This document shows positions 1 through 64,000 of a stretch of DNA of 64,000 nt, piece by piece. Below the pieces are notes generated by a model, which was not told the DNA's origin, did not search any database, and worked only from the letters and a program-made list of their open reading frames with translations. Source of the stretch: Desulfobacteraceae bacterium. Its GTDB lineage: Bacteria; Desulfobacterota; Desulfobacteria; Desulfobacterales; Desulfosarcinaceae. Made by a program: the position numbers and the translations under genes. The DNA is taken from assembly GCA_013003715.1 (NCBI GenBank), contig JABDIN010000093.1, forward strand, positions 1-64,000, given 5' to 3'. The first letter of the stretch is position 1, and every line of letters begins with the position of its first letter.

Positions 1-976
1 TCGTATAGCCCACGATGTCGGCGTATCTTTTATTGATGCGCAGGAATTCACCGGTTCTGGTTACCACCTGTGCAACTCCCACCGCCGCTTGCTCAAAGAT
101 GGCACGGAAACGCCCCTCACTTTCCCGCAGTTTCTCTTCCGATTTTTTCCGTTCCGTGATGTCATGCATGGTGACAAATACCCGATACGGCTTCTCCTCA
201 CCCTCCTTGAACTGCGGGATGGCATCAATATTCAACCACACATGCTCATTTCGATTTGGGTTGAACACGCCTATAATCTTGTTTTTCACCGGTTTCCCAG
301 TTTGCAAGGACTCCATCGACGGCTGCTGTTCACCGGGAAAATCAGAGCCGTCCTCGCGGATGACCTTCCAGCCCGGATCTATCAGCGCCTTACCCAGGAA
401 TTGATCGCGAGTCAGACCGAACATCTCAAGACCGGCCGGATTGATATCGGTAATGGATCCATCGGATTGCCGATAAAAAGCACCCTGTATCATATTATTG
501 AACAATGACCGGTATTTTTCTTCATTTTCCAGACGGGCTTCCTCAGCCTTTTTTTTCAAGGAAATATCACGAACAATGCCGAGCGCCAGCCATTGGTCGT
601 CCAGTTTTACGGGATGCCCCGTGATTTCAGCGTGAAAACACGATCCGTCTTTTTTAATCAACTCTGTTTGCCGCCGACCGCTCCGCCGGTTCACCACTTT
701 ACGGAATAATACGCTTTTTTCTTCGGGTGATATCAACTCCCGGATATTCATGGATAGCAATTCCGCTTCGCTATAGCCGGTCATTCGGCAAAACGCCGGA
801 TTAACCGAGATATAATTCCCATTGGCATCCACCATGGAGATCCCTTCATCGGCATTGCTGAGGGCATCGTGACAACGCTGTTCCCGGGCTTCAAGCGCTT
901 TAATGTGGGCCTTGAGTCGTTTCACCTCGTCTTGAAGCCGTCCATCCGCAGTTGTGGATTGAATTTCGGTCATCAT
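1..976 (-). CDS. PAS-domain sensory protein (C-terminal part beyond the window)
   Basis: Leftward open frame of about 325 codons with no stop before the window edge, so the output domain (kinase, cyclase or other) is not visible. The start is ATG at 976 or the adjacent ATG at 973, behind an AAAAGGA ribosome site. A short N-terminal coiled-coil-like segment (residues about 10-35) is followed by a PAS domain (about 40-150, with a motif like VNPAFCRMTGYS), a linker, a second PAS domain (about 165-285, ending in the typical DITERKKSEE linker) and the beginning of a third. No membrane segment is seen, so it is probably a cytoplasmic sensor. PAS domains bind heme, flavin or small ligands, and the ligand cannot be told here. 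It is divergent from the REC-kinase gene at 1430, which may be its partner. Confidence 0.8.
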   Translation of the reverse strand, partial: MMTEIQSTTADGRLQDEVKRLKAHIKALEAREQRCHDALSNADEGISMVDANGNYISVNPAFCRMTGYSEAELLSMNIRELISPEEKSVLFRKVVNRRSGRRQTELIKKDGSCFHAEITGHPVKLDDQWLALGIVRDISLKKKAEEARLENEEKYRSLFNNMIQGAFYRQSDGSITDINPAGLEMFGLTRDQFLGKALIDPGWKVIREDGSDFPGEQQPSMESLQTGKPVKNKIIGVFNPNRNEHVWLNIDAIPQFKEGEEKPYRVFVTMHDITERKKSEEKLRESEGRFRAIFEQAAVGVAQVVTRTGEFLRINKRYADIVGYT

Positions 977-1429
977 TGATTCCTTTTAAAAGATGTCCCG
1001 GTAGATTATCTGCGATGAGAGGGAGAAATAAAATTACAGTCACTAGGTCAGGTATCGATTCGCTGCCGGAAGCGGTCGGTCGGGCTATTAAGGATTTAGT
1101 TTAATCAGCCTTTTAGATGTGGTCAAGGCTTACTTTGGGCAGTGATGGCACATTCGATTTACACGGTGGTGTTAACCTTATTGTCCAGGTATGGCCATCC
1201 GAGGTTAAACCATTTAAAAGCTGATCGTCATGGATAATTACCAAGGATTTCATAAAGAAGTACAGGGGGTGAACCGATAACAAAGTTATGATTATGGGGG
1301 GCCGGATGATAGATTATGGCCATAACTTTTGATCCGAACAGAATGAGCGGGTAGCATGGGCCCCCCGATTTACATTGGTTAAGGGGCAAATTATTTTTTC
1401 GCGAGCCCTAAGGTATTGGACCCAACGAC
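977..1429. other. Divergent intergenic region, 453 bp
   Basis: No convincing ORF or RNA gene is seen. It separates the leftward PAS sensor from the rightward REC-kinase and must carry both promoters, but I could not pick a clear -35/-10 pair. The only structure that stands out is the set of inverted repeats between 1282 and 1366, listed separately. Confidence 0.5.
1282..1366 (+). promoter_or_regulatory. Interleaved inverted repeats upstream of the REC-kinase gene
   Basis: AAAGTTATG (1282-1290) is complementary to CATAACTTT (1321-1329). GGGGGGCC (1296-1303) is complementary to GGCCCCCC (1359-1366). Because the arms alternate, both stems could form together only as a pseudoknot. A 12-bp perfect palindrome TTATGGCCATAA (1314-1325) overlaps the first right arm and would compete. 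It matches no riboswitch class that I recognise. It could be an RNA leader structure or DNA operators. Confidence 0.35.
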
Positions 1430-2647
1430 ATGAAGATACTTATCGCCGAAGACGATATCGTATCCGGAACGCTACTACGGAAAATACTATCCAAACAAGG
1501 CCATGATGTCGACCATGGCCGTGACGGCCTGAAAGCCTGGGAAATGTATCAAGCCGGCGATTACCGGCTGGTGGTGTCGGACTGGATAATGCCGGAACTC
1601 GACGGTCTTGAGCTATGTAGAAAAATCCGAGAACTGAACCGGAACGACTACACTTATATTATCATGACCACCGGTAAAGACGCCAAGGAAGATGCGGTTG
1701 CCGGATTGGAGGCGGGTGCGGATGACTATATCGTTAAACCCATCGACAAGGATGAGTTCCTGTCGCGCATCAGAGCCGGCCAGCGAATTCTCGAACTGCA
1801 GGACAAGTACCAGAGTGCTTCCGCAAAACTTGCCCATACGGAAAAAATCGCCGCCATCGGACAACTGGCAGCCGGTATCGCCCATGAAATCAACAATCCC
1901 ATCGGATTCATCCGCAGCAACCTGGGCACGCTCGCCGGTTACCAGTCCGATATCAAGGAGGTCCTGACCCTCCAGGGCATGATGATGAAGCTCATCACCG
2001 GTTCCATCACGGAAGGGGTCATACTGCCTGACTTGCCGAAAATCACGGCGGCTGTCCGGGACAAGGTGAAAACCGTCGATATCCCTTATCTGATGGACGA
2101 TTTTCAAGATTTGGTTTCGGATTGCGCGGCCGGCGCCGATAGAATCGGCCTCATTGTCAATGAGCTCCGATACTTCGCACATCCGGATGAAAAGGCGTAT
2201 TATCCGGCCGATCTCCATGAGATTGTCCGGCATGCCATCGAAAAACTGGAAGACCGGTTGACGGACAGGATTACCATTATGATCACCCTGGAAGATTTAC
2301 CGGCGGTCGAGTGCATCAAGAACCATATGGAGCAGGTTTTTTACAATCTGATCCTCAATGCCGCCGAAGCCATTATTGACACCGGGCAGATTACCATCGA
2401 CGGGAGTCTCCGGGACGCAACAATTGAATTAACCATTTCAGATACCGGAAAAGGGGTACCTGAAGAAAATCTGTCTCAAATATTCAACCCGTTTTTTACC
2501 ACCAAAGAGATCGGGCAGGGGGTTGGGTTGGGCCTGACAACCGCACAGAATATTTTGAAAATGATGGGGGCGCAATTCGGACTCCACCGCACAAGTGAAT
2601 CCGGCACTTGTTTTAAGATCATCCTTCCCCTTCACCAAAAGAAATAA
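1430..2647 (+). CDS. REC-first sensor histidine kinase
   Basis: A 405-residue cytoplasmic two-component protein. Residues 1-120 are a receiver domain with the acidic pair D8/D9, phosphoacceptor D51 in the motif SDWIMPELDG, T80 and K103. A short coiled linker leads to a HisKA dimerisation helix with the H box around H152 (IAHEINNP), then an HATPase domain with N box (NLILNAAEAI), G1 box (DTGKGVP), F box and G2 box (GVGLGL). The receiver is at the N terminus, the reverse of the usual hybrid kinase, so the protein probably receives phosphate or protein contact from an upstream partner and passes it on. No sensor domain is present; the PAS protein encoded divergently at 976 is a candidate upstream component. 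Start is ATG at 1430 with no strong ribosome site. Confidence 0.85.
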   Translation: MKILIAEDDIVSGTLLRKILSKQGHDVDHGRDGLKAWEMYQAGDYRLVVSDWIMPELDGLELCRKIRELNRNDYTYIIMTTGKDAKEDAVAGLEAGADDYIVKPIDKDEFLSRIRAGQRILELQDKYQSASAKLAHTEKIAAIGQLAAGIAHEINNPIGFIRSNLGTLAGYQSDIKEVLTLQGMMMKLITGSITEGVILPDLPKITAAVRDKVKTVDIPYLMDDFQDLVSDCAAGADRIGLIVNELRYFAHPDEKAYYPADLHEIVRHAIEKLEDRLTDRITIMITLEDLPAVECIKNHMEQVFYNLILNAAEAIIDTGQITIDGSLRDATIELTISDTGKGVPEENLSQIFNPFFTTKEIGQGVGLGLTTAQNILKMMGAQFGLHRTSESGTCFKIILPLHQKK

Positions 2648-2720
2648 AACACCGGCAAGCACCGCGTATCATCAAATACACCGCTCCACGGCTGCCGCCG
2701 GGACGATATAGTGGTGTGCA

Positions 2721-3251
2721 TCACTTCACTTTTTCCACCGGAAACTTCGCCCCCCGCCATGCAAAAATACCGCCGGGGTGGCGGAAAACGTTCTTGTAGC
2801 CGAGTTTGACGGCCCAGGCCGCACCGTTATGACTGCGGGTACACTTGACAAACCCACAATAAACGACGACGATCTTGTTTTTGTCGCTGCCCAGAAGCTT
2901 GATAAAATCGTCCTGGGTTTTACCGCCGGTCTCTGCAGAGTTCCAGCTTTTCATCTCCGGTATGGGAAACATGAACTGACGTGCGCCCGGCACATGCCCC
3001 TTCTTATAGCTTGCTTCATAAGGCATGGTGTCAATGATCACCATATCCTTGCCCGCATCCATCCATTTTTTGAGCTCTTCGGTGGTGACCACATTGTATC
3101 CGCCCTGTTGAACCTCCCGGACCAGTTTCACCGCAACGGCTTCCGTATCCACTTCCTTTGCAAATTTGTTTTTGGCCGATACCATACCGGTCATGCCCAA
3201 AGAAACGGCACAGACGATCACCAGCGTAAATAATAATCTAAACAAACGCAT
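2721..3251 (-). CDS. Exported rhodanese-like protein
   Basis: A 176-residue protein with a signal peptide (about 1-26, cleavage near VSA-KN), so periplasmic. The mature part is one rhodanese domain with the HxPGA-type motif GHVPGA (85-90) and active-site C132 in YCGFVKC. The active loop is longer than the usual six residues and contains a second cysteine, C137, which could form a disulfide with C132. The family moves sulfane sulfur or acts as a thiol carrier; the substrate is unknown. AAAGGAGAG precedes the ATG at 3251. The start overlaps the end of the upstream MauE-like gene by 14 bp, which points to translational coupling and a joint job, perhaps sulfur or thiol redox chemistry at the membrane. 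Confidence 0.8.
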   Translation of the reverse strand: MRLFRLLFTLVIVCAVSLGMTGMVSAKNKFAKEVDTEAVAVKLVREVQQGGYNVVTTEELKKWMDAGKDMVIIDTMPYEASYKKGHVPGARQFMFPIPEMKSWNSAETGGKTQDDFIKLLGSDKNKIVVVYCGFVKCTRSHNGAAWAVKLGYKNVFRHPGGIFAWRGAKFPVEKVK

Positions 3252-3735
3252 CTTTAACTCTCCTTTTATATTTTCTTATGGTGAATATTCGGGGAAATTT
3301 AATGGGCCTGATACCGCTGTATTTACGCCATCCGACCAAGAAAACAACCGCTGCGAACATTCCCAAATCCCGGTACAGGGCGGCCTTGAGGCCGTGAAAG
3401 GCCGCTGCCTCGGGATCTTGCGAACCAAAGCAGCCGCAATCCACATCAATACCCATGTGGAGGCCGTACCCTAATATGATCATAAAGGTCAACAGCAGCC
3501 CGGCGATGGTCCACAGGCTTCCGCGGACATCGAACAGCATACCGATCCCGGCGGCCACCTCCAGAAGCGGCAGGATGACAGCCACCGGCAGCAGCAACAT
3601 TTCAGGAACTATCCCGTATGCATCTATCAATACGGCAAAGATTCCGGGATCCGCCAATTTGATGCTGCCGGAACATATAAAAATGATCCCCAGCGCCCAC
3701 CGCAGGAGCCGATATACCCAGTTCAAAATTCTCAT
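3238..3735 (-). CDS. MauE/DoxX-like membrane protein
   Basis: About 165 residues with four predicted membrane segments and the signature VDCGCFG (CxCxxG) in the loop after the third helix, typical of the MauE branch of the DoxX-like superfamily. MauE is needed for disulfide formation in methylamine dehydrogenase maturation; relatives are general membrane partners of thiol redox proteins. I chose the ATG at 3735 (start MRILNW) because the family begins just before the first helix. The frame stays open to 3879, but that extension does not look like protein. Downstream and overlapping is the exported rhodanese, a fitting partner for the cysteine pair. No clear ribosome site supports the start, so its exact position is uncertain. 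Confidence 0.75.
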   Translation of the reverse strand: MRILNWVYRLLRWALGIIFICSGSIKLADPGIFAVLIDAYGIVPEMLLLPVAVILPLLEVAAGIGMLFDVRGSLWTIAGLLLTFMIILGYGLHMGIDVDCGCFGSQDPEAAAFHGLKAALYRDLGMFAAVVFLVGWRKYSGIRPIKFPRIFTIRKYKRRVKDAFV

Positions 3736-3909
3736 TACAATAATGGGGAAGTTGCTATTTATGGATGATTTTAAAAACCGCATTGAACATGCATTTCCCC
3801 TACAAGTCAAATTGGAATATCCTATACAATTATACGGCCTCAATAGAATCATCCGATACCTGCACGGATAACAGTTCATGATGCCATGGCTTCACATGTC
3901 CTTGTCTTC

Positions 3910-3923
3910 AGTGGACGTCCACT
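3910..3923. promoter_or_regulatory. 14-bp perfect palindrome
   Basis: AGTGGACGTCCACT reads the same on both strands. It lies about 175 bp upstream of the chosen mauE-like start and 65 bp upstream of the upp promoter, so it may be an operator for either. The cognate regulator is unknown. Confidence 0.35.
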
Positions 3924-3987
3924 ACCATGGCCTTGAATCTACACTCCATTCAATGGCGATATACACACAACATATTGATATACATAC

Positions 3988-4016
3988 TTGACACACACCC
4001 ATATTTTGCGTATATC
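3988..4016 (+). promoter_or_regulatory. Candidate sigma-70-type promoter for upp
   Basis: TTGACA (3988-3993), 17-bp spacer, TATATC (4011-4016). The -35 is perfect and the -10 keeps TATA. A dyad ATATCC-G-GGATAT (4012-4024) covers the -10 and could be a repressor site. It implies a leader of roughly 200 nt before upp. Confidence 0.45.
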
Positions 4017-4223
4017 CGGGATATCATGGACTTCCGGCGGGTAGGGTAAAATGTCCGGCTAACGAGTGACTTCAGCAACTATTTTTCCCTTTTTCACCGC
4101 TTCCGAAACCAGTGTACCCATGCGGAAAACCAGGCCCTGCATCTTCGGAAATGCCCGTTCAACCCTTGTTTTTGATTAAGCCCTGATACAATTAGAATCC
4201 ATACCCTACCGAAGGAGGACAAA

Positions 4224-4850
4224 TTGCCGGTAACCATTGTCTCACATCCATTGATCACGCACAAACTCGGTCTCATGCGTAAAAACGACATCTCCACCAA
4301 GGATTTCAGGGATCTCGCTTCGGAAATCGGCAGCCTGCTGACCTATGAAGCCACCAAGGATCTTGAAACGGAGACCCGCACCATTCAGGGGTGGGCCGGA
4401 GATGTGGAGGTCAAACGTATTAAAGGGAAAAAAATAACGGTGGTCCCGATCCTGCGGGCCGGGCTGGGCATGATGAACGGTGTTCTCAACCTCATACCTT
4501 CCGCGAAAGTGAGCGTCATCGGATTATACCGGAATGAAGAGACGCTGGAACCGGTCCGTTACTACCTGAAGATGACCAGCAATATGGAAAAACGTATCGC
4601 CTTGATACTGGACCCCATGCTGGCCACCGGCGGCACATTGACGGCCACCATCGATGAGATTAAAAAGTCCGGCTGCAATCAGATCAAAGGACTGTTCCTG
4701 GTGGCGGCCCCCGAAGGCATCAAACGGGTGGAGGAGGCTCATCCCGATGTGGAAATTTATACTGCGGCCGTGGACGAACGGCTCAATGACATCGGCTATA
4801 TACTTCCCGGTCTCGGTGACGCCGGAGATAAAATATTCGGAACCAAGTAG
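4224..4850 (+). CDS. upp: Uracil phosphoribosyltransferase
   Basis: A 208-residue cytoplasmic enzyme that makes UMP from uracil and PRPP in pyrimidine salvage. The whole family pattern is present: an N-terminal segment with HPLITHKL, the loop [11 protein letters not shown] (73-83) and the PRPP-binding loop [10 protein letters not shown] (129-138). Length matches the usual 208-210. The start codon is TTG at 4224, fixed by GAAGGAGG at 4211-4218; the first in-frame ATG lies within conserved sequence. The gene stands alone, with its own promoter about 210 bp upstream and a possible terminator after the stop. Confidence 0.96.
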
Positions 4851-4882
4851 TCTCCAACTGGTGGACTTCCCGATCCATAATA

Positions 4883-4911
4883 AGGGGATGGGTGTAATGC
4901 TCACCCCTTTT
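4883..4911 (+). terminator. Possible terminator after upp
   Basis: GGGTG and CACCC (4890-4906) form a short stem followed by CTTTT. Alternatively AAGGGG and CCCCTT pair around it. It is weak but well placed, 33 bp after the upp stop. The next gene, rlpA, runs towards it. Confidence 0.4.
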
Positions 4912-4967
4912 ATATGGAAATAAGGCTTGGGTAATGGTTTCGCAGCGTCAACACGGCCATGGATGAT

Positions 4968-5363
4968 TCAACAAATCACCTCGATGCGTACCCTCACCAC
5001 ACCCTGTTTGATCATGCCGACCTGTTCGGCCGCTTTTCGGGAAAGATCGATGATGCGCCCTTTGACAAAGGGTCCGCGGTCGTTGACCCGGACAATCACC
5101 GTTCGATTATTGGAGAGGTTGGTAACCTTGAGGCGGGTACCGAACTTATAAGTTCGATGGGCGGCGGTCATGTTTGTCTCATCGTAATACTCACCACTGG
5201 CGGTTTTACACCCATGCAACCTGCTGCTGTAGTAGGACGCTAATCCGGTCTGCTTTTTCACCATAACGCTTTTGTGGGGAATATCCCTTGGCGCTTGTGA
5301 GGACGCACATCCGGAAGTGAGGATCAGAAAAACCGCGGCGGTTAAAATCAGGATGTATTTCAT
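4968..5363 (-). CDS. rlpA: RlpA-type septal lipoprotein (double-psi barrel)
   Basis: A 131-residue lipoprotein: signal peptide 1-18 with cysteine C19 (LTSGC), short linker, then a double-psi beta-barrel (about 38-130) with the RlpA pattern GLASYYSSRLHG, ASGEYY, AAHRTYKFGT and VRVNDRGPF, including the conserved aspartate in NDRGPF. RlpA proteins bind or cleave denuded peptidoglycan glycan strands at the septum, and in Pseudomonas the protein is a lytic transglycosylase. There is no C-terminal SPOR domain, so this is the short form and septal targeting by denuded glycan is not assured. A GGAGAA ribosome site precedes the ATG at 5363. It is monocistronic and convergent with upp. Confidence 0.9.
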   Translation of the reverse strand: MKYILILTAAVFLILTSGCASSQAPRDIPHKSVMVKKQTGLASYYSSRLHGCKTASGEYYDETNMTAAHRTYKFGTRLKVTNLSNNRTVIVRVNDRGPFVKGRIIDLSRKAAEQVGMIKQGVVRVRIEVIC

Positions 5364-5584
5364 CGTTTTATTCTCCGGATTAAAATACTTCCCGTTTCGG
5401 GTCTCCCATCATCTCCTGATGCATTGTATATTTGGACGGTTGCGGAAATATGACCACCTTTATTGCGCCGAAAACCCCTTACTCAAATCCGGCATCCGTC
5501 ACTTTTCCTATTGGGTTGCCGGGCTGATGTTATCATTATCCACCATTCCCGGAATTTCTTTAGTGGATTCTCCGGTTTTACCCC

Positions 5585-7027
5585 TTACTCGATCTCGTCA
5601 TCGGTGACGATGCACAGTTGGGTCTCGCTGCTGAAGGTGTCGCCGGCTTCAAACACCATGACGTTTTCGGGTTCTTTTTCCTGACCACCGGGGACGCGGA
5701 ACGACTTTGGATCGATTCTGGCCACCGGCTGTTCCATTGGTTTCGACAGTTGAGGAATCCATTCGTAGGGATAACGGTATGCGCGGTAGAGATAATTGGT
5801 GTTCGCCCCCAGGGCGAAGAAGGGACTCATATATTCCCATACCAGCTCATATGCCGGTGTAATTTCGAATATCCGGCCATCGGCGCCTTCGGTGATCAGT
5901 GTGTTGCCGTTGGGAAGACGCTGTGCGGAGCTGATATAACCGCTGTAAAATTTATAGTTATCGGCGAGATTGACAAATCCCGCCTCCACCGGGGTATACT
6001 TCCAGACCACTTCGCATGTGACCGGATTGATTTCCAACACCCGGGAACAGTCCCTTTGTGCGTTGTTGAAACCGTTTATGGATCCGGGGTTGGGTGTGCC
6101 GTATCCGGCCCATCCCCCATTGTCGAACACCAGTATGTTGCCGGCACCGGGCAGGCCCCGTGGTATCATGTGGGCATGATGCGGACCGATGATCCAACCC
6201 ATTTTCCGCATCGCCACAGATTTATGGTAGTCCGGCCCTACCTGCCACACGATGTTTCCGGAGGTTTTTTCCACAACGGCGATGATATTGGTCTGACGGC
6301 TGGACCAGATGATGTTATCCGGGTGAAACCGCTCATCTCCCTCATCAAACCAGTTGTTGGGTCCCAGAACGGACATGGAATTGAGATGGATCCAGTCGGC
6401 CACCCCGTCGCCCACCTCCGCATGCAGATTCGGATTTCGGTACAGCGTGTTTTTCATGGTTTCGTCAAATCCCAGGCTGGTAAAATGATCGCTGCAAACC
6501 CATTCCCATATGATATTGCCCTCCCAGTCCACTTCGATGATCGTGTCATCGAGCAGCCGCTTATCGGTAATTTTAGGGTTGTGCAAGTTTTTATGGCACA
6601 ATATCAGGGTGTTACCGCCAGCAACCTTCGGGTCCATACCCGGCACATAGTATCCCACGGGATTGCCTTCCCGCTGATAATCATGATGCTGACGCGCCAT
6701 CCACTGGGGTTCTTCGCCCGGATCTTCGATGTATTCGTACTGGTCAAAGCGCCAGTTGACCTTGCCGCTCCAGTCGATCTGGACCACTGCTTTTTCGTCC
6801 TGATAACCGTATCTGTTATTACGGCGGCCGGTGCTGCCGATCATGCTTCCGTCCGGCAGAAGCCGGTTGGGGAAGCCGTGAAGCCGACGGATCTGGCGGA
6901 CAACATTGCCGTTCATATCAATGATCGTGGCGCCCACATCCTTGGCCTGGAACACGGTGTAACCGCTCCATGATGCGGATGTGTCGTATATGGTGGTACC
7001 CGTGGGATATACGGTTGGAAAACCCAT
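5585..7027 (-). CDS. Arylsulfotransferase-family (ASST) beta-propeller protein, cytoplasmic
   Basis: A 480-residue protein of the ASST family (sulfate transfer between phenolic esters and phenols). Recurrent blade segments of the form GNxxxxWxxxP/DWxGNIIWEW run through the chain, as in a six-bladed propeller. The conserved motifs ARQHHDYQREG (about 112-122) and GPHHAHMIPRG contain candidate catalytic and structural histidines. No signal peptide is present, unlike enterobacterial periplasmic AssT, so it should act in the cytoplasm. It is the last gene of the tctCBA-glutaredoxin operon. Its ATG overlaps the previous stop codon by one base (TAATG), so translation is coupled. The physiological donor and acceptor are unknown; a role in handling an imported sulfated or sulfonated aromatic compound is only inference. 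Confidence 0.85.
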   Translation of the reverse strand: MGFPTVYPTGTTIYDTSASWSGYTVFQAKDVGATIIDMNGNVVRQIRRLHGFPNRLLPDGSMIGSTGRRNNRYGYQDEKAVVQIDWSGKVNWRFDQYEYIEDPGEEPQWMARQHHDYQREGNPVGYYVPGMDPKVAGGNTLILCHKNLHNPKITDKRLLDDTIIEVDWEGNIIWEWVCSDHFTSLGFDETMKNTLYRNPNLHAEVGDGVADWIHLNSMSVLGPNNWFDEGDERFHPDNIIWSSRQTNIIAVVEKTSGNIVWQVGPDYHKSVAMRKMGWIIGPHHAHMIPRGLPGAGNILVFDNGGWAGYGTPNPGSINGFNNAQRDCSRVLEINPVTCEVVWKYTPVEAGFVNLADNYKFYSGYISSAQRLPNGNTLITEGADGRIFEITPAYELVWEYMSPFFALGANTNYLYRAYRYPYEWIPQLSKPMEQPVARIDPKSFRVPGGQEKEPENVMVFEAGDTFSSETQLCIVTDDEIE

Positions 7028-7896
7028 TACGCTTCCTCCTGTAGTAAATTTCCGGACCGCTGCTCGATTTCCGTTTTCACCAGATAGCGTCGTGCTGCGG
7101 TTCGGTAGGCAAACAGCTCTTGTAACGATATGGTTCGTGTACTTTGATTGTGATCTCCCGTGACAGCACCGGTATAACCCGATGACACCACAAAAGGGTG
7201 GTGATTCCCACCGGTGACCGTCTTGATCAGTTCGGCAATTTCAGCGACTTCCGCGGTGGTCAGAAATCCTGTTGCTCCGCGATCACCCCGGACAAATGGC
7301 AGGAGCACGGTCCGGAAACGGTAATCCCCGAACGAGGCCGCCAATTCAATGCTCAGAGATAAATCCGCCGCCGATAGTGGCTTTCCGGTTATGGCCCGGT
7401 AAAGCCCCGGTGGTCCGCATATTTCCATGATCACACGATCACCCAATTTTTTTTCGGCGATGGTCTGTAATACTTCCGGCTGACTTCCGTCCGTAAATAA
7501 TTCGACCTTGAAACCGCTCTTCCGTACATGGGCCAGAACGGCCATCAAGTCCGCAACACCCGTCGGATCACCGGCCGAGGTGTGGATACCGCCGACCCAG
7601 CCTTTGGGTTGCTCGCTGGGGAGAAAAAAGCGCAGGGGCCGGTCTCCGGACTGCAGAAACCCGAGAATCGGCAACAAGTCCTGGTAGACCTTCCGCCCAT
7701 TGAACAGTATCGGGAAATAGATACCGTCCTTGCCCCGGAGAATGGACAGCCGGTGTGAGGCGTAAAATTCCCGGAATCCTGTGTTGTCCGCGTCTCTCAC
7801 ATTGTATTCCGTAAACGAAAGGTCGTGATCGTCCAAGAAACGCCTGACGACATTGCATTTCGCACAACCGGTGGCGGTATAAAGGGTCAATGGCAT
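7027..7896 (-). CDS. Glutaredoxin domain fused to a radical-SAM-activase-like domain lacking its cluster motif
   Basis: 289 residues. Residues 1-85 are a glutaredoxin fold with CxxC at C11/C14 (TGCAKC) and the cis-proline region FPILFNG (61-67). Residues about 98-230 resemble the second half of the anaerobic ribonucleotide reductase/pyruvate formate-lyase activase barrel: GFKVELFTDGSQPEVL (about 128-143), a central VIMEICGPP, YRAITGKP and the strand YRFRTVLLP (192-200). The CxxxCxxC [4Fe-4S] motif of that family is absent; the only other cysteine is C160. It is therefore unlikely to be a working radical SAM enzyme. Start ATG at 7896 follows GGAGAAAAAAGTC; the frame is open further upstream, but that part overlaps tctA. 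It sits between tctA (22 bp away) and the ASST-like gene (1-bp overlap). Confidence 0.75.
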   Translation of the reverse strand: MPLTLYTATGCAKCNVVRRFLDDHDLSFTEYNVRDADNTGFREFYASHRLSILRGKDGIYFPILFNGRKVYQDLLPILGFLQSGDRPLRFFLPSEQPKGWVGGIHTSAGDPTGVADLMAVLAHVRKSGFKVELFTDGSQPEVLQTIAEKKLGDRVIMEICGPPGLYRAITGKPLSAADLSLSIELAASFGDYRFRTVLLPFVRGDRGATGFLTTAEVAEIAELIKTVTGGNHHPFVVSSGYTGAVTGDHNQSTRTISLQELFAYRTAARRYLVKTEIEQRSGNLLQEEA

Positions 7897-7918
7897 GACT
7901 TTTTTCTCCGATACGGTC

Positions 7919-9427
7919 CTATCGGCCGGGATATGATTTTGCTTCCGATGCCCGGCGGCGATGGTCGAAAAACAGTGGCACGACAATGATCAGAAGGGTC
8001 ATGACCACCAGAAAAAGAGATATGGGCCGGGTTACAAAAATCATCGGATCGCCTTGCCCGATGCTCAGACTTTCCCTCAACCGGTTTTCCAAAATTTCTC
8101 CGAGCACCACACCCATTACCAGATTCACCACCGGCCAACCAAGCCGAAGCAGGATATAGCCCACAACACCCATCACCACGGCCACCATGGCATCGAATAT
8201 ACGGGTGTTCACCGCATAAATTCCAATGACGGAAATCACCATGATGTATACGGCCAGAATCCCGGCGGGCGCCCTGACGATCAGCGCGAAGGGCCTTAAC
8301 CACAATGCCAGCATGATAAACGCGGAAATATTGATCAACAGCATCGACACATAGAGCGTGTTGATGAGCACCGGTTCCTTCACCAGCAGAAGCGGGCCTG
8401 GATAGATGCCGTTGATGGTGAAAACCCCCAATAGAACCGCACTCAGCGCATCTCCGGGTATCCCGAGGGTCAGCAGCGGGATCATGGCGCCCGCCGGCAC
8501 GGCATTGTTGCCGGCCTCCGATGCCAGGCATCCCTCGGGTGTGCCCTTTCCGAATTCTTCCGGATGTCCGGATACCCGTTTGGCCCCTTCGTAGGACATA
8601 AAAGAGGCGAGGATGGAACCGGTACCCGGCAGCAATCCCACAAATGTGCCGATAATGCCCGAACGGATCAGCGTTTTCCAGTATCGGAAGGCCACCCGCA
8701 GTTTCGAAAAATCCAGGGTCGAACCGGTGAGATTCAATTGGTCGGTCTGCAGAATTTTCCGTTCCACCAACAGCAATGTCTGCCCTATCCCAAAGAGTCC
8801 CAGGCACACCGGGACAATATCCAGACCGTTCTGCATCACCAGCGTACCAAAGCAGAATCTGGGCGACAGGGTCGCCCCGTCTATTCCCACCGTGGAGAAC
8901 CAGAGTCCTAAACCGAGTAACAGCAAGCCCTGGGTCATCTGCTGCCGATTGGCCATGACCACCAGGACGACACCAAAAAGACCGGCTGAAAAATACTCCG
9001 GCGGACCAAAGGAGGCGGCGACATGGGATAATACCGGTGCCAGGAAAATGAGGCATAAAACGCTGATGATACCGCCCCCGAAAGAGCCGATAAGGGCAGC
9101 GGAAAGGGCGGTCTGGGCCTCTCCTTTTTGGGTCAGGGGAAAACCGTCGAAACTGGTCACCAGTGAAGAGGGGACCCCGGGCGTGCGCATGAGAATCGCC
9201 GGTATGGCCCCGCCGAAATACCCGCCGCAAAACACCCCCAGCAACAAGGAAAGGGCGATATCCGGGGCAAGGGAGAAGGTCAGCGGCAACATCACCACCA
9301 TGCCGACCATGGGACCGATGCCGGGCAGAATGCCCACAACAATACCGATGAACGTTCCGGAAACGAGTGAGAGAACATTGGCCAGTGTGAGCGCCGCATG
9401 AAATCCTGCGAGCATATGCTCAAACAT
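7919..9427 (-). CDS. tctA: Tripartite tricarboxylate transporter, large permease TctA
   Basis: A 502-residue inner-membrane protein with about 11-12 hydrophobic segments and the glycine/proline-rich TctA motifs near the start (GILPGIGPMVGM and GGYFGGAIPAILMRTPG) and in the middle (GLLPGTGS, GIPGDALSAVLLG). With the small permease and the periplasmic receptor encoded just upstream it forms a secondary, ion-driven importer of carboxylates or similar anions. The ATG at 9427 follows GGGAGG and lies 3 bp after the tctB stop. It belongs to a five-gene leftward operon from tctC to the ASST-like gene. The substrate cannot be read from sequence; the divergently encoded aminotransferase suggests an amino acid, taurine-like compound or keto acid. 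Confidence 0.95.
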   Translation of the reverse strand: MFEHMLAGFHAALTLANVLSLVSGTFIGIVVGILPGIGPMVGMVVMLPLTFSLAPDIALSLLLGVFCGGYFGGAIPAILMRTPGVPSSLVTSFDGFPLTQKGEAQTALSAALIGSFGGGIISVLCLIFLAPVLSHVAASFGPPEYFSAGLFGVVLVVMANRQQMTQGLLLLGLGLWFSTVGIDGATLSPRFCFGTLVMQNGLDIVPVCLGLFGIGQTLLLVERKILQTDQLNLTGSTLDFSKLRVAFRYWKTLIRSGIIGTFVGLLPGTGSILASFMSYEGAKRVSGHPEEFGKGTPEGCLASEAGNNAVPAGAMIPLLTLGIPGDALSAVLLGVFTINGIYPGPLLLVKEPVLINTLYVSMLLINISAFIMLALWLRPFALIVRAPAGILAVYIMVISVIGIYAVNTRIFDAMVAVVMGVVGYILLRLGWPVVNLVMGVVLGEILENRLRESLSIGQGDPMIFVTRPISLFLVVMTLLIIVVPLFFDHRRRASEAKSYPGR

Positions 9428-9430
9428 GCA

Positions 9431-9925
9431 TCATCCTCCCATCCAATTCAGGAATAAGGGTTCCGGGAACCATACATCGAGGAATAGTTTGAACACCAGC
9501 ACAATGACCAGGGTAAGGAGCAGTGGAAGGCCAACCCCTTGAAATAGACCGCGCACCCCCATAAAATGGAGTGCGCCCATGAGAAAAAGAGCGGTGGAAG
9601 CCTCCAGGCCGATAATTGAAAACCCGAACAATGCGGCAATGAGAAATACCAGAATCCACATTGTTTTCACCGGTAATCCATTACCGTCAAGATACCACTT
9701 CACACCCGTGGCAGGCCATATCAGCCGACGGATCGCCGGCAACGCCGAGATCACCATGAACGACAGCACCAGGACCGGGAAAAGGAGTGGTCCCTTATAG
9801 AACGGATCCGGTCCGGATGTGTCCACATTCCATCCGGCCGTCAGCAGCGTGATCAGCGCAAAACCGCCGATCACGGCTGCCAGCAGATCATGTGTCCTGC
9901 TTTGTTGCGACATTTTTTCAGACAT
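9431..9925 (-). CDS. tctB: Tripartite tricarboxylate transporter, small permease TctB
   Basis: A 164-residue membrane protein with four predicted helices (about 15-35, 45-62, 84-118 as two, 128-155) and the family feature of a short polar loop after helix 2. TctB is the least conserved part of these transporters and is called here mainly from size, topology and its position between tctC and tctA. Only 38 bp separate it from tctC and 3 bp from tctA. It is required for transport but its exact role is poorly known. Confidence 0.9.
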   Translation of the reverse strand: MSEKMSQQSRTHDLLAAVIGGFALITLLTAGWNVDTSGPDPFYKGPLLFPVLVLSFMVISALPAIRRLIWPATGVKWYLDGNGLPVKTMWILVFLIAALFGFSIIGLEASTALFLMGALHFMGVRGLFQGVGLPLLLTLVIVLVFKLFLDVWFPEPLFLNWMGG

Positions 9926-9963
9926 AACGGCTTTTCAACGGACAATCGAACGGCGCGCCCGGA

Positions 9964-10917
9964 TTATTCGATGATTCCCAGACCTTTCATGATTTCCCCG
10001 AAATTCGCCAGCTCGCTATCCATTTGGCTGCGGGTTTCCATTGCGTTTGTGGGATGCGGAATCACGCCCACTTTATCGATGGCCTCCTGAATTTCAGCCA
10101 TTGCCATGACGCCGAAAAAGGCATCGCTGAATTTGGCCGTGATCTCGTCCGGAGTGGCCGCAGGTGCAAAAATACCGAACCAGATGGAATAGGGGTCACC
10201 ATATCCCTGCTCCTTGACCGTCGGTACTCGAGGATACTGGGGCAACCGGTTCGGCAGCATGCAGGCCAATAGTTTCAATTGTCCGGATTCCACGTAATCT
10301 TTCAGGCCCGGTGTAGAGAAGGTGATCACATCCGCATCGCCTTTGACCACGAGGAGCGGATTCAGACTTTTATACGCCGTCTCCTGCCAGGTGAAACCAC
10401 CTATCTGGGCCGCTTTCATGGCAATCAGGGTGGGCACGGCCCCCAGGCCCCAATGGGCCAGCCGGACCTTATTTTTTTCAGCGTATGTTGCCAGTTCCTT
10501 GATATTGTTGTACGGCGCATCAGCCCGGCAGGCGAGGGTGAACGGCGAAGACCAAATCAACCCCACGGGTTTCAAATCCTGATTTTTGTAGGGCGTTTTT
10601 CCCCTCAACACCTGGGTGATCATCGGGCCGATGGAGATCAAGCCGAACTGATATCCATCCGGACGGCTCCTGGCCAGGTCGTTAGTCGCCAGAACCGCAC
10701 CACCGCCGGGCTTGTTTATCACTTTCACCGGTACACCGAGTTTTGTGGACAGATGAGGCGCCATCAGGGTGGTGACCATGGTGGACGGATCATTGCCGGC
10801 CGGCCACGGAATAATGATCTGAATGGGTTTTTTCGGCCAGTCCGCCCATGCCGGGGGTGCCACCATGGTGATGATGATCGCCATAGCCAGAAATAGAACG
10901 GCTCTTTTTTTACCCAT
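9964..10917 (-). CDS. tctC: Tripartite tricarboxylate transporter receptor TctC (periplasmic)
   Basis: A 317-residue periplasmic binding protein of the Bug/TctC family. The start is ATG at 10917 (MGKKRAVLF) behind AAGGAGGAAAATC; a longer open frame upstream is not coding. The signal peptide ends near APPAWA (24). Family landmarks are WPKKPIQIIIPWPAGNDPST close to the N terminus, the VINKPGGGAVLAT strand, the central GAVPTLIAMKAAQ segment and the C-terminal GIFAPAATPDEI. These proteins bind small carboxylates, amino acids or aromatic acids and deliver them to TctAB. It is the first gene of the operon and the divergent GntR gene starts 256 bp away. Confidence 0.93.
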   Translation of the reverse strand: MGKKRAVLFLAMAIIITMVAPPAWADWPKKPIQIIIPWPAGNDPSTMVTTLMAPHLSTKLGVPVKVINKPGGGAVLATNDLARSRPDGYQFGLISIGPMITQVLRGKTPYKNQDLKPVGLIWSSPFTLACRADAPYNNIKELATYAEKNKVRLAHWGLGAVPTLIAMKAAQIGGFTWQETAYKSLNPLLVVKGDADVITFSTPGLKDYVESGQLKLLACMLPNRLPQYPRVPTVKEQGYGDPYSIWFGIFAPAATPDEITAKFSDAFFGVMAMAEIQEAIDKVGVIPHPTNAMETRSQMDSELANFGEIMKGLGIIE

Positions 10918-11017
10918 GATTTTCCTCCTTGAAGTTGTTCGATGTGGATGCTGCATAAAAAGATCTTTACATGGTGTTGACGGCTCCCGTAAAAAGCACC
11001 AGGTGAACACCGGCCAT

Positions 11018-11056
11018 GGTTCCGACCCGAAACAGGTTCCGAGTTGTTCCATTATA
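11018..11056 (-). promoter_or_regulatory. tctC promoter/operator candidate
   Basis: A perfect TATAAT on the minus strand (11051-11056) lacks a good -35. Just downstream of it for tctC are two direct copies of GGTTCCGA (plus strand 11018-11025 and 11035-11042), 17 bp apart, within the tctC leader. The first contains a GGT-N4-ACC half-symmetry. They are candidate sites for the divergent GntR-family regulator. Confidence 0.3.
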
Positions 11057-11089
11057 TATGTGCAAGTTGCTCAACGACGACCTTTTAAA

Positions 11090-11117
11090 TTGACCCAGGC
11101 TGGATAAACGTTATATG
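11090..11117 (+). promoter_or_regulatory. Candidate promoter for the GntR regulator
   Basis: TTGACC (11090-11095), 16-bp spacer, TATATG (11112-11117), giving a leader of about 50 nt before the start at 11173. It is close enough to the GGTTCCGA repeats for one regulator to act on both divergent genes. Confidence 0.35.
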
Positions 11118-11172
11118 TTAGTCCAAAGTATGTCAAACTATATTTCCGTACCGGCGGGACAGGAGGAAATTG

Positions 11173-11907
11173 ATGCCATCGTTCAATCCGGTAAAGCAGA
11201 ACCGTGTGTCAGATGAGGTGATGGACCAACTCAAAAATGCCGTGTTGACCGGCAAATACACGGCCGGGGACAAGCTGCCGTCGGAAAGGGAGTTGACCGA
11301 AATGTTCCAGGTCAGCCGGGTGGTCATCCGCGAAGCCCTGCGCAGCCTTGAAATCAGAGGATTTGTGTCCATACGCCAGGGCCCCAAAGGGGGGGCTTAT
11401 GTAAGGCAACTCAGTTTCGATGGTGTCTGCCAGTCATTTTTCGACCTGTTTCTGTCCGGCCGGGTATCGGTCACCGAACTCATTCAGGCTCGCCAGTTGG
11501 TCCAACCCGAGGTCGCCCGCCTGTCCGCCATCAACCTGGAAGAAGCCTCGGCCAACCTGTTGAGATCAGCGCTTGTGGCGGAAACCGCTGAACACAAAAA
11601 CCATGGGGATCGCGTCCGGGCCCGCATGTCCACTGACCAGGCCATGGCCAAGATGTGCGGGAACAATCTCTATCGGGCGATCATGGAAACACTGATCCAT
11701 TTAACCCAGGTGATTATCCTGGAGGTCAAACCCGAAAAGCTGATATTCCACGATCAGGCGGAGCACGAGGCAATCATAGATGCGATCCTGGCCCAGGACG
11801 GCCCCCGGGCGGCAGCCGAGATGAGCAGACACCTGAACACCGTCGGTGAGGGCTTGATGCAACTGGAAGCGAAATTCAGGAAAACCAAGGGGTTGATTAA
11901 ATTCTGA
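11173..11907 (+). CDS. GntR-family (FadR subgroup) transcription regulator
   Basis: 244 residues. An N-terminal winged helix-turn-helix (about 10-75) shows the GntR pattern KLPSERELTEMFQVSRVVIREALRSLE with the wing FVSIRQGPKGG. It is followed by a mostly helical FCD-type ligand domain (about 95-235) with conserved histidines in MSRH and HDQAEHEAI that usually bind a metal and a carboxylate effector. The ATG at 11173 has AGGAGG six bases upstream; a TTG directly before it is less likely. Position between the divergent tctC operon and the aminotransferase gene makes it the probable regulator of both, most often as a repressor released by the substrate or a product of the pathway. Confidence 0.9.
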   Translation: MPSFNPVKQNRVSDEVMDQLKNAVLTGKYTAGDKLPSERELTEMFQVSRVVIREALRSLEIRGFVSIRQGPKGGAYVRQLSFDGVCQSFFDLFLSGRVSVTELIQARQLVQPEVARLSAINLEEASANLLRSALVAETAEHKNHGDRVRARMSTDQAMAKMCGNNLYRAIMETLIHLTQVIILEVKPEKLIFHDQAEHEAIIDAILAQDGPRAAAEMSRHLNTVGEGLMQLEAKFRKTKGLIKF

Positions 11908-12025
11908 AGACCGGTGATGGCACACCGTGTTAGACGATAAGGTTGTGCCGGTAATACCTGCGGATAACTGTCTTTAACGACTCAACAGCGGCAATCGCTC
12001 TCGAGTCAAAAAGGAGTGCGTGGTC

Positions 12026-13420
12026 ATGGCTGTCAATACGGATACGCTTAACTACGATGTCGAAGAAATGGTCCGGGGTGACCGGGCGTATATCTGGCAT
12101 CACATCAAACCGCACAAGCTTTATGAACACGGTGAGCAGATGATCATTGTGGAAGGCGACGGGCTCACCGTCAAGGATATCCGGGGGCGCGAGTATCTGG
12201 ATGCGACGTCGGGTGGTGTGTGGGGGGTCATTGTCGGCTTCGGCCGTGAAAGTATTGCAAAAGCGGTTTATGCGCAGTTGAAAACCCTGCCGTATTATGC
12301 CGGCACCGCCGGCAACATTCCCGGCATTAAATATGCCGGGGAACTCGTCGAACGCTTACCCGGATTGGGAAAGGTTTATTTTTCAAATAGTGGTTCCGAG
12401 GCAAATGAAAAGGCATTTAAAATCGTGCGGCAATTGTCGAACATGGATCCGGCACGCAAGGGTAAGTATAAAATATTGTACCGTGACCGCGACTACCACG
12501 GAACCACCATCACTGCGTTGAGCGCCAGCGGTCAGGACGAGCGGAAACAGGACTTCGGGCCATTCCTGGACGGATTTACCGGATTTCCCCATGCCCTTTG
12601 TTATCGATGCGGTTTTGGAAAATCCTACCCGGATTGTAATATCGAATGCGCGCGTTGTTTTGAGGATACGATTCTCAGGGAAGGGCCGGAAACCGTCGGG
12701 GCCGTCATCCTGGAACCGATTACGGCCGGCGGCGGAATTATTCTGCCGGTGGACGAGTACTACCCGATCATCCAGGAAATATGCCATAAATACGATATCT
12801 ATTTGATTATGGACGAAGTGGTGTGTGGATTCGGACGCACTGGCACCTTCTGGGGATTCCAGCAATACGGGGTCCAACCCGATATGGTGACCATGGCCAA
12901 GGGTGTTGCGGCCTCATATATGCCGCTGTCCGTGACCGCGGTCAAGGATGAGATCTATGACAAATTCCTCTGCAACCCCGGGGATGACTGTGAACGGATG
13001 AATTATTTTCGCGATATCAGTACTTATGGGGGATGCGCAGGTGCCATGTCAGCCGCCCTGGAAACCCTCCGGATCATCGAGGATGAACATCTGGTTGAAA
13101 ACAGCCGCGTGACGGGCGCCTACTTTCTCGACTGCCTCCACTCTCTCATGGAGATGCCCTTGGTGGGAGACGTCAGGGGGCGAGGGTTGTTCGCCGGTGT
13201 CGAATTCGTGAAAGACAAAAAAACCCGGACACCCATCACCGAAGGCGAGATGGATCGCATCATGGGCAATGTTGCCGCCGAGGGTGTGCTTGTCGGCAAA
13301 ACCACTTCCAGCTTACCGGGAAACAATACCATCATGAACTTCGCACCCGCCCTGACGGCATCGAAAAATGATATTGATCGTATTGTTGCCGCTGTGAAAG
13401 CGGGGATCGAAAAATTCTGA
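12026..13420 (+). CDS. Class III aminotransferase, taurine:pyruvate aminotransferase-like
   Basis: 464-residue PLP enzyme, fold type I class III. The Schiff-base lysine is K292 in TMAKGVAAS; other landmarks are SNSGSEANEKAFK (120-132), YHGTT (157-161) and IMDEVVCGFGRTG (261-273). By memory the chain closely follows taurine:pyruvate aminotransferase (Tpa) of Bilophila, including the N-terminal WHH-x3-H segment, SGGVWGV and the C-terminal GKTTSSLPGNN region. Tpa converts taurine and pyruvate to sulfoacetaldehyde and alanine. Five cysteines (C192, C195, C204, C208, C211) form a loop also seen in other class III enzymes. ATG at 12026 is 9 bp after AAGGAG; the GTG at 12020 is too close to it. Downstream sulfoacetaldehyde enzymes are absent here, so other omega-amino acids are possible substrates. 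Confidence 0.85.
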   Translation: MAVNTDTLNYDVEEMVRGDRAYIWHHIKPHKLYEHGEQMIIVEGDGLTVKDIRGREYLDATSGGVWGVIVGFGRESIAKAVYAQLKTLPYYAGTAGNIPGIKYAGELVERLPGLGKVYFSNSGSEANEKAFKIVRQLSNMDPARKGKYKILYRDRDYHGTTITALSASGQDERKQDFGPFLDGFTGFPHALCYRCGFGKSYPDCNIECARCFEDTILREGPETVGAVILEPITAGGGIILPVDEYYPIIQEICHKYDIYLIMDEVVCGFGRTGTFWGFQQYGVQPDMVTMAKGVAASYMPLSVTAVKDEIYDKFLCNPGDDCERMNYFRDISTYGGCAGAMSAALETLRIIEDEHLVENSRVTGAYFLDCLHSLMEMPLVGDVRGRGLFAGVEFVKDKKTRTPITEGEMDRIMGNVAAEGVLVGKTTSSLPGNNTIMNFAPALTASKNDIDRIVAAVKAGIEKF

Positions 13421-13548
13421 CCCTATGCGACGCTCGTCGATCAAAAATCCAGGTCGATGATCATTTGATTCTGTTCACTCAACTAATTGATTTATTGTAA
13501 AGAATACGCTTATAAAGAAAGCTCGAATTATAGAATACATTCATCCTA

Positions 13549-14256
13549 TCATTGCGCAATCGGCAGCTTTTTACCGCCCCACTCCACGATACCGTCGCGC
13601 ATATTGTAAATCCGTTTGAAACCGTTATCCAGCAATATCTTCGAGGCCACGGTGCTGCGGTTGCCGGTGGCGCAATAGATCAGGATATCCTCATCTTTGT
13701 GGCCGTTCAACTCGCGCACACGGTGTTGCAACTCCTGAACCGGAATCAGCAAAGAATTTTCCAGGTGCCCGCCGTCATATTCGCGCTTCGTCCTCACATC
13801 CAGAACCAATGGCCTGATATTGTTGATCAATTCGGCGGCTTGGGTGGCGCTGACAGCGCTGTAGTTGGGTCGGTCGAATTCTACAACGGTGATCCTGCCC
13901 CGTGCACTGCCCAGGGTGAACGGATAGGTGCCTCTCTTTTTCATTTTAAAATAGGGCGCCTGACCAACATCCCCGTCGAGCGTTTCAGCGATGCCCAGGT
14001 CCGGAATTTTGAGCACTGAAGATGAAACCGGCGGTGCCGGTTTGAATTTGATATAATCGCCGCGGTATACCCTGAAATCGATCATATCCGGGGTGTTTTC
14101 CACATCCAGGATTCTGTATCCGCCAACGAGTCTGCCCGATATCCCGGACGGTTCATCCCGGTCGGCGGGGTAAAACCAGAAAACCGCCGACAGGCCGAGG
14201 GCGGTAATTCCGAAAAACACGTATAATAATCGACGGATACGAACAGGTATCTTCAT
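13549..14256 (-). CDS. Membrane-anchored protein with C-terminal rhodanese domain
   Basis: 235 residues: one N-terminal membrane segment (about 9-29), a beta-rich region (about 48-126) and a rhodanese domain (about 132-233) with active-site C195 in YCATGNRS. The loop CATGNR has the six-residue length of sulfurtransferases. The middle region has the look of a cupredoxin-type sandwich (FRVYRGDYIKFKP, GTYPFTLGSARGRITV) but lacks the His/Cys/Met copper ligands. It would face the periplasm. AAAGGA precedes the ATG. Its partner and substrate are unknown; it lies downstream of and in the same direction as the hybrid kinase gene but 211 bp away, and converges with the aminotransferase gene. Confidence 0.75.
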   Translation of the reverse strand: MKIPVRIRRLLYVFFGITALGLSAVFWFYPADRDEPSGISGRLVGGYRILDVENTPDMIDFRVYRGDYIKFKPAPPVSSSVLKIPDLGIAETLDGDVGQAPYFKMKKRGTYPFTLGSARGRITVVEFDRPNYSAVSATQAAELINNIRPLVLDVRTKREYDGGHLENSLLIPVQELQHRVRELNGHKDEDILIYCATGNRSTVASKILLDNGFKRIYNMRDGIVEWGGKKLPIAQ

Positions 14257-14467
14257 TTAGCGTCCTTTCAACGGTTGAAAATCGATAACCTTCGGTGGCG
14301 TTGTTCATTCGGGTGGTAAAACGTGTAGAGCCGCGTGAGGGCTACCGGTTACATTCTGTTGTCAGCGACCGGTAAGGTATTGAAAGGTTTGAAAAGATGG
14401 ATAATATTTTCTGCGGCAGGGGACTGGTGTGCCGGCGTTCCGGCGGTGTTGCACCTTCTCTTTCCGG

Positions 14468-16858
14468 TCACGACCCATTCACCGTTTTCGTCCATAATCG
14501 TACCTTTTCCAGCATCACTTTGGGATTGATGGGTTTCGTCATGTAGTCGTCCATTCCGGCATCAAAACACTTTTCCCGATCACCTTTCATGGCCAGGCCC
14601 GTAAGGGCGAGAATCGGTGTCCTTTGCCCTGATGCTTCGGAACGGCGGATCTGCCGGGCAGCGTCAATACCATCCAGTACCGGCATCTGGACATCCATGA
14701 GTACGAGATCAAAATGTTCGCCACCGTATCGCAGGACAGCTTCCTGGCCGTTATCGACCAGGGTGACCCGATGACCGGCCTTGGACAGAATAACCATCAT
14801 CATGTGCTGATTCACCGGGTTGTCTTCGGCCAGGAGTATATGGGTCTGCTTCGACGCATCAACCTCGGTTCCTGAACCATCAGGCTTCTCCACCGGAAAC
14901 ACTTCTTTCGGAGAAGGTTTATTACCCGCCTTGCTCATTGTCTTTTTCGGTTCACGCACGAGCTTTTTCGCCCCGGACCGTTTTGGATGTTTCTCTGTCA
15001 GATAACCCAGCCGGACCGTAAAATGAAAAGTACTGCCCTCCCCGGGTTCACTTTCCACCCAGATGCGTCCACCCATCATGGTAACAAGCTGTTTTGAAAT
15101 TGAAAGCCCGAGACCTGTACCCCCGTGTTCCCTGGTGGCGGAGGCGTCTGCCTGGCTGAACGCATCGAATATCAGGTATATTTTTTCGGGTGAAATGCCA
15201 ACGCCCTGGTCCCGAATGGAAAAATGCAGGGAGACCTCCCGGCCCGGATGTTTTTCCGGAATACAGCCGAGCACAATTATACCGGATTCGGTAAACTTGA
15301 CGGCGTTATCCCCCAGGTTGAAAAGGATTTGCCGCAGACGACCCGGGTCGCCCACCAGAAAATCCGGCACCCCCTGATGTATCTGAACCGTGAATAGGAT
15401 CCCTTTGTCCCGGGCCTTCGACACCAGGGGTTCAATCACCGAATCAATTGTCTGCCGCAGATTAAAATCTATTTGTTCCAATTTGAGTTGTCCGGTTTCG
15501 ATTTTTGAAAAATCCAAAATGTCATCGACGATATTCAACAGGCCTTGCGCGGAGGATTTGACTGTGGACATAAAATCCTCCTGTTCGCTTGTGAGATCTG
15601 TTTCCAGAACCAGGTGGCTCATCCCCATGATGGCATTCAATGGCGTTCGTATTTCATGGCTCATGTTGGCCAGAAATTCACTTTTGGCCTGATTGGCGGC
15701 TTCGGCTGCTTTCCGCGCTTCCGTTAAAGCGATCATCGTCTTATTACGCTCGGAGACATCCCTCAACAGTCCGCGAAACCCTTGAATGTAATTTTTCGGA
15801 TTCCGGACAGGGCTAATGGAGCCCTCCACCCAGAGCGACGATTGATCCGGACGACGGATTTTCCACTCGATAATTTTGGCGGACTGGCCGGTTTCGAGCA
15901 CTGACTTGGAAACGGTATATATGGCACTCGTGCTCTCCGCATCGAGAAACTGTCTGGTGTTCATACCCAGAAGCGCTTCGGGCCGGCACCCCATCATGCG
16001 GCACAGGGACGCGTTGAAAAACACGAAATTTCCCTTCAGGTCCACCTCGTAATACCCTTCAGCCATGCCCTCCAGTATTTCCCGATGCTTGGCCGTGCTT
16101 TCCCGCAAGGCGGATTCGGTGCGTTCGCGTTCCGTGATATCCTCATGGATGACGAAGATGTCCGCACCACCGGTGACCACCGGCCGGAACTCAATGCGTT
16201 TTACGCTTTTGTCTTTGCATGTGGCATTAAATGTTCTTACCGTGGCTTCACCGACGACTATTTCTGCCTGGTCCTGACGCCAGATATCGATGACCTGCTT
16301 TCTATAATCCGCGTCCGGGAAAGCCTGTTGAAACCATGCACGACCATCCGGAATATCCGTCAGTGTATATCCCAGCATTTCGGTGAATTTAGGATTAAGG
16401 TAACGGTGAGTACCGGCCTTGCCCTTGTCGATGATGCTGATGCCCAGTGGAGATTGGTCGATGAGGGCTTTAAACCTGTCTTTCTCCGTTTTCAGGGCCT
16501 CACGTGAATTATCAGGGGTGGATAATTCTCTATAAAATATACCGATGACAGCGGTATTGTCGATGGCCCCGCCAACCGGTTCAAAAATATAATCAAGCGT
16601 CCATTGACGGCTCACCTGCGCCGTGGAGTGCAAAAGGCCGAATACCGGTTTCTTTTTTTTGAACACCCGGTTTACGAAAGACGGTGGTAACCCCCAGTTA
16701 TTTTCGGTCAGTACCGATACCAGGGACGGCCGGTCATTCCCCGGCAAGAGGTTGAACAAATGATGAAATGCTTCGTTTCCGGATATTATCCGGCCCGTGG
16801 AATCCAGCCGGACAACTGCCGGAGGGGCCGTATAATGAACGGAAGGAATTTTCGGCAT
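14468..16858 (-). CDS. Hybrid sensor histidine kinase (three PAS, HisKA, HATPase, REC)
   Basis: 796 residues with no membrane segment. Three PAS-like domains cover about 10-110, 125-245 and 255-375, followed by HisKA with H401 (NMSHEIRTPLNA), an HATPase domain (N box NLGDNAVKF, G1 RDQGVGIS, G2 GTGLGLSI, ending near 620), a charged linker and a receiver domain (about 673-790) with phosphoacceptor D722 in LMDVQMPVLDG. The kinase core is of the BarA/ArcB-like hybrid class. No Hpt domain is present, so phosphate must go to a separate Hpt protein, or the REC is regulatory. The upstream GGGAGA supports ATG at 16858. No response regulator gene is adjacent, so the target is not known. Confidence 0.92.
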   Translation of the reverse strand: MPKIPSVHYTAPPAVVRLDSTGRIISGNEAFHHLFNLLPGNDRPSLVSVLTENNWGLPPSFVNRVFKKKKPVFGLLHSTAQVSRQWTLDYIFEPVGGAIDNTAVIGIFYRELSTPDNSREALKTEKDRFKALIDQSPLGISIIDKGKAGTHRYLNPKFTEMLGYTLTDIPDGRAWFQQAFPDADYRKQVIDIWRQDQAEIVVGEATVRTFNATCKDKSVKRIEFRPVVTGGADIFVIHEDITERERTESALRESTAKHREILEGMAEGYYEVDLKGNFVFFNASLCRMMGCRPEALLGMNTRQFLDAESTSAIYTVSKSVLETGQSAKIIEWKIRRPDQSSLWVEGSISPVRNPKNYIQGFRGLLRDVSERNKTMIALTEARKAAEAANQAKSEFLANMSHEIRTPLNAIMGMSHLVLETDLTSEQEDFMSTVKSSAQGLLNIVDDILDFSKIETGQLKLEQIDFNLRQTIDSVIEPLVSKARDKGILFTVQIHQGVPDFLVGDPGRLRQILFNLGDNAVKFTESGIIVLGCIPEKHPGREVSLHFSIRDQGVGISPEKIYLIFDAFSQADASATREHGGTGLGLSISKQLVTMMGGRIWVESEPGEGSTFHFTVRLGYLTEKHPKRSGAKKLVREPKKTMSKAGNKPSPKEVFPVEKPDGSGTEVDASKQTHILLAEDNPVNQHMMMVILSKAGHRVTLVDNGQEAVLRYGGEHFDLVLMDVQMPVLDGIDAARQIRRSEASGQRTPILALTGLAMKGDREKCFDAGMDDYMTKPINPKVMLEKVRLWTKTVNGS

Positions 16859-17083
16859 GGGTCTCCCACCTTGAAGAGATCGGATAACTTCCGGAGAACT
16901 ATTCTGGTAACTGATTGTAAATATTATCGTAAAACCGTGTTAATTTCCGGGTAATCATACATGGTGGCGCCCGTTGAATCAAGCTAAAGCCAGCGGTAAG
17001 ACCGGGCTAACGCCTGTAAACATTATACGGTTGGAATAGTGTCCGTTGAAAACAGGGAAAATAATGTCAAAGGTTCGACAGAT

Positions 17084-18364
17084 TCATCGCTCCGGAATCT
17101 GACCGTCCGCACTGACTTCCAGACCCATCGCCCGGGCCCTTTTGGCCCATTGCCGGCGGGCCAGCACCTGCATATCTTCGACCTTGTCCATTTCGTCTAC
17201 AATTTCCAGCCCCAGAAGGGTTTCCACCACATCTTCCAATGTCACCAGACCTTTGGTGCCACCGAATTCACCGACAACCAATGCCACATGCTGGCGATCG
17301 TCCAGCAGGACCGTCAACAGATCGGATAGTTTCATCTTATCCGGCACGGTTAAGATATCGCGTTTTAAGCTCTCCAGTGTATCACCACCGCGATCCTGCG
17401 CCTTTGAAAGCAATAAATCGTCCCTGAGAATAAATCCGGTAATGTGATCGATGTCGGTCCCATACAAGGGCAACCGGGAGAATGGCGCTTTATGTCGGGT
17501 TTCCAGCGCATCCGTCACGGTCACATCCTGAGGAAATGCCACGATCACGGTTCGCGGCGTCATGACATCACCGGCGGTGAGGGAGCCGAATCGGAACAGG
17601 TTGCGGATAATGTGTGACTCCTGTTCGTCGATCTGCCCGGACCGCTCGCCGATGCCCGCCATGGCGACAAACTCGTCGCGGCTGAACACATGGGCGCTTT
17701 TACCACGGGCAATCAGGCGGGTTAAGGCTTCCGAAATCCAAATCAGGGGAAAAAGGGACCATATGAGGATACGGACAAAGTGCGCGGTGAGCCCGGCCAA
17801 CGTTCGCCAATACATGGCACCGATGGTTTTGGGAATGATTTCGGACAGGAAAAGAATCATCAGGGTCATTATGGCGGAGAACAGACCAAACCATGCGCTC
17901 CCGAACACAAGGGTCGCCTTGGCCCCGGCACCGATGGCTCCCACGGTATGGGCAATTGTGTTTAAGGTTAAAATCGCCGCAAGGGACTGGTCGACCTTGT
18001 CCTGTTTCAAACGCTTGAGCAAAGCCGCCAGTTTAGGCTTATTGTCGCCCAGACCCGCGATGTAAGACGGCGTAATGCTCAATAAAACGGCTTCCGCCAC
18101 GGAACAAAGAAAAGAGAATACCAGGGCCAGCAGGATATACGAGACCAGCAGGATGACGTCGGTGTTTGTATGACCGCTTGCGGTGGATGACCCGGTATTC
18201 GGCAACCCAGCGGCAATAGCCGTCCCGCTTGTCAATATCATTATCAATGCCAAGATAAGCAAATGATGTCGAGCACATGAAAACGGCATCATCCGGATCA
18301 GAATACCCCCACATCGAAAAACCGGTTTAGGTTCGCGTTTGCCTCCGTTCAACAGTTTCGTCAT
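17084..18364 (-). CDS. CNNM (DUF21) membrane protein with CBS pair
   Basis: 426 residues. After an N-terminal hydrophobic segment that could be a signal anchor (about 26-52), a CNNM domain with three to four helices (about 67-235) is followed by a CBS pair (about 262-395) with the strand-loop GEFGGTKGLVTLEDVVE typical of this family. CNNM/CorC proteins take part in Mg2+ or Co2+ efflux, with the CBS pair binding ATP-Mg. The C-terminal CorC_HlyC domain of many family members is missing; the chain ends about 30 residues after the CBS. The start at 18364 is uncertain; ATG at 18292 would give a cleaner hydrophobic start. Only 15 bp separate it from the RNase M5-like gene, so the two are probably co-transcribed. 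Confidence 0.85.
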   Translation of the reverse strand: MTKLLNGGKREPKPVFRCGGILIRMMPFSCARHHLLILALIMILTSGTAIAAGLPNTGSSTASGHTNTDVILLVSYILLALVFSFLCSVAEAVLLSITPSYIAGLGDNKPKLAALLKRLKQDKVDQSLAAILTLNTIAHTVGAIGAGAKATLVFGSAWFGLFSAIMTLMILFLSEIIPKTIGAMYWRTLAGLTAHFVRILIWSLFPLIWISEALTRLIARGKSAHVFSRDEFVAMAGIGERSGQIDEQESHIIRNLFRFGSLTAGDVMTPRTVIVAFPQDVTVTDALETRHKAPFSRLPLYGTDIDHITGFILRDDLLLSKAQDRGGDTLESLKRDILTVPDKMKLSDLLTVLLDDRQHVALVVGEFGGTKGLVTLEDVVETLLGLEIVDEMDKVEDMQVLARRQWAKRARAMGLEVSADGQIPER

Positions 18365-18379
18365 GAACTAAAATCCCCG

Positions 18380-18934
18380 TTAAGGTGTGAAATCGAGATT
18401 TACCTGCCCCATGGCGCTGTCCAGCTCAATACCGGTGATACCAAATCCATGGAGCCGCCCCGGAAGTTGCTTGCCGTTGGCATACCCGATTTTAAGATGT
18501 CTGCCCAACAATTCCCGCCGTCGGGCTGCTCCCGGATATCCGATGAGCCGGTGCCGTTCCAGGTCAGCCCCGGTTATATCCGATACCGTATCAGTTTCCA
18601 GGATGGTGCAGGCTCGCGCCAGGGCGGCGCGTATCACATCCGGTGCGGCGTTTTCAATCCCGATATCGCCTTTTTTCAATGCCTCCGGTTGGGTGAGATA
18701 GGCATGGCGGCATCCCGGAATCCGGCGGGCAATCCGTTTGCGGATCATTTCCCCGGCATGATCAGGGTCGGTAAAAACAATCACACCTCTCCGTTGCACT
18801 GCGAATTCGATCCGTTCAAAGGTATCCTCACCGATGCCATAACCATTGGTCACTATAAATTCAGCCGCCACCGCCGCCTTCACGGCACTGACATCATCCC
18901 GTCCCTCCACCACAATGATTTCTTTGACCTGCAA
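18380..18934 (-). CDS. rnmV: RNase M5-like Toprim protein
   Basis: 184 residues starting at a TTG codon (18934); no ATG lies before the conserved start. The N-terminal Toprim domain has the RNase M5 pattern: VKEIIVVEGRDDVSAV with the catalytic glutamate E10, then TNGYGI, RRGVIVFTDPDHAGE with the DxD-type acidic pair and IPGCRHAYL. The C-terminal half (about 105-180) matches the M5-specific domain that grips 5S rRNA precursor. In Bacillus this enzyme trims both sides of 5S rRNA. The role in a Gram-negative host is less studied, and no rRNA gene is nearby. It precedes the CNNM gene in a probable two-gene unit. Confidence 0.82.
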   Translation of the reverse strand: MQVKEIIVVEGRDDVSAVKAAVAAEFIVTNGYGIGEDTFERIEFAVQRRGVIVFTDPDHAGEMIRKRIARRIPGCRHAYLTQPEALKKGDIGIENAAPDVIRAALARACTILETDTVSDITGADLERHRLIGYPGAARRRELLGRHLKIGYANGKQLPGRLHGFGITGIELDSAMGQVNLDFTP

Positions 18935-19240
18935 TTATCCACCCGCGTGCAATGTTATGTAATCGGCCTCTAATCAATGACGTAATCGTCTATTCAACAG
19001 GTTCGTTCATATGACCCTCTCTGTAATAGAGACATCATCAAAAAACCATATATAAATAAAGTGTTCCGGTCATCATGGATACGCCGTATCCCCTTTTTTA
19101 TCACCGGCAGCGGCAATTGGAAGGGTGATAAATATCATCCCCGGTTTTTTGGGGCTGACCATTGTATCTGGGGATATGAAAAGTTTCGGACCGATCGACT
19201 GTTCACATGAAATAGTCCCGGAATGCCCCCCTGGTGCGCA
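18935..19240. other. Intergenic region, about 306 bp
   Basis: No gene is seen. It contains, on the plus strand, GGATAC-GCC-GTATCC (19077-19091) followed by CC and six T, which looks like a small intrinsic terminator, but no plus-strand gene precedes it. Downstream is CCCC-N8-GGGG (about 19140-19155), possibly a weak stop for the leftward transcript of the hypothetical gene at 19241. Confidence 0.35.
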
Positions 19241-19696
19241 TCACTGGTACTTCGCCACCAATGTGCCGATGGTTTCCTTCCACTTATCAGGCCCTCGTAC
19301 GGCCCATGCCATGGCATCTTCACCATCTTCGGTTCGATACTGGACACATAGTAACGGTGCAAACACCGTCTTACCGTTAAACGACTTCGGCAATGATATC
19401 GCTTTTATGGATCTCAAGGGAATGCGATATTCTTTTTCCGGCATTGCCCTGATGAAGCATATGTCGTCTTTTGTCAATACTAGTGCCCCGTTGCCCCGGA
19501 TCTGCCGTCCGCCTTTGGATTTTTCGCCAAAAAAATTGGCCCTTGTTGTGGCGCCGATGATCTCTTTTTCATCAAATCTATCCCGGACTATGACGTCGAG
19601 CTTTTTTCGGATTGAAGCAAAAAAAAGCTTGAGTAAAAAAAGTAAGCATACAATGGCGCCGCCGACTGAAATACCTATGGTTAATCCTGTAGTCAT
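19241..19696 (-). CDS. Hypothetical membrane-anchored protein
   Basis: 151 residues, not recognised. A glycine-rich N-terminal membrane helix (about 4-28) is followed by a basic stretch and a soluble beta-rich domain (about 45-150). The repeated short hydrophobic strands (GNGALVLTKDDICFIRAM, EYRIPLRSIKAISLP, TVFAPLLCVQYR) look like a PH/GRAM-type barrel, as in many small bacterial membrane-adapter proteins; this is only a fold-level impression. I chose ATG at 19696 because it starts just before the helix; the frame is open further upstream into the patatin gene. It ends the patatin transcription unit (35 bp downstream of that stop). Confidence 0.6.
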   Translation of the reverse strand: MTTGLTIGISVGGAIVCLLFLLKLFFASIRKKLDVIVRDRFDEKEIIGATTRANFFGEKSKGGRQIRGNGALVLTKDDICFIRAMPEKEYRIPLRSIKAISLPKSFNGKTVFAPLLCVQYRTEDGEDAMAWAVRGPDKWKETIGTLVAKYQ

Positions 19697-19730
19697 ATGT
19701 GGTTTTCCCTGCCATGGTTGACCGTATTTT

Positions 19731-20759
19731 TCAAGGCCGGTTTGAAGGATCGCTCTCTTGGCTGTTATACCATTTAAAATAGGCGGCCGCGCCCTTAACG
19801 CCGGACGCCTCCAGCTTTTTCTTTTTCTTGTCGGACAGGTCAAATTCCGTGGTTTTCACCCCCATGGAGTCGATGTAAATAGTGCGATGCCAGTCATCGC
19901 TGTGAAGATGGGTATTGGATTGCCTCTCGATCATGGTGGACACCAGGGCCTTGATGTAATCAAAAAAATCATCTATCTTTTCGTGAGCCGGTTCCGCCCC
20001 ATACCGAAACACACCGATCTCCTGCTTCGAATCAAGCCGGAAACCAAGGGTTTCCTTATTGTAGATATAGGGACTGCTGGCGGGGTGCTTCTTTATAAAC
20101 CGCTTGTTCTCTTTTTCATAGTAGGGTGTTTTGACCGCGGTTTTTGAAAGGTTTGCCGGATCAATATATTTTTCGCGATCGAACAGCTTCACCGGGTAAT
20201 TATCCAACACCCCGCCATCCACATAAACATCGTCCCTGGGGTTTCTGGCGGCGGCAAAAAACAATGGGATGGACATCGAAATACGCACCGCATCGGCAAT
20301 CCGGGTGTTGGGGGTATGCTCATGGGAAAAAACCTCTCCGAAACGGGTACTCAGGTTGGTCCCGTAGACATACAGGTCCGGCCGGTTGGTCGCCTTGAGA
20401 TGTTTGAAGGTGGCGTTGGCGTCCCCCAGTTTTTTTTTGATATGCCTGCTGATCCACTTATGGAAAAAATCTCCCTTGTACCAACCGAACTTGTTCAACA
20501 GCCGATCCGTGTTTCGGATCACCCCCCAGCTGCCGTCCATAAAATTCTTGAAATTGAGCCGGCTTAAAATGTTCCGCTGTTCACTAACGGAAAAGCCCAG
20601 GGCAAAAAGGGTCGCATTGATGGCTCCGGCGGATGTACCGCCCACTCTCCGGATGGCCGGTAGAATGCCCTTCTCCTGCATGACCTGCATGGCGCCGAGG
20701 TAAGCAATTCCCTTTACCCCCCCGCCTTCAAACACAAGATTTTTAAAATGGTATGCCAT
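19731..20759 (-). CDS. Patatin-like phospholipase
   Basis: 342 residues with the Ser-Asp dyad of patatin phospholipases: oxyanion loop EGGGVKG (11-17), nucleophile S43 in GTSAG and D181 in DGGVLDN. These are lipid acyl hydrolases acting on phospholipids or related esters; some are secreted effectors, others housekeeping. No signal peptide is seen. The start is ATG at 20759, decided by GAGGAGG six bases upstream; the open frame continues another 30 codons without support. The C-terminal third (about 230-340) with charged helices is outside the core and not recognised. Followed closely by the membrane-anchored hypothetical gene. Confidence 0.9.
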   Translation of the reverse strand: MAYHFKNLVFEGGGVKGIAYLGAMQVMQEKGILPAIRRVGGTSAGAINATLFALGFSVSEQRNILSRLNFKNFMDGSWGVIRNTDRLLNKFGWYKGDFFHKWISRHIKKKLGDANATFKHLKATNRPDLYVYGTNLSTRFGEVFSHEHTPNTRIADAVRISMSIPLFFAAARNPRDDVYVDGGVLDNYPVKLFDREKYIDPANLSKTAVKTPYYEKENKRFIKKHPASSPYIYNKETLGFRLDSKQEIGVFRYGAEPAHEKIDDFFDYIKALVSTMIERQSNTHLHSDDWHRTIYIDSMGVKTTEFDLSDKKKKKLEASGVKGAAAYFKWYNSQESDPSNRP

Positions 20760-20852
20760 AATCGCCTCCTCTTCATCAGGTTTCAATTCCACCATATCAA
20801 AAAACAACTTTTGGGCTCTCTTGGTTGTGAGGTGGGTAAAAACAAGCACCGC

Positions 20853-21257
20853 TTATTTCAACGGCTCTCCGCAGCACACCTCGACCGCAACCACAATACC
20901 CCGGCTATCACTATCCCACACATCTGCTGCGGTTCCGCAATCAACCAGCCGGGCATCCGCCACCTGTTCATCGCCTGTGACCTTCCGGCAGGCCTTTTCG
21001 TAGTGAAAGCTTTGGAGTGATGCTTCCGCGTCTGTTCTGGCATCGGCACAATTATCGAGACCGGGATAGTGCAGATCCGTGACAACGGTGAGCGTATGGG
21101 ATGATGGACACGCCATCTCCGTGGGCAGGTATGCCACGACTTCGATATCCCGGTTTGATAACCAGGAAAAAACGGCAATGCTCAGCCCGACAACGCCTGC
21201 AATCAGTACCTTACGATATTTCGATGGTTTCATCCCGCCCTCTAACTCCGTCGCCAT
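20853..21257 (-). CDS. Hypothetical single-pass periplasmic protein
   Basis: 134 residues, not recognised. An N-terminal helix (about 16-34, VLIAGVVGLSIAVFSWL) would anchor a periplasmic domain with six cysteines spread over the chain, so disulfides are likely. I chose ATG at 21257 because GGGAGGAA lies eight bases upstream; ATG at 21233 is also possible. It lies 94 bp upstream of the patatin start and 62 bp downstream of the zinc-ribbon gene, all leftward, so the three may be one unit. Confidence 0.55.
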   Translation of the reverse strand: MATELEGGMKPSKYRKVLIAGVVGLSIAVFSWLSNRDIEVVAYLPTEMACPSSHTLTVVTDLHYPGLDNCADARTDAEASLQSFHYEKACRKVTGDEQVADARLVDCGTAADVWDSDSRGIVVAVEVCCGEPLK

Positions 21258-21318
21258 TTCGCAATTCCTCCCGACAACCATCGACAGCTTGGTACTGATG
21301 ACTCCCGGGAAGCCTAAT

Positions 21319-21867
21319 CTATTTGAGCGGATTTGTATTCTGAACAGCGGTAATGGTGTTCAGCAATTTCGGATTTTCCACAAACATCCGATACTGCATC
21401 ATTCGCAATACCGTCAGAAAGTCCTTCCACTCTGATATAAAAGACTCCGGTCCGGATACAATCTCTTTTGCTTCTTCAATACTTGCCTTGATATAATCCG
21501 AAAAACTTTTTGAAACCAACTCCAGCTCAAGTGAATCAATGATTTTCTTGAACTCGTGTTCTTCAAGCCAGATACCCTGGCAGGAAGGACAATAGTCAAC
21601 CTCGATGGTGCTGGACCCATAGTCGATTGTCTGAGTCTTCGTTTTACAAACCGGGCAGTTGATTGCAGAAGGTTTGACCTTAAACCGGTCTTCGTGTTTC
21701 CAGATGTCAAAATCCATCCAATTGAGATCGGCATCCGTCATGTCCTTCGCTTGCCTCAACTCGTCCTTGTCAAACCAGACACCCTTACATTGTTCACATT
21801 CATCGACCTCCACAGATCCAATACCCGTCTGTGTCAGTTCTACTTCACATTTCGGACAAAACTTCAT
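21319..21867 (-). CDS. Protein with two TFIIB-type zinc ribbons
   Basis: 182 residues. Two copies of the zf-TFIIB-like ribbon are present: CPKC (4-7) with CEQC (24-27) plus the following GVWFDKDEL, and CPVC with CPSC plus GIWLEEHEF about 60 residues later. Each should bind one zinc. The C-terminal half (about 110-182) is helical and not recognised. Bacterial members of this family are uncharacterised; they are often annotated as transcription-factor-like only because of the ribbon, which is not evidence of such a role. AAGGAGAA precedes the ATG at 21867. Confidence 0.75.
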   Translation of the reverse strand: MKFCPKCEVELTQTGIGSVEVDECEQCKGVWFDKDELRQAKDMTDADLNWMDFDIWKHEDRFKVKPSAINCPVCKTKTQTIDYGSSTIEVDYCPSCQGIWLEEHEFKKIIDSLELELVSKSFSDYIKASIEEAKEIVSGPESFISEWKDFLTVLRMMQYRMFVENPKLLNTITAVQNTNPLK

Positions 21868-21965
21868 TTATTATTCTCCTTTTGCAAGCCTTTCATTGCT
21901 TTGATATCCAATCATTCAAACAGATCCGATGCGTCCTGGACGATGCGCTTCATTCGTCCAAAGCC

Positions 21966-22085
21966 TCATCCACAACCTCCGCAATAACCTCCACCAGCGC
22001 CGCAGCCCACACAAATTAAAACGACAGAAAATAAGGGGAAAGTTGTTACATAATAATAGCATATAGGGTCCGAGGTAAAGCCCAA
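21966..22085 (-). CDS. Possible 39-residue cysteine/glycine-tailed miniprotein
   Basis: An open minus-strand frame with a possible TTG start at 22085. It has a short hydrophobic stretch (FPLFSVVLICV, 16-26) and ends in GCGAGGGYCGGCG before a TGA. Tails of this type recur in tiny membrane proteins of unknown function. There is no ATG and no clear ribosome site, so it could be a chance frame or a decayed gene. It lies between the zinc-ribbon gene and the divergent TetR gene. Confidence 0.25.
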   Translation of the reverse strand: MGFTSDPICYYYVTTFPLFSVVLICVGCGAGGGYCGGCG

Positions 22086-22129
22086 ACACGTTATCGTCCG
22101 TTAAAAGGAATAATTTAATCCTTGCAAAA

Positions 22130-22143
22130 TACGAACGGTCGTG
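22130..22143. promoter_or_regulatory. Operator candidate O1 for the TetR regulator
   Basis: ACGAACGGTCGT (22131-22142) is a near-perfect dyad and differs by one base from the perfect palindrome inside the downstream hydrolase gene. It lies 17 bp before the TetR start, in the spacer of a possible promoter TTGCAA (22122-22127), N17, TAAAAA (22145-22150). Binding here would give autorepression. Confidence 0.5.
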
Positions 22144-22159
22144 CTAAAAATCGGCCATT

Positions 22160-22744
22160 ATGACCAGAGGTGAAGATCGAAAACAATCCATACTGGCTGT
22201 AGGGCTGGATATGGCCAGCGAAATCGGACTTGAAGCCATTACCATCGGGACACTGGCGGATGAGACCGGGATGTCCAAGAGCGGATTGTTCGCGCATTTC
22301 AAATCCAAGGAAAACCTGCAGATCGAAATACTGGCCTATGCGGGCAGCTCTTTTACGGCAAAAGTAGTGACCCCGGCATTGAAGACAACGGCGGGGATAC
22401 CCCGGATCAGCGCCCTGGTGGAAAACTGGACGAATTGGAGCGGGGCACTACCGGGGGGGTGCATATTTGTCACCGCCAGCACGGAATTCAGTGATCGTCA
22501 TGGCAAAGTCCGAGATTATCTGCTCAAACAGCAGGAGAATTGGATCAATTGCCTGCGCCGCATCGCAGAATCCGGTATCCGCACGGGCGATTTGAAACCG
22601 GACATCGATGTGGATCAATTCGCCTACGACCTGTACTCCATGCTACTGGGCTTCTACCATTATTATAAGTTATTAAACGATGCCCGGTCAGACAATCACC
22701 AAAAGAAATCTTTTGCGCGCTTGCTTGAGCACTATTCATTATGA
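22160..22744 (+). CDS. TetR-family transcription regulator
   Basis: 194 residues. The N-terminal three-helix DNA-binding domain (about 8-55) has the family pattern ITIGTLADETGMSKSGLFAHFKSKENL. The remaining helices form the ligand-binding and dimer domain (about 75-190), with the segment GCIFVTASTEF seen in the TetR_C_6-like branch. No ribosome site precedes the ATG, and the likely promoter would start the transcript almost at the start codon, so the mRNA may be leaderless. The next gene downstream (115 bp) is an alpha/beta hydrolase whose start carries a near-identical operator, so the regulator probably controls itself and the hydrolase. Confidence 0.88.
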   Translation: MTRGEDRKQSILAVGLDMASEIGLEAITIGTLADETGMSKSGLFAHFKSKENLQIEILAYAGSSFTAKVVTPALKTTAGIPRISALVENWTNWSGALPGGCIFVTASTEFSDRHGKVRDYLLKQQENWINCLRRIAESGIRTGDLKPDIDVDQFAYDLYSMLLGFYHYYKLLNDARSDNHQKKSFARLLEHYSL

Positions 22745-22859
22745 TCAGACAGCGGACATTCAGACCGGACGGGGAATTTACAATTTCCACCCACGACAGC
22801 GGAAACCATTCAAAAAAAACATTATCCAAGAAGTAGACGCTTTATAAAGGGGAAAAGAT

Positions 22860-23786
22860 ATGGCTGTACACTATTCGAACAGGGACCTGCATAGTACGAA
22901 CGTTCGTATGCGATCCCTAAAAATCAAAGGAACCTCCCTGATCATCAGGGGGCTGTGGCGGTGTATGCCGGCACGGATGGAAAGGTGGGTCGCCGACAAA
23001 TTCTTTACACCTGCGGGTCACGCTATGACACCCGGTGAGCGGCGGTGGTTGAATAAGGCCGAAAACTTTCAAATTACCGTGAATGGACATGAGATCCGCT
23101 GCCGGAAATGGGGCACCGGGCCCGGAATTTTGTTTTCCCATGGATGGAACGGCAGGGGCGCGAATTTCCACGCATTCTTTCCCCCCCTGATCAAGGCGGG
23201 ATTTTCCGTTATTTGTTTTGATGCGCCCGGCCACGGGGATAGCGGGGGGCGATTGTCCAACTATTTTGAATTCAGCGATACGGTGCGTGCCCTGCTGACA
23301 AACGCTGATCTGAATATTAAGGGCGCCATCGGGCACTCAGTGGGAGCCGCCGCCCTGGTCAACGGCCTGGAAAAGGAAAACCTCCGTATACCGGCGGTCC
23401 TGCTGGCCCCGGCCATAGATTTAAAGGGCATCCTCGTCACCACATTCAATCGTTTCGGCATTCCCGTCACCATATTAATGCGGATCATCAAACGACTGGA
23501 AGATCGATTGGGGTATTCCCTGACCGACGACAATCCGGCCCGGCTTATCGAAAAATTCGATACCGAAATGGTCGTGGTACATGACCGGCGGGACCGGGTA
23601 ATCCCCTTTGATGCGGTGGAGCCGCATCTCAGACCCCACCGGCACATCCGGCTGCATGTCACCGAAGGCCTGGGGCATAAACGCATCCTGTTTGACGATG
23701 GTGTCATCGCCCTGGTAGTCACCCATTTAAAGCTCCAGTTGATGAGTAAATATGGGATGAATGAGAAGAGAGCGGCAATGGCATAG
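22860..23786 (+). CDS. Alpha/beta hydrolase
   Basis: 308 residues with a hydrolase fold: oxyanion region FSHGWNGRG (92-100), nucleophile S160 in GHSVG, an acid in the strand VVVHDRRD (D242 or D245) and a C-terminal histidine in EGLGHKRIL. The N-terminal 60 residues are basic and amphipathic (SLIIRGLWRCMPARMERWVADKFF), which may help it sit on a membrane. The substrate is not predictable; esters or thioesters are usual. AGGGGA precedes ATG at 22860. ATG at 22908 would place the palindromic operator (22895-22908) directly upstream of the start instead of inside the gene, but it lacks a ribosome site. Confidence 0.8.
   Translation: MAVHYSNRDLHSTNVRMRSLKIKGTSLIIRGLWRCMPARMERWVADKFFTPAGHAMTPGERRWLNKAENFQITVNGHEIRCRKWGTGPGILFSHGWNGRGANFHAFFPPLIKAGFSVICFDAPGHGDSGGRLSNYFEFSDTVRALLTNADLNIKGAIGHSVGAAALVNGLEKENLRIPAVLLAPAIDLKGILVTTFNRFGIPVTILMRIIKRLEDRLGYSLTDDNPARLIEKFDTEMVVVHDRRDRVIPFDAVEPHLRPHRHIRLHVTEGLGHKRILFDDGVIALVVTHLKLQLMSKYGMNEKRAAMA
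22895..22908. promoter_or_regulatory. Operator candidate O2, perfect palindrome
   Basis: TACGAACGTTCGTA is a 14-bp perfect palindrome, 11 of 12 core bases identical with O1 at 22131-22142. It lies 35 bp inside the hydrolase coding sequence (or just before its alternative start). It is a probable second binding site of the TetR protein. Confidence 0.5.
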
Positions 23787-23841
23787 TCACCGGGACGAAA
23801 GGACAAGCTTTACATCCGAGTGTTAAAAGGACACCAGATAG

Positions 23842-25083
23842 CTAACCCTCAAACTTTTCCACACGACGATCCGTTTCCGTTCGTCTATTGAGACACCCAT
23901 AGACATAATAAAACCCGATGCTCATGGGCACAAGGATGGTCCCGGAGATAAAAAGCAGCCCGGCGTGGTCGATATACGTGAGCAGGATACCGTATATCAG
24001 GGCCGCCAGGGGAATAGATCCATTGCCCACGGAGCTGACAATCGCGAACACCCTGCCGGAAAACTCGTTGGCTGTGGTCTGCTGGATGATGGTTTGAAAG
24101 CTGGTACCGGCCAGAACAAGGGCACAGCTCAAACATACGAAGGGAAATAAGTAAGGAAAAACCAATCGGAATCCAAAAATTCCCAAAATTCCCAAAAGCA
24201 GGTAGGAAAACCCGATGACGCCTACACCGGTGAACAGCATGATGACCTCTTTTTTATGGATGCTGTGGATGCTGATGATGAAGGCCATGAACACGGAACC
24301 CGCACCGAACACGGCCTGGAGAAGCCCCAGATTCCCGGCGCCGTGCCCAGCCAGCGAACTCGCCAGTACCGGCATAATCACCTGGATGGACCCCACAAAA
24401 AAGTGGATGACCGCCACCATAAAAATGATGATGAGCAACCGTTTTTCTTTCAACAGGTAACGGTATCCGGCCAGCACACTGGCGCCTATTTTCTGGGTAG
24501 CCGCACCGGAGGGATTCAGGCGGGGGATATTCAGAAAACATTCGAAACCCGCAGAGATCAGGAATGTGGCCGCATTGAGAACAAACACAAATCCATAGTC
24601 AAAGGCAATCACTGCGGCACCGCCCAGGACAGGGCCGATAATATTGGAAAATCCGGCAATAAACTGGACCTTTGAGTTGGCTTTGGTCAGATTCGATTCC
24701 GTCACAATCTGTGGAATCACTGATGGGATGGCCGGATTGAAAAAGGCGGCATTGATAGATAACAGCACCTCGGCCACTATGACCCACCCGACATTCAAGG
24801 CGCCCATGTAATAAGCGACAGCCACGGCAGCGATGATGAAGCCCCGAAATATATCGGTTCCGATGATGATATTTTTCCGATTGTAGCGGTCCACAAAAGC
24901 GCCGGAAAAAAAACCGAAAAGGACCAAAGGCGCCATGGATGCGAATAGCACGGCACCCATGGCCGCCGGAGAGCCGGTAATTTCCAGCACCCACAGGGAC
25001 AAGGCCAGTAAATAAAGTTTATCGCCGATCTGGGACACCAGCTGTCCGCTGAGCAGCAGGTTTAGATTCCGATTCATGGGCAT
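23842..25083 (-). CDS. MFS transporter, EntS-like
   Basis: 413 residues with 12 predicted membrane helices. The N-terminal LNLLLSGQLVSQIGDKLYLLAL and the loop FVDRYNRKN (about 62-70) after helix 2 are typical of the MFS_3/EntS branch, which includes drug and siderophore exporters. It is an inner-membrane, proton-driven transporter, probably an exporter; the substrate is unknown. AAAGGA lies eight bases before ATG at 25083. It is convergent with the hydrolase gene and not obviously part of an operon. Confidence 0.85.
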   Translation of the reverse strand: MPMNRNLNLLLSGQLVSQIGDKLYLLALSLWVLEITGSPAAMGAVLFASMAPLVLFGFFSGAFVDRYNRKNIIIGTDIFRGFIIAAVAVAYYMGALNVGWVIVAEVLLSINAAFFNPAIPSVIPQIVTESNLTKANSKVQFIAGFSNIIGPVLGGAAVIAFDYGFVFVLNAATFLISAGFECFLNIPRLNPSGAATQKIGASVLAGYRYLLKEKRLLIIIFMVAVIHFFVGSIQVIMPVLASSLAGHGAGNLGLLQAVFGAGSVFMAFIISIHSIHKKEVIMLFTGVGVIGFSYLLLGILGIFGFRLVFPYLFPFVCLSCALVLAGTSFQTIIQQTTANEFSGRVFAIVSSVGNGSIPLAALIYGILLTYIDHAGLLFISGTILVPMSIGFYYVYGCLNRRTETDRRVEKFEG

Positions 25084-25392
25084 GACATTTCCTTTGACAT
25101 TTAGACGATTAACAAGCTTGGTTTCCGGAACCAGTCATAAACTGTGAACCCATAGACGGGTCAAAGGAAAAATAATATGAAAAGTCCACCCTATATAATG
25201 AAAGGATAGAAGTCATGTGATGGGGGTGGGATGAACGCCATGGGGTGAATTCCCGGGATACCTAAAAAAGGCTACACGGGATATCCGGAAAAAATCAGAT
25301 GAATTAAGGGGCATCCGTGATGCCCATGGCACGGCTCAAGCGCGGTGGATCAAAGTCCCATGCGGAAAGCCCGCGGGTTCTGAGAATCCTTC
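25084..25392. other. Intergenic region, 309 bp
   Basis: No gene is seen. It carries the MFS promoter (not resolved) and, at 25309-25325, the 7-bp hairpin GGGCATC-CGT-GATGCCC about 65 bp after the aminotransferase stop. On the minus strand this stem is followed by CTTAATT and may be a weak terminator of the his operon. Confidence 0.35.
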
Positions 25393-26532
25393 TCATATGC
25401 TCTTCAGATATGTCTCCAACCGGTTCATCCCCTCAGCGATGTTCTCTTTTGAATTGGCATATGAGAACCGGAGATAACCTTCACCGCCCTGGCCGAAATC
25501 AATGCCGGGTGTTACGCCGACACAGGCGTTTTCCAGGATGTCGAAGGCCAATTGATACGAATCCGTGGACAGATGACGGGCGTTGGCAAACACATAAAAG
25601 GCGCCGGTGGGCTCCACGGTGATACCAAAGCCCAATTCTTTGAGCCGTTTGATCATGAATATACGGCGTTCATTATAAATCTTCTTCATCCGTTGTACGT
25701 CTTCGCCGGCCCGGGTGAGGGCGGCGATACCGGCTTTCTGGACGGCGGCATTGGCCGAGATGAAAAAATTCTGGCTGATCTTCTGCAAGGACCGGATAAA
25801 AGGCTTGGGGACAATCACATACCCCAGCCGAAGTCCGGTCATGGCGAAAAGTTTGGAAAAACCATTTAAAATAAATGCACGGTCCGTAAATTCCAGCATC
25901 GTGTGCTCCTGTCCCTCGTAGACCAGTCCGTGATAAATTTCATCGGAGACCACATACGGTGACAGGTCGGCAATCTGCCGCATGCGGCTTTCGGACAGAA
26001 GGTTGCCGGTGGGATTGGAGGGTGAATTGATGAATATGGCCCGGGTCTTGTCCGACATCTTTTCCTGAATTGCCGCGGGGTGCAGCTGAAAACCGTCCTC
26101 TTCAAGCGCCGGGACCGTGATGGTCCGTCCGTTGTTGAAATTAATGAAGTTCGGATAGCAGGCATAATGGGGATCCGATATGATCACTTCGTCTCCCGGA
26201 TTCAACAGGGCGGCAAAGGTCATGAAAATTGCGGGCGAACTGCCGGAGGCCACCACCACCTGGTCCGGCTCGATGGTCACGTTGTAAGTATCGAGATAAT
26301 ATTGGCAGACGGCCTCCCGCAATTCCAGCAGCCCCAGGCTGTGGGTATAATGGGTAAACCCGTCATTGATGGCCTTGCATGCGGCGTCTTTGACGCATTG
26401 GGGCGTGTCGAAATCCGGCTCGCCGACTTCCAGGTGAATAATGTGCTTGCCCCGGCATTCCAGCTCACATGCCTTTTCAAGTACATCCATGACGATGAAA
26501 GAAGTCATTTCCCGGGTTTTTTGTGATACCAT
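25393..26532 (-). CDS. Class I pyridoxal-phosphate aminotransferase
   Basis: 379 residues, fold type I PLP enzyme of the aspartate-aminotransferase family (subgroup I-gamma type). Landmarks: EVGEPDFDTP (35-44), SPSNPTGNLL (170-179), VVSDEIYHGL with the PLP-binding aspartate and tyrosine, lysine K227 in NGFSKLFAMTGLRLGY, and the C-terminal arginine in YLRFSYA that binds the substrate carboxylate. Substrate specificity cannot be read with certainty. It follows hisG by 18 bp; an aminotransferase is needed in histidine synthesis (HisC step), but the sequence looks more like a general Asp/Ala type, so the link may be only operon sharing. Confidence 0.88.
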   Translation of the reverse strand: MVSQKTREMTSFIVMDVLEKACELECRGKHIIHLEVGEPDFDTPQCVKDAACKAINDGFTHYTHSLGLLELREAVCQYYLDTYNVTIEPDQVVVASGSSPAIFMTFAALLNPGDEVIISDPHYACYPNFINFNNGRTITVPALEEDGFQLHPAAIQEKMSDKTRAIFINSPSNPTGNLLSESRMRQIADLSPYVVSDEIYHGLVYEGQEHTMLEFTDRAFILNGFSKLFAMTGLRLGYVIVPKPFIRSLQKISQNFFISANAAVQKAGIAALTRAGEDVQRMKKIYNERRIFMIKRLKELGFGITVEPTGAFYVFANARHLSTDSYQLAFDILENACVGVTPGIDFGQGGEGYLRFSYANSKENIAEGMNRLETYLKSI

Positions 26533-26550
26533 GGTTTATCATCCCATAAA

Positions 26551-27426
26551 TCATACAACTTTATTCAATGGATACTCGATTATCCCCTGGGCGCCGTTTT
26601 TCAACAGATCCGGAATCAGATCACGAACCATCTGCGCGTCCACGATAATCTCCACGGAAAACCAATCCGAGTGGTACAGGGGTGCCACGGTGGGTGCATT
26701 CAAGCTCGGCAGCAGTCCGACAATGTTTTCCAGATCCTTTTCCGGAACATTCATTTTCAATCCCACCAGCTTTTCACCGAGCAGGGCGCCTTTCAACAAT
26801 AAGGCGATTTGCTCGATCTTTTCCCGTTTGGCCGTGTCTTCCCAGGCCTTGTGGTTTGCGATCAACTGGGTGTTGGTCTGCATCAATTCATGGATGATGC
26901 GCAGCCCATGGGCCTTGATGGTGCTGCCGGTTTCCGTGACCTCAACGATAGCATCCGCCAGGCCGGAGACAACCTTGGCTTCAGTGGCGCCCCAGGAGAA
27001 CTCAACCTGCACATCGATGTTCTTTTCCGCAAAATACCGTTGGGTAAAATCCACCAGTTCGGTGGCGATCTTTTTCCCCTTGAGGTCTTCCAGCTTTTTA
27101 ATCCCGGAATCGTAGGGAACGGCCAGAACCCATCGGGCGGGGCGGGCACTCACTTTGGAATAGACCAGATCCGTCACCACGTGCACATCGGACCGATTTT
27201 CCGCGATCCAGTCCTTTCCGGTCAAACCGGCGTCCAGCGTTCCGTTTTCCACATAGCTGGACATTTCCTGGGCGCGGCAGAGGGCGCAGGAAATCGAATC
27301 GTCATTGATTTCAGGGAAATAGCTTCTCCCGTTGACATTGATCTTCCAGCCGGATCGTTTGAATAGCGTAATGGTGGCGCTTTGAAGGCTGCCCTTGGGA
27401 ATGCCGAGCTTTAACTGAGACACCAT
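26551..27426 (-). CDS. hisG: ATP phosphoribosyltransferase, long form
   Basis: 291 residues. It catalyses the first step of histidine synthesis, ATP plus PRPP to phosphoribosyl-ATP. The catalytic domains are recognised by [10 protein letters not shown] at the start, [25 protein letters not shown], and the PRPP-binding loop [18 protein letters not shown]. The C-terminal 75 residues are the ACT-like regulatory domain of the long, hexameric form, which is inhibited by histidine and needs no HisZ. GGAGG precedes ATG at 27426. It lies 79 bp downstream of hisI and upstream of the aminotransferase, all leftward. Confidence 0.96.
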
Positions 27427-27505
27427 ATTTACAAAACCTCCTGAAGATCGATCATCACTTCATTTTAATTCATTGGTTGGAATTGAAATCCGTCGATTGT
27501 TGCAA

Positions 27506-27886
27506 TCATCCTTTTTTATAGACTTCTTCCGGATCGAACAGCGGTTCCCCGACAACGATGACATCCCGGTCCTGAACTTTAAGATGAAAACAGCTCCGGT
27601 ATCCGGTATGGCAGGCCGCATCCCCCACCTGCTCCACCTTCAACAACACCGTGTCCCGGTCGCAATCCACACGGATCTCTTTTACGCGCTGGACATTTCC
27701 GGAAGTTAATCCCTTGACCCACAGGGTATTCCGGCTCCGGCTGTAGTATGTCGCTTTTCCGGTTTCAAGTGTTTTTTCCCAGGCCTCCTGGTTCATATAG
27801 GCGAGCATCAGCACCTCGCCGGACCTATAGTCCTGTGCAATGGCCGGAATCAGTCCGCCTGTCTTTTCGAAATCAAGTGCTGTCAT
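27506..27886 (-). CDS. hisI: Phosphoribosyl-AMP cyclohydrolase
   Basis: 126 residues. It opens the adenine ring of phosphoribosyl-AMP in histidine synthesis. Hallmarks are [14 protein letters not shown], a [14 protein letters not shown] segment, the acidic metal site DCDRDTVL and the zinc/Mg cysteines in CHTGYRSCF. It is the stand-alone cyclohydrolase without the HisE pyrophosphatase domain, which must be encoded elsewhere. ATG at 27886 follows AGAGG; the open frame continues upstream into the promoter region. It heads the hisI-hisG-aminotransferase unit. Confidence 0.95.
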
Positions 27887-27938
27887 CGGAACCTCTTTTA
27901 ACGGGTTTACCCATCCTGGATAATACGCAAAGTGGGAA

Positions 27939-27967
27939 TCTGTAGTCACAATGCCACTTAATGTCAA
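27939..27967 (-). promoter_or_regulatory. Candidate hisI promoter
   Basis: On the minus strand TTGACA (27962-27967), 17-bp spacer, TACAGA (27939-27944). The -35 is perfect but the -10 is poor. The dyad TTGGTCC-N7-GGACCAA about 20 bp upstream could bind an activator or repressor. Confidence 0.35.
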
Positions 27968-28053
27968 TATCAAATATACAGCCGTTTGGTCCCCTGGCAG
28001 GACCAACGCATGTAGAAATAATAGGGAATTAATCGTGTCCGATGAAAACAAGT

Positions 28054-28183
28054 AATGTCAAATGACAAAGCTCAAATTACAAATGAAGGTATTCTTTCTA
28101 TTCTATGGATCGCTTTGATCATAGAGTGAAGATAAAACGACAGCATTCCTTCATTTGGCATTTGGATTTGGTCATTTGACATT
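28054..28183 (+). repeat. 130-bp inverted-end repeat, copy 1
   Basis: An element starting AATGTCAAATGAC and ending GTCATTTGACATT, whose first and last roughly 34 bp are imperfect inverted repeats. A second copy lies at 37858-37988 in the opposite orientation. The shared interior includes GTGAAGATAAAACGACAG (18 bp identical) and the region around CGCTTTGA. It has no coding capacity. The structure is that of a MITE or REP-like family. It sits in the hisI/phnD-like divergent region. Confidence 0.75.
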
Positions 28184-28328
28184 TTATCCGTACCTTGTAT
28201 CAACGCATGATCACCATATAAAAGCATCCAATGCCATGGCGAATCAATATGCGATCACCCTGTTTACTTCCAATCTTGAGCCATTTGATATAATAAGGAA
28301 GATAACAATTCACCATTTAATCAGGTCT

Positions 28329-29240
28329 ATGAAAAAATCGGCTATGATAAGGTTATTCGTTGCGATCAGTGGTGTCATCTCCGCGCTTTTGGGTTTTTAC
28401 CTGTATGGGTTCACCGAAGTACCCGCTACCGTGGCGGATTCGCAAAAGCGTTCTATGCAGAAGGAAAGCGCCGGGCGGCCGTTGTTTGTGGGATTCGTCC
28501 CCCAGGGGAACGCGGTTTTCATGGTCCGAAAATGGCGGCCCCTGGCAGATTACCTTCAAAAAAAGCTCGACATGCCGGTCGAGATGGTGTTTCGGTCAAG
28601 TTACCAGGAGATCATCGCGGCGCTGGTGAACGGGCAGATGGATATCTGTTTCACCGGCGCCTATATGTATGTGCTGGCCTCTTCCGAAGCGGATATCCAT
28701 CCATTGGTGAGACGAAAAAAATTCGGCACCTCCTCCTATCACAGCATTATCGTGGTCCGAAAAGACAGCGGCATCGAATTTATCGAAGGTTTGGAGGGCA
28801 AAAGCTTTGCATTTGCCAGCCGCGAATCAACATCCGGCTACCTTTTGCCGTTGGCCATGATGCGGCAGCGGGGAATAGAAAACCCCGAGCGGTTCTTCTC
28901 CGAGGTAATCCACACGGAGACTCATGATTCCGCACTACTGGCGGTATTTACGAAAAATGTGGATGCCGCTGCACTCTCCGTCACCCGATGGCGGCCCGAA
29001 CGGCCCGAAATAAAGGATCTTAAAATCATCTGGAAGTCCGACCCTCTTTTCCTGGGCCCGGTGAGCATGAGGGGAGACTTGGATCCCGGATTGGCGGCGG
29101 CGATAAAAGACGCTTTTCTTCAAATCGGGGTGTCGCCGGATACGATGGCGTTATCGCAGCACATTGAGATTGAAGGTTTTGAAGACGCCGAGGACAGTGA
29201 ATACGATTCGGTTCGAAAGGCGACGAAATGGCTATTTTAG
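28329..29240 (+). CDS. PhnD-like periplasmic binding protein (phosphate/phosphonate type)
   Basis: 303 residues. A signal-anchor-like N terminus (about 5-25) precedes a type II periplasmic binding domain of the PhnD family: PLFVGFVPQGN (about 48-58), the DICFTGAYMYVLA hinge strand (about 105-117), YHSIIVVRKDSGI and the SFAFASRESTSGYLLP motif with the anion-binding serines/threonines. PhnD proteins bind phosphonates, phosphite or phosphate; many family members bind other anions. The gene overlaps the next one (a sensor kinase) by 13 bp and no transporter components are in the same frame series, so it probably serves as the ligand sensor for that kinase. I chose ATG at 28329 (MKKSAMIRLF), preceded by a weak AGG. 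Confidence 0.85.
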   Translation: MKKSAMIRLFVAISGVISALLGFYLYGFTEVPATVADSQKRSMQKESAGRPLFVGFVPQGNAVFMVRKWRPLADYLQKKLDMPVEMVFRSSYQEIIAALVNGQMDICFTGAYMYVLASSEADIHPLVRRKKFGTSSYHSIIVVRKDSGIEFIEGLEGKSFAFASRESTSGYLLPLAMMRQRGIENPERFFSEVIHTETHDSALLAVFTKNVDAAALSVTRWRPERPEIKDLKIIWKSDPLFLGPVSMRGDLDPGLAAAIKDAFLQIGVSPDTMALSQHIEIEGFEDAEDSEYDSVRKATKWLF

Positions 29241-30712
29241 GCATTAAAAAATTAAGCCTCAAAGCGCGCTTCATCTCATCTTTTATCTTTGTCATTATTG
29301 TAACCATCGCCATCCTGTCCGTGGCCCAGCACGTCCGCTGGTACGATAATTACATGCGGCAACTGCGCGATGAGGGTCTGATACTGACCCAGACGATGGT
29401 CCAGGGGGGCCTTGATCCCATCATCAAACATGATTTTTTTACCTTACGCGAACACGTCAGAACATTGATGAAAAATGAAAATATCGCCTATATCCTCATC
29501 ACCGACCGGTACCGGCAGATCCTCGCCCAAAGTGCCGATGCGGACCGCCATATTCCCGAGGCCGTTACAGGCAACAAAACACCAGGACCTGAACCTTATA
29601 TTGTGCAGACCTACTATAACCCTCACCATAAAAGCCGGATCAACGATATTCTGGTTTATGCGAAGGTGGACGATGAAATCTGGGGAGCCGTCCGGATCGG
29701 GTTTTCCCTGAATCACATCCGAACGGAAATCAAAAAAAATATTATGCTGAGTATTTTCACCGGTCTTGTCTCCATTTGCATCGGCGTATTGGTGGCCATG
29801 CTTTTGAGCCGGTTTGTGACGGGACCCATTGAAAAATTTATCCGGAGTACCCGGATTATCGCCGGGGGAGACCTGGAGCAGAAAATCCAGATCAGCACCA
29901 TGGATGAATTCGGCACACTGGCCGCTTCCTTCAACCACATGGCCTACTCCCTGCGCCGAAGCAAAGAGGAACTCAAACAGACCTATCAGAATCTCATTCA
30001 AAAGGAGAAAATGGCGGCCCTGGGCGAACTGGCGGCCCGCATCGCCCATGAAATCAAGAATCCGCTAGGCATCATCAAGGGATCGGCCCAAATCGTAACC
30101 GATGATTCGATAGACGACCGGGATAGAGCCGAAACCCTCGGCTACATCATCGAAGAGGTGGACCGTCTGGACGAAAAAATTCATATCCTCTTGAATCGGG
30201 CAAAACCGGATGCCGTCGACATCAAGGCCGTCAATGTCAATGAAGTTTTAGAGGACAGCATCCGGTTCTGGGAATCACAGCGAATGCGGGATTACAAAAT
30301 CACCATCTCCCGGCAATTCGATCCGGGTCTGCCCATGATATTCATCGACAAGGAGCATATCCGGCAAATTGCGCTGAATATCATCATCAACGCCTGCGAG
30401 GCCATGCCGAAAGGGGGGTCGATCAAGATCAGCACCCGGTTGGAGCCCGGGCAGGATGCACCGGCATCGATGCCGGATGGCTCACCACGGGACAATGGTG
30501 TGATGGTCATCGGTTTTGAGGATACGGGGCCGGGGATTGCGGAAGATCTCCATGACAAAATATTCGTCCCTTTTTTTACCACCAAAGAACACGGCACAGG
30601 ACTCGGCCTATCCAATGTAAGCCGTATTATTAACAACTATCATGGAAAAATATCAGTGAGCACCGCTGAAGAAGCGGGCGCGGTATTCACCATCTACCTG
30701 CCCATTTCCTGA
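29228..30712 (+). CDS. Membrane sensor histidine kinase
   Basis: 494 residues: membrane helix (about 13-34), periplasmic domain (about 35-170), second helix (about 171-194), HAMP (about 195-247), HisKA with H274 in RIAHEIKNPLG, and HATPase (N box NIIINACEAM, G1 DTGPGIAED, F box PFFTTKEHG, G2 GTGLGLSN). It overlaps the PhnD-like gene by 13 bp and precedes the NtrC-type regulator by 22 bp, so the three form one operon. The periplasmic domain is a plausible docking place for the loaded PhnD-like protein. The phosphate acceptor is most likely D54 of the next gene product. Confidence 0.92.
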   Translation: MAILGIKKLSLKARFISSFIFVIIVTIAILSVAQHVRWYDNYMRQLRDEGLILTQTMVQGGLDPIIKHDFFTLREHVRTLMKNENIAYILITDRYRQILAQSADADRHIPEAVTGNKTPGPEPYIVQTYYNPHHKSRINDILVYAKVDDEIWGAVRIGFSLNHIRTEIKKNIMLSIFTGLVSICIGVLVAMLLSRFVTGPIEKFIRSTRIIAGGDLEQKIQISTMDEFGTLAASFNHMAYSLRRSKEELKQTYQNLIQKEKMAALGELAARIAHEIKNPLGIIKGSAQIVTDDSIDDRDRAETLGYIIEEVDRLDEKIHILLNRAKPDAVDIKAVNVNEVLEDSIRFWESQRMRDYKITISRQFDPGLPMIFIDKEHIRQIALNIIINACEAMPKGGSIKISTRLEPGQDAPASMPDGSPRDNGVMVIGFEDTGPGIAEDLHDKIFVPFFTTKEHGTGLGLSNVSRIINNYHGKISVSTAEEAGAVFTIYLPIS

Positions 30713-30734
30713 CAAATTCACGGGATGTAATGAC

Positions 30735-32096
30735 ATGAGCCGATTTCGCGTTTTGATTGCAGACGATGAAAAAAAATTCCGCCGGATTCTCCAGATTATC
30801 CTCAACGGCGACGGCCATGAGACGGACACCGCCCAAGACGGCGGGGAAGCGTGGACCTTGTTTCAACAACATGATTATGATCTTGTCATTACGGATCTGA
30901 AAATGGGCGACACCAATGGTATGGATCTGCTGCACAAGATTCGGAAGGCCAGACCCGACTTTCCGGTGGTGGTCATCACGGCGTACGGCAGCATCGAATC
31001 AGCGGTCAAGGCCATGAAGGCCGGGGCTTACGATTATATTTCAAAACCGTTTGAAAACGAAGAGATCAAGCTGGTGGTGAGAAAAGCCATAGATTTTCAT
31101 AACTTAAAAAACGAAAACCGTGAACTCCGGGAAGCGTTGAGCGCCAAACACGAACCGGGCGAGTTTATCGGCAAGTCTCCGCAGATTGAAAAAGTCCGGC
31201 GTCAGGCCCTCGAAGTGGCGAAAACCCCCTCAACCGTGCTGATCCAGGGCGAAAGCGGTACCGGCAAGGAACTGATTGCCCGGACAATTCACTTCAACAG
31301 CCCGCGCGCCTCCCGCTCGTTCATTGCCGTCAATTGCGCGGCATTGACAGAAAACCTTCTCGAAAGTGAATTATTCGGCTATGAAAAAGGCGCTTTTACC
31401 GGCGCGATGAAAACCAAGCCGGGTAAATTCGAGCTGGCCCACACCGGAACCCTCTTTCTCGATGAAGTCGGTGAAATGAGCTCAAAGGTCCAGGTTAAAA
31501 TACTCAGAGCCCTGGAAAACATGAGCTTCGAGCGATTGGGTGGGACAGCGCCGATTCGCATCGATACGCGAATCCTTGCCGCTACCAACCGGGATTTGAA
31601 ACAATTGGTGAAAGAAAAAACCTTTCGCCTCGATTTGTTCTACCGCCTCAATGTCTACCCCATCACCACACCACCGCTTCGGGAGTATAAAGACGATTTG
31701 CCCAGGCTGGTGCAATACTATCTGGAACGGCTGTCCAGGGAAACAGGCAAGATCCGGAGGGCGCTCTCCGAGGGCGGTATGGCCAAGCTTCACGCCCACT
31801 CCTGGCCCGGTAATGTCCGTGAGCTGAAAAACTGCCTGGAACGTTCCATAATTGTTTCCGATGGCCCGCTCATACGATCGCGCGATATCAGGATAGACAA
31901 CGATATGGCCCCTCAGGCGATCGATTTATTGGATATCCCGATTCCACCTGAGGGGATTTCTCTGGAAGAAGTGGAAAAAGCCCTGATCCGGAAAGCCCTG
32001 CATCAAAGCGGTCACAATCAATCCAGGGCCGCCGACGTTTTAAAAATCTCCAGGAGTACCCTCCGGTATCGCATGGAGAAACACGGTTTTCATTGA
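30735..32096 (+). CDS. Sigma-54-dependent response regulator (NtrC family)
   Basis: 453 residues: receiver domain (1-120) with D54 in VITDLKMGDTNG and K106-region SKPF, AAA+ domain (about 143-375) with Walker A GESGTGKE, the sigma-54 contact loop GAFTGA, Walker B TLFLDEVGE and the R-finger region, and a Fis-type helix-turn-helix at the C terminus (SRAADVLKISRSTLRYRMEK). It remodels sigma-54 RNA polymerase at promoters with an upstream binding site. Exactly such a promoter (32262-32277) and a dyad (32142-32173) lie just downstream, before the ABC transporter operon, which is the obvious target. Confidence 0.95.
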   Translation: MSRFRVLIADDEKKFRRILQIILNGDGHETDTAQDGGEAWTLFQQHDYDLVITDLKMGDTNGMDLLHKIRKARPDFPVVVITAYGSIESAVKAMKAGAYDYISKPFENEEIKLVVRKAIDFHNLKNENRELREALSAKHEPGEFIGKSPQIEKVRRQALEVAKTPSTVLIQGESGTGKELIARTIHFNSPRASRSFIAVNCAALTENLLESELFGYEKGAFTGAMKTKPGKFELAHTGTLFLDEVGEMSSKVQVKILRALENMSFERLGGTAPIRIDTRILAATNRDLKQLVKEKTFRLDLFYRLNVYPITTPPLREYKDDLPRLVQYYLERLSRETGKIRRALSEGGMAKLHAHSWPGNVRELKNCLERSIIVSDGPLIRSRDIRIDNDMAPQAIDLLDIPIPPEGISLEEVEKALIRKALHQSGHNQSRAADVLKISRSTLRYRMEKHGFH

Positions 32097-32101
32097 AAAT
32101 A

Positions 32102-32119
32102 CTCGCAGAAGGCTGCGAG
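32102..32119 (+). repeat. Small hairpin after the sigma-54 activator gene
   Basis: CTCGCAG-AAGG-CTGCGAG, a 7-bp perfect stem starting 6 bp after the stop at 32096. There is no T run, so it is at best an inefficient terminator. It may also be a second protein site next to the larger dyad. Confidence 0.4.
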
Positions 32120-32141
32120 GTCTCTTCGACCGGTTGATATG

Positions 32142-32173
32142 CACCATTGGCTGCGGCAAATCAGCCAATGGTG
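32142..32173. promoter_or_regulatory. 12-bp perfect dyad, candidate upstream activating site
   Basis: CACCATTGGCTG, 8-bp centre, CAGCCAATGGTG. All 12 base pairs match. It lies about 90-120 bp upstream of the sigma-54 promoter at 32262, the usual place for an enhancer of an NtrC-type activator, and directly after the gene for such an activator. As RNA it would be a strong stem without a T run. Confidence 0.6.
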
Positions 32174-32261
32174 AGGTTACAAAACAATCATCGCCTTTAT
32201 GACCCTGCCAAATTGATCGCTATCTCAATATGTTGCGATGATTATAAATTATCCCTACTGC

Positions 32262-32277
32262 TGGTACCATAATTGCT
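32262..32277 (+). promoter_or_regulatory. Sigma-54 (-24/-12) promoter for the ABC transporter operon
   Basis: TGGTACCATAATTGCT fits the consensus TGGCAC-N5-TTGCW, with the invariant GG (32263-32264) and GC (32275-32276) ten bases apart. Transcription would start near 32288, about 46 nt before the permease start. Confidence 0.65.
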
Positions 32278-32333
32278 GTGGTTCAGAACCATGAACCATC
32301 AACTAACGCGTAATTCCATCGGTGGATTATAAA

Positions 32334-34148
32334 ATGCCAATGAACAGACGCCCACTTCTGCTCAATCAATTGAGCCGGAATCTGCGCTCTCCCCATGTTA
32401 TCATTTCCATGGTACTGCTCGTCTTGCTCTCATATCTGGTGCTACTCCCCATGATCGAGCTGACAAAGCGCACCGTCACATGGACGGAACAGGATACCCG
32501 TATTTCAAAATCGGCCGACCCGGGAAAGCTTACTTTGGAACATTGGAAAGGGGTGGTCACCGGTCCCACCGCCAGGGCGTTCTTTATTCAACCCCTGGTC
32601 AATACCCTGCTTACCGGGCTGACAGCCGCAGTGGTGGCGCTTTTCCTCGGTGCAATCCTGGCATGGATCATCACGCGGACCGATGTTCCCGGTAAAAAGT
32701 GGTTCCGGTCCATACTGACGCTTCCGTATATTATTCCGTCATTTGCGCTGGCACTGGCCTGGGAGACGCTGTTCAGAAGCCCCAGGGTAGGCGGACAGCC
32801 CGGCTTTTATGAGGCCATGTTCGGTGTCGCACCGCCGTTCTGGTTGTCATACGGTCCGGTTCCCATCATCATAACCATGATCATTCACTATTTTCCGTTT
32901 GCACTGATCCTCGTGTCGGGGGCCCTGGCAACCATTGACAGCCAGCTTGAAGAGTGCGCCGAAATCCAGGGGGCTTCCCGTTGGACCATTTTACGGAAAA
33001 TAACCTTTCCGGTGGTGCTACCGGCCTTTTCCTCTGCTTTTATCCTGACGTTGGGCAAATGCATCGGGACCTTTGCGCTGCCTTTTCTACTGGGGTCGCC
33101 GATCCGGTATTATACTCTCTCCACAATGCTTTTCACCGGGCTTTCACTGGGTTTTGAGGCCATAGCGTATATCATCGGGTTTGTGCTGATCGCCATGACG
33201 GCGCTGGTGGTGTATTTGAGTACCCGCATCCTGGGTAAAAACCTGAGGAAATACGAGACTGTCGGCGGCAAGGGCTTTAAAGGGAAACCGGCGTCACTCG
33301 GGGTGTTTCGGTGGCCTGTTTTTACAGGGGTTGCCATCTTCTCAATACTCACCTCCATTTTCCCCATCGGCCTGATGCTATATCAGACCTTGATGCTGGT
33401 GAACGGCAACTACGGCCTGGATAATCTCACCTCGCATTTTTGGATCGGCCAGTCAAATCCCGAGATCGCTTTCGGGGAACCCGGGGTTTTGCACAATCCC
33501 ATGATTCTCGGCGCATCCTGGAACAGCATCAAGCTGGCGGCGATCAGTTCGGCAATCTGTGCCATATTGGGACTGATTATCGCCTATGTGGTCATTCGGT
33601 ACAATAAACAACTGATATCGAAAATCCTGGATCAACTCGCCTTTCTCCCCTTTCTGTTTCCGGGCATCGCCCTGTGCGCCATGTACCTGAGCATGTTTGC
33701 GGTGCAACGCGGGCCGATACCCGCACTCTATGGCACCTTTACTTTACTGGTCATCATTTCCGTGGTGAACCGGTTACCCTACAGTGTCCGGACCGGTACC
33801 AGCGCCATCACCCAGATCGGCCGCGAACTTGAGGAGGCCGCGGAACTGCAGGGGGCCGGATGGTTAAAAAGGTTCGGGAAAATTGTGTTCCCCCTTGCCG
33901 CATCCGGTGTTCTGGCCGGCACCATGGTCAGTTTCATCGGCATTATGCGTGAGCTTTCCTTGATCGTGATGCTGATAACGCCGGAAACGCGCGTACTGAT
34001 GACCCTGGGTTTTCGCTATGCCGAAGAAGACCAGGTACAACTCGGCAATGCCCTGATCTTGCTTGTCACCGCCATCACACTGGCGGGTGAGTTAATAATC
34101 TGGCGACTCGGTAAAAGCCGGTTGCTGAAATCAACGAGACAGTCCTGA
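32334..34148 (+). CDS. ABC transporter fused permease (Fe3+/aminoethylphosphonate type)
   Basis: 604 residues with about 12 membrane helices in two homologous permease halves, as in FbpB/ThiP/PhnV-type proteins. Each half has a cytoplasmic EAA loop that contacts the ATPase: EECAEIQGASRW (about 205) and EEAAELQGAGWL (about 505). It imports a ligand delivered by the periplasmic protein encoded two genes on. The start ATG at 32334 is chosen over the GTG at 32322 because GGTGG is better placed; ATG at 32340 is also possible. The operon continues with the ATPase (6 bp away) and binding protein and is preceded by a sigma-54 promoter. Confidence 0.9.
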   Translation: MPMNRRPLLLNQLSRNLRSPHVIISMVLLVLLSYLVLLPMIELTKRTVTWTEQDTRISKSADPGKLTLEHWKGVVTGPTARAFFIQPLVNTLLTGLTAAVVALFLGAILAWIITRTDVPGKKWFRSILTLPYIIPSFALALAWETLFRSPRVGGQPGFYEAMFGVAPPFWLSYGPVPIIITMIIHYFPFALILVSGALATIDSQLEECAEIQGASRWTILRKITFPVVLPAFSSAFILTLGKCIGTFALPFLLGSPIRYYTLSTMLFTGLSLGFEAIAYIIGFVLIAMTALVVYLSTRILGKNLRKYETVGGKGFKGKPASLGVFRWPVFTGVAIFSILTSIFPIGLMLYQTLMLVNGNYGLDNLTSHFWIGQSNPEIAFGEPGVLHNPMILGASWNSIKLAAISSAICAILGLIIAYVVIRYNKQLISKILDQLAFLPFLFPGIALCAMYLSMFAVQRGPIPALYGTFTLLVIISVVNRLPYSVRTGTSAITQIGRELEEAAELQGAGWLKRFGKIVFPLAASGVLAGTMVSFIGIMRELSLIVMLITPETRVLMTLGFRYAEEDQVQLGNALILLVTAITLAGELIIWRLGKSRLLKSTRQS

Positions 34149-34154
34149 GGCCAC

Positions 34155-35249
34155 ATGAGTGCTGAAATCACCATTACCGGTTTAACCAAAAATTACGGGC
34201 GGATGAAAGCCCTGGACGATATAACGATTACCTTCCGGGACGGGGAGTTCCTTGTCCTTCTCGGTCCTTCGGGTTGTGGAAAGACGACATTGCTGCGGTG
34301 TATCGCCGGATTGGAAACACCGGATGCCGGAGAAATCCGCATCGGTGGTGAAATTGTATTTTCGGCGGATCAACATATTTTCACACCGCCCGGCAAGCGA
34401 AACCTGGGGATGGTTTTTCAAAGTTACGCCCTGTGGCCCCATATGACGGTTTACGATAATATCGGTTTCGGATTGAACCTCCAATCCATTCCCCGCCAGG
34501 AGATTCCGGCCAGAATCACATCCGTACTCAAAGATCTGGCCATGACCGGACTCGAAAACCGTTACCCTTCCGAGCTGTCCGGCGGTCAGCAGCAGCGTGT
34601 GGCCGTGGCGCGGTTGCTGGCGGCAAGGCCTCAGTTGTTCTTAATGGACGAGCCGCTCTCGAATCTTGACGCCCGTCTGCGTGTGGACATGCGCGCTGAA
34701 CTCAAAAGGCTTCATCACGACATCAAGGTGACCACGGTCTATGTCACCCACGATCAAACCGAGGCGCTCACCATGGCCGACCGGGTCGTCATTATGCGGG
34801 ACGGGCGGATCATGCAGGCAGGATCGCCCCATGAGATTTACGCCCGCCCGGCGAATCTGTTCACGGCGGAATTCATCGCCATGCCCCAGATCAATATTTT
34901 ACCGGTGGTCCTTGAACAGCTCGATGACGGCATCTCCTGTATCATAGCGGATTATCAAGTCCGTATGCAGCGTCAGCTGCCCGAATGCAAGGTGCTGGCC
35001 GCCGTCCGGCCTGAAAACATCCGCATACATCCGGCGGCCGTACCCGGCGCCGTTGAATTCAAGATTTACTCCGTACTCCCGGCCGGTCCTGAAACTTTCT
35101 ATGACCTGAAGCGGGACACTACCCGGCTTATGGTGAGGGATGTGAACGCCCGGAATCTTGAAATGGATCAGACCGTATGGATTGAATTCGATATCGGGAC
35201 CATTAATTATTACGACGAGGAGAATGGCGAACCCGTTCTCCTTGAATAG
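34155..35249 (+). CDS. ABC transporter ATPase (PotA/FbpC type)
   Basis: 364 residues. Walker A GPSGCGKT (37-44), Q loop FQSYALWPHM, signature LSGGQQQR, Walker B LFLMDEP, D loop SNLDARL and switch histidine VTHDQTEA are all present. The C-terminal 120 residues form a TOBE/OB regulatory domain (LAAVRPENIRIHP). It drives the fused permease encoded upstream. The YALWPHMTVYDNIGFGL segment is typical of the ferric iron, putrescine and 2-aminoethylphosphonate importer subgroup. Confidence 0.95.
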   Translation: MSAEITITGLTKNYGRMKALDDITITFRDGEFLVLLGPSGCGKTTLLRCIAGLETPDAGEIRIGGEIVFSADQHIFTPPGKRNLGMVFQSYALWPHMTVYDNIGFGLNLQSIPRQEIPARITSVLKDLAMTGLENRYPSELSGGQQQRVAVARLLAARPQLFLMDEPLSNLDARLRVDMRAELKRLHHDIKVTTVYVTHDQTEALTMADRVVIMRDGRIMQAGSPHEIYARPANLFTAEFIAMPQINILPVVLEQLDDGISCIIADYQVRMQRQLPECKVLAAVRPENIRIHPAAVPGAVEFKIYSVLPAGPETFYDLKRDTTRLMVRDVNARNLEMDQTVWIEFDIGTINYYDEENGEPVLLE

Positions 35250-35298
35250 CACGATCGCCTGTAGTGAACATGAAACGTAAAACCAGGAGGAGGCTCAA

Positions 35299-36489
35299 AT
35301 GAAAGGAAAATACGTATTGGCAATTGTCATCAGTTTTTTTATCCTGTTGGCCGGTCAAGCGCTGGCCGCCGACAAAGCACAAACCACGTGGTTGAAAACA
35401 GCGGGGCTTGGCGAATACACACCGGCGACCCAGGACTGGAAAGCCATCGAAAAGGCGGCGAAAAAAGAAGGCAAAGTCGTCATTTACTCGTTGTCATCTA
35501 GAATCTTCAATCTGCAAGAGGAATTCAAGAAAAAATATGGGATTGAAATCGTCGCTTTCGATCTCTCCTCCGGTATTCAGCTCGAACGTTTCAGGCGCGA
35601 GCATAAAGCCGGCCGGTACACGGTGGATGTTCTGTTTAACAGGGATATCCCGGTGATTCTGAATGAGTTTCTCCCCAAAAAATTGGTATGGAATTTCGTA
35701 CCGGCCAATATGGCGCCCCTGCTCGATGCCGATGAAAAACAGCCCATTTTGATTCAGCGCTGGAGCAGCCGTGTCGTGTTTTACAATCAGACCCTAAACC
35801 CGGACAAACCGCCGGTGAACAGCCTATGGGACCTGACCCGCAAGGAGTGGGAGGGAAAAGTCCTGCTGCCGGATCCGTTGACCAGTGCGGAAGACGCGAA
35901 TATGTTTCAGACCATCCTTCAGCATCCGGCTGAGATGGCCGCCAGTTATCGGAAGGAGTTCGGAAACGCCATCGTCATTTCAGACGAATTGAAGGAGGTG
36001 ACCAAGGATCTGGGTATTGAACCTGATGCGGCCAAAGAGTGGCTGCACCGGGTGTTGAAAAACAAACCCATTTTTATCGGTTCCACCACCACCGTGTTTA
36101 AGAACATCGGTGATGTAAAGCAAAAGAATCCACCCGTGGGTATCACTACTTACAGCAAGATCAGATCCAACAAGGAGGGCGTCCTCAATGCCCAGCCGGT
36201 TTTCGATCTGGAACCGGTGGCGGCGGTCTCATCGGCGGTGACCCTTCTGATTGCCGACCGCGCACCGCATCCCAATGCGGCCAAACTGCTCATCCGGTAC
36301 ATGATGGAGGACGGTTTCAAACCATGGGATGTCCAGGGTGATTATGCGGCCCGCAGCGATGTCATGGCCGAACAGGTGAGCAAGTACGGTGGCCCCTCGT
36401 TCCAGGATCTATCGAAATGGATCGTGGATCCTGACTACATAAATGATACCAAATATGAATTTTTACAACTATTTATCAACCTGAGATAG
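35299..36489 (+). CDS. Extracellular solute-binding protein (Fe3+/aminoethylphosphonate family)
   Basis: 396 residues with a signal peptide ending near GQALAA-DK (24). The mature domain is a family 1/6 solute-binding protein: EGKVVIYSLSS, a long N lobe, AAKLLIRYMMEDG near the C terminus. The two-tyrosine ferric site of FbpA is not evident, so the ligand may be an anion such as a phosphonate or a metal chelate. AGGAGGAGG precedes the ATG, the strongest ribosome site of the operon, as expected for an abundant binding protein. A 16-bp hairpin follows the gene. Upstream regulation by a PhnD-type sensor would fit a phosphorus-related ligand, but this is inference. Confidence 0.88.
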   Translation: MKGKYVLAIVISFFILLAGQALAADKAQTTWLKTAGLGEYTPATQDWKAIEKAAKKEGKVVIYSLSSRIFNLQEEFKKKYGIEIVAFDLSSGIQLERFRREHKAGRYTVDVLFNRDIPVILNEFLPKKLVWNFVPANMAPLLDADEKQPILIQRWSSRVVFYNQTLNPDKPPVNSLWDLTRKEWEGKVLLPDPLTSAEDANMFQTILQHPAEMAASYRKEFGNAIVISDELKEVTKDLGIEPDAAKEWLHRVLKNKPIFIGSTTTVFKNIGDVKQKNPPVGITTYSKIRSNKEGVLNAQPVFDLEPVAAVSSAVTLLIADRAPHPNAAKLLIRYMMEDGFKPWDVQGDYAARSDVMAEQVSKYGGPSFQDLSKWIVDPDYINDTKYEFLQLFINLR

Positions 36490-36499
36490 GTCCATTCAA

Positions 36500-36542
36500 C
36501 TGGCGGCAACCCTGTATCCGTATTTTACAGGCTTGCCGCCAG
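36500..36542 (+). repeat. Long stable hairpin after the binding-protein gene
   Basis: CTGGCGGCAA (36500-36509) pairs with TTGCCGCCAG (36533-36542), then after one C-C mismatch CCTGTA pairs with TACAGG, giving 16 base pairs around a 9-nt loop. No T run follows. Such stems after a binding-protein gene often protect the upstream mRNA and reduce read-through. The glycerate kinase start is 50 bp further on. Confidence 0.6.
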
Positions 36543-36592
36543 GTCGGTGATGATCATGACACCGACATCGGAATTTAAAAAAGGGAACCCTC

Positions 36593-37756
36593 GTGACGCT
36601 TTGCATTCTCATTGCTCCTTCCGGATTTAAAGAAAGCCTGGGACCGTCTGATGTGGCCGATCATATTGAAACCGGCCTGTTGAAGTGCTCCCCGGATGTC
36701 CGTATTCTCAAGGCCCCCGTCGCCGACGGTGGTGAAGGTTTCACCAAAACCCTGATTGACGCCACCGGGGGGCGTATGTGCGCCACCGAGGTCATGGGTC
36801 CCACCGGTAAACCGGTGGCGGCGCATTATGGATTCACCGGCGGACGGTCCGGAATGAACACAGCGGTTCTGGAAATGGCTGCTGCGGCAGGCTTGCGCCT
36901 CGTACCGGCGGCGGATAGAAACCCGCTGAAAACCTCGACGCGAGGTGTGGGTGGACTGATCAAGGCCGCATTAGATGACGGCGCGAAGCGCATTCTCATC
37001 GGTTGCGGTGATTCCGGGACAAACGACGGCGGTATCGGCATGGCCCAGGCCCTGGGTATCCGGCTGCTCGATAAAAACGGACGAGAGCTTGGATGTGGCG
37101 GCGGTGAGTTGTCCCGGCTGCACGATATAGATATGGCCGACAGAGACCCGCGAATCGGCAGCGTCACCATTGATGTGGCCTGCAATTGGAAAAACATACT
37201 ATGCGGACCGGAAAGTGTTGCAAAGGTCTTCGGCCCCCAAAAAGGATCGGACCCAGCAATCACCGAACAGCTGGATATCGGTCTCGAGCGCCTGGCGGAA
37301 ATCATCGACGTCAAACTGGGTAAAGATGTCCGGTACATCCCCGGCGGTGGTGCGTCCGGTGGTCTGGGCGCAGGATTACACGCATTTCTCGATGCCGACC
37401 TTCACCCCTGGGTGGACATTGTCATGGACTATCTCCATGTCGACGAACTGATGAAGGCGGCGGATCTGGTCATCACCGCCGAAGGCGCCATCGATTTTCA
37501 AACCCGCTCGGGTAAAATACCGGCGGAAATCGCCCGCAGAGCCAAAAAATACCAGCTCCCCGTGGTGGTCCTGGCCGGCACCATCGGTAAGGATGCCCAG
37601 GTTAATTATGAAATCGGCATCGATGCCATGTCCGGCATCCTCGAAAAACCATGCGGTCTTCCCGAGGCCATCAAAAATACCCCGGAATTGTTGATCAATG
37701 CCGCCGAACGTCTCATGCGCATGATCCTCGCCATCCGGAAAATACCCCACCGATAA
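36593..37756 (+). CDS. Glycerate kinase (GarK/GlxK family)
   Basis: 387 residues. It phosphorylates D-glycerate to phosphoglycerate with ATP. Family motifs: the N-terminal IAPSGFKESL (7-16), ADGGEGF (about 45-51), the glycine-rich GCGDSGTNDGGIGMAQALG and the C-terminal VITAEGAIDFQTRSGKIP. The start codon is GTG at 36593 with AAGGGAA six bases upstream. It is the last gene before the second copy of the 130-bp repeat. Whether it belongs to the ABC operon is doubtful because of the strong hairpin between them. Confidence 0.93.
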   Translation: MTLCILIAPSGFKESLGPSDVADHIETGLLKCSPDVRILKAPVADGGEGFTKTLIDATGGRMCATEVMGPTGKPVAAHYGFTGGRSGMNTAVLEMAAAAGLRLVPAADRNPLKTSTRGVGGLIKAALDDGAKRILIGCGDSGTNDGGIGMAQALGIRLLDKNGRELGCGGGELSRLHDIDMADRDPRIGSVTIDVACNWKNILCGPESVAKVFGPQKGSDPAITEQLDIGLERLAEIIDVKLGKDVRYIPGGGASGGLGAGLHAFLDADLHPWVDIVMDYLHVDELMKAADLVITAEGAIDFQTRSGKIPAEIARRAKKYQLPVVVLAGTIGKDAQVNYEIGIDAMSGILEKPCGLPEAIKNTPELLINAAERLMRMILAIRKIPHR

Positions 37757-38265
37757 AACCCGGCATCCCATCAGGAAAACCGAATTTGTCATCTTTAATT
37801 CGGCATGGCATGAGATACTTTAAAATATGGGTATGCGTTGAGACACGGTCCGGTTATAATGTCAAATGACAAAATCCGAATGCCTAATCGCGGTAGGCTG
37901 TCGTTTTATCTTCACTTTATCGTCAAAGCGGTCCTTAAAAACAGACAGAATACCTTCATTTGACATTTGAGCTTTGTCATTGGACATTACCCGTGACATT
38001 ACCTGTTTTCCCCGGACACTGTTCCAACCCTGTCCTTTTTGCATGCGTTAGCCCCGGCTCTCCTACAACCCCGGCTTGCTTATCCAAATAAAATTTGATA
38101 GTTTCAGATCTTTGATCTTCGAACATAAGGTACTGAGGTGACGGCATAAACCTGCTGCCGGATCCAATTTGAAGTTTCGGGTGTATGGCCCGTAGCGCTT
38201 TCGCGGTTGACAATCATCCTGTCCTGGTGCCCCACAAGAATCTTTATGAGGAAACATAGTCACCC
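37757..38265. other. Intergenic region with repeat copy 2, about 510 bp
   Basis: It holds the second 130-bp repeat (37858-37988). The remainder (37989-38265) shows no ORF, tRNA or clear hairpin. A TTGACA at 38207-38212 lacks a good -10 at the right distance, so the promoter of the penicillin-binding protein gene is not resolved. Confidence 0.45.
37858..37988 (-). repeat. 130-bp inverted-end repeat, copy 2
   Basis: Begins AATGTCAAATGAC and ends TTGGACATT on the plus strand. Read on the minus strand it aligns over its full length with copy 1 at 28054-28183, including the identical GTGAAGATAAAACGACAG and the ATGAAGGTATTCT block. Differences are scattered substitutions, as in an old, once-mobile family. 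It lies between the glycerate kinase and PBP1A genes. Confidence 0.75.
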
Positions 38266-40671
38266 ATGGTAAAACCCAAATCAAAAAAAGAAATCATCAA
38301 AGACCGGGCCAAGAAAAAAAAGCGCGGGCTGCTATTCCATGTTATCAAGTGGGCATTGATATTGCTGATATTGGCCATGATCACCGCGGCTGTCACGGGT
38401 GTGGGTCTCTATTACACGCTAAGCCGTGGTTTGCCGAAAATCGAGTCCCTCACCGACTATCACCCGCCGATCATCACCACGGTATATTCGGATGATAACC
38501 AGAAAATTGCCGAATTCTTTCGGGAACGCCGTATCGTGGTCCCGATATATGAAATCCCGGAGCAATTGAAGCAGGCATTCATCTCGTCGGAGGATGACCG
38601 GTTTTATAAACACAAGGGTGTGGATTTTATCAGCATCCTGCGAGCATTTATCAAGAACCTGCAGGCCGGCGCCATTGTGCAGGGCGGCAGCACCATCACC
38701 CAGCAGATCACGCGCTCATTTCTGTTGACCCGCGAAAAAAAATACGACCGCAAGATCAAAGAGGCGATTCTCGCCTATCGTATTGAAAACACATTTACCA
38801 AGGATGAAATCCTCTATCTCTATTTAAACCAGATTTACCTTGGCCACGGTGCTTACGGGGTTCAGGCGGCCGCCGGCAATATATTCGGTAAGGCCGTGAA
38901 GGATTTGAATTTAGCGGAATGCGCCCTGCTGGCCGGATTGCCCCAGGCACCGGGCCGGTATTCTCCGTTTCATTATCCGGATCGAGCCAAACAACGTCAA
39001 ATTTACGTACTGAATCGAATGGTGGATGAAGGGTATATCACCAATCTGCAGGCCACCGAAGCCATCAATACCCCGATGGATATTAAAGCCCGCCGCAATA
39101 TTTACCTGGAAAAAGTGCCGATCTATACTGAACATGTCCGCCGCTATGTGGAAAATAAATATGGCCGGGAGACCCTGTATACCGAAGGATTGAACATCTA
39201 TACGGCGGTGAATATCGATATGCAGAAGGCGGCAAGACGGGAGGTAACCCGGGGTCTTCGGGACCTGGACCACCGTCAGGGTTATCGCGGCCCGATCAAA
39301 AATCTGGCCCCGGAAGAGATGGAGGCCTTCTCCCAAGGTATCATCGAATCCTTTGCGGAAAATCCATTGCTTGAAGGTGCACAAACCCAAGGTGTGGTTA
39401 TTCATGTGGATGATAAAGCCAACCAGACAACGGTTCGCATGGGCAATGAAAAAGGCATCATTCCCATGGAAAAGATGGAATGGGCCAGAAAGCCCAATCC
39501 CAATGTGCCCCATTATGCGGCCAAGGTCAAACGTCCCAGCCAGGTTCTCAAGGTAGGTGACGTCATCGAGGTGGCGCTGAAAACGCGGGATGAAAAATCC
39601 GGCATGTGGGATCTGTCCCTGGAACAAAAACCCGAATCCCAGGCGGCGCTCCTATGCATCGAGGCCGAAACCGGCCTGGTCAAAGTCATGGTCGGTGGCC
39701 GGGATTTCCTGGAAAGCCAGTTTAACCGGGCCATCCAGTCCAGGCGTCAACCCGGCTCCGCTTTTAAACCCATCATATACGCCGCTGCCCTGGACAAAGG
39801 TTATACAACGACCACTGAGATTATCGATTCACCGATTGTACTCAAAGACGATGCCCACGATTACACCTGGAAACCGAAAAATTATGGCAAGCGCTTCTAT
39901 GGTCCCACCATGTTGCGGAAAGCCCTGGCAAGTTCGAGGAATGTTGTTACCATTAAAATCCTTCAGGATATCGGTGTCGGTTATGTTATCGAATATGCAC
40001 GAAAAATGGGTATCGAATCCCATCTAAGCTCTGATTTATCCATTGCCTTGGGCTCCTCAGGAGTTTCCATGCTGGAGATCGTCGGTGCATATGCCATCTT
40101 CGCCAACCAGGGCTACTCGATTGAGCCCACCTTTGTGACCAAAATCGAAGACCGTTACGGCAACATACTGGAAGAAATGAATCCGGCGCGCACCAAGGTA
40201 ATCGAGGAAGAAACCGCTTATATCATGACCAACATTCTGGAAGATGTGGTACAGCGTGGCACCGGTCAGCGGGTAAAGGCCTTGAATCGACCGGTGGCCG
40301 GAAAGACGGGCACCACCAACAATTTATTCGACGCCTGGTTTGTGGGATTCACCCCCCAATACATTAGCGGGGTATGGGTGGGTAATGACTCCGATAAACC
40401 CCTCGGCACCGGTGAGACCGGATCCCGGGCCGCCAGTCCCATTTTCCTTGAATTCATGAAGGCCATCCACGAGGGAAAGCCCGTTCGTGTTTTTCCGGTA
40501 CCGGAAGGTGTCGTATTTGCCAAGATCGATGCCGACACCGGATTGCTGCCCATTCCCGAATCCAAGAACATCATCTTCGAATGCTTCAAGGAAGGCACCG
40601 TACCCACTGAATATACCAAGCAACCGGACGCCGTCACGGAGCCGGACGACTTTTTCAAAACAGACCTTTGA
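38266..40671 (+). CDS. mrcA: Class A penicillin-binding protein 1A
   Basis: 801 residues. A short basic cytoplasmic tail and one membrane helix (about 26-48) anchor a periplasmic glycosyltransferase 51 domain (about 75-250, with SSEDDRFYKHKGVD carrying the catalytic glutamate and GGSTITQQ), an OB-like insertion (about 330-440) and a transpeptidase domain (about 450-760) with the active serine in PGSAFKP, SxN in SSRNV and KTG in GKTGTTNN. It polymerises and cross-links peptidoglycan. GAGGAAA lies 11 bp before the ATG. Length and domain order fit PBP1A (ponA/mrcA). It appears monocistronic. Confidence 0.95.
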   Translation: MVKPKSKKEIIKDRAKKKKRGLLFHVIKWALILLILAMITAAVTGVGLYYTLSRGLPKIESLTDYHPPIITTVYSDDNQKIAEFFRERRIVVPIYEIPEQLKQAFISSEDDRFYKHKGVDFISILRAFIKNLQAGAIVQGGSTITQQITRSFLLTREKKYDRKIKEAILAYRIENTFTKDEILYLYLNQIYLGHGAYGVQAAAGNIFGKAVKDLNLAECALLAGLPQAPGRYSPFHYPDRAKQRQIYVLNRMVDEGYITNLQATEAINTPMDIKARRNIYLEKVPIYTEHVRRYVENKYGRETLYTEGLNIYTAVNIDMQKAARREVTRGLRDLDHRQGYRGPIKNLAPEEMEAFSQGIIESFAENPLLEGAQTQGVVIHVDDKANQTTVRMGNEKGIIPMEKMEWARKPNPNVPHYAAKVKRPSQVLKVGDVIEVALKTRDEKSGMWDLSLEQKPESQAALLCIEAETGLVKVMVGGRDFLESQFNRAIQSRRQPGSAFKPIIYAAALDKGYTTTTEIIDSPIVLKDDAHDYTWKPKNYGKRFYGPTMLRKALASSRNVVTIKILQDIGVGYVIEYARKMGIESHLSSDLSIALGSSGVSMLEIVGAYAIFANQGYSIEPTFVTKIEDRYGNILEEMNPARTKVIEEETAYIMTNILEDVVQRGTGQRVKALNRPVAGKTGTTNNLFDAWFVGFTPQYISGVWVGNDSDKPLGTGETGSRAASPIFLEFMKAIHEGKPVRVFPVPEGVVFAKIDADTGLLPIPESKNIIFECFKEGTVPTEYTKQPDAVTEPDDFFKTDL

Positions 40672-40775
40672 GAATGGACCTGAGGCGTGCTGCGGTTCAT
40701 TCATTCAGGGTGAAAGCGTTGGAAGCGCCTGAAAAGATAGTGAACAATCCCGATTAGACAGACCTGTTATCGGCC

Positions 40776-43235
40776 ATGAAACTTCGTAACATCCTTCGGG
40801 TATTGTCATACCTGGCGGTGATATCCGTATCTACTGCCGGATACGTCTACTATGCCAGTCTTGAAAAATTCGTGATTCGCCGGGCTGAGCAGCAGGCCGT
40901 TGACCGCCTGGAAAATGTACGAAAAAACCTGTCCGCCTACCTGTCGGCCAATATCCGTCCCGTTCGGGTAATGGCCGGCATGAACGAAATCAAAAGCCTT
41001 CTCTCGGACCCGACACGGTCCCGTGTTGATGCAGCCAATTCCATCCTCGATCATTTCAGATACACCCTCGAGGTGGAGGTCTGCTATGTGATGGATGCCG
41101 GCGGAAACACCATAGTATCTTCCAATCGATACGATCCGGACAGTTTTGTGGGCCAGAATTTCAGTTTCAGACCCTATTTTCAGGAGGCCATGCAGGGGTT
41201 GCCCAGCAATTACCTGGCCCTGGGCACGACGTCGGGCCGGCGCGGTGCATATTCAAGCTTCCCGATCTATCTGAACCACATGGATAAACCGGCGGGCGTG
41301 GCCGTGATCAAGGCCTCAATTTTCCTGGTGGAAAACGAGCTTGGTCCGGCCAATGGCGAAATAATCCTGGTTACCGATCCCAATGGCGTCATTTTTATCT
41401 CCAATCATGGGGATTGGCACTACCAGTTATTGTGGGATGCCCCCCCATCGGCGATCCACAACATCAGTGCATCACGGCAATTTGGTCAGGGACCTTGGAA
41501 TTGGATCGGTTTCAACCGAAAATCTAACCTGTATGCAGCGGATAAGGCCGGCACCGAATACATGATCCATGAAAAGGGCATTGACAATTACCCTGGATGG
41601 CGGATTGTCCATCTTCACAGCACGGCCGCCATTTCGAAAAATCTCTCGGATCCGGTGATCCGGATTACCCTGCCCATAATACTCGCCTTCTGTTTCCTTG
41701 TGGGGATATCCGTGTTCTTCCTCTACCAGAAAGCCACCGCGGAAATCCTGCAGCGAAAATCCGTTCAGAAAGCCCTGCAGCAGAGTGAAAACAGATATCG
41801 CTCCTTGTACCACCATACACCGGCCATGCTCCATTCCATAGATCCGGAGGGTTGCCTGCTCAGTGTCAGCGACTACTGGGTCGAACATCTCGGGTACGAC
41901 CGTGCGGAAGTCATCGGAAAACCCCTCACGGATTTCTACACCCCGGAATCGCGCGAGTATGCCCAAAATGTCGTTTTCAAGGAATTTTTCAGGACCGGTT
42001 TCTGTAAGGATATCCAATACCGGATCATACGGAAAAACGGAGACATCATCGACGTGCTGCTATCCGCCATTGCCGACCGGGATGAAGCCGGCAACATTGT
42101 CCGGTCCCTGGCAGTATCCATGGATGTGACGGAGCGGAACAAGGCCGTGGCAGCCCTCAAACAGGCCAAGGAGGCGTTAAGCCGCCATTCCGAGGAACTT
42201 GAACGACAGGTTCGAAAACGCACCCGGGAAATCACCGGGATTTTGGAATATACACCGGCCATGGTCTACATGAAAGACAAGGCCGGCCGGTACCTGTTGA
42301 TCAATTCCCGGTTTGAACAGATGTTCGGGCTCGTCAATGAAACCGTGCGGGGAAAAGCGGACCGGGATATATTGCCCCCGGATGTGGCCGACCAGTTTAC
42401 CCAGGGTGATCAGAAGGTCCTGGCCGAAGGCAAGTCCTGCCAGGTGGAAGAGCATATTCAACACAGTGACGGTCTGCACATTTATCTCAGTGTCAAATTC
42501 CCCATTTTTGACGGCGTCAGCAGGGTCAGCGGTGTGTGCGGCATTGCTACGGATATCACCGCCGTTAAAAAGGCCCAGGACCAACTCCGCCGGTTGTCCG
42601 GGGCCATCATGGACAACCAGGAAAAGGAACGTGCTTACATCGCACGCGAACTTCATGATGAGCTCGGCCAGGTGCTGACCGCCCTGCGCCTGGAATCGGT
42701 ATGGCTGCGGGAACGGCTGGAAAAAACAGATGATATCGCCGCGGGACGTGCCGGGACCATGTGCGATCTGATCGATGAATCCATTGAAGAGGTTCGCAGT
42801 ATGGCTATCCGCCTGCGGCCCGGCGTGCTGGATCACCTCGGGCTGGTGGACGCCCTCGAAGGGTTTACCGCGGATTTCGAGAAACGGTCGGAAATTTCGT
42901 GCATATTCGAGGTGGGCCGAATACCCGAACTCCAGGACACCGTTGCAACGGCAGCCTATCGGATCACCCAGGAGGCCCTGACCAATGTGGCCAGACACGC
43001 CCATGCCGGCCGGGTGGAGGTTCAGCTGAACTATGAAAATGAAAAATTGACCCTGGTGGTAAAAGACGACGGATGCGGTTTTGATCCCATGGACCTGGAC
43101 GATTCCCAGGGTCTTGGTGTGCTGGGTATGCGGGAACGCGCCGCCTTGATCAATGGACGCCTGGCCGTGGAGTCCCGGAAAGGAAAAGGGACGATGGTAA
43201 ACCTGCAGGTGGCGCTCACCGATAAAAGCGCCTGA
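40776..43235 (+). CDS. Sensor kinase with DctB-like periplasmic domain and NarL-type kinase core
   Basis: 819 residues. Membrane helices at about 8-27 and 298-318 bracket a double PDC/Cache domain. Its motif VSSNRYDPDSFVGQNFSFRPYFQEA (split by position: 115-139) and the following LGTTSGRRG are very like DctB, the C4-dicarboxylate sensor. Two PAS domains (about 335-455 and 485-600) follow, then a HisKA_3 helix with H627 in ARELHDELGQ and a short HATPase domain (DDGCGFDP, GLGVLGMRERA). True DctB has a HisKA core and an NtrC-type partner; here the same sensor type is joined to a NarL/NreB-type core. The partner is the LuxR-type regulator 16 bp downstream, and the next genes are a TAXI-TRAP transporter. 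Confidence 0.9.
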   Translation: MKLRNILRVLSYLAVISVSTAGYVYYASLEKFVIRRAEQQAVDRLENVRKNLSAYLSANIRPVRVMAGMNEIKSLLSDPTRSRVDAANSILDHFRYTLEVEVCYVMDAGGNTIVSSNRYDPDSFVGQNFSFRPYFQEAMQGLPSNYLALGTTSGRRGAYSSFPIYLNHMDKPAGVAVIKASIFLVENELGPANGEIILVTDPNGVIFISNHGDWHYQLLWDAPPSAIHNISASRQFGQGPWNWIGFNRKSNLYAADKAGTEYMIHEKGIDNYPGWRIVHLHSTAAISKNLSDPVIRITLPIILAFCFLVGISVFFLYQKATAEILQRKSVQKALQQSENRYRSLYHHTPAMLHSIDPEGCLLSVSDYWVEHLGYDRAEVIGKPLTDFYTPESREYAQNVVFKEFFRTGFCKDIQYRIIRKNGDIIDVLLSAIADRDEAGNIVRSLAVSMDVTERNKAVAALKQAKEALSRHSEELERQVRKRTREITGILEYTPAMVYMKDKAGRYLLINSRFEQMFGLVNETVRGKADRDILPPDVADQFTQGDQKVLAEGKSCQVEEHIQHSDGLHIYLSVKFPIFDGVSRVSGVCGIATDITAVKKAQDQLRRLSGAIMDNQEKERAYIARELHDELGQVLTALRLESVWLRERLEKTDDIAAGRAGTMCDLIDESIEEVRSMAIRLRPGVLDHLGLVDALEGFTADFEKRSEISCIFEVGRIPELQDTVATAAYRITQEALTNVARHAHAGRVEVQLNYENEKLTLVVKDDGCGFDPMDLDDSQGLGVLGMRERAALINGRLAVESRKGKGTMVNLQVALTDKSA

Positions 43236-43251
43236 AGAAAAAGAGGCTTCA

Positions 43252-43890
43252 ATGATCAAAGTACTCTTGGCGGATGATCACAGCATTGTTCGGGCCGGGT
43301 TGCGGCGGATTGTCGAGGAAAGTGGTGAGATGGAGGTTGTGGCCGAGGCGGATGACGGCCGGGAAGCCATTGCCAAGGTCCGCCGGTACCGTCCGGACGT
43401 GGCGGTGGTGGATATCTCCATGCCCGAACTGGACGGCCTGGAGGTCATCGATATATTAACCCGGGATTTTCCGGCACTACCGGTACTTGTGCTGACCATG
43501 CACAAAGAGGATCAGTATGTGATCAGGGCACTGGAAGCCGGGGCCATGGGTTACCTCACCAAACAATCCGCCCCCGAACAACTGGTGTCCGCCATTCGGA
43601 AAGTCCACAACGGTACCCGCTACATCACTGAAGCCGCAGCCGAATCCCTGGCGCTTCGTCTGGCCAAGGGGCGCCTCAACCAATCCGCCCTGGACACACT
43701 GTCCACGCGGGAGCTTCAGGTGCTTCGCCGGCTGGCCCTCGGACACACCAACCGCGAAATCGCCACCGCCTACAACATCAGCATCAAAACCGTGGACACC
43801 TACCGGTTCCGGTTACTGAAAAAGCTCGCGCTGCGCAATAATGCCGAAATTTCCAGATTCGCCATTCAGCATCACCTGGTGGAACCATAA
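43252..43890 (+). CDS. NarL/FixJ-family response regulator
   Basis: 212 residues: receiver (1-120) with D54 in VVDISMPELDG and K-containing YLTKQSAP, then a LuxR-type helix-turn-helix (about 145-205, LSTRELQVLRRLALGHTNREIATAYNISIKTVDTYR across 147-182). AGAGG precedes the ATG; the gene starts 16 bp after the kinase stop. It is the expected output of that kinase, and the TAXI-TRAP genes starting 340 bp downstream are its most likely target. Confidence 0.94.
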   Translation: MIKVLLADDHSIVRAGLRRIVEESGEMEVVAEADDGREAIAKVRRYRPDVAVVDISMPELDGLEVIDILTRDFPALPVLVLTMHKEDQYVIRALEAGAMGYLTKQSAPEQLVSAIRKVHNGTRYITEAAAESLALRLAKGRLNQSALDTLSTRELQVLRRLALGHTNREIATAYNISIKTVDTYRFRLLKKLALRNNAEISRFAIQHHLVEP

Positions 43891-44231
43891 TCCACAGGGT
43901 CCCGTTCGATATTTCTGAATGTTGAATAATCTGGCGGTTTGAATGGATTGGTCGTTTCGGATTTGCCGGTTGTAAGAATTTTTCTGACACTAAAATCAGA
44001 ATTCCACGAATTGATTCCACACGGACCTGTTGGTAGGCTCTGTTCATAAATTCCCTTTTTCACGAGCAGATAATTGACACCGGTTCCGGCAATCCGCCGG
44101 CGAAAACCGCGTGTACACGCCTTTGGCTATCAACGGTAAATTAAAAAAATCCTGACGCCGGTCCACGGGAATCTTCATGTCCGGCTTGGCTCGCGTCCGG
44201 GTCCACAAAAACGAAACAGGAGGTATCAACC
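43891..44231. other. Intergenic region before the TRAP operon, 341 bp
   Basis: No gene is seen. It should contain the transporter promoter and the sites of the NarL-type regulator. A small inverted repeat TTCTGA-N9-TCAGAA (around 43980-44001) is present, but I see no convincing promoter; no sigma-54 pattern is found. Confidence 0.35.
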
Positions 44232-45197
44232 ATGCAAAAGCACTTCACCGGCATTATTGTCCTCATTTGTGCATCTCTACTCATGTTTACAGGCAGTTCA
44301 CTCGCCAGAGATATTTATAAGTTCGGTGGTGGACCAGCCGGCGGCACTTTCCAATTTATGGCGGGCGGGATATCCACATACCCGCCGGTCAAGAATGTCA
44401 AAGAGTTCCGAATCCTTGCCGGCGCTTCCGGCGGCAGCGTCGAAAACATGCGCAAGGTCAATTCCGGCCAAATGGCCATGGGGGTTGTCTATTCCGGTCA
44501 TGTATTTCAGGGCCGAAACGGCCTGATGAAAAACGATAATAAAAAATATGAAGATGTGATGGCCGTCGCCTACTTTTATGGCGCCCCGGCGCAATTGGTG
44601 GTGAATAAAAATTCGGGCATCAAAAGTGTCAAAGATCTTACCGGTAAAAAGGTCGGTGTCGGTAATGCCGGGTCCGGCGCCTTTGCCAATTGTGAAATGT
44701 TCTTTACCCATATGGGCGTCTGGGATAAAATCCAACGAAATGCCATGGGATACAATGATGCGGCCGCGGCCTTCGGTAATAAACAGCTGGATGCATTCTG
44801 GTTGTTCGTCGGTTATCCCTCCGGAGCGGTCACCATGGCCGCGCAAACCAATGATATCGAACTTGTGGATCTGGCGCAGGACGCGGAAGAGTCCGGATTT
44901 TTTACCAAATATCCATGGTTGTCCCGGTTGACCATTCCTGCCGGTGTATACAAAGGCGTGGACTATGAAGTGAACTCATTTCAGGATTCCGCCCTCTGGG
45001 TGGCCAATGCCAAAGTACCTGATGATGTGATTTACAACCTCCTGTCTCTTGTTTTCACAGACGAAGGGCTCGCACACATGGTCAACGTCAAAAGCACCGC
45101 CAAGGCCATGAGTGTTGAAAATGGTATTAAGGGCGTTGTCACCCCCCTTCATCCGGGCGCCGAAAAATTCTGGAAAGAAAAGGGCGTTATAAAATAA
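44232..45197 (+). CDS. TAXI-type TRAP transporter substrate-binding protein
   Basis: 321 residues with a signal peptide ending near SSLA-RD (25). The mature part is a TAXI-family periplasmic receptor: FGGGPAGGTFQFMAGGI at its N terminus, the loop ILAGASGGSVENMRKVNSGQMAMGVV, GKKVGVGNAGSGAF and AFWLFVGYPSGAV. These receptors feed TRAP permeases with carboxylates such as glutamate or other small anions. A strong CAGGAGG precedes the ATG. The permease gene follows after a 125-bp gap with a hairpin. Confidence 0.92.
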   Translation: MQKHFTGIIVLICASLLMFTGSSLARDIYKFGGGPAGGTFQFMAGGISTYPPVKNVKEFRILAGASGGSVENMRKVNSGQMAMGVVYSGHVFQGRNGLMKNDNKKYEDVMAVAYFYGAPAQLVVNKNSGIKSVKDLTGKKVGVGNAGSGAFANCEMFFTHMGVWDKIQRNAMGYNDAAAAFGNKQLDAFWLFVGYPSGAVTMAAQTNDIELVDLAQDAEESGFFTKYPWLSRLTIPAGVYKGVDYEVNSFQDSALWVANAKVPDDVIYNLLSLVFTDEGLAHMVNVKSTAKAMSVENGIKGVVTPLHPGAEKFWKEKGVIK

Positions 45198-45218
45198 GAT
45201 CGGCGGATTAAGTCCTTG

Positions 45219-45262
45219 ACGGCCGGCGGACGGCAGCGTCAATCGCGCCACCCGTCGGCCGT
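45219..45262 (+). repeat. Hairpin between TRAP receptor and permease genes
   Basis: ACGGCCGGCGG (45219-45229) pairs with CCGTCGGCCGT (45252-45262), 11 base pairs with one G-T. The loop contains the competing TTGACG/CGTCAA stem. It probably reduces read-through so the receptor is made in excess of the permease. Confidence 0.5.
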
Positions 45263-45322
45263 AACGCCTTCCCTTGTGGTAAACCGAATCATACAAACAA
45301 CCAAATCGATCGGGGACGGACC

Positions 45323-47266
45323 GTGTACGACAAATTGCACAAATATGAAAAACTCATATTCGACATCTGCTCGGTGATATTGGTGGTGTTCTACTCCTAT
45401 GCGGCGGTGGTCAGACCTGCCGCCACCCAGTATCATCGGGGTATTTACGTGATTATTACGTATATTCTGGTGTTTTTGTTATACAAATCCAAGCACCCGA
45501 TCATGCGGGCTGTAGATTACGTGTTGATTCTGTTGTCGGTAATTTGTATCGGATACTGGATCGTCAATTTCGAGGCCATCAACTATCGCACGGGCTCTGA
45601 AAATGTAATCGATAAAACCATTGCGGTGGTCGGTGTGCTCATCGGTATTGAACTGGCACGCCGCGTGGTCGGCAACGCCTTTGTGATCATCGGAACCGTG
45701 ATGATCCTGTACGGCGTGTTCGGGCCTTATGCACCGGATATGCTGGCCCACCCCGGCGACACCTTCCCCAATATGTGCACGACCATTTACTATATGAGCG
45801 ATGGTGTTTTCGGCATCATGGCCAATGTACTGGCCACCTATGTCATCCTCTTTGTCCTGTTCGGGGCGTTCCTTGAAAAATGCGGCGCTCAGAAATTTTT
45901 CATCGATTTTCCACTCGCTGCCGTGGGCCACAAGATCGGCGGCCCGGCCAAGGTATCGGTAATCGCCAGCGGTTTGTTCGGCTCCATCTCCGGCAGCGCC
46001 ATCGCCAACACCGTGTCCACCGGTACGTTTACCATTCCAATGATGAAAAAAGCCGGGTTCAGACCTCACATCGCCGGTGGAATTGAACCCGCCGCCTCCA
46101 TCGGTGGCATGTTCATGCCCCCCATCATGGGTGCCGGCGGGTTCATCATGGCCGAACTCACCGGGTTGCCCTATTCGAAGATCATGCTCGTGGGGTTGTT
46201 TCCGGCCGTCATGTATTTTTTCAGTGTCTTTGTGATGGTGCACTACGAAGCCAAAATGCACAACTTGGTGGGTGAACGTTTTGCCCATAGTGCGTGGGAT
46301 ATCTTTAAATCCGAATGGTACTACACCCTGCCACTGGTGGTCATCACCATCTTCATGCTGAGCGGATATTCCCCCGGATACTCGGCCATATTGGGATTGG
46401 CCACCTGCGTTGTCGTCAGCTACAAAAACAGGGATCTGCAGATTGATAAAACCATTGCGGTGGTCATGGGATTGGTCATCGCATCCAATGCCCTGCTCTT
46501 TTTCTTCGCCAAGGCAGTTGGCCGGGGAGAGGCCCTGGCGGCGGCCGAGAGGTTGTTCTCAGCCAATCATATGACCCTCGCGGCCATCATTATCTGTGTG
46601 CTGTGGTATGTTTTCAAGAAAGATGCCCGGCCGGAAATTCACAAGGGGTTGCAACGGTTCGTGGAAGCGTCCCGCACCGGTACGGCCAACAGCCTGAAAA
46701 TCGGCGCCACCATCGGCGTTATCGGCGTCATCATCGGTGTACTGACCTTCACCGGCCTGGTTCTGACATTTGCCGATATTGTTATCGAATTGGCCGGCGG
46801 CAAACTCTGGCTCACGATTTTGCTCATTGCGGCCGCTTCACTGATCCTGGGCATGGGGGTGCCGGTAACGGCCGCCTATCTGATTACAGCGGTGGTGGCG
46901 GTTCCCGCACTCACCCATCTTGGCGTTAACCTGCTGGCCGCCCACATGATCGTGTACTGGCTGTCCCAGGATTCGAATATTACACCGCCGGTTTGTATCG
47001 CCGCTTTTGCCGGCGCCACCATTGCCAGGGCCAATATGTGGCGCACCGCGTTTGCCGCATTCAAGTTCGCCAAGTTCCTCTACCTCGGACCGTTTTTATT
47101 CGGTTATGTACCTGGATTCTCAATGAATGGAACCGCGTTTGATATTGTGAAGGCTTACTTTTTGATCCTCGTCGGCACCTATATTTACGCATACCTGTTG
47201 AGTGGTATTTGGATTAAACAGCTGCTTGGAATGTTAAAAAAATCACCGGCGCCCTCAAAAGGCTGA
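45323..47266 (+). CDS. TRAP transporter fused permease (4TM/12TM type)
   Basis: 647 residues with about 17-18 hydrophobic segments: the small DctQ-like part at the N terminus fused to the large DctM-like part. Signature segments are GSISGSAIANTVSTGTFTIPMMK (split 226-248), PAASIGGMFMPPIMGAGGFIMAE and the C-terminal GMGVPVTAAYL. It is a sodium- or proton-driven importer with the TAXI receptor encoded upstream. The start codon is GTG at 45323 after GGGGACGG. The last 12 bp overlap the convergent radical SAM gene. Confidence 0.93.
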   Translation: MYDKLHKYEKLIFDICSVILVVFYSYAAVVRPAATQYHRGIYVIITYILVFLLYKSKHPIMRAVDYVLILLSVICIGYWIVNFEAINYRTGSENVIDKTIAVVGVLIGIELARRVVGNAFVIIGTVMILYGVFGPYAPDMLAHPGDTFPNMCTTIYYMSDGVFGIMANVLATYVILFVLFGAFLEKCGAQKFFIDFPLAAVGHKIGGPAKVSVIASGLFGSISGSAIANTVSTGTFTIPMMKKAGFRPHIAGGIEPAASIGGMFMPPIMGAGGFIMAELTGLPYSKIMLVGLFPAVMYFFSVFVMVHYEAKMHNLVGERFAHSAWDIFKSEWYYTLPLVVITIFMLSGYSPGYSAILGLATCVVVSYKNRDLQIDKTIAVVMGLVIASNALLFFFAKAVGRGEALAAAERLFSANHMTLAAIIICVLWYVFKKDARPEIHKGLQRFVEASRTGTANSLKIGATIGVIGVIIGVLTFTGLVLTFADIVIELAGGKLWLTILLIAAASLILGMGVPVTAAYLITAVVAVPALTHLGVNLLAAHMIVYWLSQDSNITPPVCIAAFAGATIARANMWRTAFAAFKFAKFLYLGPFLFGYVPGFSMNGTAFDIVKAYFLILVGTYIYAYLLSGIWIKQLLGMLKKSPAPSKG

Positions 47267-48379
47267 ACCGGGAAACGGCTGAATAACCGGATATATCCTT
47301 CCCTGGATGGAAATATGATGGTTGTCGAGCACCGGTGAAGGTGAGACAAGAATCCGCTCGAAACCTGATCTTCGCAACTCCGATATGTTATGATTTTTAA
47401 TACCGCGCATTTTGGAGATATCGGCGGGATGCACCCCTATTTCCAAGTCTGTGGGAACCCGGCCCATGGTCGATAAGGCGGTTTTGACCGCGTCCAAAAA
47501 CAATTTTGACCAGACAAGGTGACCGAACGCCGGATGAAAGGGCCCGGCCAGCACATGGGTGTCCCGATTGAGTTCTTCCGATGCCTGAAGTCCCATGCGG
47601 ACGATACGGACGCCCGAAGCGGCAAACACCCTCACCATATCCGCAGTGACATCAACGCAGGCATTCAGGTCCATGGGATTGTAAGTACCGTTGTGATATT
47701 GTTTGGCAAGAGGGCTTTGCGCCAAAACCAGTGTCGGGTAAATACGCACAAAATCAGGATGCATATCCGCAAGTTCACGGGCTGATGCCATGGCCAATGC
47801 CGGTTCATCCCCGGGCAATCCCACCATCAATTGCAGCCCGATCTGTACTCCCCTGTTTTTCAACAATCCCACGGCATGTCGTGTGTCCGCTGCCGTATGT
47901 CCCCTTTCAGAGAGGTGGAGCACCCTATCGTTCATGGATTGAACGCCCAATTCCACGGTGGTGGCGTGATATCCGCCTACCAGTCTCAGGTTTTCGGGTG
48001 TGATGGTATCCGGCCGGGTGGAGAACCGGATCCCGTTCACCAAGCCCTTTGCCACAAAGCCTTCGGCCACCTTCAGGTAGTCCCCGATGAGTTTCGGCGG
48101 CAACCCCAGAAAATTACCACCGAAGAATGAAATTTCAGTAAACCCCCGATCCTGTCTGCAATGGTTCAGAAATAGGTTGATTTCCGCATGAACATCTTTC
48201 GGGGTTGGGGGTTTGCTTCGGCCGGTGATGCCGCGCTGGTCACAATAAATACATCGGTGGGGACATCCGGCATGGGGAATGAAAACTGGCACGACATAGA
48301 ATTTCGGGGTGCATTGCGGCCCTTCCGGGAGGCCTTTTGTCGGTATGTGATTCACTGCCGGGAAAACCTCGGTGGTCAT
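47255..48379 (-). CDS. Radical SAM protein (Elp3/HemN-like)
   Basis: 374 residues with the radical SAM motif C39-x3-C43-x2-C46 in HAGCPHRCIYCDQ and the GGNFLG region for SAM binding. The rest of the barrel (GIRFSTRPDTI, VELGVQSMNDRVL, MVGLPGDE) is closest to the Elp3/YhcC/MiaB-like group; a short C-terminal domain follows. The reaction is not assigned; family members act in tRNA or cofactor modification. It is 58 bp downstream of rnc, an arrangement often kept in related bacteria. Its end overlaps the TRAP permease gene by 12 bp tail to tail. Confidence 0.85.
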   Translation of the reverse strand: MTTEVFPAVNHIPTKGLPEGPQCTPKFYVVPVFIPHAGCPHRCIYCDQRGITGRSKPPTPKDVHAEINLFLNHCRQDRGFTEISFFGGNFLGLPPKLIGDYLKVAEGFVAKGLVNGIRFSTRPDTITPENLRLVGGYHATTVELGVQSMNDRVLHLSERGHTAADTRHAVGLLKNRGVQIGLQLMVGLPGDEPALAMASARELADMHPDFVRIYPTLVLAQSPLAKQYHNGTYNPMDLNACVDVTADMVRVFAASGVRIVRMGLQASEELNRDTHVLAGPFHPAFGHLVWSKLFLDAVKTALSTMGRVPTDLEIGVHPADISKMRGIKNHNISELRRSGFERILVSPSPVLDNHHISIQGRIYPVIQPFPGSAF

Positions 48380-48437
48380 GTCAAATCAACTCAGGTGTGT
48401 TTTGTCATCAGACCGCGGAATCGAACGGATTGCGGGT

Positions 48438-49145
48438 TTACGTGGCGTCACCCGGTTTCCGGAGTGCGTGCAGTCCGGCTCTGGCGGCCTGCTGTTCTGC
48501 CAGTTTCTTACTCTTGCCCACACCATCAGCCGTAATCCCGCAGACATCCACCGCCACGGTAAAGGTTTTGTCATGATCCGGCCCGGTTTCATCGATGACT
48601 CGGTACTTGGGAATTTCCTGGTGCGAGACCTGAACATATTCCTGAAGACGGCTTTTGTAATCGTAACCGTTTTCCAGAGCGGAGAAATCGTCGATGAGCG
48701 TTGAAAAGCGTGATGCCAGAACCTTAGCCACTCTATCGAATCCACCATCGAGGTATATCGCCGCCGTAAGCGCTTCGAAAGCATCGGCCAGAATGGAGCT
48801 TTTTTCCCGGCCGTTTGTCATCTCCTCGCCTTTTCCCAGTTGGAGGTGCGAGCCGACATCCAGCTCCCTGGCCATTTCCGCCAACCGGTATTCATTCACC
48901 AGGTTTGCCCTTATCCTGGACAGGTCTCCCTCATGAAGATTCGGATCATGCTGCATAAGCATATGTCCGACCACGAGATTTAAAACCGCATCGCCGAGGA
49001 ATTCAAACCGTTCATTGTCCCGAAGGGTTTTGTCGACCTGTTCATTAACAAAAGAACTGTGTCTGAGGGCCTCGGTAATGAGCTCATCGTTTTTAAACTG
49101 ATATCCCAGTTGCGCTTCAAGTTTTTTATAATTGCCGTCAGTCAT
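48438..49145 (-). CDS. rnc: Ribonuclease III
   Basis: 235 residues. The catalytic domain (about 1-150) has the RNase III signature NERFEFLGDAVLNL (44-57), with the metal-binding glutamate and aspartate, and a second acidic site in KSSILADAFEALTAAIYLDGG. The C-terminal double-stranded RNA-binding domain (about 158-230) has the family end KKLAEQQAARAGLHAL. It cuts rRNA precursors and structured mRNA. I prefer the ATG at 49145 (MTDGNYKKLE), which matches family starts; ATG at 49187 adds 14 residues. Neither has a clear ribosome site. Confidence 0.95.
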   Translation of the reverse strand: MTDGNYKKLEAQLGYQFKNDELITEALRHSSFVNEQVDKTLRDNERFEFLGDAVLNLVVGHMLMQHDPNLHEGDLSRIRANLVNEYRLAEMARELDVGSHLQLGKGEEMTNGREKSSILADAFEALTAAIYLDGGFDRVAKVLASRFSTLIDDFSALENGYDYKSRLQEYVQVSHQEIPKYRVIDETGPDHDKTFTVAVDVCGITADGVGKSKKLAEQQAARAGLHALRKPGDAT

Positions 49146-49291
49146 AAATAAATAAAATTGATAAGAAATTCCAATGTGTTGATGCACATACGGCCCGGCA
49201 GGAAAATAGCCGTGAACCTATCGGATTATTGGGTCGTATCTGAGTTCGGCGGAGATCCCCGAACACGCACCTAGGTTTCGGGCAATGAAGA

Positions 49292-50170
49292 TCAACCGCT
49301 ATCAGTGGCCGCCACGAGTTTTTCATACAATTCATAGGGCACGAAAAGATCTCCGCCACCGGAACCCATTTTTATATTCGGGTTAATGTCGCCATGAAAA
49401 TCGGTGCCGCCGGTGATGAGCAGGTCATTTTTCCGGGCGGTTCGGGTCAAGGACGCCACGGCTTCGGTTGAATGACCCGGATATAACACCTCTAAGCCCA
49501 TAAGTCCCATATCCTTGAGGGTATGGATCAACCGGTCAATTATCTCGGGCGGCTTTTCAATCAGATAAGGATGCGCCAGGACAGGGACCCCGCCGGCATT
49601 ATGGATGGTCTGGATGATCGTATGCGCCTCTATTCTGAATTTATCCACATAGGCCGGCTTACCCCGGCCCAAAAACCGTTCAAACGCATCATCAATGGAC
49701 ACTGCGTATCCTCTATCAATCATTGCGGCCGCAACATGGGGCCGGCCCGGTATGGATGTCCCCACATGGACCATCACGTCGGCCATGGAAATGGACATCC
49801 CGATGGCATTAAGCCGGTCGATCATTCGGGGAATTCGCTGGGTTCGGGACGCCTGCAGGCGCTGCAGCGCCTGATTGAGTTCATGATTGTCAAGGTCTAT
49901 ATGGTACCCGAGGACATGCAAGCTGCCTGGGATATTAAACGATTCCGGTGGGTTGGCACTGATTTCAACACCGGTGAGGAATCGTACCGGTGAACGATGA
50001 ATTAAGGATACGGCTTCTTTGGAACCATCAAGTGTATCGTGGTCCGTAATCGATATCGCCCCCAGAGAAAGCGTTTCAGCCTTTTCGATTATGTCGGCGG
50101 CCGAAAGAGATCCGTCCGACGCCTGTGAGTGAATATGGAGGTCAATGCACCGCGATCGGTTACAATCCAA
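49292..50170 (-). CDS. PHP-domain phosphoesterase
   Basis: 292 residues. The PHP metal site is visible in DLHIHSQASDGS (H12, H14), SITDHDTLDG, the conserved HPYLI strand and the GTDFHGD motif near the C terminus. This matches the YciV/RnmAA-type group, whose members hydrolyse 3',5'-nucleotide bisphosphates or trim RNA ends. The likely start is TTG at 50170, overlapping the last 11 bp of dksA; no ATG precedes the metal motif. The overlap suggests translational coupling to dksA. Confidence 0.85.
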   Translation of the reverse strand: MDCNRSRCIDLHIHSQASDGSLSAADIIEKAETLSLGAISITDHDTLDGSKEAVSLIHRSPVRFLTGVEISANPPESFNIPGSLHVLGYHIDLDNHELNQALQRLQASRTQRIPRMIDRLNAIGMSISMADVMVHVGTSIPGRPHVAAAMIDRGYAVSIDDAFERFLGRGKPAYVDKFRIEAHTIIQTIHNAGGVPVLAHPYLIEKPPEIIDRLIHTLKDMGLMGLEVLYPGHSTEAVASLTRTARKNDLLITGGTDFHGDINPNIKMGSGGGDLFVPYELYEKLVAATDSG

Positions 50171-50522
50171 GGGCTCTCTCGAACGCCTCCTCTTTGGTTT
50201 TGCACTCGATACACTGAGTGGTGACCGGCCGGGCTTTCAAGCGTTTATTGGAAATGTCTTCACCGCATTTTTCACAGATGCCGAAGGTGCCGTTTTCAAT
50301 TCGTGCCAAAGCTTTCTTAATCTTTTTGATCAATTTGCTTTCACGATCTCTGATGCGGAGCATGAAATTCCGGTCGGCTTCGAGGGTGGCGCGATCCGTG
50401 GGGTCCGGAAAATTCTCTTTGGGAACCGTCATGCCGGAAACAGTATCGCCTGCCTGATGCAATAGTTTTTGGAGCTGCTCCGTCAGTAAGTCCTCAAAAT
50501 ATTTAACATCTTTCTTTTTCAT
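50160..50522 (-). CDS. dksA: DksA/TraR-family zinc-finger protein
   Basis: 120 residues: an N-terminal coiled coil (about 5-75), whose tip in true DksA enters the RNA polymerase secondary channel, and a C4 zinc finger C83/C86/C104/C107 (CEKCGEDI, CIECK). The tip region lacks an obvious DxxDxA; PTDRATLEADRN is the nearest segment (41-52). Functions include potentiation of (p)ppGpp control of rRNA and amino acid promoters. It has a good promoter upstream (50574-50602) and heads the dksA-PHP unit. Confidence 0.9.
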   Translation of the reverse strand: MKKKDVKYFEDLLTEQLQKLLHQAGDTVSGMTVPKENFPDPTDRATLEADRNFMLRIRDRESKLIKKIKKALARIENGTFGICEKCGEDISNKRLKARPVTTQCIECKTKEEAFERALGL

Positions 50523-50877
50523 AGCAAGCCTTCATTCGCCTAAATGTGAAGTGGTTTAGCTTCGAAAATAGGTAGATTAACACTTTCAAAATCCGCTGTA
50601 AAGCGCAAATCAACACTTTTTCCGATACCTGGAAATAGTCGCCGGAAGGACCCAGCAGGCGTGCATTTTTGCTCGTCGTCTTATCCGGCAATCTCGAGCA
50701 CACAAGGGCCGGATAATGGCTATGATATGTGGGTCTCCCGCTATTATAGTTTATCGGCTGAATCCGTCCGAGCTTTAACCCTTGCGTAGCCAGGCGCCGT
50801 AAAAGTGAAACGAAACGGGACACTGCCCCGAGTCGATAAAATCCAATCATGCCTGTCGGTTATAATCTACCGGTGAA
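50523..50877. other. Intergenic region between dksA and fabD, 355 bp
   Basis: No gene is seen. It contains the dksA promoter candidate (50574-50602). Nothing else stands out; no strong terminator for fabD was found. Confidence 0.4.
50574..50602 (-). promoter_or_regulatory. dksA promoter candidate
   Basis: On the minus strand TTTACA (50597-50602), 17-bp spacer, TAATCT (50574-50579), about 52 bp before the ATG. Both boxes are good sigma-70-type matches. Confidence 0.5.
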
Positions 50878-51819
50878 TCAGGCCAATTCAGCCAGAAAAT
50901 CATCCATTTCCTTGATATTGTTAATCGAATATAATGTCGCCGGGTAATCCTTGGGCAACGTCTTCTTGGCAAGCCCGGCCAGCACTTTCCCCGGGCCGAT
51001 CTCGGCGAATACCTCAACACCTTCGTCGATCAGGTGAAGCATGGTGTCATACCAACGCACCGGACTGCAAAGCTGTCTGGACATCAGATTTTTTATTTCG
51101 TCGGGGTTTTCACATGCCGCAGCCGTCACATTGTGCAGGACCGGCATATCCGGTGCCCGAAATGTCATATCTTTCAAACATTCACTGAATTCCGACTCAG
51201 CTCCCTTGATAAGCTGGCTGTGCCAGGCACCGCTGACCTTGAGGGGGATTGCCTTGCCGCCCCTCTCCCTGGCGTCGGCGGATGCCAGGTTCACCGCATC
51301 CGGAGTACCGGTGATCACGATCTGGGTCTTCATATTGTGGTTGGCCACGGAAACCGCTCCGGCCCGGGTCTCCACCGCCCGGACGATTTCGCTCACGGCG
51401 TCGATATCCAGCCCGAGAATGGCGCTCATGGCGCCCTTATACCTCTCCGCTTCGCGATGCATGAGTTCACCGCGCCTGTAGACCAATCGGAGAGCGTCCG
51501 CTTCATCGACCACACCGGCGCAGCATAGGGCGCTGAATTCACCAAGACTGTGACCGGCACAAACCATAGGCGTCATGCCGTTTTCGGTTATCAGGCGTAA
51601 AAAAGCCAGATTCACCGCGGTCACGGCGGGCTGAAGGTTCACGGTTCGGGTCAGATCCGCCATGGGCCCGTTAAAGCACAACTCTTTAATAGGAATGCCG
51701 GTGATCTCTTCGGCCATATCAAAAACTTCTCGCACCGCCGTATTGGCGTCGCAGATATCCGCGCCCATGCCCACAGCCTGTGAGCCCTGTCCTGGAAATA
51801 AAAATGCCGCTTTCTTCAA
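50878..51819 (-). CDS. fabD: Malonyl-CoA:ACP transacylase
   Basis: 313 residues. It loads malonate onto acyl carrier protein for fatty acid synthesis. The N-terminal LFPGQGSQAVGMG (7-19), the nucleophile S91 in GHSLGEFSA, the arginine in YRRGELM and the histidine in GAWHS (about 197) give the full active site. The start codon is TTG at 51819 with GGGGGAA upstream; no ATG is available before the conserved motif. Other fab genes are not in the window, which is unusual since fabD is often clustered with fabH, fabG and acpP. Confidence 0.96.
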   Translation of the reverse strand: MKKAAFLFPGQGSQAVGMGADICDANTAVREVFDMAEEITGIPIKELCFNGPMADLTRTVNLQPAVTAVNLAFLRLITENGMTPMVCAGHSLGEFSALCCAGVVDEADALRLVYRRGELMHREAERYKGAMSAILGLDIDAVSEIVRAVETRAGAVSVANHNMKTQIVITGTPDAVNLASADARERGGKAIPLKVSGAWHSQLIKGAESEFSECLKDMTFRAPDMPVLHNVTAAACENPDEIKNLMSRQLCSPVRWYDTMLHLIDEGVEVFAEIGPGKVLAGLAKKTLPKDYPATLYSINNIKEMDDFLAELA

Positions 51820-52015
51820 AATTCCCCCAATTGTTCAGATAACCTGCTAATTTAATATCAACATATACGGGTCGGAAGAACAGGATAATTACCCGGAATT
51901 GATATCGCTTGTCAAATCAGAAATGTAACCTAAAATATGCCGAGCCGATTCCAAATGCACTTGCCCTGGGATAAAGTCCGGCTCCCTGTCTCAGGCTTTG
52001 GCCGAACCGGGAATC

Positions 52016-53284
52016 CTATGGGTCCAGTTTAAAAAGCTTCCGGGTAATATCCAGGGGTATGGATTTATCACCCTGGCAGCTGCCTTTTTTCAGGAATTGT
52101 GTGGGATCGTGAAGGATTTTATTGACCATTGCATTCACCATGTTGCGAATGGCGTCGTGGTCGGCGGCGGACAGGTGATCCATGCTTTTAATGCGCTTGT
52201 CCACCTCAACCGCGGCGATGCCGGATACTTTATCGCGCAATGCCACGATGGTGGGCACCACATCCAAACTGTCGTGCCACCGGCGGAAACGGATGACGGC
52301 CTCATCCACTATCCGCTGAGCCTTGACCGCTTCCCGCTGGCGATCCTCGATATTCTCATCGATGACGCCCTGCAAATCGTCGATATCATAAACATAGGCG
52401 TTTTCAAGACGATTGATGTCCGGGTCGATGTCCCGGGGAACGGCAATATCGATGAAGAAGAGGGAGCGATTGCGCCGCCTGCGCCGGACCGCTTTGATAT
52501 CATCCCGCCGGATCACGAAATCAGTGGCGCCGGTTGAACTGATGATAATATCCACCTGGCTCAGGTGCTCCTTGACCTCTTCAAACCGGATGGCCTGTCC
52601 CTTGTATTTTGCGGCCAGGGTCACCCCACGCTCAAAGGTGCGGTTGGCCACGAATACCCTGCCGACATGATGCCGGACCAGGTGTTCCACGGCCAGCTCG
52701 GCCATCTCACCGGCACCCAGCAGCAGAACCGCCTTGTTTTCCAAGGTGCCGAATATTTTCCGGCCGAGTTGAACGGCTGCGTAGCTGATACTCACGGCAT
52801 TGTCGCCGATGCCGGTCTCGTTGCGTATGCGTTTGGCAGTGAAAAACGCCCGGTGCATGAGCCGGTTGAGGATGACCCCACTGGTCCGTTTCTCGGAAGC
52901 GGTTCGGTAGGCCTCCTTGATCTGACCCAAAATCTGGGGTTCACCCAGCATCATGGAGTCCAAACTGGCGGCCACGCGGAACACATGCCCAACGGCTTCA
53001 TCACCGCAGTGGACGTAGGTGGCGATGTTAAAATCATTTACGGGAACCTGCTTGAATTCGGATAGAAACGATTTGGACAGTTCAACCGCTTTCCCGGGGT
53101 CTTTGGCCACCAGCAGCACTTCAATACGATTGCAGGTGGAAAACAGGACCACTTCCTCCACGGCAGGGTTGTCGGCCAATTGCACCACTGCGCGCTCGGT
53201 GTCATCCGTGGTGAACGCCAGGCATTCCCGGAGTTCCACCGGGGCCGTGGTGTGATTTAATCCCAATAGTATGATCTCGGACAT
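52016..53284 (-). CDS. hemA: Glutamyl-tRNA reductase
   Basis: 422 residues. It reduces glutamyl-tRNA to glutamate semialdehyde, the entry to heme and siroheme synthesis. The catalytic cysteine is C51 in LFSTCNRIE; the N terminus GLNHTTAPVELRE, the GEPQILGQIK segment, the NADPH-binding GAGEMAELAVEHL and the dimerisation C-terminal helices are all present. It is the last gene of the series met8-ccsA-hemA. No strong ribosome site precedes the ATG. Confidence 0.97.
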   Translation of the reverse strand: MSEIILLGLNHTTAPVELRECLAFTTDDTERAVVQLADNPAVEEVVLFSTCNRIEVLLVAKDPGKAVELSKSFLSEFKQVPVNDFNIATYVHCGDEAVGHVFRVAASLDSMMLGEPQILGQIKEAYRTASEKRTSGVILNRLMHRAFFTAKRIRNETGIGDNAVSISYAAVQLGRKIFGTLENKAVLLLGAGEMAELAVEHLVRHHVGRVFVANRTFERGVTLAAKYKGQAIRFEEVKEHLSQVDIIISSTGATDFVIRRDDIKAVRRRRRNRSLFFIDIAVPRDIDPDINRLENAYVYDIDDLQGVIDENIEDRQREAVKAQRIVDEAVIRFRRWHDSLDVVPTIVALRDKVSGIAAVEVDKRIKSMDHLSAADHDAIRNMVNAMVNKILHDPTQFLKKGSCQGDKSIPLDITRKLFKLDP

Positions 53285-53308
53285 TATGGTTCTATCGCAA
53301 CTGCTTGA

Positions 53309-54127
53309 TTACAGAGTGAATTGAGAATGGTGTCCTTTCAACAGCAGATTGACACCCAGAAAAGTGAATATAAGTACGCCAAAACCGATGATGGCCATCA
53401 GGGCCGACCGCCGTCCCCGCCACCCCACGGTCAGTCGCTCGTGGAGCAGCACGGCGTAGAAGATCCAGGCCAGGGCGGACCACACTTCCTTCACATCCCA
53501 GCTCCAGAAGCGTCCCCAATACAATTTTGCGGATATCAACCCGGTGATCAGCCCGATGGTCAACAGGGTGAAGCCGGTGACAATACAGGCATATCCGCCG
53601 TTATCGAGCAGTTCCAGAGACGGCAGCCGTTTGAAGAAATATCCCGGTTTTTTGGATTTGATGGCGCGTTCCTGCACCAGATAGAGGATTCCCGCCCCGC
53701 AGGCCAGCGCCATTGCGGCGTCACCCAGAAAAATGGTGGTGATATGAATCGAGAGCCAGAGTTTTTGCAATAATTTCGGATCGGCCACGGTCTTTGGTGG
53801 CAGAATAAATGCCGCCAGCATCAGCAGCGCCAGCATTGGTGCGGCATAAGCACCTAATATTTTAATATTATATTTGTATTGAAATATCAGAAAAACCGCG
53901 GCCACGGCCCAGGCGCAGAACGACAGGGTTTCGGACAGGTTGCCCACAGGCATATGACCGGCCGCTGAATATGCCAGCGTCAGCCATGCGCAATGCATCA
54001 GGAAACCGATCAGGAGGATATAAGATGCCATCCGGTGGAGCTGTTTCCGCTGGACAATGAGATACGAGATATATCCACCGGCGCTCAGTACATAGAAAAG
54101 GATCGTGAAAAGAAATGTGGTTTGCAT
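53309..54127 (-). CDS. ccsA: Cytochrome c biogenesis protein CcsA
   Basis: 272 residues with eight predicted membrane helices and the tryptophan-rich WWD-like motif GRFWSWDVKEVWSALAWI (about 208-225), as well as periplasmic histidines (GFLMHCAW, LSIHITTI) that bind heme. CcsA with CcsB/ResB delivers heme to apocytochrome c (system II). It lies between hemA (24 bp) and met8 (76 bp), a conserved arrangement in sulfate reducers. CcsB is not in the window. Confidence 0.93.
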   Translation of the reverse strand: MQTTFLFTILFYVLSAGGYISYLIVQRKQLHRMASYILLIGFLMHCAWLTLAYSAAGHMPVGNLSETLSFCAWAVAAVFLIFQYKYNIKILGAYAAPMLALLMLAAFILPPKTVADPKLLQKLWLSIHITTIFLGDAAMALACGAGILYLVQERAIKSKKPGYFFKRLPSLELLDNGGYACIVTGFTLLTIGLITGLISAKLYWGRFWSWDVKEVWSALAWIFYAVLLHERLTVGWRGRRSALMAIIGFGVLIFTFLGVNLLLKGHHSQFTL

Positions 54128-54203
54128 AGATACAATTCCAGCGATTTATCATGGTTTTGGGGTCGGGTTTTTCAACATCCCACCGTCATCCGCTGTTGAT
54201 CCG

Positions 54204-54893
54204 TCACTGTTTATCCGGAAAACCGGAGACGGTTAAAGGGTTCATCAGGTCATTAAATCGATACTCCCCGCCCAGCACGCGTGCCAGCAAGCCGTCAATG
54301 CCCGCCGTGTCTCCCGCACCGATCAATTCCAGCATGCCACCGTCTATGAGGGCCTCGAACAATGGTTTATGCGCTTCAGGCTCATGCGCCTGCCCGAGCA
54401 GTTTTTCCCGGATTTTTCCCATCAGGGTAAGGAATACATCATACTCTTCCCCGAATTGTTTTCCGAGCCGTTTCCGTAAGGATTTGGCGAACGCCGGGCT
54501 TTTTCCGGAGGTGGAAATGGCCAGAATCAAATCACCCCGGTGAACGATCGAGGGCAATATGAAATTACAAACATCCGGTTTGTCCGCGATATTGCATAAC
54601 ATATTACGTTGTTCCGCATCATCGTGGATTTTCTGGTTCAGAATCATGTCGTCGGTGGCACCGATCACCATGAACATGCCATCGAGATCCGCGCTTTCGT
54701 ACCCCCCCCGGCGCAGGGCGATCTTACCATCCGTGTTCAAACTGAACAGATGATCGGTAAATTCACGGCTGACCACGGTCACCCTGGCGCCGCATTTCAA
54801 CAGGGTGCCCACCTTACGCGTACCCACCCGGCCGCCCCCCACGACAAGGCAGGAACGGTCCTTTATATCCAGCAGTATCGGGTAATAGCGCAT
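54204..54893 (-). CDS. Precorrin-2 dehydrogenase/siroheme synthase N-terminal type
   Basis: 229 residues matching the Met8/CysG N-terminal module. The NAD-binding start YYPILLDIKDRSCLVVGGGRVG is split over 3-24, followed by GTRKVGTLL, and a conserved aspartate in ATDDMILN, then SGKSPAFAKSLRKRL. It oxidises precorrin-2 to sirohydrochlorin and may insert iron. There is no C-terminal methyltransferase (CysG-A) domain, so uroporphyrinogen methylation is encoded elsewhere. Siroheme is needed for dissimilatory sulfite reductase and for the alternative heme route of sulfate reducers. Confidence 0.94.
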   Translation of the reverse strand: MRYYPILLDIKDRSCLVVGGGRVGTRKVGTLLKCGARVTVVSREFTDHLFSLNTDGKIALRRGGYESADLDGMFMVIGATDDMILNQKIHDDAEQRNMLCNIADKPDVCNFILPSIVHRGDLILAISTSGKSPAFAKSLRKRLGKQFGEEYDVFLTLMGKIREKLLGQAHEPEAHKPLFEALIDGGMLELIGAGDTAGIDGLLARVLGGEYRFNDLMNPLTVSGFPDKQ

Positions 54894-54924
54894 AATAATA
54901 TAGTCAAACGGTTAAATTGAACAT

Positions 54925-55710
54925 TTACAATACGATCTCCATCAGGTCCTCGGCAATGATCAACGGTCCTTTATATGTGCTTCGGCATTGTTTTGCAATG
55001 TCAACCGCATCACATTCCGGATACAGATGGGTGAGGACGAGGCGAGAAACCTTGGCACGGGTGGCTGTTTTTCCCGCCTGCGAAGGGGTCATGTGCCCCG
55101 GTACCGCCATTTCATCCGGCATAGCCGATTCGCAGATCAACAGATTCGCACCTTCTGAAAGGTTGACCAGACTATCCGTATACTGGGTATCACCGGAATA
55201 GACCATCGCGGTATCTGCGGGTGTGGTGAGCTTAAACGCCAAACTCTCGGGCCGGTGGGAGACCGGGGCGATGTCTACTTGAAAATCTTTGAATTTCAAT
55301 TTGTTTTGAAGATCCGGGGAGATTTCCCGGATATCGAGAGTATCCGGTCCCAAATCCATCCAGTCACCGTAAACCGCTTTCAATCCATCATAAAAATCAA
55401 GGAATCCCGGTCCGCCGATAATACACAGGGGGATTTTTCGTCGTCCACTGCCCGGGTATTTGGTGGCAAACAGAAACGGCACCAATTCGCCGGTGTGATC
55501 GGGATGAAAATGGCTGATAAAAACATGGGTGACGTCAAAGATGTTGCCGCCGGCCTCGAGCAACCGTCTTGTGGTGCCCGGTCCGACATCAAACAATACC
55601 CGGCTCTCTTTACAAGTTACCATTACGGCACATGCGCTACGCCTCAGAGACGGCACACAAGTGCCTGATCCGAGAATAACCACGCGGCTGTGTTCGGGGT
55701 AGCTGGTCAT
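54925..55710 (-). CDS. Metallo-beta-lactamase-fold hydrolase, RNase Z-like
   Basis: 261 residues. The HxHxDH motif is HFHPDH (67-72); further metal ligands are in VSHRPES, YSGDTQ and LTHLYP. The overall layout, including the N-terminal GSGTCVPSLRRS, resembles the RNase Z/arylsulfatase AtsA branch, but the exosite arm is lacking, so a tRNA role is not certain. It overlaps the DHH phosphoesterase gene by 4 bp and is followed by met8 32 bp on. Confidence 0.88.
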   Translation of the reverse strand: MTSYPEHSRVVILGSGTCVPSLRRSACAVMVTCKESRVLFDVGPGTTRRLLEAGGNIFDVTHVFISHFHPDHTGELVPFLFATKYPGSGRRKIPLCIIGGPGFLDFYDGLKAVYGDWMDLGPDTLDIREISPDLQNKLKFKDFQVDIAPVSHRPESLAFKLTTPADTAMVYSGDTQYTDSLVNLSEGANLLICESAMPDEMAVPGHMTPSQAGKTATRAKVSRLVLTHLYPECDAVDIAKQCRSTYKGPLIIAEDLMEIVL

Positions 55711-56717
55711 TTTTTAGTCGTCCGGCGGGATGCCGGCATCATCTTTTTTTCAAAATCACGTATCAGCCAGTTCAATACTTTTTTATCATCGGCTGGGTTT
55801 TCGATTCCCCGAAGGGCGTCCACCGGTATCTCCGCCCTTGCGGCACTTTTATGCCCCCCTGCCGCTCCCAACGCACAGAACATATTTCTGACAACCTTGC
55901 CGGCGTTTTTCCGGATACCGTCATTCCTAAAAATAATAATCAGTTTTTTATTGTAAAATCCCGATACGATACTCCAGGTGACGGATTCCAATCGCATGAA
56001 AAAATCAGCGATGAGCACACACACATCCGGATTGACAACCTGACCGAGATGCACGAAAACGCGATCCTTCCGGAAACGCTTTTCCGCCAAGGCCTTCTGG
56101 AAATATTTTAAAAAGTCACGCTGTAATTCGGCCTGCTCGATCCTTCGGACCAACGCAATATTCGCGTATTTGAAGACGTGTTGGAATGCCCGGACATCTT
56201 CAATTTGGGTTTGCCTTTCAAAATTGCTCGTATCGATTTTAATGGCGAGGAACAACCCCGTGGCTAGTTTGCCGGAGGGTTTGATTTTTGCGGCTTTTAA
56301 ATACTCGGTCAATATTGTTGCAGTGGCGCCGTATGTCGGGCGAATATCGCGAAATGGCGCTTCCACGCCGGTATCCGGATGATGATCGATGAGCACATCA
56401 GGCCTTATGGATGCAAGCAGTTCATGATGATTGGGTTGGGAATCCACCATAACAAACCGATTATACCGGATAGGATCAATCGTATACATGTGAAACATTT
56501 TCACGCCCAGCAGCCTCACCATAGCCAAGTTATCCGGTCGTTTGATGACATTGACGTGGCCAATGGTCACACTGGCGGCCTTTCGCCACAATAAACGTTT
56601 CACGGCCATGGCCGAAGCAATGGCATCCGGATCCGCATTGATGGCTATCAGGACATGATCATCGCCATTGAACCGGGCGTAAAAATGGTTCAGTCTCTCA
56701 CGGGTCGACAGGTTCAT
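55707..56717 (-). CDS. DHH-family phosphoesterase
   Basis: 336 residues. The DHH domain has the manganese motifs NADPDAIASA (28-37), VDSQPNH and IDHHPDTG (110-117); the DHHA1 domain with GGHKSAAR lies at about 285-305. Relatives include NrnA nano-RNases and c-di-AMP/pApA phosphodiesterases. The substrate is not certain. It is the first gene of the leftward series to hemA, with its 4-bp overlap to the MBL gene implying coupled translation. Divergent from the F0 operon. Confidence 0.88.
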   Translation of the reverse strand: MNLSTRERLNHFYARFNGDDHVLIAINADPDAIASAMAVKRLLWRKAASVTIGHVNVIKRPDNLAMVRLLGVKMFHMYTIDPIRYNRFVMVDSQPNHHELLASIRPDVLIDHHPDTGVEAPFRDIRPTYGATATILTEYLKAAKIKPSGKLATGLFLAIKIDTSNFERQTQIEDVRAFQHVFKYANIALVRRIEQAELQRDFLKYFQKALAEKRFRKDRVFVHLGQVVNPDVCVLIADFFMRLESVTWSIVSGFYNKKLIIIFRNDGIRKNAGKVVRNMFCALGAAGGHKSAARAEIPVDALRGIENPADDKKVLNWLIRDFEKKMMPASRRTTKK

Positions 56718-56851
56718 AATAAATATGGGGTTTGGGATTAAAAATCAGTGCCGCATTAAGGTACAATAATTTTCCCCATGAATCAAACGGATCCGGATTT
56801 CTAAAAAATTGAAATCTAACTATATCTATGCTGTTGCATTGGTTTCATTGC

Positions 56852-56880
56852 TTGACAATGGTAAACCAGATTTGCTATCT
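56852..56880 (+). promoter_or_regulatory. Promoter candidate of the F0 operon
   Basis: TTGACA (56852-56857), 17-bp spacer, CTATCT (56875-56880). It would give a leader of about 170 nt before atpZ. Confidence 0.5.
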
Positions 56881-56942
56881 GAAGAAGCGTTTTTTAATAT
56901 TGTTCTCAAATAAAAACGTTTTATTCATCACGCTGTTTCGTG

Positions 56943-56973
56943 TTGCGGTTGCCGGTAACCGGTAAAGCCGCAA
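56943..56973 (+). repeat. Hairpin in the F0 operon leader
   Basis: TTGCGG (56943-56948) pairs with CCGCAA (56968-56973), and CCGG with CCGG inside it, giving two stacked stems with an internal loop. No T run follows. It may be an mRNA 5' stabilising stem. Confidence 0.35.
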
Positions 56974-57059
56974 ACGGGTGATACAACTGCTGTAACCGAT
57001 CTGCTTGATTACGAGTGATAGGCTGCTGCCAATTAGCCGGGTATTTGCAAGGCTGCACC

Positions 57060-57326
57060 GTGTTTGATTATAAAAAAAACCGCGCCTGGGCAGAAAATCT
57101 GTCAATCGTCATGCAACTTGGCCTGACCATGGTCGGTTGCATTTTATTTTGTTTTGTAATCGGATTTTTTCTAGACAAATGGGTCGGCACCCGTGGATTG
57201 TTCATTACCATTTTCATATTGCTGGGCATCGCCGGCGGCGCCAATGTCTCCTACCGCCAGATAATGGAAATTACCGGCGGCGATGAAAAGCGAAAGACGG
57301 AAAATGGTGGAAACGGAATCGATTAG
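57060..57326 (+). CDS. atpZ: AtpZ/AtpI-family small ATP synthase accessory protein
   Basis: 88 residues with two membrane helices: LSIVMQLGLTMVGCILFCFVIG (split 13-34) and GLFITIFILLGIAGGA, joined by the conserved FLDKWVGTRG. Such AtpZ/AtpI-like proteins precede many F0 operons and with AtpI form a Mg2+/Ca2+ transporter-like complex or help c-ring assembly. The start is GTG at 57060 with AAGG upstream; GTG at 57015 would add 15 residues. It overlaps the next gene. Confidence 0.75.
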   Translation: MFDYKKNRAWAENLSIVMQLGLTMVGCILFCFVIGFFLDKWVGTRGLFITIFILLGIAGGANVSYRQIMEITGGDEKRKTENGGNGID

Positions 57327-57714
57327 GGGCGTTGAGAAAAAATATTGCTCCCGGGCGATGATGTTGGCCATCACCCTTGCAATTATTTTAATCGCAATCG
57401 GCTATAAAGCCATGGCTAAAGGCCTGATACTGGGATCCTTGTTCAGCGTGGTCAATTTCATCATCATGGGTCGTACCTTGCCCATGCGCCTGAATCGAAC
57501 CAAGCGCAAAACCTTTTTCATCGGCCTCGGCAGTATTTGGTTTCGATATATCGTGCTGGCAATTCCATTGGTACTGGCGATCAAGATGGAACAATTTGAT
57601 GTATTGGCGGCATGCGCGGGTATCTTTATGATACAGGTGATGATTTTATCGGACCAGTTATTCACCATCATAACCAAAAAATTTTCATCGGGAACGGAAG
57701 ATGGCGAATCATAG
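57304..57714 (+). CDS. atpI: ATP synthase subunit I
   Basis: 136 residues with four hydrophobic helices and short charged loops, the profile of AtpI (UncI). AtpI is a chaperone for assembly of the c ring and is required for some sodium-type enzymes. The sequence is not strongly conserved, so the call rests on topology and position directly before atpB. ATG at 57304 is preferred; ATG at 57283 would add seven residues and is equally open. The start overlaps the end of atpZ by 23 bp. Confidence 0.75.
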   Translation: MVETESIRGVEKKYCSRAMMLAITLAIILIAIGYKAMAKGLILGSLFSVVNFIIMGRTLPMRLNRTKRKTFFIGLGSIWFRYIVLAIPLVLAIKMEQFDVLAACAGIFMIQVMILSDQLFTIITKKFSSGTEDGES

Positions 57715-57756
57715 CAACCTTCTAGCGGCAAAATTACATCTTTTCAGGACATAACT

Positions 57757-58431
57757 ATGGGTGAACTGGGAAAAATACACCAGCTGATTATCAATCTCTT
57801 CGGTTATAATATTACGATCAACCTGGAAGTGGTGTTGATGGCATGGATCGTCTTTGCGGTCATTCTTGTTCTCGGCTACCTGGCCGCCCGAAATGTCAGC
57901 ATGCAACCGGATTCTCCCCAGGTGGTCGGTGAACTTTTCGTGGATGCGCTTTACGGATTGACCGAGGATGCGCTTGACAAAAAACTGGCCCTGAAATACG
58001 GCCCGCTGATTTGCGCATTATTCCTCTTTCTCGTTATATCCAACTGGCTCGGCATCATTCCTCACCTGGAGGAGCCCACTAAAGATCTGAATACCCCGCT
58101 GAGTCTGGGCGTGATGGGATTTTTCATAGCCCACGTGGCCGGTATCCGGAAAAAGGGTTTTAAAAACTATGCCCGCGAGTATTTCCAGCCGATATTTTTC
58201 ATGATGCCGTTGAACATCATCAGTGAACTGGCCAAAATAGTCTCCATTTCGTTTCGTCTTTTCGGTAATATCATGGGTGGTTCAATCATTATCCTGGTGG
58301 TTTCATATCTGACCTATAGTTTGATTCTCCCCCCATTCCTATATGCCTTTTTCGGACTTTTTGTGGGAACGATTCAAGCATTTGTTTTCACGATGCTAAC
58401 CGTAGTGTACATATCTGTACAGGTGAAATAA
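57757..58431 (+). CDS. atpB: ATP synthase F0 subunit a
   Basis: 224 residues with five to six membrane helices. The essential arginine that faces the c ring is R167 in SISFRLFGNIMGG; the preceding helix contains the conserved SELAK. The second conserved segment near the C terminus is GTIQAFVFTMLTVVYI with the polar glutamine. N-terminal loops LFGYNITINLEV and NWLGIIPHLEEPTKDLNTPL are typical. Subunit a provides the two half-channels for the coupling ion. The stop is 4 bp before the large c gene. Confidence 0.95.
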   Translation: MGELGKIHQLIINLFGYNITINLEVVLMAWIVFAVILVLGYLAARNVSMQPDSPQVVGELFVDALYGLTEDALDKKLALKYGPLICALFLFLVISNWLGIIPHLEEPTKDLNTPLSLGVMGFFIAHVAGIRKKGFKNYAREYFQPIFFMMPLNIISELAKIVSISFRLFGNIMGGSIIILVVSYLTYSLILPPFLYAFFGLFVGTIQAFVFTMLTVVYISVQVK

Positions 58432-58435
58432 TCAT

Positions 58436-59410
58436 ATGGCCTTTGAAAATCTTTCCTGGATACAGTTAGCCGCTTTTTCAGGGGGTGGTCTCGCCATGGG
58501 CCTCGGCGCTGTCGGTGCTGCCATCGGTGAAGGGTACACCGCCGCACAAGCCAATATGGCGGTATCAAGAAACCCCGAGATATCCGGCGACATTTTTAAA
58601 AACATGCTGGTGGGACAAGCAGTGGCTGAGTCCGCATCGATTTTTGCATTGGTGATCGCCATCCTGCTTCTGTTTTTGGATGTACCAAACCCCAACCTCA
58701 TCGATGCCGCCGCCCTGTTCGGTGCCGGTATATGTATGGGACTTGGCGCCGTGGGCTCCGGTATGGGTTCCGGATATCCCGGCGGACAGGCCTGTTTTGG
58801 TATTTCCCGACAGCCCGGAGCCGCATCAAAGCTCACCACGAATATGCTGATCGGATCAGCCGTCTGCCAGACACCGGCCATATTCTCCATGGTGGTGGCA
58901 TTGATGCTCATGTTCATGGATTTCGGTAACGCGCCATTGCAACCGACATGGGCGGCGTTGATCGGCGCCGGATTGAGCACCGGTCTGGCGGCCATCGGCT
59001 CCGGTTATGGTGGCGGGTTGGCCGCAGGGGCAAGCTGTGAGGGGATCGCCCGGCAACCCGAAACCGTCGGCAACGTCACCACCACAATGCTGGTGGGACA
59101 GGCGGTGGCCCAGACACCGTCCATCTTCGGGCTGCTCGTCAGCTTTATTTTAATGTTTAAAGTATTTCCGGAATCCTCGTCCCTTGCTGCGGCCATGGCC
59201 CTTTTGGGGGCCGGTGTCAGCACAGGTTTCGGGGGTATCGGTCCCGGTATCGGCAATGGCATGGCCGCAGAGGGCGCTGTCCGGTGGGTGGCCAGAAACG
59301 TACAAAGTGCCGGTGAACTCATGCGTATCATGCTGGTGGGGCAGGCGGTGTCGCAATCCACGGCAATATATGCAATGGTTGTCAGTCTTGTCTTAATCTT
59401 CGTAGTTTAA
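58436..59410 (+). CDS. ATP synthase c subunit with four fused hairpins (eight membrane helices)
   Basis: 324 residues instead of about 80. Four c-type hairpins follow one another at a period of about 81 residues (roughly 8-82, 88-162, 170-242, 249-324), each with a glycine-rich first helix, a polar loop (SRNPEISGD, SRQPGAASK, ARQPETVGN, ARNVQSAGE) and a hydrophobic second helix starting NMLVGQAV or similar. The ion-binding glutamate is kept only in hairpin 1 (E65, codon GAG at 58628-58630). At the matching place hairpins 2-4 have Q145 (CAG), Q226 (CAG) and Q307 (CAA). The helix-1 acidic residue is also only in hairpin 1: E32, then S112, G193, N274. So one chain should give four hairpins but one ion site. 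Fused c subunits with lost carboxylates are known in V-type and archaeal enzymes (c with two hairpins) and in Acetobacterium c1; one site in four hairpins is extreme. AGGTGA lies 9 bp before the ATG. Confidence 0.93.
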   Translation: MAFENLSWIQLAAFSGGGLAMGLGAVGAAIGEGYTAAQANMAVSRNPEISGDIFKNMLVGQAVAESASIFALVIAILLLFLDVPNPNLIDAAALFGAGICMGLGAVGSGMGSGYPGGQACFGISRQPGAASKLTTNMLIGSAVCQTPAIFSMVVALMLMFMDFGNAPLQPTWAALIGAGLSTGLAAIGSGYGGGLAAGASCEGIARQPETVGNVTTTMLVGQAVAQTPSIFGLLVSFILMFKVFPESSSLAAAMALLGAGVSTGFGGIGPGIGNGMAAEGAVRWVARNVQSAGELMRIMLVGQAVSQSTAIYAMVVSLVLIFVV

Positions 59411-59451
59411 TCATTATTATCAAATATTTGAGATTTCCGAAGGAGGAACAC

Positions 59452-59700
59452 ATGGCCATTGAAGGAGCGGATTTAATAAAAGCAGCGGCATTTTTAGGGG
59501 CAGGACTGTCCATGGGTTTAGGGGCCATTGGCCCTGGCGTGGGTGAAGGCATGGTCGCGGCCAAGGCATGTGAAGCCATTGGCAAAAATCCCAAGGAAGC
59601 GGGACTCCTCACACGTACGATGCTGGTGGGACAGGCCGTTTCCGAGTCAACGGGCATCTACTCATTGGTCATCGCATTGTTGCTCCTGTTTGTGGTTTAA
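59452..59700 (+). CDS. atpE: ATP synthase c subunit, single hairpin, two-carboxylate sodium-type
   Basis: 82 residues in one hairpin. Helix 1 has the G-x-G-x-G pattern with E32 (GVGEG); helix 2 contains V63, E65, S66, T67 and Y70 (AVSESTGIY). In Ilyobacter the sodium ligands are Q32, V63, E65, S66 and T67-bound water with Y70 fixing E65; glutamate in place of Q32 is the two-carboxylate variant described in Fusobacterium. Residue numbers coincide exactly. The protein therefore is predicted to bind sodium, though this needs testing. ATG at 59452 has AGGAGG five bases upstream, a stronger site than that of the large c gene. Confidence 0.95.
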   Translation: MAIEGADLIKAAAFLGAGLSMGLGAIGPGVGEGMVAAKACEAIGKNPKEAGLLTRTMLVGQAVSESTGIYSLVIALLLLFVV

Positions 59701-59849
59701 TCACCCCCCGTTGGCGAAAAACCCGCCGGCAACTTTATCGCTGCTGCGGGGCCCGGCTGATATCTTTTTGCACGGTGCCATACCCGGGCGGGGCGAGTAC
59801 AACAAGTGAATCCATCGTCGGCCGTAACTTTTAACGGAGCACGTAAATC

Positions 59850-60305
59850 ATGGAAATTGTCAGCACGACCGCGCTGATCAGCATCAACGAGACCGCGTTC
59901 GTTATCCTCATATCTTTTCTGATATTTATGGTTCTTCTCAACCGTATTATGATTCGGCCGCTACGCCAGGTTTCCGAGGAACGCACTCTCTATCTAAAGC
60001 AAATCAAAATCGAAATCGCTGATGCGGAACAGAAGATCATGCAATTCTCCAAGGACCTCGAAACGAAAAAAGAGCGGGTTCGAAAAGAGGCTTTCGATAT
60101 CGTCCGGACAATTGAAGAAGATGCCGGGAAAAATACGGCTGAAATCATAACTGAAGCACAAAAAAAAGCGGCTGAAATAAGGGGTGTCACCGAAAAAAAT
60201 GTGGCCGGTCAGATGCAGGAAGCCCGTACATATCTTGAAAATGAAGCCAAAGGGCTGACGATAATGATTATGGAAAAGATTTTGGGTCGGAGATTGACGT
60301 CATGA
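59850..60305 (+). CDS. atpF': ATP synthase subunit b'
   Basis: 151 residues. One N-terminal membrane helix (about 14-34) is followed by a long charged coiled coil (about 38-150) with the usual heptad pattern. It is the shorter of two stator genes in tandem; paired b and b' are typical of Desulfobacterota, cyanobacteria and alphaproteobacteria. GGAG lies about 11 bp before the ATG. The stop overlaps the next start (ATGA). The stator connects subunit a to F1, which is not encoded here. Confidence 0.88.
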   Translation: MEIVSTTALISINETAFVILISFLIFMVLLNRIMIRPLRQVSEERTLYLKQIKIEIADAEQKIMQFSKDLETKKERVRKEAFDIVRTIEEDAGKNTAEIITEAQKKAAEIRGVTEKNVAGQMQEARTYLENEAKGLTIMIMEKILGRRLTS

Positions 60306-60880
60306 AAACAAATGGAGTCAACATTAACCGTCGGCAACTGGCCGCCGGTGTCGTTTTCGGGCTGATTTTATCCCTACCGGCATTTGCGGCCGATGGTGCC
60401 TCTGACTGGAGAGCCACATACGATATCGTTTTTCGCTGGTTGAATTTCCTGGTGCTCGTATCCGTCATCGTCATCTTTGCCAAAGCACCCATCAAAAAAT
60501 TCCTTTCCATGCGGAAAATCGAAATCAGTGAACAGATCAATTCCCTTGAAGAAGAAAAGAAGGGATTGTTGGATAAGATCGATGAGACAGTGAAAATGGG
60601 CGAAGTGCAAAATGATCGCCTTATTCGCATGAAAGAAAGAATCATTGCTGATGGCGAACGGCGTAAAATCACGGCCATCGAGTCGGCCCGAAAACAAGGT
60701 GAGTTAATGCTGGAAGAGGCCAATCGCCGGATTACCCATCGGATCGCTGAGGCTAAACATCAAATCAAGGCCGAACTCGTTGATATCGCAGTGAAAATGG
60801 CCAACGACCGCCTGACGACCCAAATCAACGAGAAGGACAATCAGAGGCTGGTCGATGATTTTTTAACCAGCGTCGGATGA
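60302..60880 (+). CDS. atpF: ATP synthase subunit b
   Basis: 192 residues. An N-terminal hydrophobic segment that looks like a signal peptide (about 11-30, ending AFA) is followed by the membrane helix (about 44-61) and a long coiled coil (about 70-185). A signal-like N terminus on subunit b is often seen in this phylum. It overlaps b' by 4 bp. It is the last gene; the usual atpH, atpA, atpG, atpD and atpC do not follow. Confidence 0.88.
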   Translation: MKTNGVNINRRQLAAGVVFGLILSLPAFAADGASDWRATYDIVFRWLNFLVLVSVIVIFAKAPIKKFLSMRKIEISEQINSLEEEKKGLLDKIDETVKMGEVQNDRLIRMKERIIADGERRKITAIESARKQGELMLEEANRRITHRIAEAKHQIKAELVDIAVKMANDRLTTQINEKDNQRLVDDFLTSVG

Positions 60881-60936
60881 ACCGGATCGTCGGTTCCGAC
60901 ATTTCGGAAAATGGTTTACCTGGATCAACGGTTGAG

Positions 60937-60969
60937 GCGGCCGGTATCATTTCTACCGGCCGCTTTTTT
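60937..60969 (+). terminator. Strong intrinsic terminator of the F0 operon
   Basis: GCGGCCGGTA (60937-60946), 7-nt loop, TACCGGCCGC (60954-60963), then six T. The 10-bp stem is perfect and GC-rich. It lies 57 bp after the subunit b stop and abuts the end of the convergent clpB gene, so the operon ends here without F1 genes. Confidence 0.88.
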
Positions 60970-63562
60970 ATTGCCTGTCCGCTTTTGTCTGAAATCGCAT
61001 TTTCTCCCCGTCCGCATCCACCAGGAGCGATGATCCTTCCAGAATTTCACCTTTTAAAATGGCCATTGCCAGCGGGTTCTCAATGAATTGTTGAATGGCA
61101 CGTTTCAACGGCCGGGCCCCATATACGGGATCATACCCGTTTTTCACCAGTAATTCCCGGGCCGCAACCGACAACTCAAGGGCTATGTTTTTCTCTGCCA
61201 GCCGCCGGGCAAAGCTTTTCATCTGAATATCCACAATTTCCCCGATCTGATCCGGGGACAGGTTCAGAAATATGATGTTTTCGTCGATGCGGTTCAAAAA
61301 TTCCGGCTTGAAATGACCGCGCAGTGCCTCGGTCACCCGCCGCTCCATCTCGGTACGATTGCCGGTCCCCAATTCCTGAATCCACTGGCTGCCGACATTG
61401 GACGTCATGATGATGATGGTGTTTTTAAAATCCACTGTCTTGCCATGCCCGTCGGTCATGCGGCCATCGTCCAGAATCTGAAGCAGGACATTGAACACTT
61501 CCGGGTGAGCTTTCTCGATTTCATCAAACAATACCACTGAATAAGGGCGCCGCCGCACAGCTTCCGTGAGATAACCCCCTTCATCATACCCCACATACCC
61601 TGGAGGTGCGCCGATAAGTCTGGACACCGAGTGCTTTTCCATATACTCGGACATGTCCACCCGCACCATGGCCTGTTCACTATCGAAAATAAATGCCGCC
61701 AGGGCCTTGGCCAACTCGGTCTTCCCTACGCCGGTGGGTCCCATGAAGATAAACGATCCGATGGGACGGTCTGGGTCCTGAAGCCCGGACCTTGCGCGCC
61801 GCACCGCATTGGATACGGCGGTGATGGCCAAATGCTGGCCGATGACCCGTTCGCCCAGCCGGTCTTCCATGCGGACCAGCTTCTCCCGTTCGCTCTCCAG
61901 CATTTTCCGGACCGGAATCCCGGTCCATCGGGATATCACCTCGGCAATGTCCTCGTCGTCCACCTCTTCCTTGAGCATTTTCCGGTCGGTTTGCAACACC
62001 GCCAGCGCCTGGCGTTCTGTTTCCAGCTGCTTTTCCAGATCCGAGGCTTTACCGTATCGTAATTCCGCCACCAGGGCCAGATTACCCTCACGTTCCGCCT
62101 GCTGCTCCTGATTTCCCAGTTGTTCGATGGCTGCCTTGGTTTTCCGGATGGCCTGGATGGCCGATTTTTCACTTTCCCAATGGGTTTTCATCCCGGTGAT
62201 ATCCGCCCGCATCGACTCCAGCTCGTTTTCCAGCTTTTCGAGACGCTGAACGGATGCGGGATCTTTCTCTTTTTTCAGGGCTTGCCGTTCTATCTCGGCC
62301 TGGGTGATTTTCCGCTGAATCTCATCAATCTCCTGCGGCATACTGTCGATTTCAATACGCAGCTTGGAAGCGCATTCATCGATTAAATCGATGGCTTTGT
62401 CCGGTAAAAACCGGTCCGCGATATACCGCTGAGATAGCGTGGCCGCCGCTACTATGGCTGAATCCTTTATACGAACCCCGTGGTGAACTTCATATTTTTC
62501 CTTGAGTCCGCGAAGAATGGAAATGGTGTCTTCGATGGTCGGCTCCAGCACCATGGCCGGTTGGAATCGCCGCTCCAGCGCCGCATCCTTCTCGATGTAC
62601 TTGCGATATTCATTCAAGGTAGTGGCCCCCACACACCTTAAGGTTCCACGGGCCAGAGCGGGTTTGAGCATATTCGAGGCATCCATGGCGCCTTCAGCCG
62701 CGCCGGCCCCCACCAGGGTATGCAATTCATCAATAAATAGAATGACCTCTCCCTCTGCCTTTTCCACCTCTTTGAGCACCGCCTTGAGCCGGTCTTCGAA
62801 CTCACCCCTGTATTTGGCACCGGCGATCAGAGCACCCATGTCCAGCGCCACCAGCCGCCTGTTTTTCAATGACTCGGAGACATCTCCGGCCACAATACGC
62901 TGGGCCAATCCTTCCACAATGGCGGTTTTCCCCACGCCGGGTTCTCCGATGAGTACCGGGTTGTTCTTGGTGCGCCGGGAAAGCACCTGGACGATTCTGC
63001 GTATTTCATCATCCCGGCCGATCACCGGATCGAGCTTGCCGAGCCGGGCCAGGTCAGTTAAATCCCTGGAGAACTTATCCAGGGCCTGGTACTTTTCCTC
63101 GGGATTGGGATCGGTAATGCGCTGGGTTCCCCGGATATCCTTGAGCACAGTGAGGATTCGTTCGGGTGTCACACCATTTTTTGCCAGGATACCGGCGGCA
63201 TCACCTGATTTTTCACCGGCAATGGATATAAACAGATGCTCATGGCTCACATATTCATCCTTCATTTTGGCGGCCTCGCCGAACGCCGCCTCCAGCACCG
63301 CATTTGTCCGACTGGAAATGTATACCTGGTCCACCTTGCCCACCCGGGGCATCTTATCGAGCACCTGAGCGAGATCGTTGAGGACCATGGTCCCCGAAAC
63401 ACCTAGTTTGTCCATCATGGACCGCGCCACGCTCTCCTTATCATCCAGCATCACGGTCAGCAAATGCTCGGGTTCGATTTGCTGGTGGTTTCGCCCGGCA
63501 GCCAGGGACTGAGCGTTTTGAATCAGCTCCTGTGATTTGATGGTAAATTTGTCCAGCCTCAT
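60968..63562 (-). CDS. clpB: ATP-dependent chaperone ClpB
   Basis: 864 residues, full-length disaggregase that works with DnaK/DnaJ/GrpE to dissolve protein aggregates. Clp_N domain (1-145), first AAA+ with Walker A GEPGVGKT (206-213), coiled middle domain (about 410-530) with the ClpB-specific long M helices, second AAA+ with Walker A GPTGVGKT (about 605) and the C-terminal domain. CAGGAGG precedes the ATG. The middle domain and the absence of the ClpX/P-loop IGF tripeptide separate it from ClpA/C. No sigma-32 or CIRCE element is evident upstream. Confidence 0.97.
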
Positions 63563-63627
63563 CTATCGTCCTCCTGATAAAATAGTAATTTCGGGCTCAT
63601 AGATAGTGATCCGATTTTCGCCCAATA

Positions 63628-63655
63628 AACTAACCACTGAGGAAAAAGTGTCAAT
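63628..63655 (-). promoter_or_regulatory. clpB promoter candidate
   Basis: On the minus strand TTGACA (63650-63655), 16-bp spacer, TAGTTT (63628-63633). The -35 is perfect and the -10 is fair. It is a vegetative-type promoter, not a heat-shock consensus. Confidence 0.35.
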
Positions 63656-63751
63656 GCTGTTTGGATAATATTATTATTTTTGTGAGAGTCGAAAAGTAAT
63701 GTCTCTGCCCTGCTGATGATTGCTCGCGTGGATCACCGGCGGACCATGCGA

Positions 63752-64000
63752 CTATACCGGTTGCAGGCTGTGATACAACGCGATACCGGCGGCCGTGGAA
63801 AGATTGAGACAACGGATATCGTCGGTGATGGGGATGCGATAGGCGACATGGCGATACGCTTCAAGGATGGACACGGGCAATCCCCTGGTCTCGGAGCCGA
63901 AAACCAGAAAGTAACGCCGGGGGGAGGGCATCTCCCAAATCAAACGGTCGGCGGTCTTCGTCAGCACCGCCACCTCGTTGTCGCCAGGCTTCATTTCACT
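63752..64000 (-). CDS. tRNA (cytidine/uridine-2'-O-)-methyltransferase TrmL-like, N-terminal part beyond the window
   Basis: The last 82 codons of a leftward SpoU/SPOUT methyltransferase; the frame is open to the window edge. The C-terminal trefoil-knot motifs are visible: YFLVFGSETRGLP (motif 2) and YRIPITDDIRCLNLSTAAGIALYHSL (motif 3, split over the last 40 residues). TrmL methylates the wobble base of tRNA-Leu. Assignment to TrmL within the SPOUT group is likely from the short end and the GSETRGLP spacing, but the N terminus would be needed to be sure. Confidence 0.82.
   Translation of the reverse strand, partial: SEMKPGDNEVAVLTKTADRLIWEMPSPRRYFLVFGSETRGLPVSILEAYRHVAYRIPITDDIRCLNLSTAAGIALYHSLQPV

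Follow-up and report, generated by a model that had tools for sequence, protein, structure and literature searches.

A conserved four-hairpin c subunit with a single rotor carboxylate in a probable Na+-type F0 operon of a Desulfobacteraceae bacterium

A rotor subunit in which four c-type hairpins are fused, and only the first keeps the ion-binding carboxylate, is encoded in an F-type F0 operon of Desulfobacteraceae bacterium (GCA_013003715.1), within the 64,000-nucleotide stretch of contig JABDIN010000093.1 that was analysed here (the window). We judge this subunit, c4, to be a conserved, extended form of hybrid rotor subunit and not an artefact. In the explanation that we regard as the probable one, c4 would join single-hairpin c subunits in the hybrid ring of an accessory Na+-type F0, the ion/ATP ratio would be lowered, and F1 would be used in turn with an H+-type F0. 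In rotary ATPases, ring size and the count of live sites determine the ion/ATP ratio, whose evolution has to our knowledge been studied on few rings.

The preliminary description of this DNA had claimed one frame of four c-type hairpins with E65, Q145, Q226 and Q307, and with E32 kept in hairpin 1 only. Translation (324 residues), Pfam and a hairpin alignment bear this out: coordinates, codons and residues are all correct, the four residues at position 65 stand in register, and position 32 reads E, S, G and N from hairpin 1 to hairpin 4. A search against c-subunit families, which that description had proposed, matched four stretches of c4 to ATP-synt_C (PF00137, E 2.9e-58), and the AlphaFold2 model of c4 consists of four helical hairpins (mean pLDDT 94.7, pTM 0.90). 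The gene and its diagnostic codons, placed by alignment, are as follows.

58436-59410, + strand: c4, four-hairpin c with the pattern E-Q-Q-Q at position 65; weak Shine-Dalgarno, 4 bp after the stop codon of subunit a
58529-58531, + strand: GAA codon of E32, the other carboxylate of the ion site in hairpin 1
58628-58630, + strand: E65 codon GAG, sole rotor carboxylate of c4
58868-58870, + strand: Q145 codon CAG, carboxylate position of hairpin 2
59111-59113, + strand: Q226 codon CAG, carboxylate position of hairpin 3
59354-59356, + strand: Q307 codon CAA, carboxylate position of hairpin 4, where S308, T309 and Y312 are kept

A carboxylate in the second helix is thus present in hairpin 1 of c4 only; the single c at 59452-59700 carries one in its only hairpin. 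The hairpins of c4 differ in a meaningful pattern, as residues 66, 67 and 70 read SAF, TPF, TPF and STY from hairpin 1 to hairpin 4. Hairpin 1 has E32 and E65 together with its own A67 and F70, and the helper set for its site would come from the preceding hairpin.

The gene stands in a run of F0 genes, as follows.

57015-57326, + strand: AtpI-like small membrane protein (ATPase_gene1, PF09527, E 2.4e-13), first gene of the F0 cluster; a GTG start was used and is uncertain
57283-57714, + strand: ATP synthase I-chain protein (ATP-synt_I, PF03899, E 9.4e-08)
57757-58431, + strand: F0 subunit a, with the stator half-channels (PF00119, E 2.2e-49) and the stator Arg motif FRLFGN kept
59452-59700, + strand: single-hairpin c with a complete two-carboxylate Na+ motif (PF00137, E 6e-19); strong Shine-Dalgarno, AAGGAGG
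59850-60305, + strand: F0 subunit b (PF00430, E 1.2e-11)
60302-60880, + strand: F0 subunit b', the second b (PF00430, E 8e-10)

A PF19745 match of b' lay under the family cut-off and was disregarded. Subunits a, c and b therefore lie together in an F0 operon with an F-type subunit a (PF00119, PF00430), and neighbours of this kind (F-type a, b and b') are not those of a V-type or A-type K subunit. An N-ATPase is ruled out by gene order: the cluster AtpI-I-a-c4-c-b-b' holds no F1 gene, and N-ATPase genes are given, in a passage of PMC11738941, as a single locus in the order beta-epsilon-X-X-a-c-(b delta)-alpha-gamma. The single c begins 41 bp past the c4 stop codon and carries the full Na+-type motif (E32, V63, E65, S66, T67, Y70), and from these residues this second F0 of the genome is probably Na+-type.

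Among 204 loci with a multi-hairpin c, drawn from two collections in which some genes occur twice (165 are distinct by their last 150 residues), 126 have the order AtpI, I, a, fused c, c, b, b', and fused c subunits of other hairpin numbers mostly occupy the same slot. A single c lies in the same stretch as the fused c in 195 of the 204; of the remaining nine, five are cut by the stretch end and the other four are two genes seen twice. Counted over all loci with duplicates, the single c reads EVESTY (positions 32, 63, 65, 66, 67 and 70) in 195 cases and QVESTY in 5, and the seven other rows of that list are six H+-type c subunits and one cut-off first hairpin. The motif FR[LM][FY]GN is present in 161 of the 162 subunit a sequences used for the tree described below, one of which is an H+-type a. 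In 12 of the 204 loci the operon runs on into delta in the same gene run, and in at most 11 into alpha as well, which indicates that the fused c is part of a genuine ATP synthase. The order can change, as at L101:4134-6517, where the c4 gene follows b' and the single c is in its usual place. Two c4 genes (L076:1107-2081 and L078:4985-5959) were found with no other F0 genes nearby; their genomes have the F0 operon elsewhere, at L065 (with its own c4) and at L113, a 4 kb contig with AtpI, I, a, c and b and no c4.

The two c genes differ in their ribosome-binding sites. In the window the Shine-Dalgarno duplex of the single c is calculated at -11.7 kcal/mol, versus -3.8 for c4, and that of the single c is the stronger in 149 of 154 loci and the weaker in 5 (medians -10.3 and -3.8 kcal/mol); this count covers 154 of 160 loci with starts picked by rule, by which individual loci may err, as L218 does. 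This pattern accords with few fused and many single subunits.

Fused c subunits are widespread among relatives, a point that the preliminary description had proposed to check in related Desulfobacterota. Of 97 genomes searched, 63 carry a multi-hairpin c, the genome of the window included and G007 showing the first hairpin only, at a contig end. With an alignment profile at E 1e-30 or better, one was found in 125 of 291 genomes of the class and in 43 of 395 of the phylum, two draws within Desulfobacterota that overlap each other and the 97-genome search. In the named collection, titles among the best 80 of 425 confirmed stretches are mostly Desulfobacterales, Desulfobacteraceae, Desulfosarcina and Deltaproteobacteria. 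By pattern at position 65, Desulfosarcina widdelii PP31 has EQQQ, as in the window, D. alkanivorans PL12 EQQE, D. cetonica JCM 12296 EQEE, Desulfatibacillum alkenivorans DSM 16219 EQQE and Desulfatitalea alkaliphila M08but EQQQQ. The occurrence in many genomes, and in the complete genomes of strains PP31 and PL12, rules out an assembly artefact or chimera. A degenerating gene is likewise ruled out, because each hairpin is under purifying selection: summed pN/pS over 15 pairs is 0.201, 0.135, 0.069 and 0.094 for hairpins 1 to 4, the hairpin 1 value being inflated by an indel in the L060/L061 pair.

The relatives form a graded series of two to six fused hairpins. After 204 loci had been reduced to the 195 with a usable neighbouring subunit a, 35 repeats had been collapsed (leaving 160), and L222 and L230, which are cut by contig ends, had been dropped, 158 complete, non-identical genes remained. 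Their patterns at position 65 are EQQQ (63), EQQE (39), EQEE (11), EQQQQ (11), EQE (10), EQQQQQ (7), EQQQE (6), EQQ (5), EQ (2) and, once each, EQEQ, EE, EQQQQE and EQQS. Hairpin 1 has E65 in all 158, hairpin 2 has Q in 157 and E in one, and a lost carboxylate is nearly always replaced by Gln, the single Ser of the set being that of L250. An apparent seven-hairpin form (L221, open frame of 576 residues) was discarded, as the extra length precedes the likely start and six hairpins are left. The EE gene, at L228:2865-3353, is a two-hairpin c that follows the single c and has a full Na+ site in both hairpins; it is possibly an early or separate fusion. At L232, L233, L234 and L236 the single c has Q32 for E32; at L232 and L233 this exchange recurs in hairpin 1 of the six-hairpin partner, whereas at L234 and L236 hairpin 1 keeps E32.

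On a tree of subunit a (162 rows) the number of hairpins changes at least 22 times and the pattern at least 42 times, counts that tree error may inflate, as many forks are open. A tree of the individual hairpins, built on 74 columns and mostly unresolved, places the first hairpins in one group (support 88).

The residues around position 65 largely follow a rule that known Na+ sites predict. In E. hirae NtpK the Na+ ligands are given as E139 and Q110 with L61, T64 and Y68 (a passage of PMC2359735), and these numbers assign the first two ligands to hairpin 2 and the other three to hairpin 1 of a single chain. In solved Na+ rings, by passages of PMC2359735 and PMC3692424, a hairpin relies on V63, S/T66 and Y70 of the adjacent one to complete its site. 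If sites lie at such interfaces, hairpin k should require Y70 only where E65 is present in hairpin k+1, and the last hairpin should always have it for the subunit that follows in the ring. In the 158 genes, Y70 of hairpin k and E65 of hairpin k+1 occur together 223 times, Y70 only 3 times, E65 only 15 times and neither 403 times; without the assumed contact of the last hairpin with c the count is 65/3/15/403. Every last hairpin has Y70 (158/158), and 140 of the 158 genes, c4 of the window among them, are fully consistent with the rule. The reverse direction (35/191/293/125) was discarded, and within the same hairpin Y70 and E65 show no association in the 158 genes (80/146/158/260). An E, D or Q at position 32 occurs only in hairpins with E65 (232/0/6/406), with six hairpins having E65 and none of these residues at 32. 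The EQEQ gene (L164, identical to L248) follows the rule within one chain, reading SAF-TSY-TPF-STY.

The rule is broken somewhere in 18 of the 158 genes. The largest set is ten EQQE genes with QTPL, and thus L70, in hairpin 3 before the live hairpin 4 (L068, L069, L070, L074, L077, L079, L083, L086, L087 and L186); the others are three EQEE genes with F70 in hairpin 2, and L191, L210, L236, L242 and L250. Fisher values on these counts ignore kinship. A phylogeny-corrected pair test, underpowered with five supported pairs, gave a mean of 2.7 agreeing, 0.0 opposing and 2.3 neutral pairs (p 0.25), and its same-hairpin control moves the same way. The residue counts suggest that the fused c subunits of the relatives largely obey the helper rule, as Na+ sites at hairpin interfaces would predict.

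These patterns bear on the idea that c4 is an assembly scaffold or ring-size template acting with AtpI: the fused hairpins would fix ring size or seed assembly, and the carboxylate loss would be mere relaxation in hairpins that can do without the charge. The operon does start with AtpI and the I chain, and the number of hairpins has changed at least 22 times on the tree. However, the replacing residue is nearly always Gln and not a random residue (the one Ser of L250 apart), the helper residues track the carboxylate and purifying selection acts strongly on the neutral hairpins; we consider a scaffold improbable.

The solved chain closest to c4 is the c1 subunit of A. woodii (PDB 4bem, chain J), both by sequence (E 6e-34) and by Foldseek, where it ranks first (E 9.9e-07, 34% identity). 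The A. woodii rotor (c1 plus c2/c3) resembles that of the window in several respects: hairpin 1 of c1 keeps the Na+ site and hairpin 2 has exchanged Glu for Gln, the operon encodes a fused c together with a single-hairpin c, and the helper pattern agrees, with F70 in the first and Y70 in the last hairpin (positions 65, 66, 67 and 70 read E-T-S-F and Q-T-T-Y). The 4bem entry holds nine single c chains and one c1 chain. A. woodii c1 has two hairpins, one of them neutral, whereas c4 has four with three neutral, and relatives have up to six with five neutral. In the hairpin tree of 74 columns the A. woodii hairpins group together (support 84), and the A. woodii duplication may have been separate from that of the c4 lineage. 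For this rotor a passage of a review gives 10 sites and 3.3 Na+/ATP (PMC7793690), and C. aceticum has the same c1/c2 arrangement, which a passage by its authors links to a reduced Na+/ATP ratio (PMC7911925).

Fused hairpins with often lost ligands are also described, in the passages available on them, for V/A-type enzymes (E. hirae NtpK, eukaryotic V-ATPase c, M. jannaschii K). The Na+ site of NtpK is given there as completed across its two hairpins, the M. jannaschii K subunit as a triple hairpin, and that of M. kandleri as a 13-hairpin subunit with a full site in each hairpin. These fusions belong to V/A-type enzymes; the c4 operon, in contrast, has F-type a, b and b' and a single c. The c11 ring of Fusobacterium nucleatum has, in a passage of PMC3692424, the motif of the single c of the window, of which E32 and E65 also occur in hairpin 1 of c4; that ring is homomeric and built from single-hairpin c, whereas the window encodes both a fused and a single c. 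Sulfate reducers or their kin with an extra F0 or several c genes are on record as well: Desulfococcus oleovorans has a duplicated full F0 locus (a passage of Koumandou and Kossida 2014, PMC4154653) and Desulfatiglandales genomes two to four atpE copies (a passage of PMC13343851); these passages are silent on hairpin number, lost carboxylates and F1 sharing. ProAD, in a passage of PMC11738941, records c/K variants that have at least two hairpins, some with sites and some lacking them.

The preliminary description had known of no described bacterial case of such a subunit. For the principle this does not hold, as c1 with c2 in A. woodii and C. aceticum embodies it with two hairpins. Of an F-type c of three to six hairpins we found no description in the literature searched; an earlier mention is possible in a hybrid-rotor review or in database supplements.

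In the probable explanation set out at the start, many single-hairpin c subunits, each having a full Na+ site, would share the ring with c4, present probably in one copy and at most in a few. Each Na+ site would lie between two hairpins, hairpin k giving E32 and E65 and hairpin k-1 the V63 carbonyl, S/T66, T67 and Y70. Entering the ring as c-[H1 H2 H3 H4]-c, c4 would bind Na+ at hairpin 1 with the aid of the preceding hairpin, its neutral Gln hairpins 2 to 4 would carry nothing, and hairpin 4 would supply the helper residues to the next c. With fewer ions per turn the ion/ATP ratio falls: for an 11-hairpin ring, a size taken from solved Na+ rings, one c4 would leave 8 sites per turn and 2.67 Na+/ATP instead of 3.67, with reversal at about 194 mV versus 141 mV for 11 sites at 50 kJ/mol ATP, and the six-hairpin EQQQQQ form would give 2.0 ions/ATP and 259 mV in a ring of the same assumed size. 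Of the preliminary description's claim of one site per eight helices, the part about c4 stands, but it does not extend to the ring, as a single c gene with a full site adjoins c4. Likewise, a lowered ion/ATP ratio is the natural inference, but c4 alone would not set it: the much stronger ribosome-binding site of the single c leads us to expect a mixed ring, in which the lowering per turn is smaller.

A fused c with a lost carboxylate and a single c do lie in the same operon, as in known hybrid rotors. A ring of c4 only, three copies giving 12 hairpins, three sites and one Na+ per ATP, with the single c serving another assembly state, would satisfy the helper rule equally through its H4-H1 contact, and three sites would match the threefold F1. 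Such a ring is nevertheless hard to reconcile with a single c beside the fused c in 195 of 204 loci, with the stronger Shine-Dalgarno of that single c in 149 of 154, with fused lengths of two to six, each of which would require a ring size that is its multiple, and with the mixed ring solved for A. woodii; we regard it as very unlikely.

The placing of the losses calls for comment under the hybrid-ring explanation. In the engineered c10 ring of Bacillus PS3 one E-to-Q change (E56Q) abolished synthesis and pumping (a passage of PMC8809890, citing Mitome 2004), and three consecutive neutral hairpins therefore need explaining. In our bookkeeping model the run of adjoining neutral hairpins amounts to an arc of 131 degrees free of sites, with a rigid-rotor barrier of about 16 kT; evenly spaced losses would avoid both. 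The model suggests that such an arc would be awkward for a simple gear, and that there may be a second effect, of a rectifier or a parking sector. As the arc (196 degrees in EQQQQQ) is wider than the 120 degrees of an F1 step, ion drive would be missing from one catalytic step in every turn, and synthesis would be kinetically blocked. The neutral block, like a missing tooth and compatibly with a hybrid ring, would then make the enzyme a dedicated ATP-driven Na+ pump, which we think doubtful; equally doubtful is the variant in which the neutral arc sits at subunit a and parks the enzyme free of leak. Both draw on the modelled arc and barrier and on the contiguity of the neutral hairpins in most forms, and the A. 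woodii enzyme, with its single neutral hairpin, is reportedly 'capable of ATP synthesis' (so runs a title by Fritz and Mueller of 2007). Against them, the model presupposes a ring of 11 hairpins containing a single fused subunit, as well as a rigid rotor and a linear F1 energy, and the EQE, EQEE and EQEQ forms exist without a long neutral block.

As to direction of use, the low ratio of the proposed hybrid ring would suit a pump that spends ATP to export Na+ against a high gradient or, alternatively, ATP synthesis confined to times when the Na+ gradient is high. A steep Na+ gradient may in turn feed Na+-driven sulfate uptake, which a passage of PMC11887813 describes in sulfate reducers, and reverse electron flow through Rnf. 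An RnfC homologue in the genome of the window (a clear match on contig C21) makes Na+ bioenergetics plausible. A second RnfC_N match in this genome, at C58:44023-44247, is weak and under the family cut-off.

The F1 that this Na+-type F0 would serve is encoded elsewhere. The assembly of the window (115 contigs, 97% complete) contains a single F1 operon, in which b' and b of its own accompany delta, alpha, gamma, beta and epsilon (analysis contig C93), and a further I, a and c set on analysis contig C115, so that F1 lies apart from both F0 sets in this lineage. The c on C115 reads Q32, M63, E65, S66, L67 and Y70 (QMESLY), and its F0 is predicted to be H+-type because T67 is absent, the kind of rule that a passage on ProAD uses (PMC11738941). 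The genome has one gamma, two subunit a and one delta. Its five PF00006 matches comprise alpha and beta, once each, a FliI-type ATPase and two of Rho type (L036 on C9 and L037 on C82); a second alpha/beta pair was sought among them and not found.

The same imbalance of a and gamma accompanies the fused c across genomes. Among the 63 carriers, a exceeds gamma by one in 49 and by two or three in 11, and the numbers are equal in three (G004, G087, where gamma is in two pieces, and G090); among the 34 non-carriers the difference is 0 in 29, +1 in 3 and -1 in 2. It is +1 in all 14 single-contig carriers and in all five carriers with 2-50 contigs, the count for G249 omitting a third subunit a match, a 27-residue fragment under the cut-off beside its second c4 copy. 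The surplus of one a over gamma in 19 of 19 well-assembled carriers points to two F0 motors and apparently one F1. In several genomes there is a divergent extra gamma together with an a, which we take to be those of N-ATPases. Of 14 genomes, 13 have one full-length delta match and the other, G182, a partial one; an additional weak partial match occurs in G019 and G583.

We also weighed whether the second F0 never meets F1, working alone or lying silent, or has a second F1 that escaped notice. No F1 gene follows in the window, and the genome is an assembly of 115 contigs. Nonetheless, single-contig genomes show the same count of a and gamma, the genome of the window has one alpha and one beta, and in 12 of 204 loci the operon continues with delta. 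In G332 the fused c is followed on its own strand by delta and then, about 3.5 kb past the fused c, by the sole gamma, the other subunit a being elsewhere; the only a of G004 adjoins its fused c, and its gamma is likewise single. An F0 of this kind, alone or with an unseen partner, thus seems to us highly improbable. One F1 common to two F0 is the simplest reading of the counts, and the Na+-type F0 most likely would serve the only F-type F1 of the cell in turn with the separate, predicted H+-type F0.

A bolder and more tentative extension, to which we give a minor share of our belief, is a modular ATP synthase: one F1 would be served by two interchangeable F0, a predicted H+ one with a normal ring and a Na+ one with a missing-tooth sector of two to six hairpins, with repeated evolution of the gear and rectification where the arc exceeds 120 degrees. 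If it is true, the ion/ATP ratio could be set anywhere from 3.67 down to 2.0 (an 11-hairpin ring being assumed). One bacterial group in any case offers a graded natural series of two, three, four, five and six fused hairpins with one to three live sites in the fused part, in which partner c and subunit a are of the same kind throughout and F1 is apparently shared. Fused parts with differing tooth patterns constitute a natural test of gear-ratio evolution in a rotary motor, and the series makes testable both the running of a motor over three to five consecutive neutral hairpins and the sharing of one F1 by two F0 motors. In G077, a genome with one gamma, a second Na+-type F0 has only a single-hairpin c (L103:4771-5034), and it is a candidate for the state without any fused c.
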